Assembly (NCBI RefSeq): GCF_028994805.1
Contig: NZ_JAJQQP010000004.1
Location: forward strand, 1-64,000
Direction: 5' to 3'
Length of the DNA: 64,000 nt
Source of the DNA: Promicromonospora iranensis
GTDB lineage: Bacteria > Actinomycetota > Actinomycetes > Actinomycetales > Cellulomonadaceae
Under the pieces are notes generated by a model. The model saw only the letters and a list, made by a program, of their open reading frames with translations. It was not told the DNA's origin and ran no database searches. The stretch's first letter is position 1. Each line of letters starts with the position of its first letter. Positions 1-64,000 of this stretch are shown in pieces. A program made the position numbers and the translations under genes.

Positions 1-77
1 TGGCTTCGTTCCTGGAGCAGGCTGCTCAGACGCTGCAGGACGTGGACCAGCAGCTGGCCAGCGGCATCGGCGGCTGA
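1..77 (+). CDS. C-terminal end of a WXG100-like secreted protein (partial)
   Basis: Only the last 24 codons are inside the window, read from base 3 to the TGA at 75-77. They end QTLQDVDQQLASGIGG. This tail matches the C-terminus of the next gene, which has TQFQDVDKQLGASL, so the two are paralogous neighbours. By analogy it is a small helical WXG100/ESX-type protein handled by a type VII secretion system. The N-terminus and the WxG motif lie outside the window, so the family call rests on paralogy with the neighbour alone. Confidence 0.6.
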   Translation, partial: ASFLEQAAQTLQDVDQQLASGIGG

Positions 78-188
78 CACCAGCGCACCACGCACCACGG
101 GGCGGTCCCGGGCCAAGGCCTGGGGCCGCCCCGCCGTTGCGGATCCTGACGGCTCGGCCGACCCACCCGCGACACAAGGAGTGAACCC

Positions 189-485
189 ATGACCGACCAG
201 CTCGTGGTCGACGTCGACCTGCTGCTCGAGACCGGCAACGACCTGACTGCCATCGTGAACGAGTTCGACGGTGCGGACTCCTACGCGGACCGCGTGGCCG
301 ACGCCGTCGGGGACGACACCCTGGCCGATGCCGTCCGCGACTTCTCCAGCGAGTGGAAGAACCGCCGGGAGAAGATGAAGGAGTCGATCGCCAACCTCGC
401 CGAGCTCACGACGGCCGTCGGCACGCAGTTCCAGGACGTCGACAAGCAGCTCGGGGCGTCTCTCGACCAGGGGGCACAGGCATGA
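189..485 (+). CDS. WXG100-like small helical protein, type VII secretion-associated
   Basis: A 98-residue, mostly helical acidic protein with one central tryptophan in a SEWKNRR motif near residue 56, which is the size and layout of ESX/WXG100-type proteins. The canonical WxG hairpin is not present exactly, so it belongs to a divergent branch. It lacks a signal peptide, as expected for a type VII substrate or chaperone. A purine-rich RBS (AAGGAG) precedes the ATG at 189. Its stop overlaps the next start (ATGA), showing translational coupling to the T7SS-signal membrane protein. Known for the family: such small proteins pair with larger substrates for export. That they pair here is inference. 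Confidence 0.7.
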   Translation: MTDQLVVDVDLLLETGNDLTAIVNEFDGADSYADRVADAVGDDTLADAVRDFSSEWKNRREKMKESIANLAELTTAVGTQFQDVDKQLGASLDQGAQA

Positions 486-1795
486 GCTGGGAGCCGCTGG
501 CGAGCAGCAACCCGATCCCGGGCGACCCGACGGTGTCGCAGAGTGCCGGCACGTACTACGGCACGATCGCCGAGTCGATGGCCGACGCGTACACCGCACT
601 GGGTGTCATCGAGAACATGGAGGGCTTCCAGTCCGACGCCGTCGAGCAGCTGCGCGGCAAGGCGGAAGACGTGAAGGCTGAGGTCGTCAAGGCGAAGGAC
701 CGCTATGCGGCAGCCTCCGCGGCGCTCACCCAGTACGCGATCGACCACCAGGACGCGCAGGACGCAGCCCACGCCCTCCTGCTCAGGGCGCAGGACGCGC
801 AGGCGACCGTCGAGGCGGACCAGCGCGCCGCCGACGCCGCCAGGACCGAGTTCGACAGCGCCGTGAACACCTCCCGGACGTCGGGCGAGGAGCTCGACTC
901 CGACACGCGGACCGCGCTGAGCAACGCGAGCTCCGCGGTCGAGTCGTCCAGCGCCGTGCTGTCCGGGATCATCGGTCAGCTGCCCGGCATCGTCAGCGAG
1001 TGGCGCACCAAGGCGGGCAACGCGGCCACCACCATCAAGGAGGCCGCCGCGAAGGACGACCTCAAGGACGGCTGGTGGGAGAAGTGGGGCTCGAAGGTCG
1101 CGGGCTTCGTCTCCAAGTGGGCCGGCAAGATCGCGATGTGGGCGGGTATCGCCGCGCTGGTCCTGGGCTGGGTGCCCATCCTCGGGCAGATCCTCACGGC
1201 GATCGCGATCATCGCGACGGTCGCCGCGCTGGTCGCCGACATCGCCCTGGTGATGAACGGCGAGGGCGACTGGGTGAACGTGCTGCTCGGCGTGATCGCT
1301 GTCGCGTCGTTCGGTGTCGGGCGCTTCGTCGGTGCGTTCGCCAAGGCCGGGGCAGCCAAGGGGATGGCGCAAGGCGCGGCGCGGGGGACCCGCATGATTG
1401 CTCGCAGCCCGAAGTTCGGCAGTCCGCTCACCCGGTCAGTGGTGCGGAACGCGTGGCCCAACGCGACGAAGGCCTTCAAGTCGGTTCCGTACACCAAGCT
1501 GAATCCGGTGAGCTGGTTCAGGTCCGGGGCCGCGTCCTTCGCTGGGCTCACCGGCAAGGCGCGGTTCATGAACTTCATGGGGCATGGCGAGGCGGCACGT
1601 GCCTATCAGACCTTGAGGAACGCTGACGGAGTGGCTCAGTTCGCGAAGAACGCGACCGGATACGTCGGCACCATGGGCCGGCTTGGCTCGCTCAACCCGG
1701 CCAAGGTCGGCAGCTTCGGGTCGGCGCTCGTGCCGTACACGACGGACATCGCGGCGAACTCGACGCTGCTCTACCGGGACGTCCGCACATGGTGA
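482..1795 (+). CDS. Putative T7SS-signal protein with central membrane hairpin
   Basis: 437 residues from the ATG at 482, chosen because it overlaps the previous stop as ATGA; the frame stays open upstream but that stretch lies inside the neighbour. The N-terminus (NPIPGDPTVSQSAGTYYGTI, followed by a long helical region to about residue 200) resembles the T7SS_signal domain of WXG-type toxins and carriers. Residues about 220-265 form two hydrophobic helices (WAGIAALVLGWVPILGQILT and the following AIIATVAALVADIALVM). The C-terminal 170 residues show no toxin domain that I recognise. It sits in an operon with small partners, so it may be a membrane-inserting effector or a secretion carrier. Function unproven. 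Confidence 0.65.
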   Translation: MSWEPLASSNPIPGDPTVSQSAGTYYGTIAESMADAYTALGVIENMEGFQSDAVEQLRGKAEDVKAEVVKAKDRYAAASAALTQYAIDHQDAQDAAHALLLRAQDAQATVEADQRAADAARTEFDSAVNTSRTSGEELDSDTRTALSNASSAVESSSAVLSGIIGQLPGIVSEWRTKAGNAATTIKEAAAKDDLKDGWWEKWGSKVAGFVSKWAGKIAMWAGIAALVLGWVPILGQILTAIAIIATVAALVADIALVMNGEGDWVNVLLGVIAVASFGVGRFVGAFAKAGAAKGMAQGAARGTRMIARSPKFGSPLTRSVVRNAWPNATKAFKSVPYTKLNPVSWFRSGAASFAGLTGKARFMNFMGHGEAARAYQTLRNADGVAQFAKNATGYVGTMGRLGSLNPAKVGSFGSALVPYTTDIAANSTLLYRDVRTW

Positions 1796-2457
1796 GCGAC
1801 ATGGGGGAGCCGACGATGGAACAGCAGGGTACGTCCTGGCGTCCGTGGGACGAGGACCAGGTCTTCACCTTTCCGGAACGGGAAGACTGGATCTTCTGGG
1901 TGACCGGTATGGGCGACGGAGGAGCCGAGGAGATCGCCGCGACCCGTGAGTGGGGAGCGGGCAATCCGGCAGTGATCGGCGCTATTCAGGCCATGGACCA
2001 GGACGCTGTCGAGGATGGGGACGGCAACGCGTGGGGCGCGGGTGTCTGGCTCCCGGCGGAGCACGGTCACCAGGTCCGTGCCGGCGTGCTGATCAAGACT
2101 TTCCCTGACCGGGGCCACCCGAAGAAGGCATACCGAAAGTTCCGGAAGCAGGCGGCTCGTGTGCCACAGGTTCCGGGGGTGACGATCACCGGCTACGACG
2201 TCGACGAGGGGGAGGTGGATTTCGGCCCGCTCGTCGTGCAGGGAATCGACACCGTCAACGACGCGGGCGAAGTACAGATCTACTGGTTCGTCACGCTCTT
2301 CAGCGACGGCAAGGACGAGGTGGTCCGGCTCGAGTTCCAGACCTTGTACGCACACCTGTCGGAAGAGATCGGGGCCCAGGTCAGCGACCTGATCTCACAC
2401 GCCTACTACGGGGTCAAGCCCGGGTCCGCCCTGTCGAAGGAGCTGGGGCTCGAGTGA
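1789..2457 (+). CDS. Hypothetical protein, T7SS-locus partner
   Basis: 222 residues, soluble, acidic, no signal peptide. I do not recognise the family. The likely start is the ATG at 1789, overlapping the previous stop by 7 bases; an ATG at 1801 is an alternative. The sequence has an alternating beta-rich character in the middle (QVRAGVLIKTFPD, VTITGYDVDEGEVDFGPLVV) and a DGKDEVVRLEFQT strand near the end. It lies directly after the T7SS-signal membrane protein, with overlap, so it is probably co-translated. The position is that of an immunity or chaperone gene in polymorphic toxin loci, which is inference only. Confidence 0.55.
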   Translation: MVSDMGEPTMEQQGTSWRPWDEDQVFTFPEREDWIFWVTGMGDGGAEEIAATREWGAGNPAVIGAIQAMDQDAVEDGDGNAWGAGVWLPAEHGHQVRAGVLIKTFPDRGHPKKAYRKFRKQAARVPQVPGVTITGYDVDEGEVDFGPLVVQGIDTVNDAGEVQIYWFVTLFSDGKDEVVRLEFQTLYAHLSEEIGAQVSDLISHAYYGVKPGSALSKELGLE

Positions 2458-3131
2458 GCCTGGAGATGCGGGACACCGAGGCGGGCGTGGAGACCGAGCC
2501 CGGCGACGAACCGACCGACCTCCAGGTCGCCGCGGCGGCTGCCTTCCGCGAGGCGGCCACGTCCTGGGCGTTCGTGTACCCCCGCGGCTGGTGGACCGTC
2601 CCGCTGACGGACCCCGCGCAGATCGACGGCGCGGTGCGCAAGATCGTCGTCGACCGGCTGGGCCGCCGGGACGACCGCGCCCAGGCACGGCGCGAGGCGC
2701 GGCAACACCTCGCTCAGGCCGCGCACGGTGCCGCCGACGACGGGGGGACCAGCCTGGCCGTCTTCAGCATGGAGGTCGGTGACGTCGCGATCACGGGCAC
2801 CATGGCCGTGTTCCCCTACACGGTGGCGGAGGGCGCCCGGGACGAGCTGATGGCGAGCATCACCAGTTCGCTGTCGGGAGCCGACGTCGACCGGCAGACG
2901 CTCGACGACGGGTGGGTGCTGCGGGCCGTCCGGCAGAGCGAGATCACGCGGACCGACGCGGAGGGCAACCCGGTGCTGCCCGAGCTCAGGGCCGACTACT
3001 GGACAGAGCGTCGTGGTCTCGACAAGATTCTCCAGGTGTCATTCACCACGCCGTTCGTGCCTCTCCGCGCCGCGATGCTCGAACTCTTCGACGCGATAGT
3101 CCTGTCCCTGCACCCGGTGGTTCGCGGATGA
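2454..3131 (+). CDS. Hypothetical protein, T7SS-locus partner
   Basis: 225 residues starting at GTG 2454, whose GTGA overlaps the preceding stop. No membrane segment and no recognised motif. The N-terminal part is helical (LQVAAAAAFREAATSWAFVY), followed by a WWTVPLTDPAQIDGAVR stretch and a beta-rich centre. It resembles small actinobacterial proteins that accompany WXG100 genes, but I cannot assign a domain. Both ends overlap neighbours by four bases, which is strong evidence for translational coupling in a single mRNA with the genes from 189 to 4071. Confidence 0.55.
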   Translation: MSLEMRDTEAGVETEPGDEPTDLQVAAAAAFREAATSWAFVYPRGWWTVPLTDPAQIDGAVRKIVVDRLGRRDDRAQARREARQHLAQAAHGAADDGGTSLAVFSMEVGDVAITGTMAVFPYTVAEGARDELMASITSSLSGADVDRQTLDDGWVLRAVRQSEITRTDAEGNPVLPELRADYWTERRGLDKILQVSFTTPFVPLRAAMLELFDAIVLSLHPVVRG

Positions 3132-3484
3132 TCGTCGCGGCACCACAGCTGCCGTCGGACGACCCCGGTGCGCTGGCGATCGTCACCGGCATCCTTGCGG
3201 CGCTCGTTGCCTGCTTCTTCGTGTTCTGGGTGCTTGGCGGCTATCGCTTCTTTATCGGGGACCTGTCGAACTACACGAGGCTGTGGGATCCGTTGCGGCC
3301 CACTCTGCTCATCATGCTCGGCATGTTCGTCGCCGTCGGACTTTTCCTCGGTGCCGTCTGGCTGGAGAATCGTGACCGCGACGCGGCCCAGGACCGCTAC
3401 GACGAGTGGTCCCAGCAGCAATGGCTCGAGGAACAGCAGAGCCTCGAGCCCACCCCCACCGCTACGCCATCGGAGCAACCATGA
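3128..3484 (+). CDS. Small two-TM membrane protein
   Basis: 118 residues from ATG 3128, chosen because it overlaps the upstream stop as ATGA. Two strong hydrophobic helices are visible, about residues 15-38 (ALAIVTGILAALVACFFVFWVL) with an aromatic-rich end, and about 58-78 (LLIMLGMFVAVGLFLGAVWL). A charged, glutamine-rich cytosolic tail follows (RDRDAAQDRYDEWSQQQW) and ends in a short PTPTATP segment. No known domain. The tail could be a coiled coil or docking site. Its stop overlaps the next start. Confidence 0.55.
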   Translation: MIVAAPQLPSDDPGALAIVTGILAALVACFFVFWVLGGYRFFIGDLSNYTRLWDPLRPTLLIMLGMFVAVGLFLGAVWLENRDRDAAQDRYDEWSQQQWLEEQQSLEPTPTATPSEQP

Positions 3485-4071
3485 ACGCGAACGCCCGCAA
3501 GAAGCTCTGGATCGGCGTTCTGGTCCTGTTCGCCCTCGCCTCGGTGGTGCGCCTCGTCCTCACCGTGCAGCGCGACGGCCTGGGTGACAGCACCCTGTGG
3601 ATCGCGCTGGTCATCGTCCTGCTGATCTGCGGGGTCACGGTCGCCGTGGTGCTCGCCCGGGCCGGCGGGGTGGCCGCGAACGCCCGGCAGAACCGGCCTG
3701 ACGTCGGCGTCGTCCCGGTGTACTCGACGGCGGAGGCCGCCGACGAGGCCGCCGCGTACGCGGGCTCGGGCCGCGGTCTGATGGGTATGGGCGGCAGCCC
3801 GATGGCCCTCGTGGTCACGGGCGCCCAGATCGAGGTCTGGGTGGGTCGCCGAGCCGACGCTCCCACCTGGACCCTGCGCCGGCCCGTGGACGCCGCGGTG
3901 GTGCAGGCGGTCTATGGGAGCCGGTCGGTGGACGCGCTGCGGCTGTCCGACGGCACCGCGTCCGTCACCGTCGTGCCCGCCTACAGCCCGCTGCGCGCCA
4001 TGGGCGGCAGCAGCCAGGAGGACCTGCGGCGCGCGGTCGCCGAGGTCGGCGCGACCGGCCCGCGCGGGTGA
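3481..4071 (+). CDS. Two-TM membrane protein with soluble C-terminal domain
   Basis: 196 residues from ATG 3481, overlapping the upstream stop (ATGA). Two N-terminal transmembrane helices (residues about 8-27 and 40-60) are followed by a soluble domain of about 130 residues with a glycine-rich loop (GSGRGLMGMGGSPMAL) and beta-like segments (QIEVWVGRRAD, TASVTVVPAY). No family recognised. It closes the translationally coupled run that starts at 189. The next gene (fprA) is separated by about 120 bp containing a TAGAAT -10-like hexamer at 4133, so the operon probably ends here. Confidence 0.55.
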   Translation: MNANARKKLWIGVLVLFALASVVRLVLTVQRDGLGDSTLWIALVIVLLICGVTVAVVLARAGGVAANARQNRPDVGVVPVYSTAEAADEAAAYAGSGRGLMGMGGSPMALVVTGAQIEVWVGRRADAPTWTLRRPVDAAVVQAVYGSRSVDALRLSDGTASVTVVPAYSPLRAMGGSSQEDLRRAVAEVGATGPRG

Positions 4072-4190
4072 CGATCCCACGCGGACAGCGTGAAACATGA
4101 GACACCCGGTGAGGTGATCCTTACCCTGTCGGTAGAATCAGGACCGGCCTTCGCTTCCCCTCCTGACCTCGACCCGGAAGGCGCCCCTCC

Positions 4191-5594
4191 GTGAGCACCA
4201 CCCGACCCCTGCGCGTCGCCGTCGTCGGCGCCGGCCCTGCCGGCATCTACGCGAGCGACATCCTGTCCAAGACCGACCTCGACGTGAGCATCGACCTGTT
4301 CGAGCGCCTTCCCGCGCCGTTCGGTCTGGTGCGGTACGGCGTGGCCCCGGACCACCCGCGCATCAAGCAGATCATCGTCGCGCTCCACAAGGTGCTGAGC
4401 CGCGGAGACATCCGCCTGCTCGCCAACGTGGACTACGGCGTGGACGTGAAGCTCGAAGACCTGCGCCAGTTCTACGACGCCGTCATCTTCTCCACCGGCT
4501 CCATCAAGGACGCCGAGCTGGACATCCCCGGGATCGACCTCGACGGCTCCTACGGCGCCGCCGAGTTCGTCTCCTGGTACGACGGCCACCCGGACGTGCC
4601 GCGCACCTGGCCGCTGGAGGCGGAGCAGGTCGCCGTGATCGGCGCCGGCAACGTCGCCCTCGACGTGGCCCGGATCCTCGCCAAGCACGCGGACGACCTG
4701 CTCCCCACCGAGGTCCCGGCCAACGTGTACGAGCTCCTGAAGACCTCCCCGGTCACGGACGTGCACGTGTTCGCGCGCCGTGGCCCGGCCCAGGTCAAGT
4801 TCTCGCCGCTGGAGCTGCGCGAGCTGGGCCACGTGCCCGACGTCGACATCGTCGTGTACCCGGAGGACTTCGACTTCGACGAGGGCTCCGAGTCCGCCAT
4901 CAACTCGTCGAACCAGACCAAGCAGGTCGTGAAGACCCTCGTGGACTGGACGCTGAAGGACCCGGCGCAGAACACGGCGTCCCGCCGTCTGCACCTGCAC
5001 TTCCTGCACGCCCCCGCCGAGGTGCTCGGTGAGAACGGCAAGGTCGTCGGGTTCCGTACCGAGCGCACCGCGCTGCAGGGTGACGGCACCGTCAAGGGCA
5101 CCGGCGAGTTCGTCGACTGGCCCGTCCAGGCCGTCTACCGCGCCGTCGGCTACTTCGGCTCGTCGCTGCCGGAGATCCCGTACGACGACGTCAAGGGCGT
5201 CATCACCAACCGCGAGGGCCGGGTCGTCGACATCGACGGCAACCAGGTTCCCGGCGTCTACGCGACGGGCTGGATCAAGCGTGGCCCGGTGGGCCTCATC
5301 GGTCACACCAAGTCCGACGCCTCGGAGACGGTGCGTCACCTCGTCGAGGACGTCACCGGCGTGGCCGACGGCGAGGCGCCCGGCGACCTGGACGGCGGCC
5401 GGACCGCTCCGCAGGGCGAGCCGGAGGCCGTCACCGAGTTCCTCGCCGGCAAGGGCGTGGAGTACGTCGAGTGGGCCGGCTGGGAGCTCCTGGACGCGCA
5501 CGAGCGCGCGCTCGGCGAGGCCCAGGGCCGCGAGCGGGTGAAGGTCGTGCCGCGCGACGAGATGATCTCGATCAGCAGGACCCTGTCGAAGTAG
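4191..5594 (+). CDS. fprA: Ferredoxin--NADP+ reductase, adrenodoxin-reductase type
   Basis: 467 residues from GTG 4191, the usual FprA length. It transfers electrons between NADPH and ferredoxin through FAD in the cytosol. Visible motifs: an N-terminal FAD Rossmann loop [11 protein letters not shown], the family signature [12 protein letters not shown] near residue 65, a second NADP(H) dinucleotide loop [15 protein letters not shown], the [11 protein letters not shown] segment that binds the NADPH phosphate, and [15 protein letters not shown] near the C-terminus. It is monocistronic. Its last two codons and stop lie inside a large palindrome that probably terminates transcription. Confidence 0.95.
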
Positions 5595-5676
5595 AACTGG
5601 GGCGAGACAGAACTGGGGCGGAGCAACCACGTGGTTCGCTCCGCCCCAGTTCTGTCTCGCCCCAGTTCTACTTCGA
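5586..5676. terminator. Long near-perfect inverted repeat after fprA
   Basis: The 45-base left arm (5586-5630) and the right arm (5631-5676) are reverse complements apart from one inserted C near the centre. Each arm carries two tandem copies of the word AGAACTGGGGCG. The left arm begins inside the final fprA codons and includes its TAG. An RNA stem of about 43 bp with almost no loop would form. No U-tract follows, so it could equally be a processing or retroregulatory element. Confidence 0.75.
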
Positions 5677-5734
5677 CGGCATTGTGGGAACCGCCGCCCG
5701 GCGCGGCACGTTCGGCTGGGAGGAAAGGAGTGCG

Positions 5735-6676
5735 ATGCACAGGCACTACAACGGGCTGAAGACCGCCGCGCTGTTCGGTGGGATGTGGGCCGTGATCCTC
5801 GGGCTCTGGGCGCTCTTCGCGCGCGGCTCCAGCGGCATGCTGTGGATCTTCGTGCTCATCGGGCTGGGCACGACGGCCTACGGATACTGGAACTCCGACA
5901 AGCTGGCGATCCGCGCGATGCGCGCGTATCCCGTCACCGAGCTGCAGGCGCCGGAGATGCACCGCATCGTGCGGGAGCTGTCCACGGCGGCGCGTCAGCC
6001 GATGCCACGGCTGTACATATCGCCGACCAAGGCGCCCAACGCGTTCGCCACGGGACGTAACCCGAAGAACGCCGCGGTGTGCTGCACGGAGGGAATCCTG
6101 CAGCTGCTGAACGAGCGCGAGCTGCGCGGCGTGCTGGGACACGAGCTCATGCACGTCTACAACCGCGACATCCTCACGGCGTCGGTCGCGTCCGCACTGG
6201 CCGGCCTCATCACGGCACTGGCGCAGTTCCTGCTGTTCTTCGGCGGCGGTGACCGCCGGGAGGGTGGCAACCCGCTCGCTGCGCTCGCCATGGCGCTGCT
6301 CGCCCCGATCGCGGCGATGCTCATCCAGATGGCGATCTCCCGCACGCGTGAGTACGACGCCGACGAGGACGGCGCTCGGCTCACCGGCGACCCGCTGGCG
6401 CTGGCCTCCGCGCTGGCCAAGCTGGAGCAGGGCACGCAGCGCGCGCCGCTGCCGCAGGACCGGGAGCTCACCAACGTGTCCCACGTGATGATCGCGAACC
6501 CGTTCCGCGGCGCCGGGATCGGTCGTCTGTTCGCGACGCACCCGCCGATGCCGGACCGCATCCGCCGTCTCGAGGCCATGGCCGGCGGGCCGTCGGGCGG
6601 CTACGGCCTGGGCGGGATCGGCGGGCCGACGTCGGGTCCGGACGCACCGCCCTGGGGCACACCGCCGGGCTACTGA
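5735..6676 (+). CDS. htpX: HtpX-like M48 zinc metalloprotease
   Basis: 313 residues from ATG 5735, chosen because AGGAAAGGAG at 5721 is an ideal RBS. It is a membrane protease for quality control of membrane proteins. Two N-terminal helices (about 10-28 and 34-52) precede the catalytic domain with zinc site H136-E137-L-M-H140. Two more hydrophobic segments (about 160-178 and 190-205) follow, and then the third-ligand region [15 protein letters not shown]. The C-terminus ends in a glycine- and proline-rich tail ([14 protein letters not shown]) longer than in E. coli HtpX. The gene is alone on this strand, between the fprA palindrome and a convergent channel gene. Confidence 0.9.
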
Positions 6677-6700
6677 CCGCTGGGGTACCGGGGCGGGCGG

Positions 6701-7447
6701 CTACCGCGCGCCGCCGGCCTCGGCCGGCTCGGTGTCGCGGGCCCGGGCCAGCTCGGCCCGCAGGGCCCGCACCTCGGCCGCCAGGTCGTTGACCTGGGCG
6801 CGGGTGGCTGTGGCCTCGTCCTCCGCGGCCTCCTCGACCGTCTGCACCATCCAGGACGCGAGGGTCGCCGTGACCACACCGAGCAGGGCGATGCCGCCGA
6901 CCATGAGCCCGGCGGCGATGAACCGGCCGGCCGTGGTCACGGGGAACTGGTCGCCGTAACCCACGGTGGTCATCGTGGTGATGGCCCACCAGAAGCCGTC
7001 GCTCAGGCTCTCGATGGTGGCACCCGGCGCGCCGCGCTCGGTGTCGGTGATGGCCAGGGCGCTGGTGAGGATCAGCAGGGCTGTGCCGCCCGTGGCGTAG
7101 GTGACCACGCGGCCGCGCAGGCGCTGCACACCCGTCCTGCTGAACCGCTGCAGCACCTTGACCAGGAGCAGCAGGCGCAGCGGCCGCAGCAAAGGGAGGA
7201 CGACGACGACCAGGTCGAGCCAGTACCGCCGGACGAACTGCCACGTGTCGTCCGCCAGCAGGAGCCGCACGAGATAGTCGGCGGCGAACACGAACCAGAC
7301 CGCCGTCATCAGTGTTCCGCAGAGCACGTCCGCCCAGCGCGGCAGACCGGGCACCGCGATGGGTAGCCCGTAGGCGACGAGGAAGATGACGGCCACCCCG
7401 ATCAGCGGCCACTCGGTGCGTTGTCTCCAGAGATCGAGTCGCGACAT
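6701..7447 (-). CDS. Voltage-gated-type K+ channel protein
   Basis: 248 residues when started at the ATG ending at 7447. The K+ selectivity filter TVGYGD is at residues 161-166, preceded by a pore helix (DGFWWAITTMT). Upstream are the expected helices: about 13-33, 43-65 and 75-90, then an arginine-bearing S4-like stretch (LLRPLRLLLLVKVLQRF), then S5 at 117-133. After S6 (FIAAGLMVGGIALLGVVTATL) comes a C-terminal heptad-like coiled coil (VNDLAAEVRALRAELARA) that probably tetramerises. It is a small ion_trans_2/Kv-like channel in the plasma membrane. It is convergent with htpX. Confidence 0.9.
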   Translation of the reverse strand: MSRLDLWRQRTEWPLIGVAVIFLVAYGLPIAVPGLPRWADVLCGTLMTAVWFVFAADYLVRLLLADDTWQFVRRYWLDLVVVVLPLLRPLRLLLLVKVLQRFSRTGVQRLRGRVVTYATGGTALLILTSALAITDTERGAPGATIESLSDGFWWAITTMTTVGYGDQFPVTTAGRFIAAGLMVGGIALLGVVTATLASWMVQTVEEAAEDEATATRAQVNDLAAEVRALRAELARARDTEPAEAGGAR

Positions 7448-7555
7448 GGTCCAGCAGCCTATCCGTTCGTCCTTGGCCTCCCGTGACGGATACGGTGGTG
7501 CCGAATCCCACTGGACGTGCAGGGGCGTCCGGATGTTACGAAGAAGGAGCACGAC

Positions 7556-8050
7556 ATGGCCGACTCGTCGTTCGACATCGTCAGCAAGGTCGACCGCCAG
7601 GAGGTCGACAACGCGCTGAACCAGGCGGCGAAGGAGATCTCGCAGCGGTACGACTTCAAGAACGTCGGCGCCTCGATCGAGTGGAGCGGCGAGAGCATCG
7701 CGATCGCCGCCAACTCGTCGGAGCGGGTGCTCGCTGCCCTCGACGTCTTCGAGACCAAGCTGGTCAAGCGCGGCATCTCCCTCAAGTCGATCGACGTCGG
7801 TGAGCGCGAGCCCAAGCCGTCCGGCAAGGAGTACCGGCTCGCGGCCACCCTCAAGGAGGGTCTGGCGGGGGAGTCCGCGAAGAAGGTCACCAAGATCATC
7901 CGCGAAGAAGGCCCCAAGGGCGTCAAGACGCAGATCACCGGGGACGAGGTCCGCGTGACCAGCAAGTCCCGCGACCAGCTGCAGGAGGTCATGGCGCTGC
8001 TGAAGGGCTCGGACCTGGACTTCGCGCTGCAGTTCACGAACTACCGGTGA
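7556..8050 (+). CDS. YajQ family cyclic-di-GMP/nucleotide-binding protein
   Basis: 164 residues from ATG 7556, preceded by AAGAAGGAG at 7541. The full UPF0234/YajQ length is present. The start [19 protein letters not shown], the central GVSLKSID-type segment and the end LQFTNYR are family hallmarks. The protein consists of two ferredoxin-like halves. Family knowledge: YajQ proteins bind nucleotides or cyclic-di-GMP and can interact with transcription factors. The role in actinobacteria is unclear. Divergent from the channel gene. The sequence around its stop (GAACTACCGGTGA) recurs at about 11868 next to hairpin copy B. Confidence 0.9.
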
Positions 8051-8125
8051 ACATGCAGGTCAGCAGTCTGTTTTGGGCTGCCAGTCCGCACACAGTCCGC
8101 AAGAGCGGGCGATGAGCACGGACTA

Positions 8126-8159
8126 ACGGGTGGTTGCCGGGATACCGGTGGCCGCCCGT
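8126..8159. repeat. Dispersed terminator-like hairpin, copy A
   Basis: A 34-base hairpin with a 15-bp stem (allowing G-U pairs) and a four-base loop, followed by the conserved downstream word CGGTCTGTCAGGAGGACTTC. The same module recurs at 11906 (B), 13967 (C) and 15066 (D). On the minus strand the flank reads as a stop codon (CTCCTGA) followed by the stem, so it looks like a gene-end terminator. No minus-strand gene survives at this copy. Confidence 0.6.
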
Positions 8160-8227
8160 TCGGTCTGTCAGGAGGACTTCGCGGCCTCGGTCGTGGGCTG
8201 TGCGGACAGTACGGAGGGGATCGGGCA

Positions 8228-8496
8228 GTGGGCAACGATCTACTCCGTGAGCGGCGCGAGGCACTGGCCTCACGTGTGCGCCCCGGCGAACCCATGTCCC
8301 GCGCCGAGCTCGCGGAAGCCGTGAACGCCATGTCTGGGCGATGACCGGGGAGCGCACCACCCTTGATGCCCATGCGATAGCTCGCTACGAGCGAGGCCAG
8401 TCGCGCTGGCCTGGGCAGCAGTATCGCGACGGTCTGCGTGCCGTCCTCGGTGTCGCGACGGATGCCGAGATCGGCTTCTACCCGACCAAGCGCGGA
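8228..8496 (+). pseudogene. Frameshifted XRE-type helix-turn-helix regulator
   Basis: Frame one from GTG 8228 reads GNDLLRERREALASRVRPGE then PMSRAELAEAVNA, the standard N-terminus of Streptomyces-type XRE regulators, and stops at 8342-8344. The continuation is in the next frame: VWAMTGERTTLDAHAIARYE, then RWPGQQYRDGLRAVLGVATD and EIGFYPTKRG. The two halves join if two bases are removed around 8330. After GFYPTKRG the homology ends abruptly. The ATGA at 8341 could couple two half-proteins, but loss of the C-terminal domain argues for a dead gene. Confidence 0.7.
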
Positions 8497-8588
8497 AGCG
8501 CGGCGCGAGAAATTGGTCATCTGTCGCCATGGGAGATGGATACGCTAACCGGGCTGGCCGACCTGGGGAGCAAGTACGTGGGGCGCCC

Positions 8589-8700
8589 GCGCAACAACCC
8601 ATGCTCGACATCAAGCCTTGGTTCACGGAGATGGGCCCGCGTGGTGATACGCACCAGCCCTCATGGGTCAGCGAGATGCTTGGTCACTACTTCGCCTCCG
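8589..8700 (+). pseudogene. C-terminal remnant resembling TrmO/TsaA-type tRNA methyltransferase
   Basis: A short frame reading MLDIKPWFTEMGPRGDTHQ then PSWVSEMLGHYF from 8601. This matches my memory of the C-terminal end of actinobacterial TsaA-domain (TrmO) proteins, where DIKPW...E.GPRG...QP.W..E...YW is typical. There is no start and no N-terminal domain, so it is a fragment lying between the broken XRE gene and a transposase remnant. The identification rests on a short motif only. Confidence 0.35.
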
Positions 8701-8767
8701 CATCGAAGGAACTACCCCAGTCCTGGCTTTGCGCAGTCCGCAGATAGCCCGCACGTGCCCCCCACTA

Positions 8768-8890
8768 TGCGCCGTGCGGTTCAAACGCCTCCGCACCCGC
8801 TACGAGGTCCGCGGCGATCTCCACCTCGGACTCATGTACCTGGCTCGCGCCATCATGTGCTGGCGCAAACTCCCAGGCCGGTCATTCTGA
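8768..8890 (+). pseudogene. IS5-type transposase C-terminal remnant
   Basis: The frame ending at TGA 8888-8890 reads FKRLRTRYEVRGDLHLGLMY then LARAIMCWRKLPGRSF. This is the typical C-terminal end of actinobacterial IS5-family DDE transposases (R..R.DLH.GL..LA.A..C.R.L). Only about 40 codons remain, with no DDE core and no recognisable terminal inverted repeats, so it is a decayed insertion sequence. It marks this region as a past integration site. Confidence 0.55.
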
Positions 8891-8913
8891 AACGAGGTCT
8901 TAAGGGAGTCGAT

Positions 8914-9795
8914 CTATCCAAAGCGCTTCGCGTCCTGGCTTGGGGCGAGTCCGAAGGCGCGCTTGTAGTCGCGACTGAATTGAGCCGGGCTTGCGTATCC
9001 GACCGCCTCTGAGACAGCAAACATGTTGCAAGACTGCAGGGCCACAAGTCGTCGCGCTTCGTGAAGTCGTAGCATTTTGTGGTATTGCGCTGGGGTCGTC
9101 CCTGTTGCATCTTTGAAGAGGCGATAGAAAGTCGCCACGCTCATCCCTGCGCGTAAAGCGAGATTCTCCACGGAGATCGGTGTATTGAGGTGGCTGTGCA
9201 TCCAGTCGGTCACCTGGCCGATTCTGGTCAGCGTCTCTTCGGCACGCACCATTTGCAGTAGCGCGTCTCCGCCCTCGCTGTTGAGTACGCGGTACAGGAT
9301 CTCTCTTTTCACGCCTTCCGCGAGGATGTGGGCGTCCGCTGGGAGTGCCATGAGCTGCACCAGTCGGAGGGTTGCCGAAAGGGCAGAAGGAGGCAGGGGG
9401 TGGACGCTTACTGGCTCTGCCCGCGCCGGTGGTCGCGCCGGCATCCGTGCGATCAGTTCGCCGAGAACTTGCCGGTCTATCGTCAATTCGACGGCGAGGT
9501 ATGGTGTCTCTTCCGTGGCTTGAGTAATTTCAACCAGCGCGGGAAGATCGACGGCCATAAGTACAATCTGCCCGCCGTGATAATCGATCTGCCGACTACC
9601 GAGGATTAGCCGTTTTGCACCCTGTAAGACGACATACAGCGTTGGGTGGAAGAGCGTGGGCACGGGGGCGACAGGTTCGCGAGTCACGTGTAGCGCCACG
9701 CCGCCTATCAGCGCGTGCTCCTCGGGACGGTTGAATGCAAGGACGACGCGCTCGCGCAATTCCGCTTCGATGGCGGCGCTATCACATGGTTCCAT
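8914..9795 (-). CDS. AraC family transcriptional regulator (AraC_N type)
   Basis: 293 residues. The N-terminal cupin-like AraC_N domain (about 25-180) has FHPTLYVVLQGAKRLILGSR and DYHGGQIVLMAVDLP. The C-terminal double helix-turn-helix (about 190-290) has the usual ENLALRAGMSVATFYRLFKD and GYASPAQFSRDYKRAFG. Such proteins activate a neighbouring enzyme gene in response to a small molecule. Codon use is clearly less G/C-rich than in neighbours, and the sequence looks like proteobacterial YqhC-like regulators, suggesting transfer. It lies downstream of a hydrolase gene on the same strand, separated by a strong hairpin. Confidence 0.85.
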   Translation of the reverse strand: MEPCDSAAIEAELRERVVLAFNRPEEHALIGGVALHVTREPVAPVPTLFHPTLYVVLQGAKRLILGSRQIDYHGGQIVLMAVDLPALVEITQATEETPYLAVELTIDRQVLGELIARMPARPPARAEPVSVHPLPPSALSATLRLVQLMALPADAHILAEGVKREILYRVLNSEGGDALLQMVRAEETLTRIGQVTDWMHSHLNTPISVENLALRAGMSVATFYRLFKDATGTTPAQYHKMLRLHEARRLVALQSCNMFAVSEAVGYASPAQFSRDYKRAFGLAPSQDAKRFG

Positions 9796-9818
9796 GTTGA
9801 CCTGCTCGGTCGCGAGGA

Positions 9819-9859
9819 AGGACGTGCCCGCCGTCGATGTCAGCCTGCGGGCACGTCCT
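9819..9859 (-). terminator. Hairpin between the hydrolase and AraC genes
   Basis: Perfect 13-bp inverted repeat AGGACGTGCCCGC (9819-9831) and GCGGGCACGTCCT (9847-9859) with a 15-base loop, placed 6 bp after the hydrolase stop. It probably ends or attenuates the hydrolase transcript and separates it from the AraC gene on the same strand. Confidence 0.7.
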
Positions 9860-9865
9860 ACCTAC

Positions 9866-10807
9866 TCACTTCATGTGGGTGTCGAACCACTCCAGGATTC
9901 GCTTCGGGTGACGCTGGAAATACTTGTAAGCATCCCACCGGGCCGTCGCGTCCTCGATCCAGAACATCTCCTTCTCCGTCGCACCGAGGGACACGTAAGC
10001 CTCCTCGAGGTCGTAGGGGCGGGTGATGGCGTCGTCATAGACGCCGTACGTCATGGTTGGCATCGTGACTGACGGCGCCCAATCGCTGACGTTCCCATCG
10101 GCGAGCGGCTTGCTTGTCAGCAGCTGGAATCGCCGATCCACCTCGTCGACGTACTCACTCAGGCCAGCACTCTCCAACGTCGCCTCCACGAACACGCGCG
10201 GAGACAGCAGAAGCGGCGCCACCAGGCACGCGACGTCGTCGAAAACGCGAGGGTCGGAGTGGATCGCCCGGAACGTCACACTGGCACCCATGCAGCGGGC
10301 AAAGATGCCTAGCGTCATGGAAGACAGATCCGATCGGGAGCGGATGTAGTTCAGAGTGCCGATCACATCACGTGTCTCGAAACGGTTGTTCGACATCCGG
10401 TTGCCGTTCGCGTCGCCGCTGAGACCGCAGTTGCGGAAGTCGAAGGCAAGCACGTTGTAGCCGGCGTCGTGAAGGACCTTGTAGTCCAGATTGAAGTCGA
10501 TCTCGGTGTCGTTCCCCGGGCCGAATGCCGACTTCCACGGCTCGATGTGGCTCGGGAAGCCATACCTGTTGAATCCGAACGCGTGCATGCAGACGATCAA
10601 CTTGGTGGAGCCCTCAGAGGGGATGAACCATCCCTCGAGTGGCACGCCGTCGGATGACGGGTACGAGACGTCCTCGTAGCCAAGGCCCTGATTCATCGGG
10701 GTCCGCAGGATGGGCGATCGGGAGGCGTACCCGAGGCCCGAGGCCAGCGACTCGATGGTGGATTCCGCTGTGGTGTCGAGGAGCCGAGTGGTGACGCTGT
10801 CAGCCAT
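9866..10807 (-). CDS. Alpha/beta hydrolase with cysteine at the nucleophile elbow
   Basis: 313 residues, full alpha/beta-hydrolase fold without a signal peptide. The oxyanion region is CMHAFGFNR near residue 73, strand YNVLAFDFRNCGLSG follows, and the nucleophile elbow is FARCMGAS with Cys172 where most esterases have Ser. A later DWAPSVTMPTMTYGVYDD segment probably supplies the acid. A Cys nucleophile is known in dienelactone hydrolases, so hydrolysis of a lactone or thioester is possible. The RBS GGAAGGGA precedes the ATG at 10807. Base composition is lower in G/C, as in the AraC neighbour, and the two were probably acquired together. Substrate unknown. Confidence 0.8.
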   Translation of the reverse strand: MADSVTTRLLDTTAESTIESLASGLGYASRSPILRTPMNQGLGYEDVSYPSSDGVPLEGWFIPSEGSTKLIVCMHAFGFNRYGFPSHIEPWKSAFGPGNDTEIDFNLDYKVLHDAGYNVLAFDFRNCGLSGDANGNRMSNNRFETRDVIGTLNYIRSRSDLSSMTLGIFARCMGASVTFRAIHSDPRVFDDVACLVAPLLLSPRVFVEATLESAGLSEYVDEVDRRFQLLTSKPLADGNVSDWAPSVTMPTMTYGVYDDAITRPYDLEEAYVSLGATEKEMFWIEDATARWDAYKYFQRHPKRILEWFDTHMK

Positions 10808-11085
10808 GCCAATTCCCTTCCTGGAAATCTCAGTCGTGAACTACTACTCCTCGACGCTACCCAGCAACCAGTGGGTGGTGAATGTCCACCGCAGTCAATT
10901 GCTTGCCAAATTCTCTCACGCGCGTCTTCTCGCCCATCAGACGTCGCGGCCTACGAACTGGCGGCTACCGATGAACCCTGCGTGTGGCTCACCGGTTGCG
11001 TCGTCCGACCGCTCGCCTCCCACGGCTCCGCCGAGTCTGGGTCGCCAAACCGGATCGTGGTCGCTCATCGGCGGACTGGAGACGG
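10808..11085. other. Non-coding stretch upstream of the hydrolase gene
   Basis: I see no supportable gene here. The left part must hold the minus-strand promoter and leader of the hydrolase gene. The rest is degraded sequence running up to the oxidoreductase remnant. Confidence 0.4.
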
Positions 11086-11580
11086 TCACGACGCGGCGAT
11101 GTGGTCGCCGCTGTCGAGGTCCTCGAGCAGCGTCGGATGGCCCGGCGCCCATCCGAGCAGCGCTCGGGTGTGCTCGCCAGAGGCTGGCGCCTCGGCACCG
11201 TCGATGGTGACCATGAACGGGTTGTCGAAGTGTGCTGCGGCGTCCGCGGGATCAACCGACCGGGCAGGGACGCCGAGTTTGTCGCCGATCTTCTCCGCAA
11301 TGCACCTGAACGGGATCGCGGTTTCGCCGACGCCGTGCAGTGCGCTGCCTGCCGGCACCCTTCCAGGGCAAGGCCATGCAGGCGGGCGGCATCGAGGCGG
11401 TGGACGGCGGGCAGCGGTTGGAGCCCTCTCCGACCGTAGGCCGAGATGCCGGTCCTGCGTGCGGTCGCGATCAGCATGTCGATGAAGCGCTCGGCCATAT
11501 GCGGACGGAGCACAGCGAAAGCCTGGGTTGGCCGAACTCCCCGCAGAACGGTACCCAGGATGGAGTTTCCCCGTGAGTTC
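11086..11580 (-). pseudogene. Broken NAD(P)-dependent epimerase/oxidoreductase (SDR-e type)
   Basis: Minus-strand pieces of one family lie in two frames. From about 11560 one frame reads RPTQAFAVLRPHMAERFIDM then LIATARRTGISAYGRRG and PAVHRLDAARLHGLALEG. A second frame continues from about 11358 as PAGSALHGVGETAIPFRCIA and ends in HTRALLGWAPGHPTLLEDLD. Together they match the C-terminal half of NAD-dependent epimerase/dehydratase proteins, where VHRLDAARL.RLALE and GWxPTHP.L..DL are typical. A frameshift lies near 11350 and the Rossmann N-terminus is missing. It is a decayed gene. Confidence 0.65.
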
Positions 11581-11786
11581 GTGCAGCTTCAGGCATCACA
11601 ATTCCTGAACGTCCCGCTGTCGGTGCTGCGGTACACGGCTACCCTCTGACCCGAGCTTGTACTTCCCGGGTTTGAGGGGGAATCGAAGACCCGGAAGGAG
11701 TTGCCCGCTCTTTCGCAGATTGCGGCGATGTCGGTCCGCAGATAGTCCGCAAGAAGTCCGCACCAGACCGTCCGCCTCAACACGAC

Positions 11787-11828
11787 CAACGGCCGGGAGC
11801 GTTGGAATTCCAACGCTCCCGGCCGTTG
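11787..11828. repeat. Perfect 42-base palindrome
   Basis: The arm CAACGGCCGGGAGCGTTGGA, meeting its exact reverse complement around a central AATT, gives a 42-base palindrome without any loop. There is no U-tract on either side. It may be a bidirectional terminator or a recombination or binding site. It lies in gene-free sequence next to hairpin copy B. Confidence 0.7.
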
Positions 11829-11905
11829 TCGCCCCCGCCCACCCATGCCATATGTCCGGACTGCGATCCATGAACTACCGGTGAGCAGCCGCTGAGTACG
11901 GGCTG

Positions 11906-11939
11906 ACGGGTGGTCGCCGGGGTACCGGTGGCCGCCCGT
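11906..11939. repeat. Dispersed terminator-like hairpin, copy B
   Basis: Almost identical to copy A over the stem and the following CGGTCTGTCAGGAGGACTTC, with compensating or G-U-tolerated changes (GTCGCCGGGGTACCGG against GTTGCCGGGATACCGG). Here too no intact minus-strand gene ends at the module. Confidence 0.6.
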
Positions 11940-12049
11940 TCGGTCTGTCAGGAGGACTTCGGCGGCCTTGGCCACGGGCTGTGCGCCCCTGGACGAGCTT
12001 TCCGTCCAGTCGTCCAGAAGTGGGCAGACCCGCACCGTGAAGGCTCGGG

Positions 12050-12472
12050 TTAGCGGGCGGCGAGCCGGTCCAGCAGAGCGGCACTGCGTGCGAGCAGTGC
12101 CTGTTCCTCGTCGGTGAGCTCGGCCTCGATGGCTTGCGCGAGCCAGCCGGCCCTGCGTCCTCGTTCCGCTTCGAGCGCGGCGCGGCCCGCGTCCGTCAGC
12201 TCGACGAGCGCCTTGCGGCCGTCGGTGGGGTGCGCCCGGCGGATGATCAGGTCCTGCTCCATGAGCAGCCCCACCACCCGGGCCATCGACTGGGGGCGTA
12301 CCCGCTGGTCGGCGGCGAGGTCGCTGGTGGTCATGGCGCCGTCTCGGTCGAGCGCACCGAGTACGGCGACCTGGCCCAGCGGGATGCGGTCCTCGTGCTT
12401 GACGCGTCGGGTGAGCTTGCCCATCGCGGTGCGCAGCTCAGCGGCGATCGCGGCAGATTGCGGGGTGGGCAC
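12050..12472 (-). CDS. MarR family transcriptional regulator
   Basis: 140 residues, complete MarR-type winged helix: recognition helix region MTTSDLAADQRVRPQSMARV then VGLLMEQDLIIRR, and the wing HPTDGRKALVELTDAGR. Dimerisation helices flank it. It is divergent from the enolase-family gene, with 151 bp between them containing a TGTGCA/TGCACA inverted repeat. It probably represses itself and the enolase gene and responds to a small ligand; this is inferred from gene order. Confidence 0.9.
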   Translation of the reverse strand: MPTPQSAAIAAELRTAMGKLTRRVKHEDRIPLGQVAVLGALDRDGAMTTSDLAADQRVRPQSMARVVGLLMEQDLIIRRAHPTDGRKALVELTDAGRAALEAERGRRAGWLAQAIEAELTDEEQALLARSAALLDRLAAR

Positions 12473-12502
12473 AGGTCAGTTTACCTCCCCGATCACCAGG
12501 AC

Positions 12503-12537
12503 AACTGTGCACCTAACCTGCACACCTTAACTGTGCA
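12503..12537. promoter_or_regulatory. Probable MarR operator in the marR/eno intergenic region
   Basis: TGTGCA (12506) and TGCACA (12519) form an inverted repeat with a 7-base spacer. The word AACTGTGCA occurs twice (12503 and 12529). The cluster lies between divergent starts and close to a TATGGT -10-like hexamer for the enolase gene at about 12547, the right place for a MarR repressor. Confidence 0.45.
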
Positions 12538-12623
12538 GTCTTGCTGTATGGTCTGGCGATGTCGGGCTCAGCGCCAGCGTCGTCGCAGCCGGGCCACGGC
12601 ACACGACAACGGGAAGGACTCCC

Positions 12624-13931
12624 ATGTCCACACGTACAGCCGGAACCGTCAACGCCAGCATCGAGAAGGTCACCGGCCGCCGGATCATCGACAGCCGGGG
12701 CAACCCCACGGTCGAGGTCGACATCGTCCTGGCGGACGGGTCCCTGGGGCGTGCGGCGGTCCCCTCCGGCGCCTCCACCGGCGCCCGGGAGGCCGTCGAG
12801 CTGCGCGACGGAGACGCCGCGCGTTGGCACGGCAAAGGAATCGACCGCGCGGTGGCCCACGTCAACGGCGAGATCGCGGCGTCGGTGCGCGGCCTGGACG
12901 CCGTCGACCAGGCCGGTCTCGACGCCGCGCTCGTCGCCCTCGACGGCACCGCCACGAAGTCACGGCTCGGCGCCAACGCCGTCCTCGGCGTCTCCCTCGC
13001 CGCCGCCAAGGCCGCCGCGGCGGCCCACCACCAGCCCCTGTACCGCTACCTGGGCGGCGAGGGCGCCCACCTCCTGCCGCTGCCGATGATGAACATCGTC
13101 AACGGCGGCGCCCACGCCGACAACCCGCTGGACTTCCAGGAGTTCATGATCGCGCCCGTCGGCGCGGACACCTTCGCCGAGGCCGTCCGCATGGGCAGCG
13201 AGGTCTTCCACACCCTGCGCAGCGACCTGCTGGCCGCCGGGCACTCGACGGGTGTCGGCGACGAGGGTGGCTTCGCGCCCACGCTGCGTACCGCCGAGGA
13301 GGCGCTCGACTTCGTGATGGCCGCCATCGAGCGCACCGGATACCGCCCCGGCGCGGACATCGGCCTGATCATGGACCCGGCGTCCTCGGAGTTCTTCCGC
13401 GACGGGGTGTACGACTACGTGGGCGAGGGTGTGCGCCGCACCCCCTCCGAGCAGGCCGACTACCTGGCCGGGCTCATCGACGCCTACCCGGTCCTCTCCA
13501 TCGAGGACCCGATGGCGGAGGACGACCTGGACGGCTGGCGCGAGCTGACCGCCCGCGTGGGCGACCGCTGTCAGCTCACCGGCGACGACGTGTTCTGTAC
13601 CAACGAGGCGTTGCTGCGCGAAGGCATCCGCACCGGCGTCGGCAACTCGGTCCTGGTCAAGGTCAACCAGATCGGGACCTTGACCGAGGCGCTGGCCACG
13701 GTGGCCACGGCGCACCAAGCGGGCTGGACGGTCGTCATCTCGCACCGGTCGGGCGAGACGGAGGACACCACCATCGCGGACCTGGCGGTGGCGACCGGCT
13801 GCGGTCAGATCAAGACCGGCTCCCTCTCCCGCTCCGACCGCACGGCGAAGTACAACCAGCTGATCCGGATCGAGGAGGAGCTGGGCGACGCGGCACGCTA
13901 CGCCGGCCGCTCCGCGCTGCTCCAGGCCTGA
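12624..13931 (+). CDS. eno: Enolase, probable accessory paralogue
   Basis: 435 residues. It converts 2-phosphoglycerate to phosphoenolpyruvate in glycolysis. Conserved features: [17 protein letters not shown] substrate loop, GDEGGFAP with the catalytic Glu, metal-binding [10 protein letters not shown], catalytic Lys in [10 protein letters not shown], and [10 protein letters not shown] near the end. All catalytic residues appear present. It differs from core enolases at NNVDIQEFM (here NPLDFQEFM), and its context is unusual: a divergent MarR gene within an accessory region. This suggests a second, ligand-regulated enolase rather than the housekeeping copy, which should lie elsewhere. The start ATG has AAGGAC upstream. 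Confidence 0.88.
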
Positions 13932-13966
13932 ACAGGAAGCACTCGTAGCGACGACGACGCGGGCTG

Positions 13967-14000
13967 GCGGGCGGTTGCCGGGACACCGGTGGCCGCCCGT
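13967..14000. repeat. Dispersed terminator-like hairpin, copy C
   Basis: Same module as copies A, B and D. The stem GCGGGCGGTTGCCGGG... pairs with ...CCGGTGGCCGCCCGT, followed by CCTGTCAGGAGGCCTT. It lies between the convergent enolase and MerR genes, where it can terminate both. Confidence 0.65.
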
Positions 14001-14053
14001 CCGGCCTGTCAGGAGGCCTTTGTGCGCCTCAGCCGCGGGCCGTCGGGTCAGGC

Positions 14054-14968
14054 TCAGGCCACGGGCGCGGGTGGGAGTACGTCGAAGACGCTGGCCGGTT
14101 CACCGCCGGCGTCGAGCGGGAACCACGTCGCCGCCTGGATCACCTGCCGCGCGGTGGGTAGGACGGGGGTGAGCCGGCGTCGTCGGACGTAGTCCTCGAA
14201 GGCAAGCACGTGCAGATAACCCGCGGCGGCCTCCTCGACCGGTGTCGGATCCTCGGTGGCGGCGGCCGCGAACGTGACCTCGACGCGTGCCGGGAGCGTC
14301 CCTGTCACCGGGACGACGCTCCGTCCGGTGCTGGAACGCACTCGCTCCGCGATGTGCTCGCGATCAGCCTCACCGAGGTGGACCGGACCGGGGCGGGCCA
14401 GGAGAAGCTGCCCGCCCCCGCTCCTCGTGGTCGTATCGGGAGCCGCCGTCCAGCACACGTCGGTGGCCCCGATACCGAGGTCGGTGAGCGCCTCGCCGAA
14501 CGCCTTGCCGACGGCGGGCGTCTCGACCGCCAGACCGGTGAACGTCTCGATCCTGCCTTCGATGTCCTCGGGGACGTCGAGGTCGAGGATGACGCCGACC
14601 CAGTCGAGCGCCGGGGCCTCGGAGGCGTGGGCGGTGAGGTCCGCCGGGTCGAACGCGGTGACCTGCTCGGCGACGGCAAGATAGAAGTCCTCGAGGTGGC
14701 GTCTCATCTGGACCGTCTCGCGCCACTGGTCGAAGGGGAAGCTGGTCGCCGAGGCGAGCTCGGACAAGGGGACCTGGGCGCGTCGCAGGAGGTCGGTGGT
14801 CATCCCGTGCCGGAGCTGGGAGCGTGCGTAGCGGCGGTATCCGGTGTCCGGGTCGACCGATGCCGGCGTCAGGATGCCGCGCTCGGCATAGAGGCGGAGC
14901 GCCTTGGCGGTCAGGCCGGTCATCTCCTGGAAACTGCCGGCGGTCAGGTCGTTCTTCTCGTTCTCCAT
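14054..14968 (-). CDS. MerR family regulator with GyrI-like effector region
   Basis: 304 residues from the ATG ending at 14968 (preceded by GGAGACC). The N-terminal winged helix has SFQEMTGLTAKALRLYAERG and PDTGYRRYARSQL. A coiled-coil dimer helix follows, and the C-terminal 150 residues (VCWTAAPD, VPVTGTLPARVEVTFAAAAT) resemble a GyrI-like small-molecule-binding domain. It is probably a drug- or ligand-responsive activator. Transcribed towards the enolase gene and ending near hairpin copy C. The gene upstream on the same strand is another MerR regulator. Confidence 0.82.
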   Translation of the reverse strand: MENEKNDLTAGSFQEMTGLTAKALRLYAERGILTPASVDPDTGYRRYARSQLRHGMTTDLLRRAQVPLSELASATSFPFDQWRETVQMRRHLEDFYLAVAEQVTAFDPADLTAHASEAPALDWVGVILDLDVPEDIEGRIETFTGLAVETPAVGKAFGEALTDLGIGATDVCWTAAPDTTTRSGGGQLLLARPGPVHLGEADREHIAERVRSSTGRSVVPVTGTLPARVEVTFAAAATEDPTPVEEAAAGYLHVLAFEDYVRRRRLTPVLPTARQVIQAATWFPLDAGGEPASVFDVLPPAPVA

Positions 14969-15065
14969 GGGTCTCCTGTGCTGTCGGGGTATCGGTGTCC
15001 CGAGCATGGGCGTTGCCCTTGGGGCGAGGTCAAGCAACACTGCCCGGATCCACGAGCTACCGCTG

Positions 15066-15099
15066 ACCGGTGGCTGCCGGAACACCGATGGCCGTCCGC
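15066..15099 (-). repeat. Dispersed terminator-like hairpin, copy D
   Basis: The most diverged copy of the module, placed directly after the TGA of the upstream MerR gene (15108), whose stop codon is part of the conserved GTCAGGAGG word. This is the copy that best shows a terminator role. Just upstream is CACGAGCTACCGCTGA, similar to the sequence before copies A and B. Confidence 0.65.
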
Positions 15100-15107
15100 C
15101 CGGTCCG

Positions 15108-16007
15108 TCAGGAGGTCTCCGCAGCATCAGACATCGAATGCGCGACCAGCTCCATGGAGCGTAGGCGGGCCGGGGAAAGGTCGAAAGGCATCTGTCTGAG
15201 GGTTTCCAGCACGCTCATGGACCCTTGCTCCCTGCCAGGGCTCTTGCAGGCCGCGCCCTCATCAGCGTCAGCGGGGTGCAAGGCGTCCCAGGAGTCGATG
15301 ATGGCATCGTCGCTCTCCTCCAGGCCGGACTCCTCCATGACGGCTTCCAGCGCCTTTTCGAAGGCGTATCGTTCGGCGGCTACCTGCGCCACGCGGGGGT
15401 CGTCGACAGCGACCGTGTCATCGAGGGCCTCCTCGGCGGCCTCGACCCGGTCGGATTCCGCCCGCAGATCCGGGTGGGTGGCCAGGGCGATGAAACGGGC
15501 GGCCCGGATGGCCGCGCCGAGCGGGCTGAGAAGCCGCTCGCTGACCAGCAGGTCGTCCAGGTCCGCCTGGCGCAGGGAGCCTTCGGGCAGGCTCTTGAGG
15601 CGGCTGGTGACGAAGTCGGAGAGCAGACCCATCCTGCTGCCTTCGGTGCGCATGCGCTGCACGGCAGCCCGCTGCCGCCGCAGCTCTGCTTCCTGGGCGA
15701 CGAGGGTCTCCTCCAGCCGTTCCAGGATGCCCGCGATGCCGCGGTCGGCGTCGACATCGGCAGAAGGCGTGTCGGCGAAGGCGTCACGGATGTCGTCCAG
15801 GGCGATCCCGGCGTCGGCCATCTTGCGGATCCACAGCAGTCGGATCATGTCGTCGTAGCCGTAGCGGCGACGGTCGTCGCTGCCCCGTTCGGGCTCGGGG
15901 AGCAGGCCGATCTCGTGGTAGTGACGGATTGTCCGCGGTGTCACGCCGACGAAGGCCGCCGCGTCACCGATCTTGACCTGGCGCGGCGGGATGAAGGACG
16001 AATCCAT
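15108..16007 (-). CDS. MerR family transcriptional regulator
   Basis: 299 residues from the ATG ending at 16007; an in-frame ATG at 16043 is an alternative start. The N-terminal winged helix-turn-helix is clear: VKIGDAAAFVGVTPRTIRHY then HEIGLLPEPERG and RRRYGYDDMIRLLWIRKMAD. A long coiled coil follows (ERLEETLVAQEAELRRQRAA), then a roughly 130-residue acidic helical C-terminal domain that I do not recognise. No cysteine metal-site pattern is seen, so an organic ligand is more likely than a metal. Divergent from an ATPase gene. Confidence 0.82.
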   Translation of the reverse strand: MDSSFIPPRQVKIGDAAAFVGVTPRTIRHYHEIGLLPEPERGSDDRRRYGYDDMIRLLWIRKMADAGIALDDIRDAFADTPSADVDADRGIAGILERLEETLVAQEAELRRQRAAVQRMRTEGSRMGLLSDFVTSRLKSLPEGSLRQADLDDLLVSERLLSPLGAAIRAARFIALATHPDLRAESDRVEAAEEALDDTVAVDDPRVAQVAAERYAFEKALEAVMEESGLEESDDAIIDSWDALHPADADEGAACKSPGREQGSMSVLETLRQMPFDLSPARLRSMELVAHSMSDAAETS

Positions 16008-16119
16008 GAGCAGGGCCTTCCGCAGTGGGGGACGTGAGTCCACAGGACCACATGCCGCTACGGAAGGTGCAACTCCAGGTGCCGCCCGGACGACGAGCTT
16101 GTGTCGCTAACCTGTCGAG

Positions 16120-16845
16120 GTGCTGATCGAGCGAGTGAGCGTCAAGCCGGCCCATGTCGAAGAGGGTGCCTGGCCGTGGACGGTTCCGGCCGTCGCTGAC
16201 CTCACCGCGCACGGTATGCGCTTGACCAGCAGCATCGTGATCCTGGTGGGTGCGAACGGGTCCGGCAAGTCCACCGTGCTGGAAGCCATCGCCGAGACGT
16301 ACGGGCTCGACGTGCGCGGCGGGCACGGTGGTCGCAAGTATGCCAGCGGCATGGAGACGAGCCCGTTGGGCGAGGCGCTCTTCCTGGACCGGACTCTCGC
16401 CGGAACGCGCATGACCCGACAGAACGCGAAGGGCTTCTACCTGCGTGCGGAGACCGCGTTCGGGATGCTGGCGTTCATGACCGAGGCTGGAGTCACCGGC
16501 TACGGTGACCGGTTGTCGTCGGAAGTCAGCCATGGCGAGTCGTACCTCCAGGCGATCGCCGGCAGGTTCAGCGGCCCCGGCCTCTACCTCCTGGACGAGG
16601 CCGAGGGGCCGCTGTCGTTCGAGTCCACGCTGCAGCTGCTGTACCGGTTGCAGGACCTGGTGAACGAGCACGCCGCGCAGGTCATCTACGCGACGCACTC
16701 ACCCTTGGTCGCAGCGCTGCCCGGTGCCCAGATCTTGGAGATGACGGAGGACGGGATCGCTGAGCGCACGTGGTCCGAGCTGGAATCGGTCAACCTGTGG
16801 AAGAGATTCCTCGGGCGACCGGACACCTTCTTCGACGTGCCGTAG
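16120..16845 (+). CDS. AAA/ABC-type ATPase (SMC-like, stand-alone)
   Basis: 241 residues from GTG 16120. Walker A is GANGSGKS at residues 44-51, the signature-like region is SHGESYLQAI, and Walker B is GLYLLDEAEGPLS, followed by the switch His in YATHSPLVAALPGA. The small, single-domain layout matches the AAA_23/AAA_15 predicted ATPases that resemble RecF and SMC heads. No transmembrane partner is encoded nearby, so it is not a transporter subunit. The role is unknown; some relatives belong to defence or DNA-repair systems. The next gene is an acetyltransferase on the same strand. Confidence 0.8.
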   Translation: MLIERVSVKPAHVEEGAWPWTVPAVADLTAHGMRLTSSIVILVGANGSGKSTVLEAIAETYGLDVRGGHGGRKYASGMETSPLGEALFLDRTLAGTRMTRQNAKGFYLRAETAFGMLAFMTEAGVTGYGDRLSSEVSHGESYLQAIAGRFSGPGLYLLDEAEGPLSFESTLQLLYRLQDLVNEHAAQVIYATHSPLVAALPGAQILEMTEDGIAERTWSELESVNLWKRFLGRPDTFFDVP

Positions 16846-16916
16846 GGAGACAAGTAGGCACCACCGCCCCAGATTTCGCATGCCGCGCCGTCGCCCGCCG
16901 TGAGACGCTGCGCCGC

Positions 16917-17612
16917 ATGGAGGACCCGCCGCCGGCCGACGCCGTCCAGTCCCGCCTCACGTCGCGCCTGCGGCTCCAACCCGTCGGTCCCGCGAACGTT
17001 CGTGACCTGCTCCTCGTGCATGACGACGACGAGGTGTGGCCCTGGTACGGCGGTGAGCGGCCGAGCCTCGAGCAGGCGGAGCGGCAGGCCCGCCTCATGC
17101 GCGAGTCGTGGCGTCTCCACGGCGTGCACAAGTGGATCGCGTACGACCGCGCGAGCGGCGAGGTCGTCGGTCGCGGAGGGCTGTCCCGGACGCCGGTCGA
17201 TGACGACTGGGGGCAGATCTACGACTTTCTTCCGGGGGAGCCGTGGGTGCGCGTCGCGCACGGGGCGACACGCCCGTTCGTCGCACACGCGAACTGGCTC
17301 GAGCTCGGATGGGCGCTGCGGCGCGATTTCTGGGGTCATGGCTACGCCTCTGAGATCGGCCGCGCCGGGTTGGCCTTCGCCTTCGACATCCTCGGTGTCC
17401 ACGCCGTGGTCTCGTGCACGGTCCGTCACAACCAGCGTTCACGCGCCGTGATGGAGCGGATAGGCATGCGATACGTCGGAGAGATCCGGAGCCGCGGCAT
17501 GATCGAAGGGGTCGAGGGGGAGAGGGACGACGCGCCGTACGCGGTGTGTGTCCTGCTGCGAAGCGACCGGGATCAAGGGACCGGCAGAGGATCGGCGGCG
17601 CGGTCGGCCTGA
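16917..17612 (+). CDS. GNAT family N-acetyltransferase (RimJ/RimL type)
   Basis: 231 residues from ATG 16917, chosen because upstream in-frame codons overlap the ATPase. Acetyltransferase_3-type features: LRLQPVGPANVRDLL at the N-terminus, the acetyl-CoA loop region RRDFWGHGYASEIGRAGLAF, and HNQRSRAVMERIGMRYVGE near the C-terminus. It acetylates an amine on a protein N-terminus or small molecule; the target is unknown. Its last 40 bases overlap the 3' end of the convergent MFS gene. Confidence 0.85.
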   Translation: MEDPPPADAVQSRLTSRLRLQPVGPANVRDLLLVHDDDEVWPWYGGERPSLEQAERQARLMRESWRLHGVHKWIAYDRASGEVVGRGGLSRTPVDDDWGQIYDFLPGEPWVRVAHGATRPFVAHANWLELGWALRRDFWGHGYASEIGRAGLAFAFDILGVHAVVSCTVRHNQRSRAVMERIGMRYVGEIRSRGMIEGVEGERDDAPYAVCVLLRSDRDQGTGRGSAARSA

Positions 17613-19078
17613 GCCTGTGCCGGGGGTGTGGTCGCCAGCGACAGACCGTCGCCGCGCCGGCGGAACAGCAGTGCCGCCAGCACCGCACCCAGGGCGAAGA
17701 ACCCGGCGCCCCACCAGTACGCGGTCGAGTAGCTGGCGATCGCTGCCTGGACGGCGACCGCCTCGGTCACGGGCGTGTGGGCCGCGAGGTAGTCGGCCGC
17801 GGCGGTAGCCGCCAGGGTGTTGAGCAGCGCGGTCCCGACTGAGCCGCCGACCTGCTGGCTCGTGTTCACCATCGCCGACGCGACGCCCGCGAACTGCCGG
17901 TCGACGCCGAGCGTGGCGGTCTGCATCGACGCGGGCATGATCGTGCCCATCGCGAAGCCGACGATCATCAGCGGCGGGAGCACGTGCGCGGCGTAGGAGC
18001 TCGAGGCGTCCAGGAACGTCAGGTAGAACATGCCGGTGGCGCCGAGCGTCATGCCGATCGGCACCATGAGCTTGGGGCCGAACCGGGGCACGAACAGGTT
18101 GGTGCCGAGCTGCGCGGCGAGCACGAGCATCCCGATCATGGGCAGGAACGACAGGCCCGTCTGGATCGGTGAGTACCCGAGCGTGAGCTGCAGGTAGTAG
18201 GTGACGAAGAGGAAGATGCCGAACATTCCCGCACCCGCGATCAGCACCGAGAGGTAGGCCGCGCCGCGGTTGCGGTCGAGGACGATCGAGAGCGGCAGCA
18301 GCGGGTGGGCCGCTCGCGTCTGCCAGGCGACGAATGCGGTGAGCAGCACGACGGCGCTCGCGAGCATGCCCCAGGTCAGGGGCGCCTCCCAGCCGCCGGT
18401 CTCGGCGTTCGAGAAGCCGTAGACGAGACCGAAGAACGCGCCCGACACGAGCAGCGTGCCCGGGACGTCCAGCCTGGGTCGCGGACCGGTCCGGGTGATC
18501 CGCGGGATGAAGACGAAGGCGCCGACGAGGGCGAACGCGGCGATGAAGACGTTGATGTAGAGGTTCCAGCGCCAGTCGAGAGTCTCCGTCAGGACACCGC
18601 CGAGCAGCAGCCCGACGGCGCCGCCCGCGCCGGCGATCGCGCCGAAGACACCGAAGGCGCGGGCGCGCTCCTTCGGGACGGTGAAGGTGGTGGTCAGCAC
18701 GGCGAGCGCGGTGGGGGCCAGCAGCGCGCCGAACACGCCTTGCAGCGCGCGGGCGGCCACCAGCAGCTCGAACGAGCCGGCGGCGCCGCCCAGGGCCGAT
18801 GCGATGGCGAAGCCGATGAGGCCGATGACGAAGGTGCGCTTGCGGCCGATGAGGTCGGAGAGGCGCCCGCCGAGCAGGAGCAGGCTGGCGAAGGCGAGGG
18901 AGTAGGCGGTGATGACCCACTGGCGCTGACCGTCCGAGAAGCCGAGGTCAGCCTGGGCGGACGGGAGCGCGATGTTCACGACCGTCGCGTCGAGCACGAC
19001 CATGAGCTGGGCGAGCCCGACCACGACGAGCGTGATCCAGCGCCGGCCGTCGGTCGCGGGTGTTGAGGTATCGGACAT
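17573..19078 (-). CDS. EmrB/QacA-type MFS drug efflux transporter (14 TM)
   Basis: 501 residues from the ATG ending at 19078. Fourteen hydrophobic segments fit the DHA2 drug:H+ antiporter family. Motif A is LGGRLSDLIGRKRTF, and motif D1-like LDATVVNIALP lies in the first helix; the antiporter motif C region AIAGAGGAVGLLLGG is present. It probably exports toxic organic compounds across the plasma membrane. It is divergent from a TetR gene with a palindromic operator 8 bp before its start codon, so it is very likely repressed by that TetR. Confidence 0.92.
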   Translation of the reverse strand: MSDTSTPATDGRRWITLVVVGLAQLMVVLDATVVNIALPSAQADLGFSDGQRQWVITAYSLAFASLLLLGGRLSDLIGRKRTFVIGLIGFAIASALGGAAGSFELLVAARALQGVFGALLAPTALAVLTTTFTVPKERARAFGVFGAIAGAGGAVGLLLGGVLTETLDWRWNLYINVFIAAFALVGAFVFIPRITRTGPRPRLDVPGTLLVSGAFFGLVYGFSNAETGGWEAPLTWGMLASAVVLLTAFVAWQTRAAHPLLPLSIVLDRNRGAAYLSVLIAGAGMFGIFLFVTYYLQLTLGYSPIQTGLSFLPMIGMLVLAAQLGTNLFVPRFGPKLMVPIGMTLGATGMFYLTFLDASSSYAAHVLPPLMIVGFAMGTIMPASMQTATLGVDRQFAGVASAMVNTSQQVGGSVGTALLNTLAATAAADYLAAHTPVTEAVAVQAAIASYSTAYWWGAGFFALGAVLAALLFRRRGDGLSLATTPPAQAQADRAADPLPVP

Positions 19079-19085
19079 GCACGCA

Positions 19086-19117
19086 CCATATACGGTACTG
19101 AGCAGTTCCGGATATGG
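19086..19117. promoter_or_regulatory. Probable TetR operator between MFS and tetR genes
   Basis: CCATATACGG (19086-19095) and CCGGATATGG (19108-19117) form an inverted repeat with one mismatch. The inner bases GGTACTG and CAGTTCC are also nearly complementary. The site lies 8 bp upstream of the MFS start and 60 bp upstream of the tetR start, an ideal shared operator. Confidence 0.55.
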
Positions 19118-19177
19118 CTGGTTCAATAATTAACCCGACGGTAAGGTCGAGTCGGACAGAAAAGGAGGGCGACGGCG

Positions 19178-19798
19178 ATGGCGCAGATCGAGCAGGCCGC
19201 GGTGAAGCCCCGGCTCGGCCGCAAACGGGACCACACTCGCGACCCCGAGATCCTGGAGGTCGCGCTGGACGTCCTGGCGGAGACCGGCTACGACGGGATG
19301 ACCATCGAGATGGTCGCGACGCGCGCCAAGGCGGGCAAGGCGACCCTCTACCGCCGGTGGCACTCCAAGTCCGACCTGGTGCTCGACGCCGTCGCCTGCA
19401 TGAAGGGCAGGGAGCTCGACGTCGACAGCCTGCCCGACACGGGAACGCTGCGCGGGGACCTGGTCGCGATGATCAAGCCGCCGAGCATCCGCGACAGCGA
19501 GCGGAAGCTCAAGGTGATGGCCGGGATCGTGTCGATGATCGCCCGCAACCCCGAGATGGCCGCTGCCGCGCACGAGGCGCTGGTCGAGCCGCGAGCCGCC
19601 GTCAACCGCATCTTCTTCCGGCGCGCGATCGACCGGGGCGAGATCCGCGCGGACATCGACGTCGAGAAGCTCTGCATGATCGGCCCGGCGCTGGTCGCGT
19701 ACCGGGTGCTCCTGCTGCGCAAGCCGGTCGACCGGGAGTTCCTGCTCTCGAACATCGACGAGGTCATCCTGCCCGCCGTCGGGCTGCGCGCCGCCTGA
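19178..19798 (+). CDS. TetR/AcrR family regulator of the efflux pump
   Basis: 206 residues. The N-terminal TetR helix-turn-helix reads LAETGYDGMTIEMVATRAKA then GKATLYRRWHSKSDLV, and the C-terminal domain is of the TetR_C_16/AefR-like type (IRADIDVEKLCMIGPALVAY). The ATG at 19178 has AGGAGGGCG upstream. It probably represses the divergent MFS gene and itself through the palindrome at 19086 and is released by a pump substrate. Confidence 0.9.
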   Translation: MAQIEQAAVKPRLGRKRDHTRDPEILEVALDVLAETGYDGMTIEMVATRAKAGKATLYRRWHSKSDLVLDAVACMKGRELDVDSLPDTGTLRGDLVAMIKPPSIRDSERKLKVMAGIVSMIARNPEMAAAAHEALVEPRAAVNRIFFRRAIDRGEIRADIDVEKLCMIGPALVAYRVLLLRKPVDREFLLSNIDEVILPAVGLRAA

Positions 19799-19803
19799 GC
19801 GCC

Positions 19804-20547
19804 GTGCACCTGGACGGCGGGGCCCTCTTCGGCGCTCTCTTCGCCCTGATCTTCGTCAGTGCGATCCTGCAGTCGCTGTCCGGGTTCGGGTTCGCGCTGC
19901 TGAGCGCCCCGCTGCTCGCCGCGACCATCGGCGGCGCCGAGGCGGTCTCGACGATCATCATCACCGGCACCGCCTGCGACGTGGCCATCCTGGCGATGCG
20001 GCGCAGCGTGCCACGCCCGGTCGGCCGGGAGGTCTGGGCGCTCGCCGGCTGGTCCGTGCCGGGCATGCTGGTCGGCGCCTGGCTGCTGGCCTGGTTGCCG
20101 GCGTCCGGCCTCCAGGTCTTCGTCGCCTGCGTGGTGATCGGTGCGGTGGTCCTGCGGCTGCGCTCGCGGGAGCGTGGCGTCGTCGTCCGGCCCGCGTGGG
20201 CCGTGCCGGCCGGGTTCCTCTCGGGTGCGCTGAGCACCTCGACCTCCCTCGGTGGGCCACCCAGCGTCTACTACCTGGTCCACCGCGACCTGGCGCCGCA
20301 CGCGATGCGGGACACCCTCGTCACCGTCTCGCTCGTGCGCCTGCCGCTGAGCGTCGCGTCGCTGGTCATCGCGGGGACATGGCAGACGTACGAGTACTGG
20401 CTGCCGCTCGTCGGCGCGGCGCTGCTGGGACAGCTGGTGGGCGCCCGGGCGTTTCACGCGTTCGGCAGCTCGCGGTACGAGCGTGTGGTCCTCTGCCTGC
20501 TCGTCGTGTCGGCGCTCGTGTCGGTGGGGGCGCTGCTGCTGGGTTGA
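19804..20547 (+). CDS. TauE/SafE family membrane permease
   Basis: 247 residues from GTG 19804, five bases after the tetR stop, so co-transcribed. About eight hydrophobic segments are arranged as two repeats, with the family's FVSAILQSLSGFGFALLSAP in the first half and GFLSGALSTSTSLGGPPSVY in the second half. Family members export sulfite, sulfonates or organic anions. The substrate here is unknown. The frame stays open upstream, but that stretch overlaps tetR and is discarded. Confidence 0.85.
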   Translation: MHLDGGALFGALFALIFVSAILQSLSGFGFALLSAPLLAATIGGAEAVSTIIITGTACDVAILAMRRSVPRPVGREVWALAGWSVPGMLVGAWLLAWLPASGLQVFVACVVIGAVVLRLRSRERGVVVRPAWAVPAGFLSGALSTSTSLGGPPSVYYLVHRDLAPHAMRDTLVTVSLVRLPLSVASLVIAGTWQTYEYWLPLVGAALLGQLVGARAFHAFGSSRYERVVLCLLVVSALVSVGALLLG

Positions 20548-20583
20548 CGCGGGGCTATACATCGGCGCATGTCGGGGTTACGT

Positions 20584-20612
20584 TTGGTCAGTCGTCCAAG
20601 ACGACTGACCAA
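20584..20612. promoter_or_regulatory. Perfect palindromic operator of the downstream TetR
   Basis: TTGGTCAGTCGTC, a CAA spacer, then GACGACTGACCAA: two perfect 13-base arms at 20584-20596 and 20600-20612. It lies immediately before the RBS AAGGAG of the tetR gene at 20622, so binding would block transcription of the tetR-monooxygenase operon. The TGGTCAGTCGTC half-site resembles sites of autoregulated TetR proteins. Confidence 0.7.
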
Positions 20613-20621
20613 GGAGTGTGG

Positions 20622-21254
20622 ATGTCGGGCCAGACCAACGTGGAACGCGGCCGCGAGGTGCGCAGCCGACTGCTGGCGGCCGCGAGGGAGCTCATCGCCG
20701 AGGTGGGCTGGAGCGGCGTGAGCACGCGGGTGCTGGCCGAGCGTGCCGGTGTGCGCTACGGGCTGGTGCACTATCACTTCGAGTCGCTCCAGGCGTTGCT
20801 GCGCCAGGCGACGCTCGAAGCGATGAGCGGCATGCTCGACGGCACCGCCGTCCTGCTCACCGAGGCGGCGAGCCCGGCCGACGGCGTCGACGCGATGCTG
20901 GCGGAGCTCGACCGGTACGACGGCACCGACCCTGCATCGCTGCTCTTCGTCGAGGGCTATCTCGCCGCCACCCGCGACGGCGAGCTGCGCGCCCGGATGG
21001 GTGAGCTCATGGTGGGCTTCCGCGACGCCCTCACCACGTCGTTCGGTGCCGCCGGGCATCCCTCCCCGGACGGGGCCGCGAGGACGGTCATGGCCGTCTT
21101 CGACGGGTTCATCCTGCACAAGGGGCTCGATCCGGCGCTGACGCGCGACCAGATCGCGCCCCTGCTGCGCACGCTCACGAGCGCGAAGACGCTCACGACG
21201 CCCACCGCACCCGCCGAGACCGCACCCGCCGAACCGGACGGAGCACCACGATGA
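20622..21254 (+). CDS. TetR family regulator of the FAD-monooxygenase operon
   Basis: 210 residues from ATG 20622, with AAGGAG upstream. The helix-turn-helix is LIAEVGWSGVSTRVLAERAG then VRYGLVHYHFESLQALL. The C-terminal ligand domain is followed by a proline/threonine-rich tail (TTPTAPAETAPAEP). The stop overlaps the ATG of the monooxygenase gene (ATGA). The perfect palindrome at 20584 lies just upstream, so it is probably autoregulated and controls the oxidoreductase. Confidence 0.9.
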   Translation: MSGQTNVERGREVRSRLLAAARELIAEVGWSGVSTRVLAERAGVRYGLVHYHFESLQALLRQATLEAMSGMLDGTAVLLTEAASPADGVDAMLAELDRYDGTDPASLLFVEGYLAATRDGELRARMGELMVGFRDALTTSFGAAGHPSPDGAARTVMAVFDGFILHKGLDPALTRDQIAPLLRTLTSAKTLTTPTAPAETAPAEPDGAPR

Positions 21255-22417
21255 GAGCACTGATCAGCGGAGCCGGGATCGCCGGCCTCGCCCTGGCCAA
21301 CCGTCTGCACCACCACGGCTGGGAGGTGCACGTCGTCGAGCGGGCACCCGGCCCGCGCACCCAGGGCTACATGATCGACTTCTTCGGTCCGGGGTTCGAG
21401 GCGATCACCGCGATGGGCCTGGAACCGAGGCTGCGCGAGCTCGCGAGCCCCGTCGAGGAGTTCAGCTACATCGACGATCGTGGCCGCACGACGGTGAGCG
21501 TCGACTACACGCTCTTCGCCAAGGCGGTCGACGGCGGCATGGTCAGCATCATGCGCCCCGCGCTCGAGCAGCTGCTCCGCGAGTCGACGGCGGGGGCGGT
21601 CGACCTGCGCTACGGCACCACTGTCGACCGGGTCACCGACGGCGTCGTCGAGCTCTCCGACGCCACGACGCTCGATGTCGACCTCGTCGTGGGAGCCGAC
21701 GGCGTCCACTCCGGCATCCGCTCCCAGATCTTCGGCCCCGATCGCGGCGACGTTCGGTACCTCGGCATGCAGACGGGCGCGTTCGTGTTCACCGACCCGA
21801 CGGTCTTCGACCAGGTCCGCGGCCGGTTCGTGCTCACCGAGACGCTCAACCGGCAGATGGGTTTCTACGGGCTCGACGATGGCCGCGTAGCCGTGTTCAC
21901 CGTCTTCCGCACCGAGGACCCGGCGCTGCCCGAGGACCCGCGCGCTGCGCTCCGCCGTACGTTCGCCGGCATGGGTGACCTGGCTGAACGTGCCCTGGCG
22001 CACTGTCCGCCGTCCGACGAGATCTACTACGACCAGGTGGCCCAGATCGACACGCCGCGCTGGACCGATGGGCACGTGGCACTCGTGGGCGACGCCGCCT
22101 ACGCCGTCTCGCTCGTGGCCGGCCAGGGCGCGTCCCTCGGCATCGCGGGAGCCTACGTGCTGGCCGAACGGCTCCAGGCGGCGCCCTCGGTACCCGAGGG
22201 GCTCGCCGACTACGAACGGCGCTGGCGGCCGGTCGCCACCGGCGTGCAGGAGGCTGCGCGGGACCGGGTCACCGAGTGGTTCGTGCCGACCCGGATGGTC
22301 ACGCTCCTGCTGCGCCGGTGGGGGTTCCGTGCCATGAAGCTGCCCGGCCTCGACCGGATCCTGGTTGGACCGCTGCTGCCCAAGAGGCACCGGTCGGTAG
22401 CGGAGCTCAGCGCGTGA
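21251..22417 (+). CDS. FAD-dependent monooxygenase (TetX/PHBH type)
   Basis: 388 residues, translationally coupled to tetR. FAD-binding features of the aromatic-ring hydroxylase family: ISGAGIAGLALANRLHHHGW at the N-terminus, VVGADGVHSGIRSQIFG in the middle, and HVALVGDAAYAVSLVAGQGA near residue 285. It hydroxylates a small molecule using NAD(P)H and O2, with roles in antibiotic inactivation or aromatic breakdown in relatives. The substrate is unknown; tetR control suggests detoxification. It is followed by a hairpin at 22418. Confidence 0.88.
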   Translation: MRALISGAGIAGLALANRLHHHGWEVHVVERAPGPRTQGYMIDFFGPGFEAITAMGLEPRLRELASPVEEFSYIDDRGRTTVSVDYTLFAKAVDGGMVSIMRPALEQLLRESTAGAVDLRYGTTVDRVTDGVVELSDATTLDVDLVVGADGVHSGIRSQIFGPDRGDVRYLGMQTGAFVFTDPTVFDQVRGRFVLTETLNRQMGFYGLDDGRVAVFTVFRTEDPALPEDPRAALRRTFAGMGDLAERALAHCPPSDEIYYDQVAQIDTPRWTDGHVALVGDAAYAVSLVAGQGASLGIAGAYVLAERLQAAPSVPEGLADYERRWRPVATGVQEAARDRVTEWFVPTRMVTLLLRRWGFRAMKLPGLDRILVGPLLPKRHRSVAELSA

Positions 22418-22450
22418 GCTGCCCGGAGCGTCTCCGGCTCACCGGGCAGC
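22418..22450. terminator. Bidirectional terminator between convergent genes
   Basis: GCTGCCCGG (22418-22426) pairs with CCGGGCAGC (22442-22450), and inner GAGC/GCTC can extend the stem. The right arm lies within the last codons of the convergent DUF418 gene. No T-tract. Confidence 0.6.
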
Positions 22451-23617
22451 GGATCTCGCGCGCGGGTACGACAGCCGGCGCAGCAGGATCTCCGCCGGCC
22501 CGCGATACCCGGCCCTGCGCATCAGGTCGGCGATGATCACCGAGACCACCCAGGTGGCGATCGCGACGACGGTGGCGCCCGCGAGCCCGGTCCGGTCCTC
22601 CAGCCCCAGTCCGAAGGGTGCGAAGACCGCGACCCACACCACCGTCTGGAACAGGTACATGCTCATCGACCGCTGGCCCAGTGCCTGGACGGCGATCGTC
22701 AGCCGGCCGGGACGGTCGGCCACGGCGAGCGCGACCAGCGCGATGAACCCCGCCAGGGCGATGCCGCCCGCATAGCCGGTGAGCGGCTGAGCGACTGCAG
22801 CGGTCAGCACGATGGCCGGGTTCTCGTGCGACCACGCCCCGAGCTCGATCAGTACGGCAGGGAGCGCGCCGAGGACCGACGCCGCCGTGGCGGCGACCGA
22901 GAATCGCCAGAGCAGCGCGCGATGGTTCCCCGGTTCGTCCAGGACTCGGCGTCGGGCCACCCACATCCCGAGCACGACCCCCGGGATGACCAGCAGGACG
23001 CCGATGACCAGGCCGTACGGCCAGCTCGTCGTCCGATCGACGAGCGCCTCGGTCCAGGTCCGGTCGCCCGTGGCCACGCTGCCGACGGTATAGCTCGAGA
23101 TGCCCTGCGACAACGGGAGCCACATGCCGAGGGCGGCCGCGGCCGTCGCCGGGATCATCGTCAGCCCGGTCACCCGGAGCAGGGTGCGGTCCTTGGCGCG
23201 GAGCAGCCCGACGAGCAGCAGCCCGGCGATCCCGTACGGAGCCAGGATGTCGAGCGGCGTGAAGAGCAGCACGTGGACAAAGCCGATGGCGACGAGCCAC
23301 CACCCTCGTCGCCGCACCAGCGTGCGGACGTCGGTCCAGCTCGCGCCGCGGGCCTGCTGCCGGTTCATCAGCTGGACGAGGGCATAACCGAAGAGGAAGG
23401 CGAACAGCGGCCGCGCGTGGTTGTGCACGAAGAGCAGGTGGAAGACCTTCGTGATCTCGTTGACCGCCTCGGGCCCGCGGTCGATCGCGGACACGAACAG
23501 CGGGGCGTGCGCGAATGCGATGAACAGCAGCATCCCGCCCCGCGCCAGGTCCGGTGCCAGCGCTCTGCGGGCCGTCCTCGCGACGGTGACCGACGGTGAC
23601 GTGTCCGGGTTGGTCAT
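22439..23617 (-). CDS. DUF418 domain membrane protein
   Basis: 392 residues with about ten hydrophobic helices. The N-terminal ALAPDLARGGMLLFIAFAHA and HNHARPLFAFLFGYAL segments are typical of the heparan-alpha-glucosaminide acetyltransferase-like DUF1624/DUF418 group. The C-terminal LGQRSMSMYLFQTVVWVAVF is the DUF418 hallmark. Related proteins acylate extracytoplasmic sugars, but DUF418 has no proven role. It starts 4 bp after an AbrB-type gene on the same strand, so the two form an operon. Confidence 0.85.
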   Translation of the reverse strand: MTNPDTSPSVTVARTARRALAPDLARGGMLLFIAFAHAPLFVSAIDRGPEAVNEITKVFHLLFVHNHARPLFAFLFGYALVQLMNRQQARGASWTDVRTLVRRRGWWLVAIGFVHVLLFTPLDILAPYGIAGLLLVGLLRAKDRTLLRVTGLTMIPATAAAALGMWLPLSQGISSYTVGSVATGDRTWTEALVDRTTSWPYGLVIGVLLVIPGVVLGMWVARRRVLDEPGNHRALLWRFSVAATAASVLGALPAVLIELGAWSHENPAIVLTAAVAQPLTGYAGGIALAGFIALVALAVADRPGRLTIAVQALGQRSMSMYLFQTVVWVAVFAPFGLGLEDRTGLAGATVVAIATWVVSVIIADLMRRAGYRGPAEILLRRLSYPRARSAAR

Positions 23618-23621
23618 GTGG

Positions 23622-23897
23622 CTACTCCGCCTCGTCCGTGTCGTCCTTGGCGTGCTGCTGGATCATCTCGAGCAGCGTGGACGAGCCCTGCAGGGTGCGC
23701 ATCAGCGTGTCGATGGTCATCAGGGCGAGGCCCTGCTCGGGGTCGGCGAGCACCAACAGCTTGTCGCCCGCTTCGATCCCCAGGTCGCGCCGGGCCTGGG
23801 CCGGGATCGCGATCTGTCCCCGCTCGCTCACCGTCACCGAACCGTAGAAGCCGCGGCCTCCAGGCCCGTACTTCGCTGGACTCTTGTCGTCGGCCAC
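23622..23897 (-). CDS. AbrB/MazE-type (SpoVT-AbrB) DNA-binding protein
   Basis: 91 residues from the GTG ending at 23897, chosen because GGGAGG lies a few bases upstream. The swapped-hairpin domain is clear: GSVTVSERGQIAIPAQARRD then LGIEAGDKLLVLAD. A helical C-terminus follows (LMRTLQGSSTLLEMIQQHAK). This architecture occurs in AbrB transition-state regulators and in MazE-type antitoxins. No toxin gene is adjacent; the partner is the DUF418 membrane gene, so a regulator of that operon is more likely. Confidence 0.85.
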   Translation of the reverse strand: MADDKSPAKYGPGGRGFYGSVTVSERGQIAIPAQARRDLGIEAGDKLLVLADPEQGLALMTIDTLMRTLQGSSTLLEMIQQHAKDDTDEAE

Positions 23898-23948
23898 CGC
23901 ATGCCTCCCGTGCTCGCTTGTCCGTCCCTGTCTGCGGCACACGTTACA

Positions 23949-23971
23949 ACATGTAAATCATGTAGAACATG
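23949..23971 (-). promoter_or_regulatory. AT-rich repeated ACATG motifs upstream of the AbrB gene
   Basis: ACATGT, CATGT and ACATG at 23949, 23959 and 23967 form a small cluster of near-palindromic words. It is conspicuously A/T-rich for this genome and lies 52 bp upstream of the AbrB start. It may be the promoter and self-binding site. Only position and composition support this. Confidence 0.3.
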
Positions 23972-24044
23972 CCAGGGCGGCTCTTTGTCGCGCCGAGCGC
24001 CGCGTCTAGGGTGTGCGTACAGACCTGGACCGGAGGGGGCCGAG

Positions 24045-24176
24045 ATGGGCGTCGTCACGTCGCGCGCGCTGAGACACGAGGTGAGCACGGTCAGGTGGGT
24101 TGCCCACGTGACGCGGAACGTGGCGCACCTCCAGCCGACGAGCGTCCCGCTCACGAACCCGTGGGCCGAGCGGTGA
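24045..24176 (+). CDS. Small Phd/YefM-like protein, possibly a shortened antitoxin
   Basis: 43 codons from ATG 24045 reading GVVTSRALRHEVSTV, then AHVTRNVAHLQPTSVPLT. The start matches the prevent-host-death antitoxin N-terminus (TSRELR...V), and VTRN..A.L.P matches its second strand, but about ten residues between them (the usual RRVEAGE part) are missing. The stop overlaps the GTG of the HAD gene (GTGA), so the frame is at least translationally coupled. There is no toxin alongside. It could be a relic or a small leader peptide. Confidence 0.4.
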   Translation: MGVVTSRALRHEVSTVRWVAHVTRNVAHLQPTSVPLTNPWAER

Positions 24177-25063
24177 CCCGCCTGCCCCGCGTCGTCGCCA
24201 CCGACCTGGACGGCACGCTGCTCGACAGCCGCGGCCAGGTCTCGGACCGCACGCGGAACGTCCTTGCCGACCTCGACGCGGCAGGTGTCGAGGTCGTCTT
24301 CGTGACCGCCCGACCGCCGCGCTGGCTGACCCGGTTCACGGACGCCGTCGGTGGCCACGGCCGCGTCATCTGCATCGGCGGGGCCTGCGTGCTCGACCTC
24401 GCCTCCGGCGAGACGCTCGACACCTGCGGGTTCGACGACGACGCGGCGCACGCCGTCGTGTCCGGGATCCGTGCCGCGCTGCCGCACGCTGCGCTCGCCT
24501 TCGAGCGGCCCGACGGCGTCGTGTTCGACCCGACCTACCCGAACCGGGAACCGGCGCTGGACCCCGCGCTCTGGTCGGTGCCGGTCGAGGACACCCTCGG
24601 CGCGGACGGCGCTCGCGGGCCGGTGTCGAAGATCCTTGCGCTCGATCCCGCGTACATCCCGCCGCCGGGCATCCTCGTCGACCCGCCGGAGGAGATCCGG
24701 CTCGCGCAGGAACAGTTCTTCGCCGCGGTGCGCGGCGCCATCGGGCCGCACGCCCAGCTGGCGTACTCGGGCGCCGTCGGCCTGGCCGAGCTCATGCCGC
24801 CCGGCGTCGACAAGGCCGCCGCGCTGGCCCGCTGGTGCACGCGGCTCGGGGTGGACGCCTCCGACGTATGGGCCTTCGGTGACATGCCCAACGACCTGCC
24901 GATGCTCACCTGGGCCGGCCGGGGCATCGCGGTGGCCAACGCCCACCGGGACGTGCTGGCCAGCGCGGACGCCGTCGTCGGGCACCATGACGCCGACGGT
25001 GTGGCCGAGGAGCTGGCGGCGGCGCTGCTGGGCAGCGACGCCAGGGCGGCCGCGGACTCCTGA
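24173..25063 (+). CDS. HAD superfamily hydrolase, Cof-type phosphatase
   Basis: 296 residues from GTG 24173; a GTG at 24161 is also in frame. The HAD motifs are all visible: motif I VVATDLDGTLLDS, motif II VVFVTARPP, the Lys motif GVDKAAALARWCTRLGV, and motif IV VWAFGDMPNDLPML. A C2-type cap lies between motifs II and III. Such enzymes dephosphorylate sugar phosphates or flavin and pyridoxal precursors. The substrate is unknown. Translationally coupled to the small antitoxin-like frame upstream. Confidence 0.88.
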   Translation: MTRLPRVVATDLDGTLLDSRGQVSDRTRNVLADLDAAGVEVVFVTARPPRWLTRFTDAVGGHGRVICIGGACVLDLASGETLDTCGFDDDAAHAVVSGIRAALPHAALAFERPDGVVFDPTYPNREPALDPALWSVPVEDTLGADGARGPVSKILALDPAYIPPPGILVDPPEEIRLAQEQFFAAVRGAIGPHAQLAYSGAVGLAELMPPGVDKAAALARWCTRLGVDASDVWAFGDMPNDLPMLTWAGRGIAVANAHRDVLASADAVVGHHDADGVAEELAAALLGSDARAAADS

Positions 25064-25144
25064 CCCGCGGGGAGCCGCCCGGCGGTGTCGGGAGCGATCG
25101 TCGCGTCGACGTGTCCGTTCTCGCCGCGACGATCACCCTCACGC

Positions 25145-26020
25145 TCACGACAAAAGGTGTTCGTCGAGGAGCGGGGACAGGTGCACGGTGGTCAGGGCCC
25201 GGGTCGCCTGGCGTGCGCCCGCCCGGAGACAGTCCGCGGTGCCCGCACCCGCGAGGTGTGCTGTGAAGAACCCGGCGAAGAACGCGTCACCTGCGCCGTT
25301 GGTGTCGACCACGTCCACGGGCTCCGCCGGGCACTCGAACCAGCCCTCCGCGGTGCGTGCGACGGCCCCGTCGGCGCCGAGCGTGCACACCACGGTCTCG
25401 GCGCCACGGCCCAGCAGGTCGGACATGAGGGCACGGTGGTCGTCGGTACCGTCGTCGGTACCGTCGTCGTTGAGGAAGACGTGCGAGCACGCCTCGGCGA
25501 ACGGACGGTGAAACTCCGCCACACCGTCGTAGTCGTGCAGGTCGGTCCACAGCCTCGCCCCGCTCGCGACGGCGGCCGGGAGCAGGCTCAGCCCGGCGGC
25601 GCCGAGGTCCAGCACCACGTGCTCGGCGTCGGCCACCCGGGCGACGGCGACGGCGTCGGGCCCGGGGGAGGCCGTGGTTGTCGCGAGGTAGATCGACAGG
25701 CGCTCACCGGCGTCGGTCATCAGGTTCAGGTGCTGCTCCGATGAGCCGGGGGCCCGCCGGGCCAGCACCTCGACGCCCTCTGCGCGGTCCAGCGCCGCGA
25801 GGATCAGGTCGCCCTCCCGGTCAGTCCCGACATCGGTGACGAGCGTGCTGGCCGCCCCGAGATCCGCGAGGTGCAGGACCTTCCCGGCGCTCGTACCGCC
25901 CAGCGTGCGCACCGCGCCGCGCGCGAACACGGCGTGCGGGCGGGGCTCGGGAAGGTGGTCGAGCCGGACCATCGTGTTCCACGTGGCCGGACCGGCCACC
26001 ACGGTGCGAGGAGCGTTCAT
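25145..26020 (-). CDS. PfkB family carbohydrate kinase
   Basis: 291 residues from the ATG ending at 26020. PfkB signature 2 is VDVVDTNGAGDAFFAGFFTA with the catalytic Asp, and the N-terminal glycine region is VRTLGGTSAGKVLHLADLGA. It phosphorylates a sugar or nucleoside (ribokinase-like); the substrate is not evident. A 12-bp tandem repeat in the gene (CGTCGGTACCGT units from 25441) encodes DGTDDGTDD in a surface loop; this can vary in copy number without a frameshift. Monocistronic, convergent with the HAD gene. Confidence 0.88.
   Translation of the reverse strand: MNAPRTVVAGPATWNTMVRLDHLPEPRPHAVFARGAVRTLGGTSAGKVLHLADLGAASTLVTDVGTDREGDLILAALDRAEGVEVLARRAPGSSEQHLNLMTDAGERLSIYLATTTASPGPDAVAVARVADAEHVVLDLGAAGLSLLPAAVASGARLWTDLHDYDGVAEFHRPFAEACSHVFLNDDGTDDGTDDHRALMSDLLGRGAETVVCTLGADGAVARTAEGWFECPAEPVDVVDTNGAGDAFFAGFFTAHLAGAGTADCLRAGARQATRALTTVHLSPLLDEHLLS
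25441..25469. repeat. 12-bp tandem repeat inside the PfkB gene
   Basis: Two full and one partial copy of CGTCGGTACCGT. Each unit adds four residues, so slippage would change the length of an acidic loop but keep the frame. Confidence 0.7.
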
Positions 26021-26061
26021 GCGCCCACCCTGCCACCCGACACCCACACCACCCCGGGCGG

Positions 26062-27003
26062 TCAGCCGAGCAGCTCCACGCCCAGCACGGCGATGGCGCC
26101 CGGGTCGCCGACCAGGTCGACGCTGGCGATCCGCCCGTCGTGCACGACCACCGCGAACACGGCGCGCGGCGTGCCGCCCGGCGCCCACGTGAACCCGACG
26201 GCGCCGCCGACCAGCGCGGGCACGGCACCTCCCGCCCGGCCCCGGAACGCCTCCGCGACGGCCGCGGCGCCACGCACCTCGCGCGCCAGCAGGGGAGCGC
26301 CCTTGTCGGCGGACGCCGCCGCCGTCTCGACCGCCGACTGGTCGGCGCGCAGCACCACCTCCGGCGCGAGCACGGCCAGCAGGCCCGCGAGGTCGCCCGT
26401 GCGGGACGCCGTGAGGAACGCCTCCACCACCTGTCGGTCGGTCCGGATCTCGGCGGCGGTCCGGGAGCCGACGCCGGACACCCCGCCGTCCTGCGCGGCC
26501 GCCCCCGACTGCACCCGGCGTCGGCCGCGGCTCGCGAGCTGACGCGACGCGGCGACCGAGCGGCCCAGCACCGGTGCGATCTGCTCGTAGGGGACCGCGA
26601 ACAGGTCGTGCAGCACGAAGGCCAACCGTTCGGCGGGGTCGAGGCTCTGCAGCACGAACTGCATCGCCAGCCCGACGACGTCGGCCAGCTCCGCCTCCTG
26701 CGCGGGGTCCGGGACGTCGTCGTGGGGAAGCTCTGGCCCGATGTCGTCCGGCAGGCCGGTCGGCAGCGGCGCCTCGCGACGTGTCGACCGGGAGCGGAGC
26801 ATGTCGAGGCAGATCCGGCCGGTGACCGTCGTCAGCCAGGCGGCGAGGCTGTCGATCTCGGCGTCACCGGTGCGGTTCAGGCGCAGCCAGGTCTCCTGCA
26901 GCGCGTCGTCGGCGTCGTCGGGGTTGCCGAGCATCCGGTAGGCGACCGCACGCAGGCGGGGGCGGTGCTGCTCGAAGGCGGTGGCGAGCTCATCGGGATC
27001 CAT
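26062..27003 (-). CDS. ECF41-like sigma factor with SnoaL-type C-terminal domain
   Basis: 313 residues. Sigma region 2 (RAVAYRMLGNPDDADDALQE then TWLRLNRTGD) and region 4 (YEQIAPVLGRSVAASRQLAS) are clear. A roughly 120-residue NTF2/SnoaL-like extension follows (VVEAFLTASRTGDLAGLLAV), the layout of ECF41 sigma factors, in which the extension acts as a built-in anti-sigma. The DGGG motif typical of that extension is degenerate here (VVLRADQS). The divergent neighbour is a carboxymuconolactone decarboxylase, the usual ECF41 target. The cognate-type promoter words are in the 97-bp gap. Confidence 0.88.
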   Translation of the reverse strand: MDPDELATAFEQHRPRLRAVAYRMLGNPDDADDALQETWLRLNRTGDAEIDSLAAWLTTVTGRICLDMLRSRSTRREAPLPTGLPDDIGPELPHDDVPDPAQEAELADVVGLAMQFVLQSLDPAERLAFVLHDLFAVPYEQIAPVLGRSVAASRQLASRGRRRVQSGAAAQDGGVSGVGSRTAAEIRTDRQVVEAFLTASRTGDLAGLLAVLAPEVVLRADQSAVETAAASADKGAPLLAREVRGAAAVAEAFRGRAGGAVPALVGGAVGFTWAPGGTPRAVFAVVVHDGRIASVDLVGDPGAIAVLGVELLG

Positions 27004-27004
27004 C

Positions 27005-27031
27005 GGTCACATCCTCGGTCTCGGGGGAGTC
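27005..27031 (+). promoter_or_regulatory. ECF41-type promoter for the CMD gene (probable)
   Basis: GGTCACA at 27005-27011, 16 bases, then AGTC at 27028-27031. The published ECF41 consensus is TGTCACA-N16-CGTC, so this fits with one change in each element. It is 70 bp upstream of the CMD start. Confidence 0.5.
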
Positions 27032-27039
27032 AGGTGTGT

Positions 27040-27066
27040 GACGGCGCGCAGGGCGCCGATGTGACC
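27040..27066 (-). promoter_or_regulatory. ECF41-type autoregulatory promoter for the sigma gene
   Basis: Read on the minus strand, GGTCACA (27066-27060), exactly 16 bases, then CGTC (27043-27040). This matches the ECF41 consensus with one change in the -35 and a perfect -10. It lies 37 bp before the sigma start codon. Confidence 0.6.
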
Positions 27067-27100
27067 GGCCGGGACTTCCGGCCATGACGAGAGGGCCACG

Positions 27101-27622
27101 ATGACCACCGAGACCACGACCCACGAGTTCGCCCCCGAGGCGTCCACCACCCCGCACCTGCGGACGCTGGAGCCCCGCATGCAGAGCCCGGCACTGCTCG
27201 TGCCGGGCGCGGTGAAGCACCTGGGCGCGCTGGGACAGATCGTCCACGGGCAGGGCGTACCGGCCACCACGCTAGAGCTGGTGCACCTCCGCACGAGCCA
27301 GATCAACGGTTGCGCCTGGTGCATCGACTACGGGATGCGCCAGGCCCGCAAGGCAGGCGAGTCGGAGGACCGCCTCGCCTCGGTCTCCGCCTGGCGTGAG
27401 TCGCCGTACCTCTCCGAGGCGGAGTGCGCGGCGATCGAGCTCGCCGAGTCGGTCACGCGGCTCGCGGACAGCTCGGATCCCGTGCCCGACGCGATCTGGA
27501 ACCGTGCCACCGAGCACTACGACGAGCAGGCGCTCGCGGCGCTGGTGCTCTACATCGGGGTCACCAACGTCTACAACCGCCTCAACGTGACGACCCGCCA
27601 GGTCGCCGGCGTGGTCGGCTGA
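27101..27622 (+). CDS. Carboxymuconolactone decarboxylase/AhpD-like protein
   Basis: 173 residues. The AhpD-type CxxC catalytic site is LRTSQINGCAWCIDYGMRQA near residue 70, with the downstream His replaced in this motif by Tyr (CIDYG instead of CIDMH). The rest of the CMD fold is visible (VLYIGVTNVYNRLNVTTRQV). Family members act as thiol peroxidase partners or decarboxylases. It is probably induced by the divergent ECF41-like sigma factor in response to oxidative or thiol stress; that is inference from gene order and promoter words. Confidence 0.87.
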   Translation: MTTETTTHEFAPEASTTPHLRTLEPRMQSPALLVPGAVKHLGALGQIVHGQGVPATTLELVHLRTSQINGCAWCIDYGMRQARKAGESEDRLASVSAWRESPYLSEAECAAIELAESVTRLADSSDPVPDAIWNRATEHYDEQALAALVLYIGVTNVYNRLNVTTRQVAGVVG

Positions 27623-27646
27623 ACCACCGCTGGTCGAGTCACCGTT

Positions 27647-27686
27647 GGTCGAGCTTGTCGAGACCTCCGTCCCGGCAAGCTCGACC
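27647..27686. terminator. GGTCGAGCTTG hairpin between CMD and rarD
   Basis: GGTCGAGCTTG (27647-27657) and CAAGCTCGACC (27676-27686) form an 11-bp stem. Upstream the words CCGCTGGTCGAG and CCGTTGGTCGAG are repeated. It lies between convergent genes. The same word family occurs at about 47545 inside an ABC permease gene. Confidence 0.65.
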
Positions 27687-27690
27687 GGCC

Positions 27691-28593
27691 TCACCCCAGA
27701 CGCGGCCGGGGAGCTCGCCGGCTCTGGCGGATCCCGTCGATCGTGATCAGCACGAGCGCGACCCACACCAGGACGAACCCGGCCCAGCGCGCGGCCGGCA
27801 TGTGCTCCCCGAAGACGAGCAGCCCCACGAGGAACTGCAGCAGGGGAGCGAGGTACTGCAGCATGCCGATCACGGACAGGGGCAGGCGCCGCGCGGCAGC
27901 GCCGAAGAGGAGCAGGGGCAGCGCTGTCACGATGCCTGCTGACATGAGCAGCAGCACGTGTCCGGCCCCGTGTCCCGTGAAGGTCCCGGCGCTGCCGAGC
28001 CAGACGAGGTAGGCGAGGGCGAACGGGACGGCGACCACCGTCTCGACAGCGAGGCCGGGCAGAGCCGGGACGGTACGGCCCACACGGTTCTTCACGAGCC
28101 CGTAGAGGCCGAAGGAAACAGCGAGGCACAGCGAGATCCACGGCAGGCCACCCAGCCCGGTGGACAGCACGACCACCGATGCGGCGCCGAAGGAGATCGC
28201 GATCCACTGCACGGGTCGCAGCCGTTCCCGCAGGACCAGCACGCCGAGCAGCACGGTGACGATCGGGTTGATGAAGTAGCCCAGGGCGGCGTCGAGCACG
28301 CGGTCGCTGAGGACGGCGTACACGTACACGACCCAGTTGACGACGATCAGCGCCGCGGCGACGACGAACGTGCCCAGGATGCGCGGCGAACGCAGGGCGG
28401 TCAGGAAGACCCCCAGCTGGCGCAGAGCGGCGAGCGCGATGAGGCAGAAGAGCAGGCTCCACACGATGCGGTGGGCCACGATCTCCAGGGCACCCGCCGG
28501 CTGGAGCAGCGGGAAGAAGAGCGGCATCCCGCCCCAGAGCAGGTAGGCCCCGATGCCGAGCGGCAGACCCCAGCGATCTTGGTGTTGTGTCAC
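27691..28593 (-). CDS. rarD: RarD-type EamA transporter
   Basis: 300 residues with ten transmembrane helices in two EamA repeats. The N-terminal GAYLLWGGMPLFFPLLQPA and EIVAHRIVWSLLFC and the YVYAVLSDRVLDAALGYFIN segment are diagnostic for RarD (named for chloramphenicol sensitivity in Pseudomonas). It is a predicted metabolite permease of unknown substrate in the plasma membrane. Monocistronic, divergent from tRNA-Tyr. Confidence 0.9.
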   Translation of the reverse strand: MTQHQDRWGLPLGIGAYLLWGGMPLFFPLLQPAGALEIVAHRIVWSLLFCLIALAALRQLGVFLTALRSPRILGTFVVAAALIVVNWVVYVYAVLSDRVLDAALGYFINPIVTVLLGVLVLRERLRPVQWIAISFGAASVVVLSTGLGGLPWISLCLAVSFGLYGLVKNRVGRTVPALPGLAVETVVAVPFALAYLVWLGSAGTFTGHGAGHVLLLMSAGIVTALPLLLFGAAARRLPLSVIGMLQYLAPLLQFLVGLLVFGEHMPAARWAGFVLVWVALVLITIDGIRQSRRAPRPRLG

Positions 28594-28718
28594 GCCGTCA
28601 CGATAGGTCTCGCGCGTCGGTCCGGATCACGGCGGGTGCTGTGGGGCTCGTCACCAGGCCGGGCCTTTTTTCGATTTCTCGCGAGGGCCAGGAGGGCGCT
28701 ATGGTTGGGCTCGTTCAC

Positions 28719-28800
28719 GGCTGGTTGCCCGAGCGGCCAAAGGGATCTGACTGTAAATCAGACGGCTCAGCCTTCGGGGGTTCGAATCCCTCACCAGCCA
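28719..28800 (+). tRNA. tRNA-Tyr (GTA)
   Basis: Acceptor GGCTGGT pairs with ACCAGCC and the discriminator is A28800. The anticodon GTA is at 28753-28755 in the loop CTGTAAA. A long variable arm (class II tRNA) and T-loop TTCGAAT are present. No CCA is encoded. Confidence 0.95.
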
Positions 28801-28812
28801 CGTGACTCACGA

Positions 28813-28850
28813 GTAGGGCCTGACCAGCGGAAACGCGGGTCAGGCCCTAC
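28813..28850 (+). terminator. Terminator hairpin after tRNA-Tyr
   Basis: GTAGGGCCTGACC (28813-28825) pairs perfectly with GGTCAGGCCCTAC (28838-28850), followed by TTCGTTG. Thirteen-bp stem, 12-base loop. Confidence 0.75.
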
Positions 28851-28875
28851 TTCGTTGTCGGCTGTGCCCCTCCGC

Positions 28876-29034
28876 TGACTTCGGTCCCTTGCTGCGGCTC
28901 GTCCATGACTTCGGTCGGTTGCGATGAGCTCGGTCGTTCGATGGACCGATCTCATCGCAACCGACCGATCTCACCAGGTCCGCCCAGCAAGGGACCGAAG
29001 TCACTGGGTCCGCAAAGCAACCGACCGATCTCGG
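28876..29034. repeat. Nested inverted-repeat array between tRNA-Tyr and tRNA-Thr
   Basis: The outer 19-bp arms TGACTTCGGTCCCTTGCTG (28876-28894) and CAGCAAGGGACCGAAGTCA (28985-29003) are perfect complements. Inside them lies a perfect 17-bp pair, CGGTCGGTTGCGATGAG (28912-28928) and CTCATCGCAACCGACCG (28951-28967). A third copy of CAACCGACCGATCTC follows at about 29018. The result is a cruciform-like array of the words ACCGAC and GACTTCGGTC. No gene is visible. Confidence 0.8.
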
Positions 29035-29151
29035 CGCCCCCGTCCGAAGGACTCCACGGGACGGTCGACCAGGGCTCCTGAGCGACGCGGCCTACTTCAC
29101 ACCCGATTCGATTTCACGCGAGGCCGGAGGGCATGTAGAGTCTTCCTCGCC

Positions 29152-29224
29152 GCCCCGATAGCTCAGTCGGCAGAGCGTCTCCATGGTAAGGAGAAGGTCA
29201 AGGGTTCGATTCCCTTTCGGGGCT
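29152..29224 (+). tRNA. tRNA-Thr (GGT)
   Basis: Acceptor GCCCCGA/TCGGGGC, discriminator T29224, anticodon stem TCTCC/GGAGA with loop ATGGTAA giving anticodon GGT, and T-loop TTCGATT. The 73-nt gene is in the conserved actinobacterial tRNA-Thr/tRNA-Met/rpmG order. Confidence 0.95.
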
Positions 29225-29310
29225 CTGTGATCGACGCGGGGTCGTCCGTCCTTCTTTCCGGTTCGCCGGTGGGGGATTAACGGCGGATGGCCTCGCGTTC
29301 CGTCACGCGC

Positions 29311-29384
29311 GGCGGGGTAGCTCAGCTGGTCAGAGCGCACGACTCATAATCGTGAGGTCGCGGGTTCGAGCCCCGCCCTCGCTA
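29311..29384 (+). tRNA. tRNA-Met (CAT)
   Basis: Acceptor GGCGGGG pairs with CCTCGCT (two G-U pairs), discriminator A29384 and encoded CCA at 29385-29387. Anticodon stem CACGA/TCGTG with loop CTCATAA gives CAT. The paired first acceptor position (G-U) and sequence suit an elongator tRNA-Met. Confidence 0.92.
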
Positions 29385-29470
29385 CCAAGCAAGTACATCC
29401 GTTCGGCGTCCCTTGCCGGACGACGCGAAGACACATGGCGCCTCCCTCTCGAGGCGCGGAGGTGAGAGCC

Positions 29471-29641
29471 ATGGCAAGCAAGAGTGCGGACGTCCGCCCG
29501 AAGATCACGCTCGCATGCGTGGACTGCAAGGAGCGGAACTACATCACCAAGAAGAACCGCCGTAACGACCCCGACCGCCTGGAGCTGGCGAAGTTCTGCC
29601 CGCGCTGCGGTAAGCACACGTCGCACCGCGAGACTCGCTGA
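29471..29641 (+). CDS. rpmG: 50S ribosomal protein L33, zinc-ribbon form
   Basis: 56 residues from ATG 29471 with GAGGTGAGAG upstream. Both zinc CxxC pairs are present, CVDCKERNY and [10 protein letters not shown], so it is the zinc-binding (C+) type. It sits just after tRNA-Met and before the hadA/hadB-like genes, the standard actinobacterial arrangement. It is part of the large ribosomal subunit near the E site. Confidence 0.97.
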
Positions 29642-29666
29642 GTCTCGGTAGCTGGTTCACACCGAC

Positions 29667-30152
29667 GTGGCGAACGCTGACTTCGAGGGCCGGGTCTACC
29701 CGGCCGACGCCCCCTACTCCGTAGGCCGCGAGAAGATCCGCGAGTTCGCCACAGCTGTCGGTGCCACCCACCCCGCGCACCACGATCTCGTGGCAGCGCG
29801 GGGTCTGGGCTATCTGGACCTGGTCGCTCCGCCGACCTTCGCCGTGATCGTGGCGCAGCGCGCCGAGGCGCAGTACATCAGCGACCCGGCGGCCGACATC
29901 GACTTCTCGCGCGTGGTCCACGCGGACGAGCGCTTCACGCACCACCGCCCCATCGTCGCCGGTGACGAGCTCACGACGGTGCTGCACGTGGACCGGATCG
30001 TCTCCCGCGGAGCCATCAGCATGGTCACCACGCGCTGCGAGATCTACGCGATGCCGGAGAGCATCGAGGTGCCGTCGCCCGAGGCCGAGAGCCCTGGCGA
30101 GCCTGTTGCCACCGTCATCTCCACGCTTGCCATCCGAGGTGAGGACGCATGA
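29667..30152 (+). CDS. FAS1-like MaoC-type dehydratase subunit (HadA-like)
   Basis: 161 residues from GTG 29667. It has the single hot-dog fold of HadA/FAS1_DH_region proteins: YSVGREKIREFATAVGATHP near the start, PTFAVIV, and DELTTVLHVDRIVSR. In mycobacteria HadA pairs with HadB in 3-hydroxyacyl-ACP dehydration. Here the pair is translationally coupled (ATGA overlap). This organism probably does not make mycolates, so a role in general fatty acid or polyketide-like elongation is more likely. Confidence 0.87.
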   Translation: MANADFEGRVYPADAPYSVGREKIREFATAVGATHPAHHDLVAARGLGYLDLVAPPTFAVIVAQRAEAQYISDPAADIDFSRVVHADERFTHHRPIVAGDELTTVLHVDRIVSRGAISMVTTRCEIYAMPESIEVPSPEAESPGEPVATVISTLAIRGEDA

Positions 30153-30571
30153 GCCGCCCCGACATGGCGGCTCTCGCCGTCGGCGACGTGATCGGCACGC
30201 GCACCGTCACCTTCGACCGCGCGGACCTCGTCCGCTACGCGGGCGCCAGCGGTGACTTCAACCCGATCCACTGGAACGACAAGGTCGCCGAGGGCGCGGG
30301 TCTGCCCGGCGTCATCGCGCACGGCATGCTGACCATGGGTGCCGTCGTCGGCCTGGTCTCGGAGTGGGCGGGCGACCCGGGCGCCGTCGTCGACTACCAG
30401 ACGCGGTTCACCAAGCCCGTCGAGGTGCCCAACCCGGGCACGGCGTCGGTTGACGTCACCGCCACGATCGGCGTGATCGACGGCGACGCCGGCACCGTGC
30501 GCGTCGACCTCGCCGTCACCGTCGACGGAGCGAAGGTCCTGGGTCGCGCCCAGGCGATCGTCCGCCTCTGA
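30149..30571 (+). CDS. MaoC-type dehydratase subunit (HadB-like)
   Basis: 140 residues, start overlapping the HadA-like stop. The hydratase-2 motif is visible: YAGASGDFNPIHWNDKVAEG with the catalytic Asp and His, then PGVIAHGMLTMGAVVG. This is the catalytic partner of the HadA-like subunit, forming a heterodimer that dehydrates 3-hydroxyacyl thioesters. No HadC follows; the next gene is a secreted amidase. Confidence 0.9.
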   Translation: MSRPDMAALAVGDVIGTRTVTFDRADLVRYAGASGDFNPIHWNDKVAEGAGLPGVIAHGMLTMGAVVGLVSEWAGDPGAVVDYQTRFTKPVEVPNPGTASVDVTATIGVIDGDAGTVRVDLAVTVDGAKVLGRAQAIVRL

Positions 30572-30686
30572 CTCTCGCGCGTCCGTCCGGGTGACGGGCT
30601 CTTCACCCGTAGGTCTTCTCATGCGCTCCCGGATCGGGTGTGATTCTCTCGTCCCGCATGTGAACGGCTGACGAGAGGATCTCCGC

Positions 30687-32942
30687 GTGACGTCACGACG
30701 GCGCAGCACAGCCTTGGCCACGGCGGCCGGGCTGCTTCTTCCACTCCTACCCCTCTCGGCGGCCAGTGCGGTCCCGACGGCGACGGAATCCGACGGCGGA
30801 CCGGTGACCTGCACCGCCGTCCTCGCCGCCGGTTCGCTCGACGAGTCGTTCGCCGCCGCCGCCGAGGTGACCGGTGTGCCCGAGGACCTGCTCAAGGCGG
30901 TGTCGTACATGGAGTCGCGCTGGAACCAGCACGCCGGCCAGGTCAGCGCCGACGGCGGCTACGGGGTGTTCAACCTCGTGGGCGGCGCGGCTCCCGGTCA
31001 CGCGCACGGTGACGGCCTGCCCCTCTCCGCGGTGAACGACAAGGCGGGCCCTGCCCACGAGGGCACCCCCGAGCTCACCCGCGCGGCGCGGCTCACCGGC
31101 CTCGACGAGGAGACCCTGAAGGCCGAGTCGCAGGCCAACGTGTGCGGCGGAGCGGCCCTGCTCGCTTCCTACCAGGCCCAGGCGGTGCGCGACGGCGCGG
31201 CCGACGCCGAGCCGGCCGGGACGACGTCGGACAGCCTGGGGGAGTGGGAGAACGCGGTGTCCCGGATGAGCGACGTCGAGGGTTTCGCTACACAGGTGTA
31301 CACAATCCTTCGTGAGGGCGCCGGAACGACCACCCCGGCCGACGGCGCAGTGATCTTCACGGGCAACCGGGACGTCGTCGTGCCGCGGGCCGCGAGCTCG
31401 AGCGACCCGGAGACGGACTGCCCCGAGGACCTGGGCTGCGAGTGGCTGCCCGCCCCGTACGAGAAGGCCTCGGCGGACCTCCCGGACAACACCGGGGACT
31501 ACGGCAACCACGACCAGGCCGACCGCACCGGCGCGGGCGGACCGTCGCTGGACTACATCCTGATCCACGACACCGAGACGGCCTACCAGCCCACGGTCAA
31601 CCTGGTGCAGGACCCCAGCTACCTGGCGTGGAACTACACGCTGCGGTCCTCGGACGGGCACGTGGCGAACCACCTCGACCCGGCCGACGTCGGCTGGCAC
31701 GCGGGCAACTGGTTCATGAACATGCACTCCATCGGTCTGGAGCACGAGGGTTGGGCCGGTACGGGCGCCTGGTACACCGAGGCGATGTACCGGTCGTCGG
31801 CGGCACTGGTGCGGCACCTGGCGGCGGAGCACGACATCCCGCTCGACCGGGCGCACGTCATCGGGCACGACCAGGTACCAGGCATCCTGCCCGGGTACAC
31901 CAAGAACGTGCACTGGGACCCGGGCCCGTACTGGGACTGGGACCACTACTTCGAGCTGCTCGGCGCCCCCATCGGCGGTGATCTGGAGACGACGACGGAC
32001 GTCGAGACGGGCGACGTCGTCGAGGTGCGCACGGGCTACGCCGACAACCCGAACACCGTGACGGGCTGCGAGCAGGCGTCGCCGGGGTCGGGCGCGTGCG
32101 TCGAGGGTGCCGGGACGAACTTCCGATACCTGCGGCAGGCGCCCTCGGCCGATGCCCCCCTGGCGAAGGACCCGGGCTGGAAGCCGGACGGTACCGACGG
32201 CACGACCTACGCGAGCGACGTGAGCGCGCGCGTGCAGTCCGGGCACAAGCTCGTCGTAGACCAGGTGGAGGGCGACTGGCTGGGTGTGTGGTGGGCCGGT
32301 TCGCTGGCCTGGCTGCACAACCCGGCCGACCGTCCGGTGGTGGTGCCCGCGACGGCCAGGACGATCACCGTCGCGGGCGACGCGCCGGCGCCGGTCTTCG
32401 GCAGGGCGTACCCGGAGGCGGCGGCGTACGAGGACCACCCGGACGTCCCGGTGCAGCCGGTCACGCCCATCGAGTACCAGGTGGGTGTGGACCAGACGTA
32501 CGCGGTGGCCGACGACCACGTGGCCTCCGACTACTACCGGGCCACCACGTTCGACGGCTCCGGCCCGGGCGACCGCACGGTGGTCCGTGGCGACGACGTG
32601 TACTACCAGGTGTGGTTGGCGCACCGGCACGTGTTCGTCAACGCGGCCGACGTCGAGCTGCACGACCCGGTGGTCGCGGACGTGACCGGGCCGAGCATCG
32701 AGGGCCGGGCCAAGCCGGGCAAGGTCCTGACGGCCGACGCCGGGACGTACCTCCCGGACGACGTCCACGTCAGCTACCAGTGGCTGCGTGACGGCGAGCC
32801 GGTGCGCGGGGCGATCGGTTCCCGGTACCTGGTGACGGGGCGTGACCTGGGCGCAGAGCTCGCGGTCGAGGTGACGGTCTCCGCAGCGGGCCACAGGCCG
32901 GCGCGGTACACCTCAACCCCCGAACTCGTGTCGCCGAGGTAG
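30687..32942 (+). CDS. Secreted N-acetylmuramoyl-L-alanine amidase (Amidase_2/PGRP)
   Basis: 751 residues from GTG 30687. A signal peptide (SRRRSTALATAAGLLLPLLP, cleavage after ASA) sends it out. Residues about 40-160 hold a lytic-type VTGVPEDLLKAVSYMESRWN region. The amidase domain lies at about 285-430, with LDYILIHDTETAYQP, SIGLEHEGWAG and DRAHVIGHDQVPG, where the His residues bind zinc. The C-terminal 300 residues include an SH3-like region and an Ig-like SYQWLRDGEPV module that probably bind the wall. It cleaves peptidoglycan stem peptides. Its 3' end runs into a large hairpin. Confidence 0.88.
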   Translation: MTSRRRSTALATAAGLLLPLLPLSAASAVPTATESDGGPVTCTAVLAAGSLDESFAAAAEVTGVPEDLLKAVSYMESRWNQHAGQVSADGGYGVFNLVGGAAPGHAHGDGLPLSAVNDKAGPAHEGTPELTRAARLTGLDEETLKAESQANVCGGAALLASYQAQAVRDGAADAEPAGTTSDSLGEWENAVSRMSDVEGFATQVYTILREGAGTTTPADGAVIFTGNRDVVVPRAASSSDPETDCPEDLGCEWLPAPYEKASADLPDNTGDYGNHDQADRTGAGGPSLDYILIHDTETAYQPTVNLVQDPSYLAWNYTLRSSDGHVANHLDPADVGWHAGNWFMNMHSIGLEHEGWAGTGAWYTEAMYRSSAALVRHLAAEHDIPLDRAHVIGHDQVPGILPGYTKNVHWDPGPYWDWDHYFELLGAPIGGDLETTTDVETGDVVEVRTGYADNPNTVTGCEQASPGSGACVEGAGTNFRYLRQAPSADAPLAKDPGWKPDGTDGTTYASDVSARVQSGHKLVVDQVEGDWLGVWWAGSLAWLHNPADRPVVVPATARTITVAGDAPAPVFGRAYPEAAAYEDHPDVPVQPVTPIEYQVGVDQTYAVADDHVASDYYRATTFDGSGPGDRTVVRGDDVYYQVWLAHRHVFVNAADVELHDPVVADVTGPSIEGRAKPGKVLTADAGTYLPDDVHVSYQWLRDGEPVRGAIGSRYLVTGRDLGAELAVEVTVSAAGHRPARYTSTPELVSPR

Positions 32943-33021
32943 TCACCTGGCGAGGTAGTCAGGTAGCGAGGTAGTCACCCAGCCTGCTGGGTGACTACCC
33001 CGCTGGGTGACTACCTCGGCG
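32932..33021. terminator. Bipartite hairpin array between amidase and C39-like genes
   Basis: Outer arms CGCCGAGGTAGTCACC (32932-32947) and GGTGACTACCTCGGCG (33006-33021) are perfect complements. Inner arms GTAGTCACCCAGC (32971-32983) and GCTGGGTGACTAC (32986-32998) form a second hairpin. The word GAGGTAGTC is repeated. It starts within the last amidase codons and separates convergent genes. It shares its words with the hairpin at 40300. Confidence 0.78.
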
Positions 33022-33030
33022 GTGCCGTCG

Positions 33031-34377
33031 TCACCAGTTGGGCGTGACCCCCGGGAGGTTGCGCGGCAGCGCGACGTCCTTCGGGTGGTAGACGTACGTG
33101 ATGCCGTCGGTAGAGGTCTGCCACACACGCTCGAAGTTCTCCCGCGTGTACACCGAGCGCACCGCCTCGTTGCTCGCCTTGTTCGGGTCGTTGATGATCG
33201 GGTCGCCGTCGGCGGTGAAGCCGACCAGCGTGACGAGGTGCCCGTTGGTGCCGTAGCCGGCCTCGGGCATCTCCTCCTCCTCGAAGCTGATCGAGACGAT
33301 GAGCGGGATCCCGGCCTCGATGAACTTCTCCGCCTCCGCCAGGGAGCGTAGGCGGGTCACGAACGACTTCAGGCCGAACGTGCTCGCGTAGGCCGCGTTG
33401 AACGGCCAGTTGCCCGCACCCTCGTAGGTGTAGTCCCACGTGCGCATGGCGGCGTAGTCGACCTGCGGGTCGCCGTTCGGGGCCTCGATGCCCTCCAGCT
33501 CCTCGGCCGGCACCTCGCGCCCGTAGTAGTAGAGCACCATGGTCGACGACGTCGGCGAGCACCACACCTGGCCGCCGCCCCCGAACTCGGGGTACTCGCC
33601 GCGGTGGATGTTCTGGCTGAACTGCGGCACGTCGAGCGCTACCTCGCGCCCGAGCGTGAAGTCGGTGGTGCCCGTGTAGTGCGAGTCGGGCAGGTACTCG
33701 TTGGTCATGGTGCTCACCGAGTCCAGCCGCGGGGAGACCCGGGTGCCCTCCGGCCGGTACAGCGTCGCCCGGGTCTGGAACGCGTTCGGCTCACGGCCCG
33801 ACTTCGCGACGTAGGTGTCCGTGAAGAGATAGGCGTCCGCGTCGGTCTGACCGTTCACGGACGTGCGGTGGATGTCGCCGACGCTTCCGTCGGCGGGCGC
33901 GAACTCGGCACCCGACGCCCAGCGGCTCATCACGAACCACTTGGTCCACGTCCCGTCGGCCTTGCGCCCACGGAACTCGATCTCCACCCAGGTGCCGGTG
34001 GGCGTGTCCGCGTTCCACGAGCTCACGGACTCGTCGATCGGGTACCCGGTCTCGACGACCGGCGAGGTCCACCTGCCCGTCTCGTAGGTGACGGGAGTAC
34101 CGTCCCCGAACGGGTCCGTGTACTCGACGGTGTCGCCCTGACCACGCAGCACGAGCCCGCCCTTGGCGCCCGGCCGCAGGTTCGAGGTCTTGCCCGCTCG
34201 CAGCTCGCGGTACCCGTCCCAGGCGGTCAGCGTGATCTGGTTGTCCGACGCCGCCGTGGTGTCCTCGGGCGATCCGCTCGCCGGCACCGCACTCGCCACG
34301 ATCCCTGCCTGCACCACGAGCGCTCCCGTCGCCGCCAGCGCGAACGCCCTGGTCCGCAGCTTCCTTCGTATCGACAT
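33031..34377 (-). CDS. Secreted C39-like cysteine peptidase family protein
   Basis: 448 residues from the ATG ending at 34377, chosen because GGAGGT lies just upstream; the open frame extends much further but overlaps thiC. A signal peptide is evident (KLRTRAFALAATGALVVQAG, cleavage near ASG). The peptidase_C39_2 domain in the C-terminal half has the catalytic Cys in GGGGQVWCSPTSSTMVL, the His in YGTNGHLVTLVGF, and DPIINDPN. Family members cleave peptides or wall-linked substrates outside the cell. Convergent with the amidase gene, suggesting a shared cell-wall setting. Confidence 0.85.
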   Translation of the reverse strand: MSIRRKLRTRAFALAATGALVVQAGIVASAVPASGSPEDTTAASDNQITLTAWDGYRELRAGKTSNLRPGAKGGLVLRGQGDTVEYTDPFGDGTPVTYETGRWTSPVVETGYPIDESVSSWNADTPTGTWVEIEFRGRKADGTWTKWFVMSRWASGAEFAPADGSVGDIHRTSVNGQTDADAYLFTDTYVAKSGREPNAFQTRATLYRPEGTRVSPRLDSVSTMTNEYLPDSHYTGTTDFTLGREVALDVPQFSQNIHRGEYPEFGGGGQVWCSPTSSTMVLYYYGREVPAEELEGIEAPNGDPQVDYAAMRTWDYTYEGAGNWPFNAAYASTFGLKSFVTRLRSLAEAEKFIEAGIPLIVSISFEEEEMPEAGYGTNGHLVTLVGFTADGDPIINDPNKASNEAVRSVYTRENFERVWQTSTDGITYVYHPKDVALPRNLPGVTPNW

Positions 34378-34511
34378 GCCTACCTCCATGTCCGTGCCCA
34401 CTACTGGGTGGAGCGAGCCATGAGGCTTCTTTATCAGAGCCGGGGCCCCGACAGAAGGGTTTGTGGTTCTGGGGTCGAGCCCTGCCGCCCAGGGTGCTAG
34501 CCTCGGCGGCG

Positions 34512-36387
<1,876 letters not shown>

Positions 36388-36392
36388 CCCGC

Positions 36393-36455
36393 CGTTGAGT
36401 GCTGGATATTTGCGGGCCGGCGCCTGCTGAACTCACAAATATCCAGCACTCAACG
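36393..36455. terminator. 20-bp hairpin between thiC and the LacI gene
   Basis: CGTTGAGTGCTGGATATTTG (36393-36412) and its exact complement CAAATATCCAGCACTCAACG (36436-36455) around a 23-base loop. The stem is A/T-richer than anything nearby. It lies between convergent genes; no long T-tract. Confidence 0.8.
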
Positions 36456-36463
36456 AGGGTCGG

Positions 36464-37585
36464 TCAGGTGAGGTCGGGGACCGGACCTGTCGTCGTGCCC
36501 TCGACCAGGGCCACGGGCAGCACCACCGACTCGGGCTCCTCGCCGGCGAGCAGCGCGATGACGGCCAGACCGAGCGCCCGGCCCTTCTCGACGAGCGGCT
36601 GGTGCACGCTGGTGAGCACGTCGGGGGAGAGCCACGGCAGGTCGAGCCCGTCGAACCCGGCCACCGACACGTCCTCGGGCACCCGCAGCCCGAGCTCGCG
36701 GGCGGCGATCACGGCGCCGGCGGCGAGCAGGTCGGAGTGGGCGATGATCGCCGTCGGGCGGTCCTTGGCGGGCGCCCACTCGGACAGGATCTCGGTGGCG
36801 GCGTCGCGCCCGTGCTCCACGAGCGAGGCCGGTGTCTCCCACGAGATGACGGGCTCGACGACGTCCCGCACCCCGGCCAGCCGGTTGCGGGTGGGCGTGC
36901 GCTCGGCGGCGGCGAGCCGGTCGGCGTCGACGGGCCCGGACCGCTCGTCCCGCCCGAACGGCAGCGTGATCTCCGCGATCCGCGTGTGCCCGAGCTCGAC
37001 CAGGTGCCGTACCGCCTCGGCGGCACCCCGGCGGTCGTCGACGCTCACGACAGGGACGCCCGTCACCTCGTGCCCCTCGCCGATGACGACGGGTACGCCC
37101 CGGCGCTGCAGCGCGGCGAGGTTGGGGTCGTCCTTCAGGGTGCCCCACACGAGCACGGCGACGTCCATCGCCGCGGCCTCGACCAGCGGGTCGACGGCGG
37201 GCGGCAGCCCGGCCTCGGCCGCGAGCCCGACCGCGTGCGCGGTGGCGCCCTGCGGCATACCGGGCACGAGCAGCACGCCCAGCCCTTGCTCACCGATCGC
37301 GGAGACCAGGCCGTGCAGCACCTGGGTGGAGACCGGGTCCCGGAACGACCGGCCCAGCTGGTCGCCGATCACCACCCCCACGATCCCGGAGCGTCCCGAC
37401 CGGAGCTGACGCCCCAGGGGGTTGGGCCCGGAGTACTCCAGCTCGCGCGCGGCGGCCAGCACCTTCTCCCGGGTCTCGGGGGTGATCGGTCCCGCACCCG
37501 AGAAAGCGAGCGACGCGGTGGAGACGGAGACACCTGCCAGCTCGGCGACCTTCGCGAGGGTCGGTCGTACGTTCTGGCGGCTCAT
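36464..37585 (-). CDS. LacI family transcriptional regulator
   Basis: 373 residues from the ATG ending at 37585, with GAAGGAAC upstream. The LacI helix-turn-helix and hinge are clear: TLAKVAELAGVSVSTASLAF then SGAGPITPETREKVLAAARE and LEYSGPNPLGRQLRSG. The periplasmic-binding-protein-like effector domain follows (IVGVVIGDQLGRSF, VSVAGFDGLDLPWLSPDVLT). It probably represses the divergent MFS gene and itself, with a sugar-like or nucleoside inducer. Confidence 0.9.
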   Translation of the reverse strand: MSRQNVRPTLAKVAELAGVSVSTASLAFSGAGPITPETREKVLAAARELEYSGPNPLGRQLRSGRSGIVGVVIGDQLGRSFRDPVSTQVLHGLVSAIGEQGLGVLLVPGMPQGATAHAVGLAAEAGLPPAVDPLVEAAAMDVAVLVWGTLKDDPNLAALQRRGVPVVIGEGHEVTGVPVVSVDDRRGAAEAVRHLVELGHTRIAEITLPFGRDERSGPVDADRLAAAERTPTRNRLAGVRDVVEPVISWETPASLVEHGRDAATEILSEWAPAKDRPTAIIAHSDLLAAGAVIAARELGLRVPEDVSVAGFDGLDLPWLSPDVLTSVHQPLVEKGRALGLAVIALLAGEEPESVVLPVALVEGTTTGPVPDLT

Positions 37586-37637
37586 CGCGGGTTCCTTCTC
37601 TCGATCGGGCACCGGTGGTGCAGGACCCAGGAATCTG

Positions 37638-37652
37638 CTGGGCTGATCCCAG
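37638..37652. promoter_or_regulatory. Possible LacI-type operator
   Basis: CTGGG-CTGAT-CCCAG inverted repeat, flanked by AATCT on the left and ATT on the right, in the 111-bp gap between the divergent LacI and MFS starts. The arms are short, so the call is tentative. Confidence 0.3.
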
Positions 37653-37696
37653 ATTGTGGCTTACGGTCGGGAGATTCAATCGCACCAAGGAGTTCC

Positions 37697-38941
37697 GTGC
37701 CTACTGCACACGCCGCCGCCCGCGCGGTCTTCGTCGTCTTCGCTGCCAGCGGGTTTGCCTTCGCGAGCTGGGCATCGCGCCTTCCGGCGGTCCGGGACGG
37801 CCTCTCCTTCTCCGAGCAGGACATGGGTCTGCTGCTGCTCACGGGCTCGATCGGGTCCGTCGCGGCCATCCCGCTCTCGGGCCTGGTCGCCGAGCGTTTC
37901 GGCACCGCTCGGACGGTGGTCGCCTTCGCGGGCGTCCTGGTGGCGGGGCTCGCGGTGGCCGGGTACGGCGTCGTCGTGGACGAGCACCTCGCGGTGCGGC
38001 TCGGCCTGATCCTGTTCGGTGTGGGCGCCGGCGTCTGGGACGCCGCGATGAACCTTGAGGGCGCGGCGGTGGAGCAGCGGCTCGGCCGTGCGGTCATGCC
38101 GGTCTTCCACGCCGGGTTCTCGTTCGGCACCGTGCTCGGCGCCGGCGTTGGCGCCCTGGTGGCGACCATCGGCGTCCCGGTGGTCTGGCACATCGTGTCG
38201 GCCGGGGTCGTCGCCCTGCTGTCGGTGCTGATCGCCGTCCGGTACTTCTCGCCGAGCGTCGTCGCGGCCGCCGTGCCGCACGGCGTGCCCACCGCCGGGG
38301 CGGGCAGCGCTGACGGTGCCGACCCGGGAGAGGTGACGCCGCCGACGTCGGGCGTGGCAGGGCTGGTCGCCGCCTGGCGGGAGCCGCGCACGCTGGCGAT
38401 CGGGCTGGTGGTGCTCAGTGCGGCCCTCACCGAGGGGGTGGCCAACGACTGGGTGAGCCTCGCGGTCGTGGACGGCTTCGAGACGTCCGACGGGATGGGC
38501 GCCGTGGGGCTCGCCGTCTTCCTCACCGCCATGACCACCGCCCGGCTCGCCGGGACGCGGGCCATCGACCGCTTCGGGCGGGTGCCCGTGCTCGTGATCT
38601 CCGCGGGACTGGCCTTCGTGGGTGTGCTGACGTTCGCCCTGGTCCCGGTCCTGTGGCTGGCCCTGATCGGGGTCGGCCTGTGGGGTCTCGGCGCGGCGAT
38701 GGGCTTTCCGATGGGCATGAGCGCGGCGTCCGACGAGCCGAAGCGGGCAGCGATGCGGGTGGCGGCGGTCTCGACCATCGCCTACACGGCGTTCTTCGTG
38801 GGGCCGCCGCTGATCGGGTTCGTCGCCCACGAGACGGGCTACCGCCTGGCCGTGCTGGTGCTGCTGGTCCCGATGGCGTTGGGGCTGGCCGTGGCCCGGT
38901 CCCTGCGTCCCCTGCCGACGGCGGCCGGTGTGAAGAGGTAG
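37697..38941 (+). CDS. MFS transporter (YbjJ/FucP-like)
   Basis: 414 residues from GTG 37697, preceded by AAGGAG at 37687. Twelve hydrophobic segments. The start AVFVVFAASGFAFASWASRL and LPAVRDGLSFSEQDMGLLLL is typical of YbjJ-like members, and the inter-domain motif ERFGTARTV is a motif-A equivalent. The central loop is long and proline/glycine-rich (PTAGAGSADGADPGEVTPPT). Substrate unknown; LacI control hints at a carbohydrate or nucleoside. Confidence 0.87.
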   Translation: MPTAHAAARAVFVVFAASGFAFASWASRLPAVRDGLSFSEQDMGLLLLTGSIGSVAAIPLSGLVAERFGTARTVVAFAGVLVAGLAVAGYGVVVDEHLAVRLGLILFGVGAGVWDAAMNLEGAAVEQRLGRAVMPVFHAGFSFGTVLGAGVGALVATIGVPVVWHIVSAGVVALLSVLIAVRYFSPSVVAAAVPHGVPTAGAGSADGADPGEVTPPTSGVAGLVAAWREPRTLAIGLVVLSAALTEGVANDWVSLAVVDGFETSDGMGAVGLAVFLTAMTTARLAGTRAIDRFGRVPVLVISAGLAFVGVLTFALVPVLWLALIGVGLWGLGAAMGFPMGMSAASDEPKRAAMRVAAVSTIAYTAFFVGPPLIGFVAHETGYRLAVLVLLVPMALGLAVARSLRPLPTAAGVKR

Positions 38942-39095
38942 TGCAGGGCGCGAGGCACACGGGTTCCGGCGGCGGGGCCGTCGGGACGAGCACAGAACAC
39001 GTCTGCCGACACCAGAAGGTTCCAGAATTGGCAGACATCACCCACGGCATGTCGAAGATGTCCACAAATCTATCGCGACAGGTAGATAGGCTTGC

Positions 39096-40292
39096 ATGGT
39101 GAGCCCATACCCGGCAGACACCGTCCAGGCGCAAGCGGTGGCCCCCAGCCTTGCCGACCTCACCACACTCCGCGTGGGTGGCCCGGCAGCCTCGTTCGTG
39201 GAGGCCGAGGAAGAGGCCGCTCTGATCGAGGCGGTGAGCACCGCCGACGATGACGGAGTGCCGCTGCTGGTCGTGGGTGGCGGCTCCAACCTGCTGGTGG
39301 CCGACGAGGGTTTTGACGGCGTCGTCGTGCGCGACACGCGCAGCGGTATCACTGTCGAGTCGGACGATTCCTGCGGTGGCGCCGTGGTGAGCGCCCCCGC
39401 CGGCCAGAACTGGGACGAGCTCGTGGAGCGCGCGGTCTTCGAGGGCTGGGTCGGTGTCGAGTCGCTCTCGGGCATTCCCGGGACGGTGGGCGCCGCCCCG
39501 GTGCAGAACATCGGCGCGTACGGCCAGGAGCTCTCCGGTGTCGTGTCGCTGGTCCGCACGTGGGACCGGGGCGAGCGACGGGTACGCACGTTCTCGGTGG
39601 GGCAGCTGGACTTCGGGTACCGCACGTCGCTGCTGAAGCGTTCGATGCACAGCGAGGGCCGGGACGAGGACCCCCGCGCTCCCTGGTACCCGTCGCCGCG
39701 CTACGTGGTGCTGGACGTCCAGTTCCAGTTCCGGCTCGGGACGTTCTCGGCGCCGGTCGGCTACGGGGAGCTGGCACGTCGCCTGGGCGTCGAGGTGGGG
39801 CAGCGCGCCCCGATGAAGGACGTCCGCGAGACGGTGCTGGGACTGCGGGGCGGCAAGGGCATGCTGCTCGACCGCCCGTCGTTCGGCGCGCAGCCGGACC
39901 ACGACCGCTGGAACTCGGGGTCCTTCTTCACCAACCCCGTGATCCCCGTGGAGCACCTCGCGCACCTGCCCGAGGACGCCCCTCGCTACCCCGTCCGCTC
40001 GTCGGCGCCGGAGACCAGCACGGGCCCGAGCCTCGGCGCGATCGACCCGGCGCTCGTGAAGACCAGCGCCGCCTGGCTCATCGAACGGGCGGGCTTCGGC
40101 AAGGGCTTCGGTCTGGCGGGGGAGCACAGCCCGGCGCGGCTGTCGACCAAGCACACCCTCGCGATGACCAACCGGGGCGGCGCCCGCGCCGAGGACGTCG
40201 TGGCCCTCGCCCGCGCGGTGCGCGACGGGGTCCGCGACCGGTTCGGCGTGACGCTGGTGCCGGAGACCGTCCTGGTGGGCGTCTCCCTCTGA
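39096..40292 (+). CDS. murB: UDP-N-acetylmuramate dehydrogenase
   Basis: 398 residues. It reduces UDP-GlcNAc-enolpyruvate to UDP-MurNAc with FAD and NADPH in peptidoglycan precursor synthesis. FAD motifs: TTLRVGGPAASFVEAE near the start, LLVVGGGSNLLVADEGFDG, and SLSGIPGTVGAAPVQNIGAY. The catalytic proton donor Ser is in WNSGSFFTNP, and the C-terminus has AGFGKGFGLAGEHSPARLST and HTLAMTN. Length is somewhat over the 350-residue norm because of a loop at about 185-200. It is followed at once by a large palindrome. Confidence 0.96.
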   Translation: MVSPYPADTVQAQAVAPSLADLTTLRVGGPAASFVEAEEEAALIEAVSTADDDGVPLLVVGGGSNLLVADEGFDGVVVRDTRSGITVESDDSCGGAVVSAPAGQNWDELVERAVFEGWVGVESLSGIPGTVGAAPVQNIGAYGQELSGVVSLVRTWDRGERRVRTFSVGQLDFGYRTSLLKRSMHSEGRDEDPRAPWYPSPRYVVLDVQFQFRLGTFSAPVGYGELARRLGVEVGQRAPMKDVRETVLGLRGGKGMLLDRPSFGAQPDHDRWNSGSFFTNPVIPVEHLAHLPEDAPRYPVRSSAPETSTGPSLGAIDPALVKTSAAWLIERAGFGKGFGLAGEHSPARLSTKHTLAMTNRGGARAEDVVALARAVRDGVRDRFGVTLVPETVLVGVSL

Positions 40293-40299
40293 CCGCTCC

Positions 40300-40375
40300 T
40301 GCCGAGGTAGTCCTCTGGCGAGGTAGTCACCCAGCGCGCACTGGGTGACTACCTCGCCGGAGGACTACCTCGGCA
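40300..40375. terminator. 35-bp stem palindrome after murB
   Basis: Two 35-base arms (40300-40334 and 40341-40375) with a CGCGCA loop and a single mismatch. Each arm carries two copies of GAGGTAGTC. It separates the convergent murB and L,D-transpeptidase genes and shares its words with the hairpin at 32932. Confidence 0.82.
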
Positions 40376-40381
40376 CGGGGG

Positions 40382-41437
40382 TCAGTAGACGACGACCGGG
40401 GTGCCCGACGGGGCGCCCCACGTGTCCCAGATCCAGTCCATCGCGCTGTTCGAGACGCGTACGCACCCGTGCGAGGCGGGGAACGCGGGCACCGACGCCG
40501 AGCCGTGCACCGCGATGCCGCCGGTGAAGAACTTGGGCCGCCACATGTCGCCCAGCTCGAGCGTGGACGAGTGCATCGCGTTCACCTCGCGGTACACCGC
40601 GAACGACCCGCGGGGCGTGTAGGCCGTGTACGTGGTGCCCTGCGCCTCATAGGTCTCCCCGTTGCCGGACGACGCGTTGATGGTCTTGACCACCTGGCCG
40701 TTCTCGACCGCCAGCACGAGCTGCCGGTCGATGTCGATCTCCAGAACCTTGCCGGACGACGTCCGGGCCCGGGGCACGACGCCGTCGTCCGCGGCCTTCT
40801 GCGTGGCGTCGCCGACCACGCCGTCGCGGTACAGGCCACCGGCCTTCTGCAGCGCGAAGATCGCCTGCTGCGTCTCGCTGCCGTACGCGTCGTCGACAGA
40901 GGTCACGAAGTAGCCGAGGTCCTTGAGCCGCTGCTGCAGCGTGCCCACCCGGTCGCTGACCTCGCCGTACTCGATGTAGTCGGGCTTCTCGGGTTCCTCG
41001 TCCTGGGACTCCTTGTCGCCGTCCTTGCCCTTGCCGTCCGACGTCCCGTCATCCTCTTCGGACGGGCTGTCGTCGCGCTTGCCGTCGCTCCCGCCCTCGG
41101 CATCAGCCTCGGCGTCGTCCGGTGCGCCACTGCCGTTGTCGGCGCCCTCACCCGCGCCGTCGTCGGTGCCCTCGTCAGCGCCGTCACCGCTCGCCTCGGG
41201 CGACGGCTCGCTCGGCGAGGCCTCCGGTTCCTGCTCCTCGGCGCCGGGGTCCTGGCCCGGGGTGCTCTCCTCCGGGCTGGGCGAGCTCGTCGCCGCCGTG
41301 TCCGCGGGGGGCTCCTGGCCGTCGCCGCAGCCCGAGAGCAGGCCCGCCGCCAGCGCTACCGCGCCCAGCGTGCCCATGACCTTCTTGCCGACATTCCTGC
41401 CCACATCGTGGGTCGGCCTACCGTGCATTACCCGCAT
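40382..41437 (-). CDS. L,D-transpeptidase (YkuD) lipoprotein with acidic linker
   Basis: 351 residues from the ATG ending at 41437, with GGAGGAG upstream. It has a signal with lipobox LLSGC, then a roughly 110-residue Asp/Glu/Gly/Ser-rich linker, a PG_binding_1 domain (RVGTLQQRLKDLGYFVTSVD), and the YkuD catalytic domain with HGSASVPAFP and SHGCVRVSN holding the active Cys. It forms 3-3 peptidoglycan crosslinks outside the membrane. The linker is highly acidic and low-complexity, which may span the wall. Convergent with murB. Confidence 0.9.
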   Translation of the reverse strand: MRVMHGRPTHDVGRNVGKKVMGTLGAVALAAGLLSGCGDGQEPPADTAATSSPSPEESTPGQDPGAEEQEPEASPSEPSPEASGDGADEGTDDGAGEGADNGSGAPDDAEADAEGGSDGKRDDSPSEEDDGTSDGKGKDGDKESQDEEPEKPDYIEYGEVSDRVGTLQQRLKDLGYFVTSVDDAYGSETQQAIFALQKAGGLYRDGVVGDATQKAADDGVVPRARTSSGKVLEIDIDRQLVLAVENGQVVKTINASSGNGETYEAQGTTYTAYTPRGSFAVYREVNAMHSSTLELGDMWRPKFFTGGIAVHGSASVPAFPASHGCVRVSNSAMDWIWDTWGAPSGTPVVVY

Positions 41438-41568
41438 CGTGACTCCTCCTCGGCCGCGCCTTCTGGGGTGGCGCGGCACCACACACACGAGACGACGTCG
41501 TCCCCTCGCGAGTGTCCTTTATCCCTGACTGACGCGCGGGCGCTCAGTACGGTTGGGTCGGTTGATCG

Positions 41569-42642
41569 TCACCCAATCGTGACTGTACCGCCCGGGTGGA
41601 GAGCATCCAGGCTATCGGCAGGGTCCGGCGAGAGCAGCCACGCGTCGACCTCGGCGAGGAGACGGGCCTTCGTGCCGGACGACGCCCGGCTCGCCCGGAT
41701 CGACGACGACGCCAGCGCGGCGAGCTCCCGGTCCGCGAAACCGTGTGCGCTCCGTGCGATCTCGTACTGGTCGACGAGCCGCGTCCCGAACAGCAGCGGG
41801 TCGTCGGCACCGAGCGCCACCAGGGCGCCGGCCTCCACCAGGGTGCGCAGCGGTACCTCGCTCGCCTCGCTGTACACGCCGAGGCCGATGTTCGAGCCGG
41901 GGTTCACCTCGAGGGCGACACCACGCTCCACGATGTCCGCGAGGACCCGCTCGTCCTCGGCGGCGCGCACGCCGTGCCCGATCCGGTCGGGGACGAGCTC
42001 CCGCATGACCTCGCTGATGTGGTCGGGGCCGAGCAGCTCGCCCCCGTGCGGCACCGCCGCGAGACCGGCACGTCGGGCGATGTCGAACGCGTGCCCGAAC
42101 TGGGACGTGTCCCCGCGGCGCTCGTCGTTCGACAGCCCGAACCCCACCACCTCGCCCACGCCGTCGCCCGCGTACCGGGCGGCGAGCCGGGCGAGCGTGC
42201 GCGCGTCGAGTGGGTGCCGCATGCGCGACGCCGCGATGATCACTCCCACCTCGATCCCGTGCGCTGCGCTCGCGGCCTTGGCGGCGTCGATGACGATCTC
42301 CACGGCCGGGGTGATGCCGCCGACGAACGTGGCGTAGGAGGTCGGGTCGACCTGGATCTCGAGCCGGCCGGAGCCCTCGGCGGCGTCGTCGGCCGCGGCC
42401 TCGTCGACCAGGCGGCGCATGTCGGCCTCCGAGCGCACGCACGCGCGGGCGGCGTCGTACAGGCGCTGGAAGCGGAACCAGCCACGCTCGGTGGCGGGCA
42501 GGCGCAGCGGGTCGTTGTCGATGAGCGCCTCGGGCAGCCGCACGTGGTACGCGGCCGCCATGTCGACGAGGGTGGGCACCCGCATGGATCCCGTGAAGTG
42601 GAGGTGGAGGTGCGCCTTGGGGAGGAGTGCGAGGTCTCGCAT
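41569..42642 (-). CDS. add: Adenosine deaminase family protein
   Basis: 357 residues from the ATG ending at 42642. Metal- and substrate-site motifs of the amidohydrolase-fold ADA family: KAHLHLHFTGSMR with the HxH zinc pair, VPHGGELLGP, DRIGHGVRAAEDE and LGADDPLLFG. The deaminase would turn adenosine into inosine. The residue after HLH is unusual (HFTGS instead of the typical HLDGS), so substrate preference may differ. Divergent from the kinase-like gene. Confidence 0.88.
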   Translation of the reverse strand: MRDLALLPKAHLHLHFTGSMRVPTLVDMAAAYHVRLPEALIDNDPLRLPATERGWFRFQRLYDAARACVRSEADMRRLVDEAAADDAAEGSGRLEIQVDPTSYATFVGGITPAVEIVIDAAKAASAAHGIEVGVIIAASRMRHPLDARTLARLAARYAGDGVGEVVGFGLSNDERRGDTSQFGHAFDIARRAGLAAVPHGGELLGPDHISEVMRELVPDRIGHGVRAAEDERVLADIVERGVALEVNPGSNIGLGVYSEASEVPLRTLVEAGALVALGADDPLLFGTRLVDQYEIARSAHGFADRELAALASSSIRASRASSGTKARLLAEVDAWLLSPDPADSLDALHPGGTVTIG

Positions 42643-42825
42643 CTGCGTAGTCTGGCAAAGCGGTGGTCCGACGGCAGCCGCGGTAGTGATACTCCGCACT
42701 ACTCACACATCTTGACGTCCAGCTTTGGTGCGCGTGCGCTCCGCTACGTATCCTGAGAAGAACATGCCCCAGATAGCCGAAATGACTGAATTGCTCGACG
42801 CGCAACCACGGACACCGGTGAACCA

Positions 42826-44772
42826 GTGAACGAAGAGACCACGAGCGAGGACAACGCGACGGACCTCCCGGTGCACGTTGTTCTCGGCGGCAAGTACGAG
42901 CTGGTCGACGTCCTGGGCACTGGGGCAACATTCACCGTCTACGAGGCGCAGCGGATCGCAGCGGCCCCGGCTACGGAGCCCGCGGCAAGCGACGACGATG
43001 ACGCGGAGACCGCCGGCACGAGCACCGACGAGGCCGGGTCCGCCAAGACGTCCGACGGCGAGACGTCCGACGACGATGCGTCCGACGACGATGCGTCCGA
43101 CGACGACACGACCGCCGCGGACGACGACACGGCGTCCGACTCGGCGACCGGGCCCGAGGCCGACGCCGGGTCCGCCGTCGACGTCGACCCCGACGCGACG
43201 GCCGAGATCGCCGCGCCCGAGGAACCGGACGAGCCCGACGCCCTCGATCAGCCGCTCGTCGTCAAGGTGCTGCACCCCCACCTGGTCGACGACCAGAACG
43301 CCCGCGACTCGCTCCGGCGTGAGGTCGAGGCGTCGGCGCTGGTGGACCACCCGGGCGTCGTGAAGGTGCTGGACTCCGGCGAGGAGGACGTCGCGGGCGC
43401 GAACGTCCCCTGGACGGTGATGAACCGCATGCCCGGCGTCTCCCTGTCCGACCTCGCGGGCGACCACGGCCTGCCCTGGCGCGACACGCTGGTGATCATC
43501 GACCGTCTGCTGGAGGCGCTCGCTGCCGTGCACGCGGCGGGCTTGGTGCACCGGGACGTCGCACCGCGCAACGTGATGGTCGACAAGCAGGCCGACGGCA
43601 CGTTCGTCGTCGGGCTGCTGGACCTCGGGCTCACCCGGCCCGCCGGCGGTGACGGTGACGGCGCGACGGTCGCCGGTTCGGTCATCGGGATGTCGCCCGA
43701 GCAGGCCCGTGGCAAGCCCCTCGACGCGCGCAGCGACATCTACGCGGTCGGTGCGCTCGCGTACTACACGCTGACCGGCCACGCGCCGTACGAGCGGGCG
43801 CAGGCGGAGGACGTGCTGCGGGCGCACGTGAACGCGCCCGTGCCGGCGGCCTCGGCGCGGCGCGCCGCGGTCCCGGCGTCCGTGGACCGCCTCGTCTCGC
43901 GCGCGATGGCGAAGGACCCGGGCCGGCGATTCCCCACGGCCGAGGCGATGCGCGCCACCGTGACGATCCTGCTCGGTGGCCCCGCAGGCCGGCTGGGCAC
44001 CAGCGGCGAGACGATGCAGCTCGGCGTGGGCGCCGGTGGCACCGAGGTGATCGACCCGGTCGCCGGTGCGGGGGCCGGCTCGGGCACGATGAAGATGGGC
44101 CAGGTCACCGAGGGCAACGACCGCACCATGATGGTCGGTGCGGTGGGTGCCGCGGCCGTCGGGGCCGGCGTCGCAGGAGCCGCCGCGGCCGCCGGCGAGG
44201 AGCCGGCCGGCGCGGAGACGGCCACCGCTCCCGTGCCGCCCCCGGTCGGTCCGCCGCCGGTCGTGCCCTCCCCGGTGGCGCCCGAGGAGGAGCGCAAGTG
44301 GTGGCACGCCCTGACGACCGGCCGCGGCCGCGTGGTCACGATCATCGTGTTCGCGCTGCTCGTGTTCGGCGGTGCGGGCCTGGTCATCGCCAACCTCGTC
44401 AACGACCAGGGCACGCCGGTGGTCACGCCGAGGGTCACCCCGTCGACGCAGGAGCCCTCTCGGACGCCTTCGCCCTCGCCCACCCCGAGCGAGACCCAGG
44501 AGGACGAGTACGTGCCGCCTCCGGTGCCTGAGCCGGAGCCGACCGTGACGGTGACCGAGGAGCCGTCGGTGGAGCCCAGCGTGGAGCCGTCGGTGGAGCC
44601 GAGCGTGGAGCCGTCGGTGGAGCCGACGCCGAGCGTGGAGCCCAGCGTCGAACCGACGCCCACACAGGAACCGTCCGTCGAGCCGACGGACGAGCCGGTC
44701 GATCCGTCGCCCGCCCCGACGGGTGGCGAGGCCGGCGGCGACCCGTCCGCCGGCCCGGCCAGCGGCCGCTAG
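42826..44772 (+). CDS. PknB-like membrane kinase-fold protein with acidic insert in the N-lobe
   Basis: 648 residues. It starts like a Ser/Thr kinase ([20 protein letters not shown], residues 23-42), but residues about 46-141 are an Asp/Ser/Ala-rich insert before the beta-3 Lys147 (PLVVKVLH). The catalytic loop reads HRDVAPRN (Asp244, Asn249) without the usual Lys, and the DFG is DLG (Asp266). MSPEQARG and [13 protein letters not shown] are normal. A membrane helix ([20 protein letters not shown]) at about 505-525 is followed by a P/E/S/V repeat tail outside. It may be a weak or regulated kinase or a pseudokinase. Confidence 0.85.
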
Positions 44773-44823
44773 GTCGCTCCCGGGGTCGCGGCCCCGGGAG
44801 CGGGGCGATGCGTCCAGGAAAGC

Positions 44824-45435
44824 TCAGGTGATCCAGCCGCGCTCCCTGGCCACGGTCACCGCCGCGGTCCGGTCGGCGACGCCGAGCTTGGCGAACGCCC
44901 GGATGAGGTGGGTCTTGACCGTCGCCTCCGTGATGGACAGCTCGCGCCCGACCTCCGCGTTCGACCGGCCGAGCGCCACGAGCGTGAGCACCTCGGCCTC
45001 CCGGGCGGAGGGGCGCTCCGCAGCCGTGCGTACCGAGCTGACCAGGCGGGTCGCCACGCTCGGGGCCAGCACCGTCTCACCACGGGCCGCTGCCCGGACA
45101 CCCGCGACCAGCGCGGCGCGGGGCGTGTCCTTGAGCAGGTACCCCGTGGCACCGGCCTCGACGGCGCGCAGGATGTCGGCGTCGGTGTCGTAGGTCGTCA
45201 GTACCACCACCCGGGGCCCGGTACCCACGATGCCGGCGGTCGCCGCCACACCGTCGAGCACGGGCATCCGCAGGTCCATCAGCACGACGTCGGGCCGCAG
45301 CGACGCGGCCAGCGTCACCGCTTCCTGCCCGTCGCCGGCCTCGCCCACCACCTCGAGGTCGTCCTCCACGGTGAGCATGCCTGCCAGCCCTGACCGCACG
45401 ACCGGATGGTCGTCCACCACCAGCACCCGGATCAT
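44824..45435 (-). CDS. NarL/LuxR-type response regulator
   Basis: 203 residues. Receiver domain with the phosphoacceptor Asp in RPDVVLMDLRMPVLDG and the conserved Thr/Lys (VVVLTTYDTD, GYLLKDTPRAAL). The C-terminal LuxR helix-turn-helix reads REAEVLTLVALGRSNAEVGR then LSITEATVKTHLIRAFAK. Its start overlaps the histidine kinase stop by 4 bp. Together they probably control the adjacent ABC transporter operon. Confidence 0.93.
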   Translation of the reverse strand: MIRVLVVDDHPVVRSGLAGMLTVEDDLEVVGEAGDGQEAVTLAASLRPDVVLMDLRMPVLDGVAATAGIVGTGPRVVVLTTYDTDADILRAVEAGATGYLLKDTPRAALVAGVRAAARGETVLAPSVATRLVSSVRTAAERPSAREAEVLTLVALGRSNAEVGRELSITEATVKTHLIRAFAKLGVADRTAAVTVARERGWIT

Positions 45436-46712
45436 CCGGCCACCCCCTCAGCTTCGTCGTCCGTCCCGCCAGCAGGCGCACCAGCGTGCCCCGTGACCTG
45501 GCCGTCGACCGGCACCCTGGCGCACAGGGTGGTGCCGCCGTCGGCCCCCGGTCCGACGGCCAGCGTGCCACCTGCCGACCGCAGGCGGTCCCGCATCCCC
45601 GCCAGCCCGAAGCCGTCCGAGGCGTCCGCGCCGAGCCCACGGCCGTCGTCGGACACCGTGAGCGTCACCTCTCCCTCCGCCTGGCCCAGCCGCACGACGA
45701 CGGACCGCGCCTGCGCGTGCCGCCGCACGTTCGCGAACGCCTCCTGTGCGGCTCGCAGCAGCACCACCTCCACCGTCGGCGACAACGACCCCACCCGGTC
45801 CGTCTCGACAGTCACCGCCAGGCCGGTCTCCTCCGCGAACCGGCTCCCGAGCCGGCCCAGTGCCTGGGGGAGCGAGGCGTCCTGCAGCGCGACGGGCGCG
45901 AACGCCGCCACCAGGGCGCGGGCCTCGGCGAGGTTGTCGCGCGCGGTCTCCTCGACGACGCGCAGGCGCTCGCGCACGGCGGCGTCGTCCCCGACGTCGA
46001 GACCCGCCGTCGCGGCCTGCGCCTGCATGACGACGCTCGTGAACCCCTGGGCGAGCGTGTCGTGGATCTCCCGGGCGAGGCGCTCCCGCTCGGCCAGGAC
46101 CCCGGCCTCGTGGCTCGTCAGCGCCAGCTGGGTCCGTGCGACATGCAGCTTGCCGAGCAGCCGGACGTGATCCTCCGCACGTCGCATCGCCACGTGGAAC
46201 CAGAGTCCCAGCCCGATCGCGAAGACCAGCGTCACCAGCATCTGCGGCACCAGCGCGCCCACGACCTCCGGGTCGAGGCCGTACCGGATCGTCATACCGA
46301 CCGACACCGCCACCGCGAGCACCACGCAACCGATCACGCCGTGCCGGATCGACTCCAGCAGCATCCAGGTCTGCCCGAAGGCGATGAACAGCAGGAGCGA
46401 CGCGATCCCGCCCTGCGACACCGTGACACCGGTCCCGACCACCAGCACGGCCAGGTACAGCACGGCCAGCCGCTGGTCCCGGGTGCGCGCCGCCCGCGCG
46501 CCCCACAGCGCGTAGGCCACGACGATCACGCCCATCGCGGTGTACGCGACCGCGAGCTGCGACCCCCGCGTACCCTCCAGCGCCAGGGCGACGGCGGTCA
46601 GCGCGACGATCACGCCGAACGCGGCGTCCCACCAGCGCACCTGGTTCTCCCACCCGGCGTACAGGCGCTCCAGGTCGTAGTCGCGGCCCGCCCCGGGTTC
46701 GTCAGCCGTCAT
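45432..46712 (-). CDS. NarL-type sensor histidine kinase
   Basis: 426 residues from the ATG ending at 46712. Five or six N-terminal membrane helices (about 30-180) form a sensor without an extracellular domain. The HisKA_3 phosphoacceptor is in RLAREIHDTLAQGFTSVVMQ, and the HATPase region is VLLRAAQEAFANVRRHAQ, DDGRGLG and GFGLAGMRDRLRSAGG. Its 5' end overlaps the permease stop by 11 bp. This is the intramembrane-sensing type often linked to ABC exporters of cell-envelope stress. Confidence 0.93.
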   Translation of the reverse strand: MTADEPGAGRDYDLERLYAGWENQVRWWDAAFGVIVALTAVALALEGTRGSQLAVAYTAMGVIVVAYALWGARAARTRDQRLAVLYLAVLVVGTGVTVSQGGIASLLLFIAFGQTWMLLESIRHGVIGCVVLAVAVSVGMTIRYGLDPEVVGALVPQMLVTLVFAIGLGLWFHVAMRRAEDHVRLLGKLHVARTQLALTSHEAGVLAERERLAREIHDTLAQGFTSVVMQAQAATAGLDVGDDAAVRERLRVVEETARDNLAEARALVAAFAPVALQDASLPQALGRLGSRFAEETGLAVTVETDRVGSLSPTVEVVLLRAAQEAFANVRRHAQARSVVVRLGQAEGEVTLTVSDDGRGLGADASDGFGLAGMRDRLRSAGGTLAVGPGADGGTTLCARVPVDGQVTGHAGAPAGGTDDEAEGVAG

Positions 46713-47631
46713 CGTGACGCCGCCACCGGAACGTCCGGGCGCCGACCACGAGCGCGACAACCAGCCATGCCGCCAGTACAGCAGCCGTCGCCCCGTGCTG
46801 CCAGGACCCGGCCGGCTCGGCGGCCGCGAAGGCGTCCGGGAGGAACACCGACCGCATCCCCTGCGCGATCCACTTGAGCGGGAACACCGAGGACAGGTCG
46901 AGCATCCAGCCCGGGAGCTGGCTCACCGGGAAGAACACCCCGGACGTGAACTGCAGGACCAGGACCGGCGTGACCACCACGGCGCTCGCGGACCGGCCGG
47001 AGCGCGGCACGGACGAGTACGCGACACCGCACACCGCCCCGGCCGCCGTGCCGAGCACGAACACCCAGGCGAAGGTGGCCCAGTGGCCGGCATCGTCGGG
47101 CAGCGGGACGTCGAAGACGAGCGCGGCGACCGCGAGCAGCAGCGCGGTCTGCACCAGCACGGTGACCAGCGACAGGAACACCTTGCCCAGGAAGTACGAC
47201 GTCGCCGGCAGCGGCGTGGCACGGAGGCGCTTCAGCGTCCCGTCGTCGCGCTCGACGGCGATCGACATGGCGAGCGTCTGGTAGGTGGAGAGCATGACGC
47301 CGGTCGCCACCATGCCGGGCAGGAAGTACTGCGCGAAGCTGACCGTCACACCGTCCGCGACGATCGGGTCGTCGTCGCCGAACACCGCCGCGAAGATCGC
47401 GAGCATGAGAATCGGGTAGGCGAACCCGAAGACCACCGAGTCGCGCTCGCGGACGAACTGCAGCAGCTCGACGCCACCACGGACCAGCCCCAGCCGGAGC
47501 GTGCCGGGCAGCCGCCGGGCGCTGGACGACCGCCCGCCGCGACCTGTCCGCTGGTCAAGATCCGTCCGTTGGTCGAGTCGCGTCCGCTGGTCCGGCCGGT
47601 CGAGACCCTCCGTGCCCTTCGTCGTGCTCAT
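46702..47631 (-). CDS. ABC-2 type permease
   Basis: 309 residues from the ATG ending at 47631. The ABC2_membrane features are six helices, AMSIAVERDDGTLKRLRATP, and FPLKWIAQGMRSVFLPDAF. It exports a hydrophobic compound such as a drug or lipid together with the ATPase gene upstream, whose stop overlaps its start (TGATG). The first 35 residues (DRPDQRTRLDQRTDLDQRTG) are a repeat rather than part of the family fold; the DNA is a copy of the GGTCGAG intergenic word family. Confidence 0.92.
   Translation of the reverse strand: MSTTKGTEGLDRPDQRTRLDQRTDLDQRTGRGGRSSSARRLPGTLRLGLVRGGVELLQFVRERDSVVFGFAYPILMLAIFAAVFGDDDPIVADGVTVSFAQYFLPGMVATGVMLSTYQTLAMSIAVERDDGTLKRLRATPLPATSYFLGKVFLSLVTVLVQTALLLAVAALVFDVPLPDDAGHWATFAWVFVLGTAAGAVCGVAYSSVPRSGRSASAVVVTPVLVLQFTSGVFFPVSQLPGWMLDLSSVFPLKWIAQGMRSVFLPDAFAAAEPAGSWQHGATAAVLAAWLVVALVVGARTFRWRRHDDG
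47541..47616. repeat. GGTCGAG-word repeat inside the permease 5' coding end
   Basis: CCGCTGGTCAAGATCCGTCC, then GTTGGTCGAGTCGCGTCCGC, then TGGTCCGGCCGGTCGAGACC. It has the same word order as the intergenic block at 27620-27690 (CCGCTGGTCGAG, CCGTTGGTCGAG, GTCGAGACCTCCGT). On the coding strand it gives LDQRT-type repeats. It is probably an insertion of an intergenic repeat at the gene start. Confidence 0.6.
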
Positions 47632-48563
47632 CACGCCGCCTTCCTGCTGCTGTCGACGTCGCCGCCGTCGGTGGTGGTGTCGGTGGTGGTGGAGGTCTCG
47701 CCGATCAGAGAGAGGTACACGTCCTCGAGCGTCGGGCGGGTCACGGACAGCCCGGGCACCTCGCCGTCCGGCCCGGCGCCCGCGATCAGCCGCGCGACGG
47801 CGGCGGTGGGCCGGTCCGTCCGCTCGGTGCGCCGTACGCCGCCGTCGTCCCACCCGACCACCGGGGTGCGGGCCTCAGGGCCGCCCAGGGTCTCGGGCGT
47901 GCCCGACGCGACCACCACGCCGTCGTGCACGACGACCACCCGGTCGGCCAGCTGGGCCGCCTCGTCGAGGTAGTGGGTGGTCAGCAGGATCGTGGTGCCG
48001 TCGTCGCGCAGCGCGGTGACGAGGTCCCAGAAGGACCGGCGGGCCTGCGGGTCGAACCCGGTGGTGGGTTCGTCCAGGAACAGCAGCTCGGGCCTGCCGA
48101 CGATCCCGAGCGCCACGTCGAGCCGTCGCCGCTGCCCGCCGGAGAGCCCACGGGTCCGCGCCTTCGCCTTCTCGGCGAGGCCGACGGCGGCGATGACCTC
48201 CGCGGGGTCGCGCGCGTCGGGGTAGGACGCGGCGGCGGCCCGTACCTTCTCCAGGACCGTCAGCTCGCTCATGTCCCGGGAGTCCTGCATGACGACGCCG
48301 ATGCGTGCCCGCCAGCCGCGGCCGGCGTGCCGGGGGTCCTCGCCGAGCACCACCACCTCGCCGTCGTCCCGGTCGCGGAAGCCCTCGAGGATCTCGACGG
48401 TGGTGGTCTTGCCCGCTCCGTTGGGGCCGAGGACCGCCACGATCTCGCCGTGGGCGACGTCGAGGTCGAGACCTGCGACGGCGTTCTTGAAGCCGGCGCG
48501 CGCGCTGCCGTACCGCTTGCGGAGGCCGCGTACGCGCACGGCCAGGGGATCGGGTGTCTGCAT
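47631..48563 (-). CDS. ABC transporter ATP-binding protein (DrrA/CcmA type)
   Basis: 310 residues from the ATG ending at 48563; an ATG at 48575 is possible. Walker A VLGPNGAGKTTTVEIL, Q-loop IGVVMQDSRDM, signature LSGGQRRRLDVAL, Walker B PELLFLDEPTTGFD and the switch His in LTTHYLDEAAQL are intact. The C-terminal extension carries the typical RPTLEDVYLSLIG. It powers the ABC-2 permease in export. It is the first gene of the ATPase-permease-kinase-regulator operon, a layout common to envelope-stress and drug exporters. Confidence 0.94.
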   Translation of the reverse strand: MQTPDPLAVRVRGLRKRYGSARAGFKNAVAGLDLDVAHGEIVAVLGPNGAGKTTTVEILEGFRDRDDGEVVVLGEDPRHAGRGWRARIGVVMQDSRDMSELTVLEKVRAAAASYPDARDPAEVIAAVGLAEKAKARTRGLSGGQRRRLDVALGIVGRPELLFLDEPTTGFDPQARRSFWDLVTALRDDGTTILLTTHYLDEAAQLADRVVVVHDGVVVASGTPETLGGPEARTPVVGWDDGGVRRTERTDRPTAAVARLIAGAGPDGEVPGLSVTRPTLEDVYLSLIGETSTTTDTTTDGGDVDSSRKAA

Positions 48564-48817
48564 GCCGTCGAGCATGCTCCTGTCGAGGTGCGTGGCGGGA
48601 CGCCCGTTCGGCTGCACCTGCTGTCCACCGTTCGATGGACAGTGCTCGATGGATAGCGCCCGACGGTCGCGCCCGTCGAGACCGCGTGGCCGCCCGGAAC
48701 GAGTTCGACCTACAGCGCTGGGTACCGTACAGTTGTGCCTCGGTGATCGATCCTCGCCCCATGTTGCGCGCCTCTCCAAGGGCTCGTGTCAACACGTGAC
48801 GAGGCATCGAAACACAA
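48564..48817. other. Gene-free gap upstream of the ABC operon and tRNA-Trp
   Basis: No gene is seen. It must hold the minus-strand promoter of the ABC/two-component operon and the plus-strand promoter of tRNA-Trp. A TGTCCA-TGGACA inverted repeat sits in it at 48622. Confidence 0.5.
48622..48641. promoter_or_regulatory. Possible response-regulator site upstream of the ABC operon
   Basis: TGTCCA-N8-TGGACA inverted repeat, followed by a second CGATGGATAG half-site. It lies about 60 bp before the ATPase start. LuxR-type regulators bind such palindromes, so autoregulation by the operon's own response regulator is plausible. Confidence 0.35.
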
Positions 48818-48890
48818 AGGGTAGTGGCGCAATTGGTAGCGCAGCGGTCTCCAAAACCGCAGGTTGCAGGTTCGAGTCCTGTCTACCCTG
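48818..48890 (+). tRNA. tRNA-Trp (CCA)
   Basis: Acceptor AGGGTAG/CTACCCT, discriminator G48890, CCA encoded at 48891-48893. The anticodon loop CTCCAAA gives CCA for tryptophan. T-loop TTCGAGT. It stands just before secE, the conserved actinobacterial order. Confidence 0.95.
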
Positions 48891-48994
48891 CCAGCGTGAA
48901 CCCCAGCGGGGCCGCGCGCAGCGGGCCCACGTGAGTGGACCTGGAATGCCAGTCCGCGCCGACCGGCGCGCCGGGCCACAGGAGTGGGGTAGCA

Positions 48995-49240
48995 GTGAGC
49001 GACACCGAGGTGATCCAGAGCGCCGCGGAGCGTCCGAGCAAGGGCGGCGGCAACATCTTCGCCCGAATCGCGCTCTTCGTGCGCCAAGTGGTGGCCGAGC
49101 TCAAGAAGGTCGTCTCGCCGACGCGTTCCGAGCTCATGACGTACACGACCGTGGTGCTGGTCTTCCTGGTCGTCGTCATGTTCTTCGTGGTGGTGCTGGA
49201 CTACGCGTTCGGCATGCTCGCCGGCTGGGTCTTCGCCTGA
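48995..49240 (+). CDS. secE: Preprotein translocase subunit SecE
   Basis: 81 residues from GTG 48995 (RBS GGAGTGGGG). It has a short charged N-terminus, the conserved FVRQVVAELKKVVSPTRSEL motif, and one C-terminal membrane helix (YTTVVLVFLVVVMFFVVVLD). It clamps the SecY channel in the plasma membrane. Between tRNA-Trp and nusG as in other actinobacteria. The 247-bp gap to nusG probably holds a separate promoter. Confidence 0.95.
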   Translation: MSDTEVIQSAAERPSKGGGNIFARIALFVRQVVAELKKVVSPTRSELMTYTTVVLVFLVVVMFFVVVLDYAFGMLAGWVFA

Positions 49241-49487
49241 TCCGGCTCTTCCGCGACAGCACGTCGACGCAGCCGTAGACGGCCCTGACCACGGTCGGCG
49301 TCGGTCCGGGTGCGCCGGACAAGCAGATGGGGCACGCTGCGCAGTACTTCGCTGTGATCGTTCTCGCCTGTTGCTGATTGTCCCTCCGCGGCACTTTCGC
49401 GCGACAATGGGCGAACACAGCTCGTAGAGGTACGCACACCCGTGCCGGGCGTAGCCCCGGCGCACGAAGAGAAAGCAGGTTCGTTTC

Positions 49488-50318
49488 GTGTCCCAGGACT
49501 CTCTGGACCAGACGGAGAACGTCTCGCCGTCCGACGGTGACGAGGCGGTCGTCGACGCGCCCCTGGACGCCGAGAACGCTGACGTGCCTGCGGACGCCGA
49601 GACTCCGGTCGACACCGACGCCGAGACCACGGACGAGAGCGAGGTCGAGGGCGAAGCCACCGACGAGCGCACCGTCGACGCCGACGGCGACGTCATCGTG
49701 GACGAGGTCGAGGAGTTCAAGCGAACCCTCCGCAGCCAGCCGGGTGACTGGTACGTCATCCACTCGTACGCCGGCTACGAGAAGCGCGTGAAGACCAACC
49801 TCGAGAACCGCATCCAGAGCCTCAACATGGAGGACTACATCTTCCAGGTCGAGGTTCCGATGGAAGAGGTTGCCGAGATCAAGAACGCGCAGAAGAAGAT
49901 CGTGAGCCGGGTGCGCATCCCCGGCTACGTCCTCGTGCGCATGGACCTGACCGACGAGTCGTGGGGCGCCGTGCGGCACACGCCGGGCGTCACGGGCTTC
50001 GTCGGGCACACGCACCAGCCGGTGCCGCTGAGCCTCGACGAGATCTTCTCGATGCTCGCGCCGTCGATGCTGCCGCAGCCGTCGCAGGGTGGCCAGCCGG
50101 CCGCTGCCGGTGGCGGCGCGACGACCGGTGGCAAGGCCCCGGTCCACGTGGACTTCGAGGTCGGCGAGTCGGTGACCGTGACCGACGGGCCGTTCGACAC
50201 GCTGCCCGCCTCGATCTCCGAGATCAACGTCGAGGCCCAGAAGCTCAAGGTCCTCGTTTCCATCTTCGGCCGGGAGACCCCGGTCGAGCTGGGGTTCAAC
50301 CAGGTCGCCAAGATCTGA
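49488..50318 (+). CDS. nusG: Transcription termination/antitermination protein NusG
   Basis: 276 residues from GTG 49488. An acidic N-terminal extension of about 75 residues, common in actinobacteria, precedes the NGN domain ([20 protein letters not shown], then [20 protein letters not shown]). The C-terminal KOW domain is [20 protein letters not shown]. The linker between the domains carries a glycine/alanine/proline-rich stretch. It binds RNA polymerase and couples it to Rho or the ribosome. Confidence 0.97.
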
Positions 50319-50392
50319 GTCGTCAGTTCCTCAGCATTGCAACCGGGTCATCGCCCACGGCGTCGGCCCAACCGAACAGAAGGTAGACAAGC

Positions 50393-50824
50393 ATGCCCCC
50401 GAAGAAGAAGGTCTCCGGCCTCATCAAGCTGCAGATCCAGGCCGGCGCAGCGACGCCGGCTCCGCCGATCGGCCCCGCACTGGGTCAGCACGGCGTGAAC
50501 ATCATGGAGTTCTGCAAGGCGTACAACGCGGCGACCGAGTCGCAGCGCGGCAACGTCATCCCGGTCGAGATCACGGTGTACGAGGACCGCTCGTTCACCT
50601 TCATCACGAAGACCCCGCCGGCCGCCGAGCTGATCAAGAAGGCTGCCGGCGTGCCCAAGGGCTCGGCGACGCCGCACACGGTCAAGGTCGCGTCGATCAC
50701 GAAGGACCAGGTCCGCGAGATCGCCACGACCAAGATGCCGGACCTCAACGCGAACGACCTCGAGGCCGCTTCGCTGATCATCGCGGGCACCGCCCGCTCC
50801 ATGGGCATCACCGTCTCGGAGTGA
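50393..50824 (+). CDS. rplK: 50S ribosomal protein L11
   Basis: 143 residues, the standard length. Start [20 protein letters not shown] with [20 protein letters not shown], and the C-terminal rRNA-binding end [10 protein letters not shown]. It binds the GTPase-associated centre of 23S rRNA. The 75-bp gap from nusG holds only an RBS region. It is followed by an unexpected palindrome before rplA. Confidence 0.98.
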
Positions 50825-50831
50825 CCCCGTT

Positions 50832-50892
50832 GTTGTGAGCGCGATCGTTGCGCCTCTAGCGGGCGTGAAGTCTCAACGATCGCGCTCACAAC
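50832..50892. repeat. 19-bp perfect inverted repeat between rplK and rplA
   Basis: GTTGTGAGCGCGATCGTTG (50832-50850) and CAACGATCGCGCTCACAAC (50874-50892) around a 23-base loop. No T-tract. Within an operon of essential genes it may act as a partial terminator, an mRNA-processing site or a repeat of the same class as the convergent-gene hairpins. It is not an obvious L1-binding mimic. Confidence 0.8.
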
Positions 50893-50985
50893 GCAGCCCG
50901 ACAGGGCACGGTGACCGGCGGACGTCGTCGGGCACCAGCAGTGGCAGGGCCAACGGGCCCGCTACGACCACAAGGAGAGAGAAAC

Positions 50986-51702
50986 ATGGCAAAGCGCAGC
51001 AAGGCGTACCTCGCCGCCGCAGAGAAGATCGACAGCGACACGCTCTACGCGCCGCTGGACGCGATCCGTCTCGCGAAGGAGACCGCCACCGTCAAGTACG
51101 ACGCGACCATCGAGGTCGCGTTCCGGCTGAGCGTCGACCCGCGCAAGGCGGACCAGATGGTCCGTGGCACGGTCAACCTGCCGAACGGCACGGGTAAGAC
51201 CGCCAAGGTCATCGTGTTCGCCAACGCCGCCAAGGCGGAGGAGGCCCGCGCGGCCGGTGCCGACGAGGTCGGTGGCGACGAGCTGATCGAGAAGGTGGCC
51301 GCCGGCTACACCGACTTCGACGCGGCCGTCGCCACGCCGGACCTCATGGGCAAGGTCGGTCGCCTCGGTAAGGTGCTGGGCCCCCGCGGTCTCATGCCGA
51401 ACCCGAAGACCGGCACCGTGACGATGGACGTGACCAAGGCTGTCACCGACATCAAGGGCGGAAAGATCGAGTTCCGCGTCGACAAGCACGCGAACCTCCA
51501 CTTCATCATCGGCAAGGCCTCCTTCTCGGAGGTCCAGCTGCTGGAGAACTACGCGGCCGCGCTCGACGAGGTCCTGCGCCTCAAGCCGTCGTCCTCGAAG
51601 GGTCGCTACATCAGCAAGGCGACCATGACCACGACGATGGGCCCCGGCATCCCGCTGGACCAGAGCAAGACCACCAAGCTCCTGGAAGACGTCTCGGCCT
51701 GA
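50986..51702 (+). CDS. rplA: 50S ribosomal protein L1
   Basis: 238 residues from ATG 50986, preceded by AAGGAGAGAG; in-frame codons further upstream belong to the leader. Conserved: [32 protein letters not shown], and the end [20 protein letters not shown]. It is a stalk protein of the large subunit, and in other bacteria it represses its own operon. Ends in a classic terminator, so this operon is closed before the inserted cassette. Confidence 0.98.
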
Positions 51703-51724
51703 ACCGAGCGCTCCTGAGCGCGAG

Positions 51725-51760
51725 AAGGCCCGCATCCCGACCAGGGATGCGGGCCTTTTT
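51725..51760 (+). terminator. Intrinsic terminator after rplA
   Basis: AAGGCCCGCATCCC (51725-51738), a 5-base loop, then GGGATGCGGGCCTT (51744-51757) running into a T-tract. A textbook rho-independent terminator. It isolates the sigma/CHAT cassette from the ribosomal operon. Confidence 0.95.
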
Positions 51761-51857
51761 GATTTGAGTTCAGCACTATGTATCGAACCTGGTGTTCGCC
51801 CCTCTTGTCTGATGAGCGGCATCGTGCCGACGCGCGTCGAGGAGAGGGGAGTGCCTG

Positions 51858-52610
51858 ATGGGCACAGTCTTCTACCTCCCCGGATCCGCGGTGTCGGCCG
51901 TAGACTCGGCTGGTCCAAGTGGTTCACGTCCGGTTCCGGACGTGGAAACATCCGCCAGCAGAGAATCCCGTGGTGCAATGACAGGATCAAGGGAGGCCCT
52001 GCCCGACGTCGACGGGCCCGGGCTGACGCTCGGCGATCGCGCTGCGATCGCCTTGACCGAGTACCGCGAGGGCAACCACCAGGCACTAGGTGAACTGGTG
52101 CGCGAGGCGACGCCGCTGCTCTGGCACACGGTCCGCGCGCAGGGCGTCGATCACGACGCCGCCGAGGACGTGGTGCAGAGCACCTGGGTGGCCCTCGTAC
52201 GTCACGCCGACTCGATCGCAGAGCCCAAGGCTGTGCTGAAGTGGCTCCTGGTGACGGCGAAGCGCGCCGCGTGGGAAGCCGTGCGCAAGCACCGTGACGA
52301 CGAGAAGCGCCGCACGGAGCTCCCGGACGACAGCCCGGAGCACCCGATGGCCCTTCCTGCGAAGGATCCGCTGCCGGACGACGAGGTGCTGCGCGAGGAA
52401 CGCGACCGCATCCTGTGGATGTCGCTCCAGAAACTTCCCGGACGCTGCCAAGAGCTGCTGCGTCTGGTTTCGCTCGCCGACCGGCCGGACTACCGGTACA
52501 TCTCGGCGGCGATCGGAATGCCGATGGGCTCCATCGGCTCAACTCGTGGACGCTGCTTGGCGAAGCTGCGCACCATCCTCGACGAGCAGGGGGACTTCTC
52601 GTGGGCCTGA
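51858..52610 (+). CDS. ECF-type RNA polymerase sigma factor of the CHAT cassette
   Basis: 250 residues from ATG 51858, chosen for its RBS (GAGGAGAGGGGAG upstream); an ATG at 51978 is the alternative and would give 210 residues. Sigma region 2: NHQALGELVREATPLLWHTV then DAAEDVVQSTWVALVRHADS. Region 4: PGRCQELLRLVSLADRPDYR then YISAAIGMPMGSIGSTRGRC. No regulatory extension. It opens the cassette, overlapping the next gene by 10 bp, so it probably drives this operon and other targets, held in check by a neighbouring protein. Confidence 0.9.
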   Translation: MGTVFYLPGSAVSAVDSAGPSGSRPVPDVETSASRESRGAMTGSREALPDVDGPGLTLGDRAAIALTEYREGNHQALGELVREATPLLWHTVRAQGVDHDAAEDVVQSTWVALVRHADSIAEPKAVLKWLLVTAKRAAWEAVRKHRDDEKRRTELPDDSPEHPMALPAKDPLPDDEVLREERDRILWMSLQKLPGRCQELLRLVSLADRPDYRYISAAIGMPMGSIGSTRGRCLAKLRTILDEQGDFSWA

Positions 52611-53161
52611 CGCCGGAACCGAACAAGGACGAAGAGGTCGTGGGGGACCTCTCGTTCGACCCGAAGGGCATGCTCGACGCCGACGACGGGGCCGTGCTGA
52701 CCCGTCTTGCCCAGCTGGTCGATGCGGTGGACCCGGTGCCGAGCGATCTCGTCGAGCGGTCGCTGTTCGCGATCACACTGGCCGGCCTGGAGGCCGACCT
52801 GATGGAGGCGGCCTACCTCGACGCGCCGCTCGCCGGCGTCCGGGGGGCTGCCGCAGCAGCGCGCGCTGACGACACCGCGCCCGCCGAGGCAAAGACCATC
52901 ACCTTCACGCACGACTCGCTGACCGTCATGATCAGCCTGTCCCCGTCCACCGGTGGCCGGGTACGGATCGACGGCTGGGCCGCTCCGGCGGCCGGGCTGG
53001 ACGTGGAGCTGCACCGACCGGGTGCCGACGTCGTCACGGTCGCCTCCGACGAGGACGGCCGGTTCTCGTTCGACTCCGTCGAGCGAGGCCGCGCGAGCCT
53101 GGTGGTGCGCCGCACCGATGGCGGTGGTGGTGCCGTGAGCACGCCGGTCATCGAACTTTGA
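52601..53161 (+). CDS. Small cytosolic protein with carboxypeptidase-regulatory-like C-terminus
   Basis: 186 residues from GTG 52601, overlapping the sigma stop. The N-terminal helical part contains VDAVDPVPSDLVERSLFAIT then LAGLEADLMEAAY, and the C-terminal 90 residues form an Ig/CarboxypepD_reg-like beta sandwich (AAPAAGLDVELHRPGADVVT, then SDEDGRFSFDSVERG). No signal peptide or membrane helix. By position it could be an anti-sigma factor or adapter for the sigma factor, but no zinc anti-sigma motif is present. I do not recognise the family exactly. Confidence 0.7.
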   Translation: MGLTPEPNKDEEVVGDLSFDPKGMLDADDGAVLTRLAQLVDAVDPVPSDLVERSLFAITLAGLEADLMEAAYLDAPLAGVRGAAAAARADDTAPAEAKTITFTHDSLTVMISLSPSTGGRVRIDGWAAPAAGLDVELHRPGADVVTVASDEDGRFSFDSVERGRASLVVRRTDGGGGAVSTPVIEL

Positions 53162-53245
53162 ATTTCTGACCTGTTGGATACCTGACCCGGCTGTGGGGGC
53201 GCGGCGGGGTGAGCCGAGTGCGCCTATCGATGGAGAGGTACTGCT

Positions 53246-54799
53246 GTGAGTGAGCCCATGCCCGAGTCCGAGCTGCAGGTCAGAGACCACGGCGGCACCT
53301 GGTGCCGTGTGCGGGACCTCGATCCTGCACGGGTCTCTTCCCGTCGCCAGGGTCGGCTGATGCCTACGCGTTACGTCGCGGACCGATTGATCGTACGGGC
53401 GGTGGCTGACGTCGAGAGTGACACCGTGGTGGGTATGGTTCGCGAACGCGCGGCAGCACGTGGGTTGGAACTGGAAGAGACCGCTTTCGAGGAAGCGGCG
53501 TCACGTGCAGCGGCGTCCGGTGCCCCCGGGGCACGGCCAGGGCTTGCGTTCCGGATCTTGGCGGGGGAGCAGAGCACGACCCATGGGGATGTATGGGATC
53601 TCCTGGACGAGGTGGCGGACGCAGTCGAAGGTGAGGACCGGCGTCGAGTGTCGCTGGACCACGTGCTGACCGGACACGGAAAGTGGCAGGGACATGGGCG
53701 CCCCGTCGGTCGTGAACCAGCCGTCTTCCTGGGGCCGGCCCCACGGCGCGCGCTCGCGGGCGGAGCCTCGCCTTTGACGGCTGCGGACGGGACGGTTCGA
53801 CCCGTCGTCGCAGTTCTCGACTCCGGAATCGGCACTCACCCTTGGTTCGACGAGGCTACGTCCGTTGTCCTGCGCGGAGCGACGCTCGACGGGGAGCCGA
53901 TCGGTACGGGCGCTGAGGACGAGCCGTTGTATGACGCTGAGGTACGCGGCCGACGTCGTGATGACGTCGCGTACCTCGACACCTATGCGGGGCACGGAAC
54001 GTTCATCGCCGGTGTCGTGCACCAGGTCTGTCCCGACGCGGCGATCATGCCGGTACGAATCTTCGGGGGCGACGGGCGTGTGCGGGAATGGGACCTCGCA
54101 CGCACGCTGGAGAAGCTTCTGGAGTTCCACCTGCGCGGGGTTGCAGGGGCAGCGGGGTACTGGCCGGTCGACGTCGTGGTGCTTAGCGGCGGTTTCTATG
54201 CGGAACGGCCGGAGGACGATGAGGACTACGAGGGTGTGCTGCGCGGACGTCTGCGCGACCTGCGCCGGGTCGGAGTACTTGTCGTGGTATCCGCGGGGAA
54301 CGACGGTTCGACCAGGCCGATCTTCCCTGCAGCGTGGGCGCCCCGAGTCCGGCGCACGCCGGATGGCGCTATCCCGCTCAGTGATGCGGACCTGTGCTCG
54401 GACTACACACCGTTGCTCCCCGTTACGGGAGACAATCCGGACGGCACACTGGCTGACTTCAGTAACGACGGTCCTTGGGTGATCGCGGCACGTCCTGGTG
54501 CACACGTGCTGAGCTCCATGCCCACCACCTTCGACGGTGCTGAGCTTCCTTGGCAGAGCGGGGACGGGCTGCGGCGCACGGTCGATCCGGACAACTTCAG
54601 CAGTGGATTTGGCCTGTGGAGCGGCACCTCGTTCGCCGCGCCGGTCCTGGCCGGTGAACTCGCTGCTGCCCTCTTGCAGGGGCGGGTTCCGGGCTCGTCC
54701 GCGGTGCCCGAGCCCGGTACCGACTCACGTGTTGCGGCGGCCTGGCATGCTGTCACGAGAGTGGGCGACCTTTACACCGAGGCGCCTACACCTGCCTGA
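53246..54799 (+). CDS. Cytosolic S8 (subtilisin-like) serine protease
   Basis: 517 residues from GTG 53246. The catalytic triad is complete: Asp192 in VAVLDSGIGTHP, His250 in GHGTFIAGVV and Ser462 in SGTSFAAPVLAGEL; the oxyanion Asn is in VVVSAGNDGS. It has no signal peptide and no typical inhibitor prodomain; the first 185 residues are a separate domain of unknown role. So it acts inside the cell. It stands between the sigma/adapter pair and two CHAT proteases, suggesting a proteolytic relay. Base composition is visibly less G/C-rich than in neighbouring housekeeping genes. Confidence 0.9.
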   Translation: MSEPMPESELQVRDHGGTWCRVRDLDPARVSSRRQGRLMPTRYVADRLIVRAVADVESDTVVGMVRERAAARGLELEETAFEEAASRAAASGAPGARPGLAFRILAGEQSTTHGDVWDLLDEVADAVEGEDRRRVSLDHVLTGHGKWQGHGRPVGREPAVFLGPAPRRALAGGASPLTAADGTVRPVVAVLDSGIGTHPWFDEATSVVLRGATLDGEPIGTGAEDEPLYDAEVRGRRRDDVAYLDTYAGHGTFIAGVVHQVCPDAAIMPVRIFGGDGRVREWDLARTLEKLLEFHLRGVAGAAGYWPVDVVVLSGGFYAERPEDDEDYEGVLRGRLRDLRRVGVLVVVSAGNDGSTRPIFPAAWAPRVRRTPDGAIPLSDADLCSDYTPLLPVTGDNPDGTLADFSNDGPWVIAARPGAHVLSSMPTTFDGAELPWQSGDGLRRTVDPDNFSSGFGLWSGTSFAAPVLAGELAAALLQGRVPGSSAVPEPGTDSRVAAAWHAVTRVGDLYTEAPTPA

Positions 54800-54825
54800 C
54801 TATTTGCTGAGTATGGTGGTGCCGC

Positions 54826-57423
54826 ATGAGCCGAGTGGACTGGGGCGAGCTCGAGCAGCGCTATACCGACGCTCGGACCCTGAACGACCAGTACCAGCCG
54901 GTTGATGCTCTGGCCGCTTTCCGTGCTCTTGTCACAGATCTCGGTAAGGCAGAGCCACGTTCGGAACGTGCGACCGAGCAACGTTCTCGGCTCATGGTCC
55001 GATCCCACCTCGGTCTCGCCCTGGCGACATACGAGTCCTCGATGGACGGTGCAGCCACGGCCTCGGCGCTGGATCGGGCAGCCGCCGAGGCCGAGGCGGC
55101 GCCTGAATCGATTCGTCGGGGACTCGTCGGACTTGTCTCCGGGCAGCGCGGCGTCGTTCTCCTGCGCAGCGGCCAGTTCGCCGAGAGCCTTGCTCACATC
55201 TCCGCATCGCTGGCCGCGCATGACCCGGACGATCTGCGCAGTCGTGCGATCGACCATCTCAACCGCGGCTTCGCGCTGATGCAGGTCGGGCGGATCGCTG
55301 AGGCGCTCAAGGACCATGAAGCGGCGCACCAGCACGCCGAGGCCGACGGCAACACCCGTACCCAGTCGTTTGCACTCCACAACATCGGCTACGTTCGCCA
55401 CCTGATGGGCGACCTCCCCGGTGCGCTGATGGCGATGGAGAAGGCGCTCGAAGTACTTCCGGACGAGAGCACAGCGATCGACATGCTCGGCCGTGCCGAG
55501 GCCCTCTTTGAGGGAGGGCTGGTGGCCGCAGCGGACGAGCTGCTCACCGAGGCGATCCCTCAGCTCAAAGCCTCGCGGCTTCGTCCCGAACTTGCGGAGG
55601 CTGAGTACTATCGTGCCCGCTGCCTCCTCATCCTGCTCCGTTTTGACGACGCTCAGACACTCGCTGCTCACTCTCGCCGGCACTTTGAGGCTGTCGGCCA
55701 TGTTCCGCGAGCAGTGTTGTCTCGAGTGCTCGAGTTGGATGCTGCGTTGGCCGCAGGCCGACGTAGTGACCGACTCACTCGTGCTAGTGCGCGCCGTCGG
55801 GCGGCACAAGCCCTGGCCACCGTGGTCGAAGGAGATGCCGCCGGCCCGGTCCTCGGGCAGCACCCGGGTCATGCCGCTCGCCTGGTGGCCGCGCAGTGGC
55901 TTGTTATTGCTGGGGACCTCGACGCAGCTCGGGGCACGCTGCAGGAACTGCCTCGCGGTATGAAGAGCGCCCCGCTGACCATGCGTGTCCAGCATTACAC
56001 CGTTCAGGCCGAACTCGCGTTCGCGGAGGGAAACCGGGCGCGCGGCCTCCGTGCAGTCCGGCGGGGCGCGAGGTTGCTCGCGGACCATCGGAGCCGTCTC
56101 GGCTCGGTCGAATCAGTCACTGCGGCAGCTGCTCACGGGGAGGACCTGACCCGAGTTGACGTCGAGACGGCAGTCGCGACGGGCCGTCCGGCTGCCATAT
56201 TCGATGCACTGGAGCGCGGCCGTGCCACATTCGCCGGCGCTGGGCGTGTCACTCCGCCAGAGGACCCGGAGGCGGCCGCACTACTGACCGAGGCTCGTGG
56301 CCTACTCGCGAAGGCGCGTGAGCTCGAGACGACCGAGGCGAAGGAGCGGGAACGGCTGACGCACCGTGCGCGCCGCATTCAGGACCGGGTCAGGGAGCGG
56401 TCATGGCGGCACGCGGGAAACGGAGGCGTGGTCCAGAGCCCGGTCACGGCGCGGGAGATGCATCGCGTTCTGGAAGAGCGCGATGGCGATCCGGTGGTGG
56501 CGAACTTCGTCAGCATCGGTGGCCGTCTTCGTTGTGTGCGCGTTGATTCCCAGGGCGTGAAGACCATCGAAATAGGCCCCGTGAAGGACGTGACCGAGCG
56601 GATTCGCCGCCTCGGCGCGGACTTCGCCATGGCCGCCAACGACCTCATCCCGGCACCCCTGCGAGGAGCGGCCAATGCTTCTCTGGTTCGCAACCTCAAG
56701 ATCCTCGATGACCTCCTCCTCGGCAGCCTCCGCGCCGACGGCGACCTCTACGTCGTTGCCCGCGCCCCCCTGCTCAGCGTCCCCTGGACAGCACTCCCCT
56801 CCCGCAGCGGCCTCCGCACCGCCGTCAACTCGTACGTCGCCCGGGGCCGTACCCACGCCCGCCCCAGCGGCAAGCGCCGACTCCTGGCCGCGGCCGGCCC
56901 TGGCGTGAAGCACGGCACCGAGGAGGCGCACGCCGTCGGCCGCCAGTGGCCGGGCGCAACCGTGCTGACCGGGGAGCACGCCGTCACCGAGCACGTCCGC
57001 ACCGCCCTCGCCACGCACGACGTCGTGCACCTCGCTACCCACGGCCAGCACGACGCCGACAACCCCCTCTTCGCGAGCATCGACCTCGCTGACGGCCCGC
57101 TGTTCGCCCACGAACTCGACGGGACACCGCTGCCGGGGTCGGTGGTGATCCTGTCGTCGTGCGAGGTCGGCGGTTCCACCCAGGTGCTCGGTGGGGAGGT
57201 CCTGGGCCTCACCTCTGTGCTCTTGCGCCTCGGCGCGCGCGCGGTCATCGCGTCGGTCGCCAAGCTCTCCGACGAGCTGGCCGCCCGTGTCATGCCGCGC
57301 CTCCACGCCCACCTGCGGGAGTCCGACGACCCGGAGGCTGCGCTCGCGGCAGCCCTTAAGGACGTCGCGGAGCCGGTGCCGCTCGTCTGCTTCAGCTCGG
57401 TCGAAGGTCTCGCCACCGCGTGA
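54826..57423 (+). CDS. TPR-CHAT caspase-like protease, copy 1
   Basis: 865 residues from ATG 54826, 26 bp after the S8 gene. The N-terminal 450 residues are helical TPR-like repeats (RSRAIDHLNRGFALMQVGRI, FALHNIGYVRHLMGDLPGAL). The C-terminal CHAT domain has the dyad His739 in VHLATHGQHDADNPL and Cys779 in VVILSSCEVGGS, followed by GGEVLGLTSVLLRLGARAVI. CHAT domains are caspase/separase-like and often act after TPR-mediated sensing. Coding before about 56690 is less G/C-rich than after it, so the gene may be chimeric. It is a paralogue of the next gene. Confidence 0.93.
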   Translation: MSRVDWGELEQRYTDARTLNDQYQPVDALAAFRALVTDLGKAEPRSERATEQRSRLMVRSHLGLALATYESSMDGAATASALDRAAAEAEAAPESIRRGLVGLVSGQRGVVLLRSGQFAESLAHISASLAAHDPDDLRSRAIDHLNRGFALMQVGRIAEALKDHEAAHQHAEADGNTRTQSFALHNIGYVRHLMGDLPGALMAMEKALEVLPDESTAIDMLGRAEALFEGGLVAAADELLTEAIPQLKASRLRPELAEAEYYRARCLLILLRFDDAQTLAAHSRRHFEAVGHVPRAVLSRVLELDAALAAGRRSDRLTRASARRRAAQALATVVEGDAAGPVLGQHPGHAARLVAAQWLVIAGDLDAARGTLQELPRGMKSAPLTMRVQHYTVQAELAFAEGNRARGLRAVRRGARLLADHRSRLGSVESVTAAAAHGEDLTRVDVETAVATGRPAAIFDALERGRATFAGAGRVTPPEDPEAAALLTEARGLLAKARELETTEAKERERLTHRARRIQDRVRERSWRHAGNGGVVQSPVTAREMHRVLEERDGDPVVANFVSIGGRLRCVRVDSQGVKTIEIGPVKDVTERIRRLGADFAMAANDLIPAPLRGAANASLVRNLKILDDLLLGSLRADGDLYVVARAPLLSVPWTALPSRSGLRTAVNSYVARGRTHARPSGKRRLLAAAGPGVKHGTEEAHAVGRQWPGATVLTGEHAVTEHVRTALATHDVVHLATHGQHDADNPLFASIDLADGPLFAHELDGTPLPGSVVILSSCEVGGSTQVLGGEVLGLTSVLLRLGARAVIASVAKLSDELAARVMPRLHAHLRESDDPEAALAAALKDVAEPVPLVCFSSVEGLATA

Positions 57424-57577
57424 CTTGAACGGGCGAATCACGATCATCGCCGCCGCCTTCGCCCGGCCCGAGCCCGTGACCTGCGACATCGGAAGGGGCG
57501 GTGACATAAGGCCGCGCACCCCGCTAGCGTGTCCCGCCTGACGCCCGCGACGGCGTGGAAATGGCAATGGGGGCGAC

Positions 57578-60175
57578 ATGTGGCCGGAACTTGAGGCGGA
57601 GCTGCTGGCCGCGCGGGAGCTCAACTCCCGTTCGCGGCCGGGCGATGCTCTGCCATTGTTCCGGCAGGTGCTCGACCGGCTCCGGGCCATGGACCTCACC
57701 GACCTCGAGCCCACTGACCACGAGCGCTGGACCGAGGGCATGGTCCGTTCCCTGGCGGGCGAGGCAGTCTCCGTCCAGGCCGTCGAGGACACGCTCGACA
57801 AGCCGCTGGCACTCCTCGAGGACGCCGATGCCCGCACCGAGACCGCGACGCCGGCGGTCCAGGCCCGTCTCGTCGCCGTCGTCGACGGGACGCGTGGACT
57901 GCTGCTCCAGCGCGCGGGCCGGCAGCTCGACGCCATGGCCGCCTTCGACAGGGTGCTCGCGGACTCGGCGCTGCTCCCCGCGCGAGACCTCGCGGCGGCG
58001 CTGCTCAACCGGGGCGCGACCGCCATCGAGCTGGGCCGGCTCGACGCGGCGCTCCGGGACTTCGACGTCTGCCACGACAAGGCGATGCGCGCCGGCCTGT
58101 CCGCCGTCGCCTCCCTCGCCCTGCACAACACCGGGTTCGTGCGTTACGCGCTCGGCGACCTGCCGGGGGCACTGCGGGCCATGGCTGCGGCCCGCGCCGT
58201 CGACCCGGAGCGGGACGACGGCCTCCTGGAGATCGGGCGCGGCGCCGTCCTCTACGAGGCGGGGCTGCTGGAGGACGCCGAGCGCGTGCTCACCCAGGCC
58301 ATCTCGCGCATGACCGGTCCGGGTCGGGCGCCGCACCGTGCCGAGGCCGAGTACTTCCGTGCGCGCTGTCTCATGGCTCTGCACCGGTGGGACGAGGCCC
58401 GTGTCAGTGCGGCCGTCGCTCGGCGGCACTACGCCGGGGTGGGCCACCCGCAGCGGGCGGCGGTCGCACACGTCGCGGAGCTGGAGGCGATCCTCCTGCC
58501 GATCCGGCGTGGCGAGGCGCCCGTACCGGACGACGCACGTCACCGCGCCGAGCAGGCACTCGAGGCCGCGGAGGCCGGCGACGAGGTCGACCCGCTCCTC
58601 GGGCAGCACCCCGGCCTGGCCGCGCGCTTCGTCGCCGCGCAGTGGTACGTCCTGGCCGACGACGTCGCAGCCGCCCGTGCCGTCCTCGACAACCTCCCGG
58701 ACCGCGTGGCCGACGCCCCACTGAGCACCCGGATCCAGCAGCAGACCGTGCTCGCCCAGATCGCGTTCGCGTCGGGGGACCGGGACAAGGGCATCGCCGC
58801 CGTGCGTGCCGGACTGAGCCTGCTCGCCGACCACCGCGTGGGCCTCGGCTCGGTGGAGTCCGTGACGGCCGCCGCGGCGCACGGGGTCGACCTCCAGCGC
58901 ACCGACGTCGAGGCCGCCGTCCGGACGGGCCGACCCGATGCCTTGTTCGAGGCGCTCGAACGCGGCCGCGCCACGTTCGCGGGAGTGGGCGGCGCGGCCG
59001 CGCCGGACGACCCCGCCGTGCGGGCGCTCGTCACGGAGGCCCGCGGTCTCGTCGTCCGGGCCCGCACCCTCACGGACCAGGAGAGCGCCCCCGAGCGTGC
59101 GTACCTGTTCGAGCGCTCCGGCAGGCTCCTGGCTACGGCCCGCGAGCGTGCCTGGCACCGCACGGGCGCCGACGAGGCCGCGGCCGAGGAACGCCCCGCT
59201 ACCGTCGCGGAGGTGCGTGCTCTTCTCTCCGCCCGCGACGACGGAGCCGTGGTCGCCAACTTCCTGGTGATCGACGGCGTCCTGCGGTGCGTCCGCCTCG
59301 ACGCGAACGGCGAGCGAATCGTGGACCTGGGCACCCGGGCCGACGTCGCCGAGCGGGCCCTGCGTGCCCGCGCCGACCTCGGGGTGTGCGCCAACGACCT
59401 CGTGCCCGCGGCGCTGCGCTCTGTCGCCCGGCGCTCCCTGACCCGCAACCTCCGCGCACTCGACGAGCTCCTCGCCGTACCTCTGGCGGCCGACGGCCCG
59501 CTGTACGTCATCGGCCGGGACCCGCTGGTCGGGGTGCCGTGGACCGCGCTCCCGTCCCGGCGGGGCAAGCGCACCACCATGCGCTCCTACGCGGCGCGCG
59601 GCCGGGCACACCCGTGGCCGGGGGAGGGACACCGGCTCCTTGCCGCCCATGGACCCGGCGTGACACTCGGTGCGGGCGAGGTGCAGGCCGTGGGCACGGT
59701 GTGGCCCGGCGCGACGGTCCTGACCGGCTCCGCCGCCACGACGACGGCCGTGCGCGAGGCGCTCGCCACGCACGACATCGTGCACCTGGCGACCCACGGC
59801 AGGCACGACGCCGACAACCCGCTCTTCGCCTCCATCGACCTGGCCGACGGCCCCCTGTTCGCGCACGAGCTGGACGGCACCCGGCTGCCCGGCTCGGTCG
59901 TGATCCTGTCGGCGTGCGAGGTCGGCGGCTCGTCCCAGGTGGTCGGCGGGGAGGTCCTGGGCCTGACATCGGTCCTCCTGCGCCTCGGCGCCCGCGCCGT
60001 CGTCGCGGCGGTCGCCCCGCTGTCCGACGCCGTCGCCGCCCGCGTGATGCCACGCTTCCACGCCCACCTCCGCGCGACCGACGACCCGGAGGCGGCGCTC
60101 GCCGCAGCGCTCGCGGACGAGCCGGAGCCGGCGCCGCTGGTGTGCTTCGGTTCCCTGGAGGGCCTGCACCGCTGA
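57578..60175 (+). CDS. TPR-CHAT caspase-like protease, copy 2
   Basis: 865 residues, exactly the length of copy 1, in tandem after a 154-bp gap. TPR-like N-terminus (AAALLNRGATAIELGRLDAA, LHNTGFVRYALGDLPGALRA). The CHAT dyad is His740 in VHLATHGRHDADNPL and Cys780 in VVILSACEVGGS. The last 120 residues are nearly the same as in copy 1, while the TPR half is diverged; this suggests a shared substrate or mechanism but different sensors. Uniformly high G/C. The last gene of the cassette; it is followed by the L10 leader of the rplJ operon. Confidence 0.93.
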   Translation: MWPELEAELLAARELNSRSRPGDALPLFRQVLDRLRAMDLTDLEPTDHERWTEGMVRSLAGEAVSVQAVEDTLDKPLALLEDADARTETATPAVQARLVAVVDGTRGLLLQRAGRQLDAMAAFDRVLADSALLPARDLAAALLNRGATAIELGRLDAALRDFDVCHDKAMRAGLSAVASLALHNTGFVRYALGDLPGALRAMAAARAVDPERDDGLLEIGRGAVLYEAGLLEDAERVLTQAISRMTGPGRAPHRAEAEYFRARCLMALHRWDEARVSAAVARRHYAGVGHPQRAAVAHVAELEAILLPIRRGEAPVPDDARHRAEQALEAAEAGDEVDPLLGQHPGLAARFVAAQWYVLADDVAAARAVLDNLPDRVADAPLSTRIQQQTVLAQIAFASGDRDKGIAAVRAGLSLLADHRVGLGSVESVTAAAAHGVDLQRTDVEAAVRTGRPDALFEALERGRATFAGVGGAAAPDDPAVRALVTEARGLVVRARTLTDQESAPERAYLFERSGRLLATARERAWHRTGADEAAAEERPATVAEVRALLSARDDGAVVANFLVIDGVLRCVRLDANGERIVDLGTRADVAERALRARADLGVCANDLVPAALRSVARRSLTRNLRALDELLAVPLAADGPLYVIGRDPLVGVPWTALPSRRGKRTTMRSYAARGRAHPWPGEGHRLLAAHGPGVTLGAGEVQAVGTVWPGATVLTGSAATTTAVREALATHDIVHLATHGRHDADNPLFASIDLADGPLFAHELDGTRLPGSVVILSACEVGGSSQVVGGEVLGLTSVLLRLGARAVVAAVAPLSDAVAARVMPRFHAHLRATDDPEAALAAALADEPEPAPLVCFGSLEGLHR

Positions 60176-60230
60176 CAGCGGGTGTGGCGCGGGCCACGCC
60201 CGCCCGTGCAGCAGCACCCGCATGGCCATG

Positions 60231-60364
60231 TATGATTCTCAGGTAACCCAAGACCGCCGGTTGTTGGACGCTGCCCTCTTGCAGGGCAGAAGAAGACCGA
60301 AGTCCCGCTGAGAGCGGGGGCCTGCGCAGGTGACGAACTCGAGTGCGGCCCTGCCGCGCAAACC
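60231..60364 (+). promoter_or_regulatory. rplJ promoter and ribosomal L10 leader
   Basis: A TATGAT -10 hexamer at 60231 is followed by a structured leader with AGGTAACCCAAGACCGCCGG, a CTGCCCTCTTGCAGGGCAG hairpin and GTCCCGCTGAGAGCGGGGGC. This is the usual actinobacterial L10 leader upstream of rplJ-rplL, where L10(L12)4 binding represses its own synthesis. It separates rplJ from the inserted cassette, so rplJL have their own promoter. Confidence 0.8.
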
Positions 60365-60402
60365 GAGCCCCGTGCGCCTGCGCCGGGGCTCTTTCTCATT
60401 TT
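60365..60402 (+). terminator. Attenuator hairpin in the rplJ leader
   Basis: GAGCCCC (60365-60371) pairs with GGGGCTC (60385-60391), followed by TTTCTCATTTT. An intrinsic terminator placed before the rplJ start, so leader folding can attenuate transcription. Confidence 0.8.
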
Positions 60403-60463
60403 CCGGGGCACGCCCGGGGCGTATGCCCCAGGGGACGGTGGTACCACCACCGGAAGGATTGCC

Positions 60464-60994
60464 ATGGCGAGGCCGGACAAGGCAGCCGCAGTCGCAGAGA
60501 TCGCGGGCAAGCTCCGCGACTCCAACGCGGCCGTGCTGACCGAGTACCGCGGGCTCACCGTCGCGCAGCTCAAGGAGCTGCGGCGGTCGCTCAGCGGCAA
60601 CGCAACCTACGCCGTGGTGAAGAACACGCTGACGGGGATCGCGGCCAAGGAGGCCGGTGTCGAGGGTCTCGACGCCGACCTGAAGGGCCCGTCCGCCATC
60701 GCATTCGTGACCGGGGACCCGGTCACGGCTGCGAAGGGTCTGCGTGACTTCGCCAAGGCGAACCCTGCTCTGGTCATCAAGGGTGGCGTGCTCGACGGCC
60801 GCCCGATGTCCGCTGCAGAGATCACGAAGCTCGCGGACCTCGAGTCCCGCGAGGTTCTGCTGGCCAAGGTGGCCGGCGGTCTGAAGGCCACGCTGACGCG
60901 TGCTGCTTACGCCTTCAGCGCCAAGCCCGCCCAGGTCGCCCGCGTTATCGATGCCCTGCGTCAGAAGCAGGAGTCGGAGGGCGCTGCCGCCTGA
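60464..60994 (+). CDS. rplJ: 50S ribosomal protein L10
   Basis: 176 residues, usual length. Start [20 protein letters not shown], then [20 protein letters not shown] and [18 protein letters not shown]. The C-terminal helix that binds L7/L12 dimers is present. It forms the base of the ribosomal stalk and with L12 represses its own operon by binding the leader. Confidence 0.98.
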
Positions 60995-61078
60995 TCAGGC
61001 GGCAGCGCTAGAACAAAACCCCCCTGCTTCTCGCGGGCCGCACCGGCCCGCGAAGCGCCTACTGAAAGGAACGCCATC

Positions 61079-61465
61079 ATGGCGAAGCTCTCCACCGACG
61101 AGCTCCTGTCCGCCTTCGAGGAGCTCACGCTCATCGAGCTGTCCGACTTCGTGAAGGCCTTCGAGGACAAGTTCGACGTCACCGCTGCCGCTCCGGTCGC
61201 AGCCGTCGCCGCGGGCCCCGCGGGTGGCGCCCCGGCCGAGGCCGCTGAGGAGAAGACGGAGTTCGACGTCATCCTCGAGGCCGCCGGCGACAAGAAGATC
61301 CAGGTCATCAAGGAGGTGCGCGCGCTCACGTCCCTCGGTCTCAAGGAGGCCAAGGACCTGGTCGACGGCGCACCGAAGCCGGTTCTCGAGGCCGCCGACA
61401 AGGACGCCGCCGAGAAGGCGAAGGCCGCCCTGGAGGGCGCCGGCGCCACCGTCACCCTCAAGTGA
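61079..61465 (+). CDS. rplL: 50S ribosomal protein L7/L12
   Basis: 128 residues. N-terminal dimer domain [20 protein letters not shown], an alanine-rich hinge ([20 protein letters not shown]), and the C-terminal factor-binding domain ([40 protein letters not shown]). It recruits translation factors. The stem-loop at 61540 follows and probably reduces read-through into rpoB. Confidence 0.98.
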
Positions 61466-61539
61466 CCCCAGGCTCCACCGCCTTCGGGCTGGTGTGACGG
61501 CGGCCCGGGCTCGTCCCGGGCGCCGTCCGCCGACTGCAG

Positions 61540-61567
61540 AGGCCCGCACCCTGAAGGGTGCGGGCCT
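61540..61567 (+). terminator. Attenuating hairpin between rplL and rpoB
   Basis: AGGCCCGCACCC (61540-61551) and GGGTGCGGGCCT (61556-61567) with a TGAA loop. No T-run, so partial termination is likely, as known for the rplL-rpoB gap in other bacteria. Confidence 0.8.
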
Positions 61568-61663
61568 CTCGCGTCTGTCCAGGTCAGCCGAGGTGCGACG
61601 ACGGTGCGGATACGCAACGATTCGAAGGGTATTGCGTTCTCGGCGTGCACGTACTAGGGCGAC

Positions 61664-61692
61664 TGGACATACTTAAGGGAGATAGGTATGCT
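61664..61692 (+). promoter_or_regulatory. Probable rpoB promoter
   Basis: TGGACA (61664-61669), a 17-base spacer, then TATGCT (61687-61692). Close to the principal sigma-70-type consensus with ideal spacing, in the 394-bp gap between rplL and rpoB and about 168 bp before the start codon. It gives rpoBC a transcript of their own. Confidence 0.65.
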
Positions 61693-61859
61693 AGCGCTTT
61701 GCGCCCGCGTGTGCCCTCGACGCCTCCCCCTGCTTCCCGAAAGTCCTGGCTGCATCCCCGCTTGTGGGATGCCCTCCGGCGACCGGTGAAGTCCGGCAGA
61801 GCTTCCTGCAGCACCGCAGAGCGTACAGCGTTCACTCGAACTGCAGGGAAGGACCCCTC

Positions 61860-64000
<2,141 letters not shown>

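Follow-up and report, generated by a model that had tools for sequence, protein, structure and literature searches.

A conserved sigma factor and protease cassette in Promicromonospora with a hypervariable S8/TPR block

Between the ribosomal genes rplA and rplJ of Promicromonospora iranensis lies a cassette of five genes for a sigma factor, a small protein, a subtilisin-type protease and two TPR-CHAT proteins. Which parts of this cassette are constant, which are exchanged between genomes, and what kind of switch could they form? We addressed these questions in the window, i.e. the whole stretch of 64,000 nucleotides that was analysed, and in related genomes.

A five-gene cassette at a fixed site

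All five open reading frames were located on the + strand, and the coordinates and protein families given in the initial annotation were borne out by the list of open reading frames and by profile searches. The first gene (sig; 51858..52610) encodes an ECF sigma factor that matched the sigma70-ECF family TIGR02937 with 64.3 bits (E 9.8e-18) against a cut-off of 42.9, and its gene context was that of ECF54 (PMC8999054). Its stop codon was overlapped by the second gene (adp; 52601..53161), which starts with GTG and encodes a protein of 186 amino acids. These were followed by the gene for the S8 subtilisin-type protease (53246..54799; Pfam Peptidase_S8, E 4.9e-17) and by the genes for the TPR-CHAT proteins CHAT-A (54826..57423) and CHAT-B (57578..60175). 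The Peptidase_S8 and CHAT domains exceeded the Pfam cut-offs and TPRs were recognised; the CarboxypepD_reg match in adp was below its own cut-off (24.5 vs 32.3 bits), and this family was matched by 21 of 22 adp relatives at E-values up to 1.

The full triad of the S8 protease and the intact CHAT sites also held up, in that Asp192, His250, Asn352 and Ser462 of S8, His739 and Cys779 of CHAT-A and Cys780 of CHAT-B were invariant in 12/12 genus sequences. The locus with a rearranged CHAT-B gene (L163) was left out of this comparison, as well as of the distance correlations and topology tests. No hydrophobic signal peptide was evident in S8 on inspection by eye, and the proteins of the cassette look cytosolic.

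The flanking genes rplA (50986..51702, + strand, inside a listed open reading frame) and rplJ (60464..60994, + strand) were 94-100% and 89-98% identical, respectively, in 12/12 genus genomes. The cassette was located between them, with the order of the genes kept, in all 12 other Promicromonospora genomes, one of which had a rearranged last gene, so that with the source genome 13/13 carried it at one fixed site. Nine loci in named genomes that were found via S8 all had the order sig-adp-S8-CHAT before rplJ, with one, two or recombined (L035) copies of CHAT; rplA was present at 8 of these, while L038 begins at a contig end. It was also noted that L033, L034, L035, L036 and L040 come from the same genomes as G011, G012, G009, G002 and G014, and that L043 was left out of set A1 as a duplicate of L040. 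An intrinsic terminator with an 18-pair stem (51721..51761, + strand) follows rplA, as initially described, and was kept in most of the 13 aligned genus sequences and degraded in L158. The separate promoter placed after the cassette was not recovered by a scan for the sigma-70 type, which gave 0 matches in 51600-60600 (0.3 expected). Taken together, the five-gene cassette is confirmed as real and conserved, beyond chance.

The association extended beyond the genus. In a class sample of 394 genomes, CHAT was present in 70 of 72 adp-positive and 141 of 322 adp-negative genomes, a co-occurrence for which the Fisher test ignores relatedness, and the 2 adp-positive genomes that lacked CHAT were those with the weakest adp matches. 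The sample contained 84 adp places, 60 of which were analysed (E up to 9.9e-8), while 4 genomes were already covered and the 20 weakest were left out. At three loci that carry sig, adp and CHAT genes (L050, L052, L053), no S8 was detected. Independent scattering of the genes, which had been set against the idea of a single module, was seen in part: genus g91 of family f38 contained sig-adp and S8-CHAT at 2 separate loci, but all 12 adp-positive genomes sampled from g91 contained a CHAT gene, located head-to-head with S8 in 11.

An exchangeable block of S8 and the TPR half of CHAT-A

Within the cassette, the S8 gene and the TPR half of the CHAT-A gene form a hypervariable allelic block (approximately 53300..56650, + strand). 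Compared with the near relative G012, the DNA identity was 49-78% in the block, 88% in the interval at its 3' edge and 92-99% elsewhere between 50,000 and 61,700. Synonymous differences per site between the source and L152 were 0.60-0.69 in the block vs 0.05-0.23 elsewhere. The CHAT domain of CHAT-A, from approximately residue 640, was constant, and CHAT-B evolved together with the flanks.

The pairwise distances in Promicromonospora, for which genome pairs are not independent of one another, were strongly correlated between S8 and TPR-A (0.96, Mantel p 0.0001). For comparison, S8 correlated at 0.005 with adp and at 0.12 with TPR-B, and TPR-A correlated at 0.08 with its own CHAT domain and weakly with TPR-B (0.23, p 0.04). 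Furthermore, the flank tree was rejected by the S8 and TPR-A data, and vice versa (AU test; the program flagged the number of resamplings, 5000, as few), the TPR-A tree was marginally rejected by the S8 data (AU p 0.025), and monophyly of the Promicromonospora S8 proteins was rejected (p 0.0014). Among the pairs listed, the S8 identity between allele groups was 55-59%, which is about as distant as other genera (53-67%). This diversity was compared between species, each represented by one genome.

The pattern recurred in a second genus, g48, for which 47 loci were collected (40 regions and 7 added) and one without S8 was left out of the distances, with an S8/TPR correlation of 0.87 over 46 loci and an S8/adp correlation of 0.26 (p 0.0005). 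Pairs of the L177/L185 type had kept S8 (82-95%) while the TPR differed (63-65%), and 4 of 59 close pairs kept S8 but not TPR. In genus g41, where sig-adp is located between S8 and CHAT, all parts evolved together and no block exchange was seen. Since S8 and CHAT are not adjacent in g41 and the partial S8-TPR correlation there was weak (0.43, Mantel p 0.011, 10 genomes), simple linkage may account for the block. That S8 and TPR-A are exchanged together, with the remaining parts constant, suggests that the cassette is a recognition switch that amplifies itself.

A promoter motif at the operon head and a partner of the sigma factor

A candidate autoregulated ECF promoter, TGTATC-N16-CCTCT (51779..51805, + strand), was seen upstream of the sigma gene in the genus alignment. 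This motif had exactly one match in the 5.84-Mb genome, ahead of the cassette operon, and 10 other sites with one mismatch, compared with 26 for a reversed-pattern control. Because the near-matches do not exceed the control, a wide sigma regulon was rejected, and the proteolytic cascade with a sigma output that was initially proposed survives as a conserved module with intact active sites and a plausible small-protein target, but not as a wide reprogramming of transcription.

A looser form of the motif preceded the sigma gene in 77 of 125 loci vs 2.4% of random windows and was not seen there in the other 48, including the 10 of g41; the 125 loci include at least 2 duplicates (L040/L043, L099/L174). 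In g41, where S8 is the first gene of the operon, the motif was found at the S8 start in 10/10 loci (in L205, 130 nt past the called start of the open reading frame) and upstream of sigma in 0/10. In family f38, it was absent ahead of the separate S8-CHAT pair, with one match inside an S8 open reading frame. The position of the motif moves with the operon head.

The sigma gene adjoined adp at 57 of 59 adp loci, which makes adp a near-constant partner of sigma. L127 was left out of these loci; a natural sigma-adp fusion in L127 was ruled out, the sigma open reading frame being frameshifted instead. The AlphaFold2 model (m960f62517877) predicts two helices, modelled with low confidence, a disordered linker (pLDDT below 50 for residues 65-94) and a beta-sandwich. 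In the linker, Arg81 (codon at 52841..52843, + strand) was invariant in 131/131 distinct adp sequences and was followed by G, S or A in 124 of the 131. Pfam and NCBIfam recognised no anti-sigma domain in adp, a PDB sequence search gave nothing solid (best E 0.09), and a fold search matched beta-sandwiches of a generic kind (best CBM56, E 8.5e-4). We propose that adp is a soluble anti-sigma factor and protease target, with Arg81 as the candidate cleavage site. Neither the invariance of this arginine nor the allelic exchange is visible from the single sequence on which the initial annotation was based.

A putative proteolytic switch and its alternatives

The composition of the cassette had initially been thought undescribed. 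This was ruled out by a 2022 review (PMC8999054), the available text of which lists carboxypeptidase-, subtilase- and CHAT-domain proteins as neighbours of ECF54, a group attributed there to Huang 2015 and Casas-Pastor 2021. In that text, ECF54 is described as being without an anti-sigma factor, proteolytic control is proposed, and an experimental demonstration is named only for AntA, which belongs to another group. We liken the cassette, with its ECF sigma factor and carboxypeptidase-like, subtilase and CHAT proteins, to ECF54 on the basis of gene context. To ECF54 as described there, it adds the near-constant partner adp with its invariant linker arginine, twin CHAT genes, a promoter motif whose place shifts with the operon head and the exchangeable S8/TPR block. 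The block, the motif and adp with its arginine are new, and no CHAT system with an S8/TPR block that can be exchanged was found described in the available text of the open-licence literature.

The model that we favour, tentatively and at somewhat less than an even chance, is an autoregulated ECF54-type proteolytic switch with exchangeable S8/TPR specificity. It would work like type III-E CRISPR, in which the CASP-sigma inhibitor Csx30 is a substrate cut by Csx29, according to the available text of PMC10028731, so that one locus likewise unites an ECF sigma factor with a TPR-CHAT protease and one more protein. In the off state, adp would hold sigma through its N-terminal helices. The trigger would be an S8-dependent signal, possibly an S8 product, the variable N-terminal region of S8 itself or direct cutting, for which the TPR half of CHAT-A would be the reader; this half and S8 are proposed to form a specificity pair, which would explain why they vary and exchange as one block. 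CHAT would then cut adp after Arg81, which would separate the helices from the beta-sandwich and free sigma to transcribe from TGTATC-N16-CCTCT. Since the exact motif occurs in the genome only before the cassette's own operon, the output would mainly be positive feedback, giving more S8, CHAT-A and CHAT-B. The sigma-adp pairing, the co-occurrence of adp and CHAT, the invariant arginine, the unique motif that moves with the operon head, and the distance correlations and topology tests for the block speak for this model. Against it stand the lack of a recognised anti-sigma domain in adp, its low-confidence helices, the description of ECF54 as free of an anti-sigma factor, the results in g41, the weak TPR-A/TPR-B correlation and the g48 S8/adp correlation, the marginal rejection of the TPR-A tree by the S8 data, the close pairs that kept S8 but not TPR, the loci where S8 or the motif was not detected, and the S8-CHAT pair of f38 that has no motif ahead of it.

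The cassette differs from type III-E in having the S8 protease in addition; its TPR-CHAT proteins reached 16.1 and 17.3 bits with the model of the Csx29 family, for which the cut-off is 300, and no CRISPR protein, Cas7-11 included, was named in the family matches of the five proteins. A caspase-superfamily protease beside ECF sigma and TPR genes is also found in the EACC2-caspase systems, for which an autoproteolytic switch is proposed in the available text of PMC8195603, but the cassette has S8 and adp instead, and EACC2, TRADD-N and DUF1822 were not named in the family matches of its proteins. Diversified sensor parts in conflict-type proteins are described in the accessible part of PMC10907252 as DGR-diversified putative antigen sensors of multicellular bacteria, with CHAT among the annotated target domains; there the diversity arises by retroelement mutation, whereas a two-gene block is exchanged in the cassette.

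A rather unlikely alternative is that the cassette is a housekeeping ECF54 stress switch, in which abiotic stress leads to the degradation of sigma or adp by S8 and CHAT, and the block is neutral and due to frequent homologous recombination at a site flanked by conserved sequence. The proposed proteolytic control of ECF54, the fixed position between ribosomal genes across the genus, the near-absence of plasmid and phage matches and the lack of block exchange in g41 are consistent with this. However, neutral recombination is not expected to stop at the border of the CHAT domain and to leave sig, adp and CHAT-B untouched, and the excess of synonymous differences in the block and the recurrence of the pattern in g48 also argue against it.

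We consider it unlikely that the cassette is an antiviral or cell-death module, with the TPR halves or S8 as receptors for phage proteins, killing of the cell by the amplified proteases, and a block that reflects an arms race. Such a role would fit the action of the TPR-CHAT protein Csx29 in type III-E CRISPR, the activation of a fungal gasdermin by a TPR-bearing CHAT protease (available text of PMC12881547), the concentration of diversity in the S8 and TPR parts and the patchy presence in g48 (47/99 genomes). Unlike typical defence islands, the cassette occupies one fixed site in the genus, the PADLOC matches were no more than weak and partial (BovA, E 5e-5 and 4e-4; subtilase, 4e-5), and neither a gasdermin nor a nuclease was named in the family matches of the five proteins. 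A mobile defence element is not favoured and was rejected because adp and CHAT-B are nearly absent from plasmids and phages: a tblastn search (E up to 1e-5) found adp in 1 of 72,556 plasmid records, one of 11.85 Mb, and 1 of 50,697 phage records contained a CHAT-B relative.

In the agr system, hypervariability extends across agrB, agrD and agrC, and the circuit feeds back positively (available text of PMC10482373), and the cassette similarly has a hypervariable protease and sensor half beside a constant output part, here seen between species. The protein families differ, in that the cassette proteins are apparently cytosolic and without a known peptide, and no kinase domain was found among them, whereas agr has a membrane sensor kinase. 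Kin or self recognition, with S8 and TPR-A as matched specificity alleles as in agr and a mismatch after fusion, conjugation or uptake that fires the switch, shares this shape with agr and would fit the genus-level distance between S8 allele groups and the role of the subtilisin-like protease HET-Q2 in fungal allorecognition (available text of PMC12881547), but we regard it as improbable, given that the alleles are known from one genome per species, that cytosolic proteins offer no evident route for contact, and that neither of the gaps flanking S8 has room for a separate open reading frame of at least 20 amino acids, so that an agrD-like gene was not found there.

Returning to the favoured proteolytic switch, its most far-reaching form, which we also judge unlikely, is that S8 alleles, together with the TPR sensor halves that match them, are specificity groups exchanged across actinobacterial species and genera, whose match or mismatch would make CHAT cut a soluble anti-sigma factor at a universal arginine, whereupon sigma would fire from its sole promoter, that of its own operon. 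If true, bacteria would possess a switch for allorecognition or for an intracellular signal that is assembled from caspase-like and subtilisin proteases, a counterpart of agr and of fungal incompatibility. For ECF54, so far known from genome context with proteolysis proposed (available text of PMC8999054), a candidate cleavage bond, a promoter and an allele block are now specified, and the block indicates a possible place of recognition.

Exchange of a segment within the conserved cassette

Open reading frame calling on the window bore out, at the same positions, the five genes proposed in the initial annotation, which encode an ECF sigma factor (sig), a small protein of 186 amino acids (adp), an S8 protease and two TPR-CHAT proteins of 865 amino acids each (CHAT-A and CHAT-B). 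The gene order rplA-sig-adp-S8-CHAT-A-CHAT-B-rplJ, sought in related genomes, was recovered in 12 of the 12 other Promicromonospora genomes, in one of which (locus L163) CHAT-B was rearranged. The protease active sites had been described as intact, and the tested residues were indeed invariant in 12 of the 12 Promicromonospora sequences compared. In L163 (genome G009), recombination appears to have occurred between CHAT-A and CHAT-B: identity is 91% over the CHAT-A domain, and CHAT-B is reduced to fragments. Elsewhere in the window, a TPP riboswitch was located at 34509-34614 (Rfam RF00059, 62.6 bits).

In 300-base windows over 50-61.7 kb, the DNA identity to the closest genome, G012, was 92% to 99% outside a block at about 53,300-56,600, across which it dropped to 49% to 78%, with 88% in one edge window; the last low window is an end effect, because BLAST gives 97.8% there. 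The block corresponds to the S8 gene together with the TPR half of CHAT-A (TPR-A). Relative to locus L152, the synonymous differences per site were 0.60-0.63 for S8 and 0.67-0.69 for TPR-A in the block, and 0.05 for the sigma gene and 0.13 for adp outside it; the values were 0.19 for the CHAT domain of CHAT-A and 0.16-0.23 for CHAT-B.

Across 12 Promicromonospora genomes, the S8 distances correlated with those of TPR-A at 0.96, with the N-terminal part of adp at 0.005 and with the TPR half of CHAT-B (TPR-B) at 0.12; the correlation between TPR-A and TPR-B was 0.23 (p = 0.04). In topology tests with 5000 resamplings, flagged as few, S8 and TPR-A each rejected the flank tree, with log-likelihood losses of 1143 and 1014 respectively; the flank data in turn rejected the S8 and TPR-A trees (877 and 850). 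The TPR-A tree was marginally rejected by the S8 data (p = 0.025), and the S8 tree was not rejected by the TPR-A data (p = 0.08). Three allele groups were discernible. Four loci (L155, L159, L160, L162) clustered with Myceligenerans in the S8 tree with support of 99, and Promicromonospora monophyly was rejected for S8 (p = 0.0014); the alternative grouping with Myceligenerans was rejected by the combined sig and adp data.

In a second genus, g48, adp was identified in 47 of 99 genomes, and the order sig-adp-S8-CHAT in 44 of the 47 loci read. S8 and TPR distances correlated at 0.87; correlations with the CHAT domain were -0.01 to 0.02 for S8 and the N-terminal TPR part, and 0.32 for the middle TPR part. 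S8 was less than 65% identical in 45 of the 59 pairs with sigma factors at least 90% identical, and so was the N-terminal TPR part in all 45; in 4 of the 59, S8 was conserved but TPR divergent. The same sharp block edges were seen between L169 and L172 at the DNA level, and DNA comparison revealed no block in L187/L196 or L189/L191. In genus g41, where S8 is located upstream of sig-adp, no separately exchanged part was found (correlations 0.89-0.98, partial 0.43). Thus, the swap was observed with S8 and CHAT adjacent, and linkage alone may be the cause of the co-segregation of S8 and TPR.

Distribution of the sig-adp pair

In other relatives, a co-directional sig-adp-CHAT unit flanked by rplA and rplJ was present in 10 of 20 regions (one of the 20, L045, starts at rplA and stops short of rplJ); S8 was present in 7 of these units and not found in 3 (L050, L052, L053). 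The stretch from rplA to rplJ in L060 has the S8, sigma and adp genes antiparallel to CHAT and to the ribosomal genes. In a wider sample, the unit was mostly located at other sites, with different gene orders. A profile search gave adp matches in 72 of the 394 class genomes and 32 of the 396 phylum genomes sampled. Among 59 adp loci, counted with contigs that end early, the sigma gene adjoined adp in 57, CHAT was present in 39 and S8 in 38, with 36 loci containing both. Sig-adp is a near-constant pair, although gene orders vary.

In genus g91 (family f38), neither CHAT nor S8 was found near sig-adp; every one of the 12 adp-positive genomes had a CHAT gene elsewhere, which stood head-to-head with S8 in 11 and at a contig end in the twelfth. 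In the class sample, CHAT was found in 70 of 72 adp-positive versus 141 of 322 adp-negative genomes.

Some single loci deviated. More than one S8 match adjoined CHAT in L249, L251, L255, L257 and L258 (f38), as if by tandem duplication, and the sigma gene in L127 (9769-10761) is apparently frameshifted, its initial part in frame with adp. Two distant phylum members contained three (G865:C77:29406-39398) and two (G633:C7:20242-26886) adp matches inside 10 kb. The sole adp match in the plasmid collection was NZ_LT559118.1 (Nonomuraea gerenzanensis, 11.85 Mb, listed as plasmid). MT838002.1, a 7.5-kb unannotated "Bacteriophage sp." contig, encodes at 3256-4470 a protein related to CHAT-B (33% identical, with 47% of the query aligned).

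Candidate control elements and proposed mechanism

The AF2 model of adp, built from 10 sequences (mean pLDDT 64.7), contained two low-confidence helices and a stretch at residues 65-94 where pLDDT fell under 50; the beta-sandwich that starts at residue 98 was modelled better. Arg81 lies inside the low-pLDDT stretch, and all 131 distinct sequences have Arg at this position; the residue before it is Val in 107 and the one after it Gly, Ser or Ala in 124, while the linker beyond was without conservation. Cleavage after Arg is common among clan CD proteases, and from its sequence the Arg81 stretch could be a cleavage site; alternatively, Arg81 may have a structural or binding role.

The candidate promoter TGTATC-N16-CCTCT ends 52 bases upstream of the sigma start and has one exact match in the whole P. 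iranensis genome. In 13 genomes of the genus there were 14 exact matches, 12 before the cassette operon (12 genomes) and 2 elsewhere, versus 6 for a reversed-pattern control; G003 (L155) has a spacer longer by one base and so escaped the exact search. A looser form was located upstream of the sigma gene in 77 of 125 loci, versus 2.4% of random windows. With S8 heading the operon, as in g41, the motif was located at S8 (10 of 10 loci). ECF sigma factors commonly drive their own operon, and we infer that the sigma factor binds this motif.

The initial annotation knew of no system with this composition. In PMC8999054, however, the context of sigma group ECF54, with an example from Geodermatophilus amargosae, includes carboxypeptidase-, subtilase- and CHAT-domain proteins; the composition is therefore already known. 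Proteolytic regulation without an anti-sigma factor was proposed there for ECF54.

In the type III-E CASP system, an inhibitor of the sigma factor is cleaved by a TPR-CHAT protease (PMC10028731). By analogy, our best reading is that the cassette would copy this logic. A housekeeping stress switch, an antiviral module and self recognition are rival explanations, which differ in the trigger. In the CASP-like reading, S8 would form a specificity layer together with TPR-A, CHAT and adp would constitute the switch, and the sigma factor would act mostly as a feedback amplifier.
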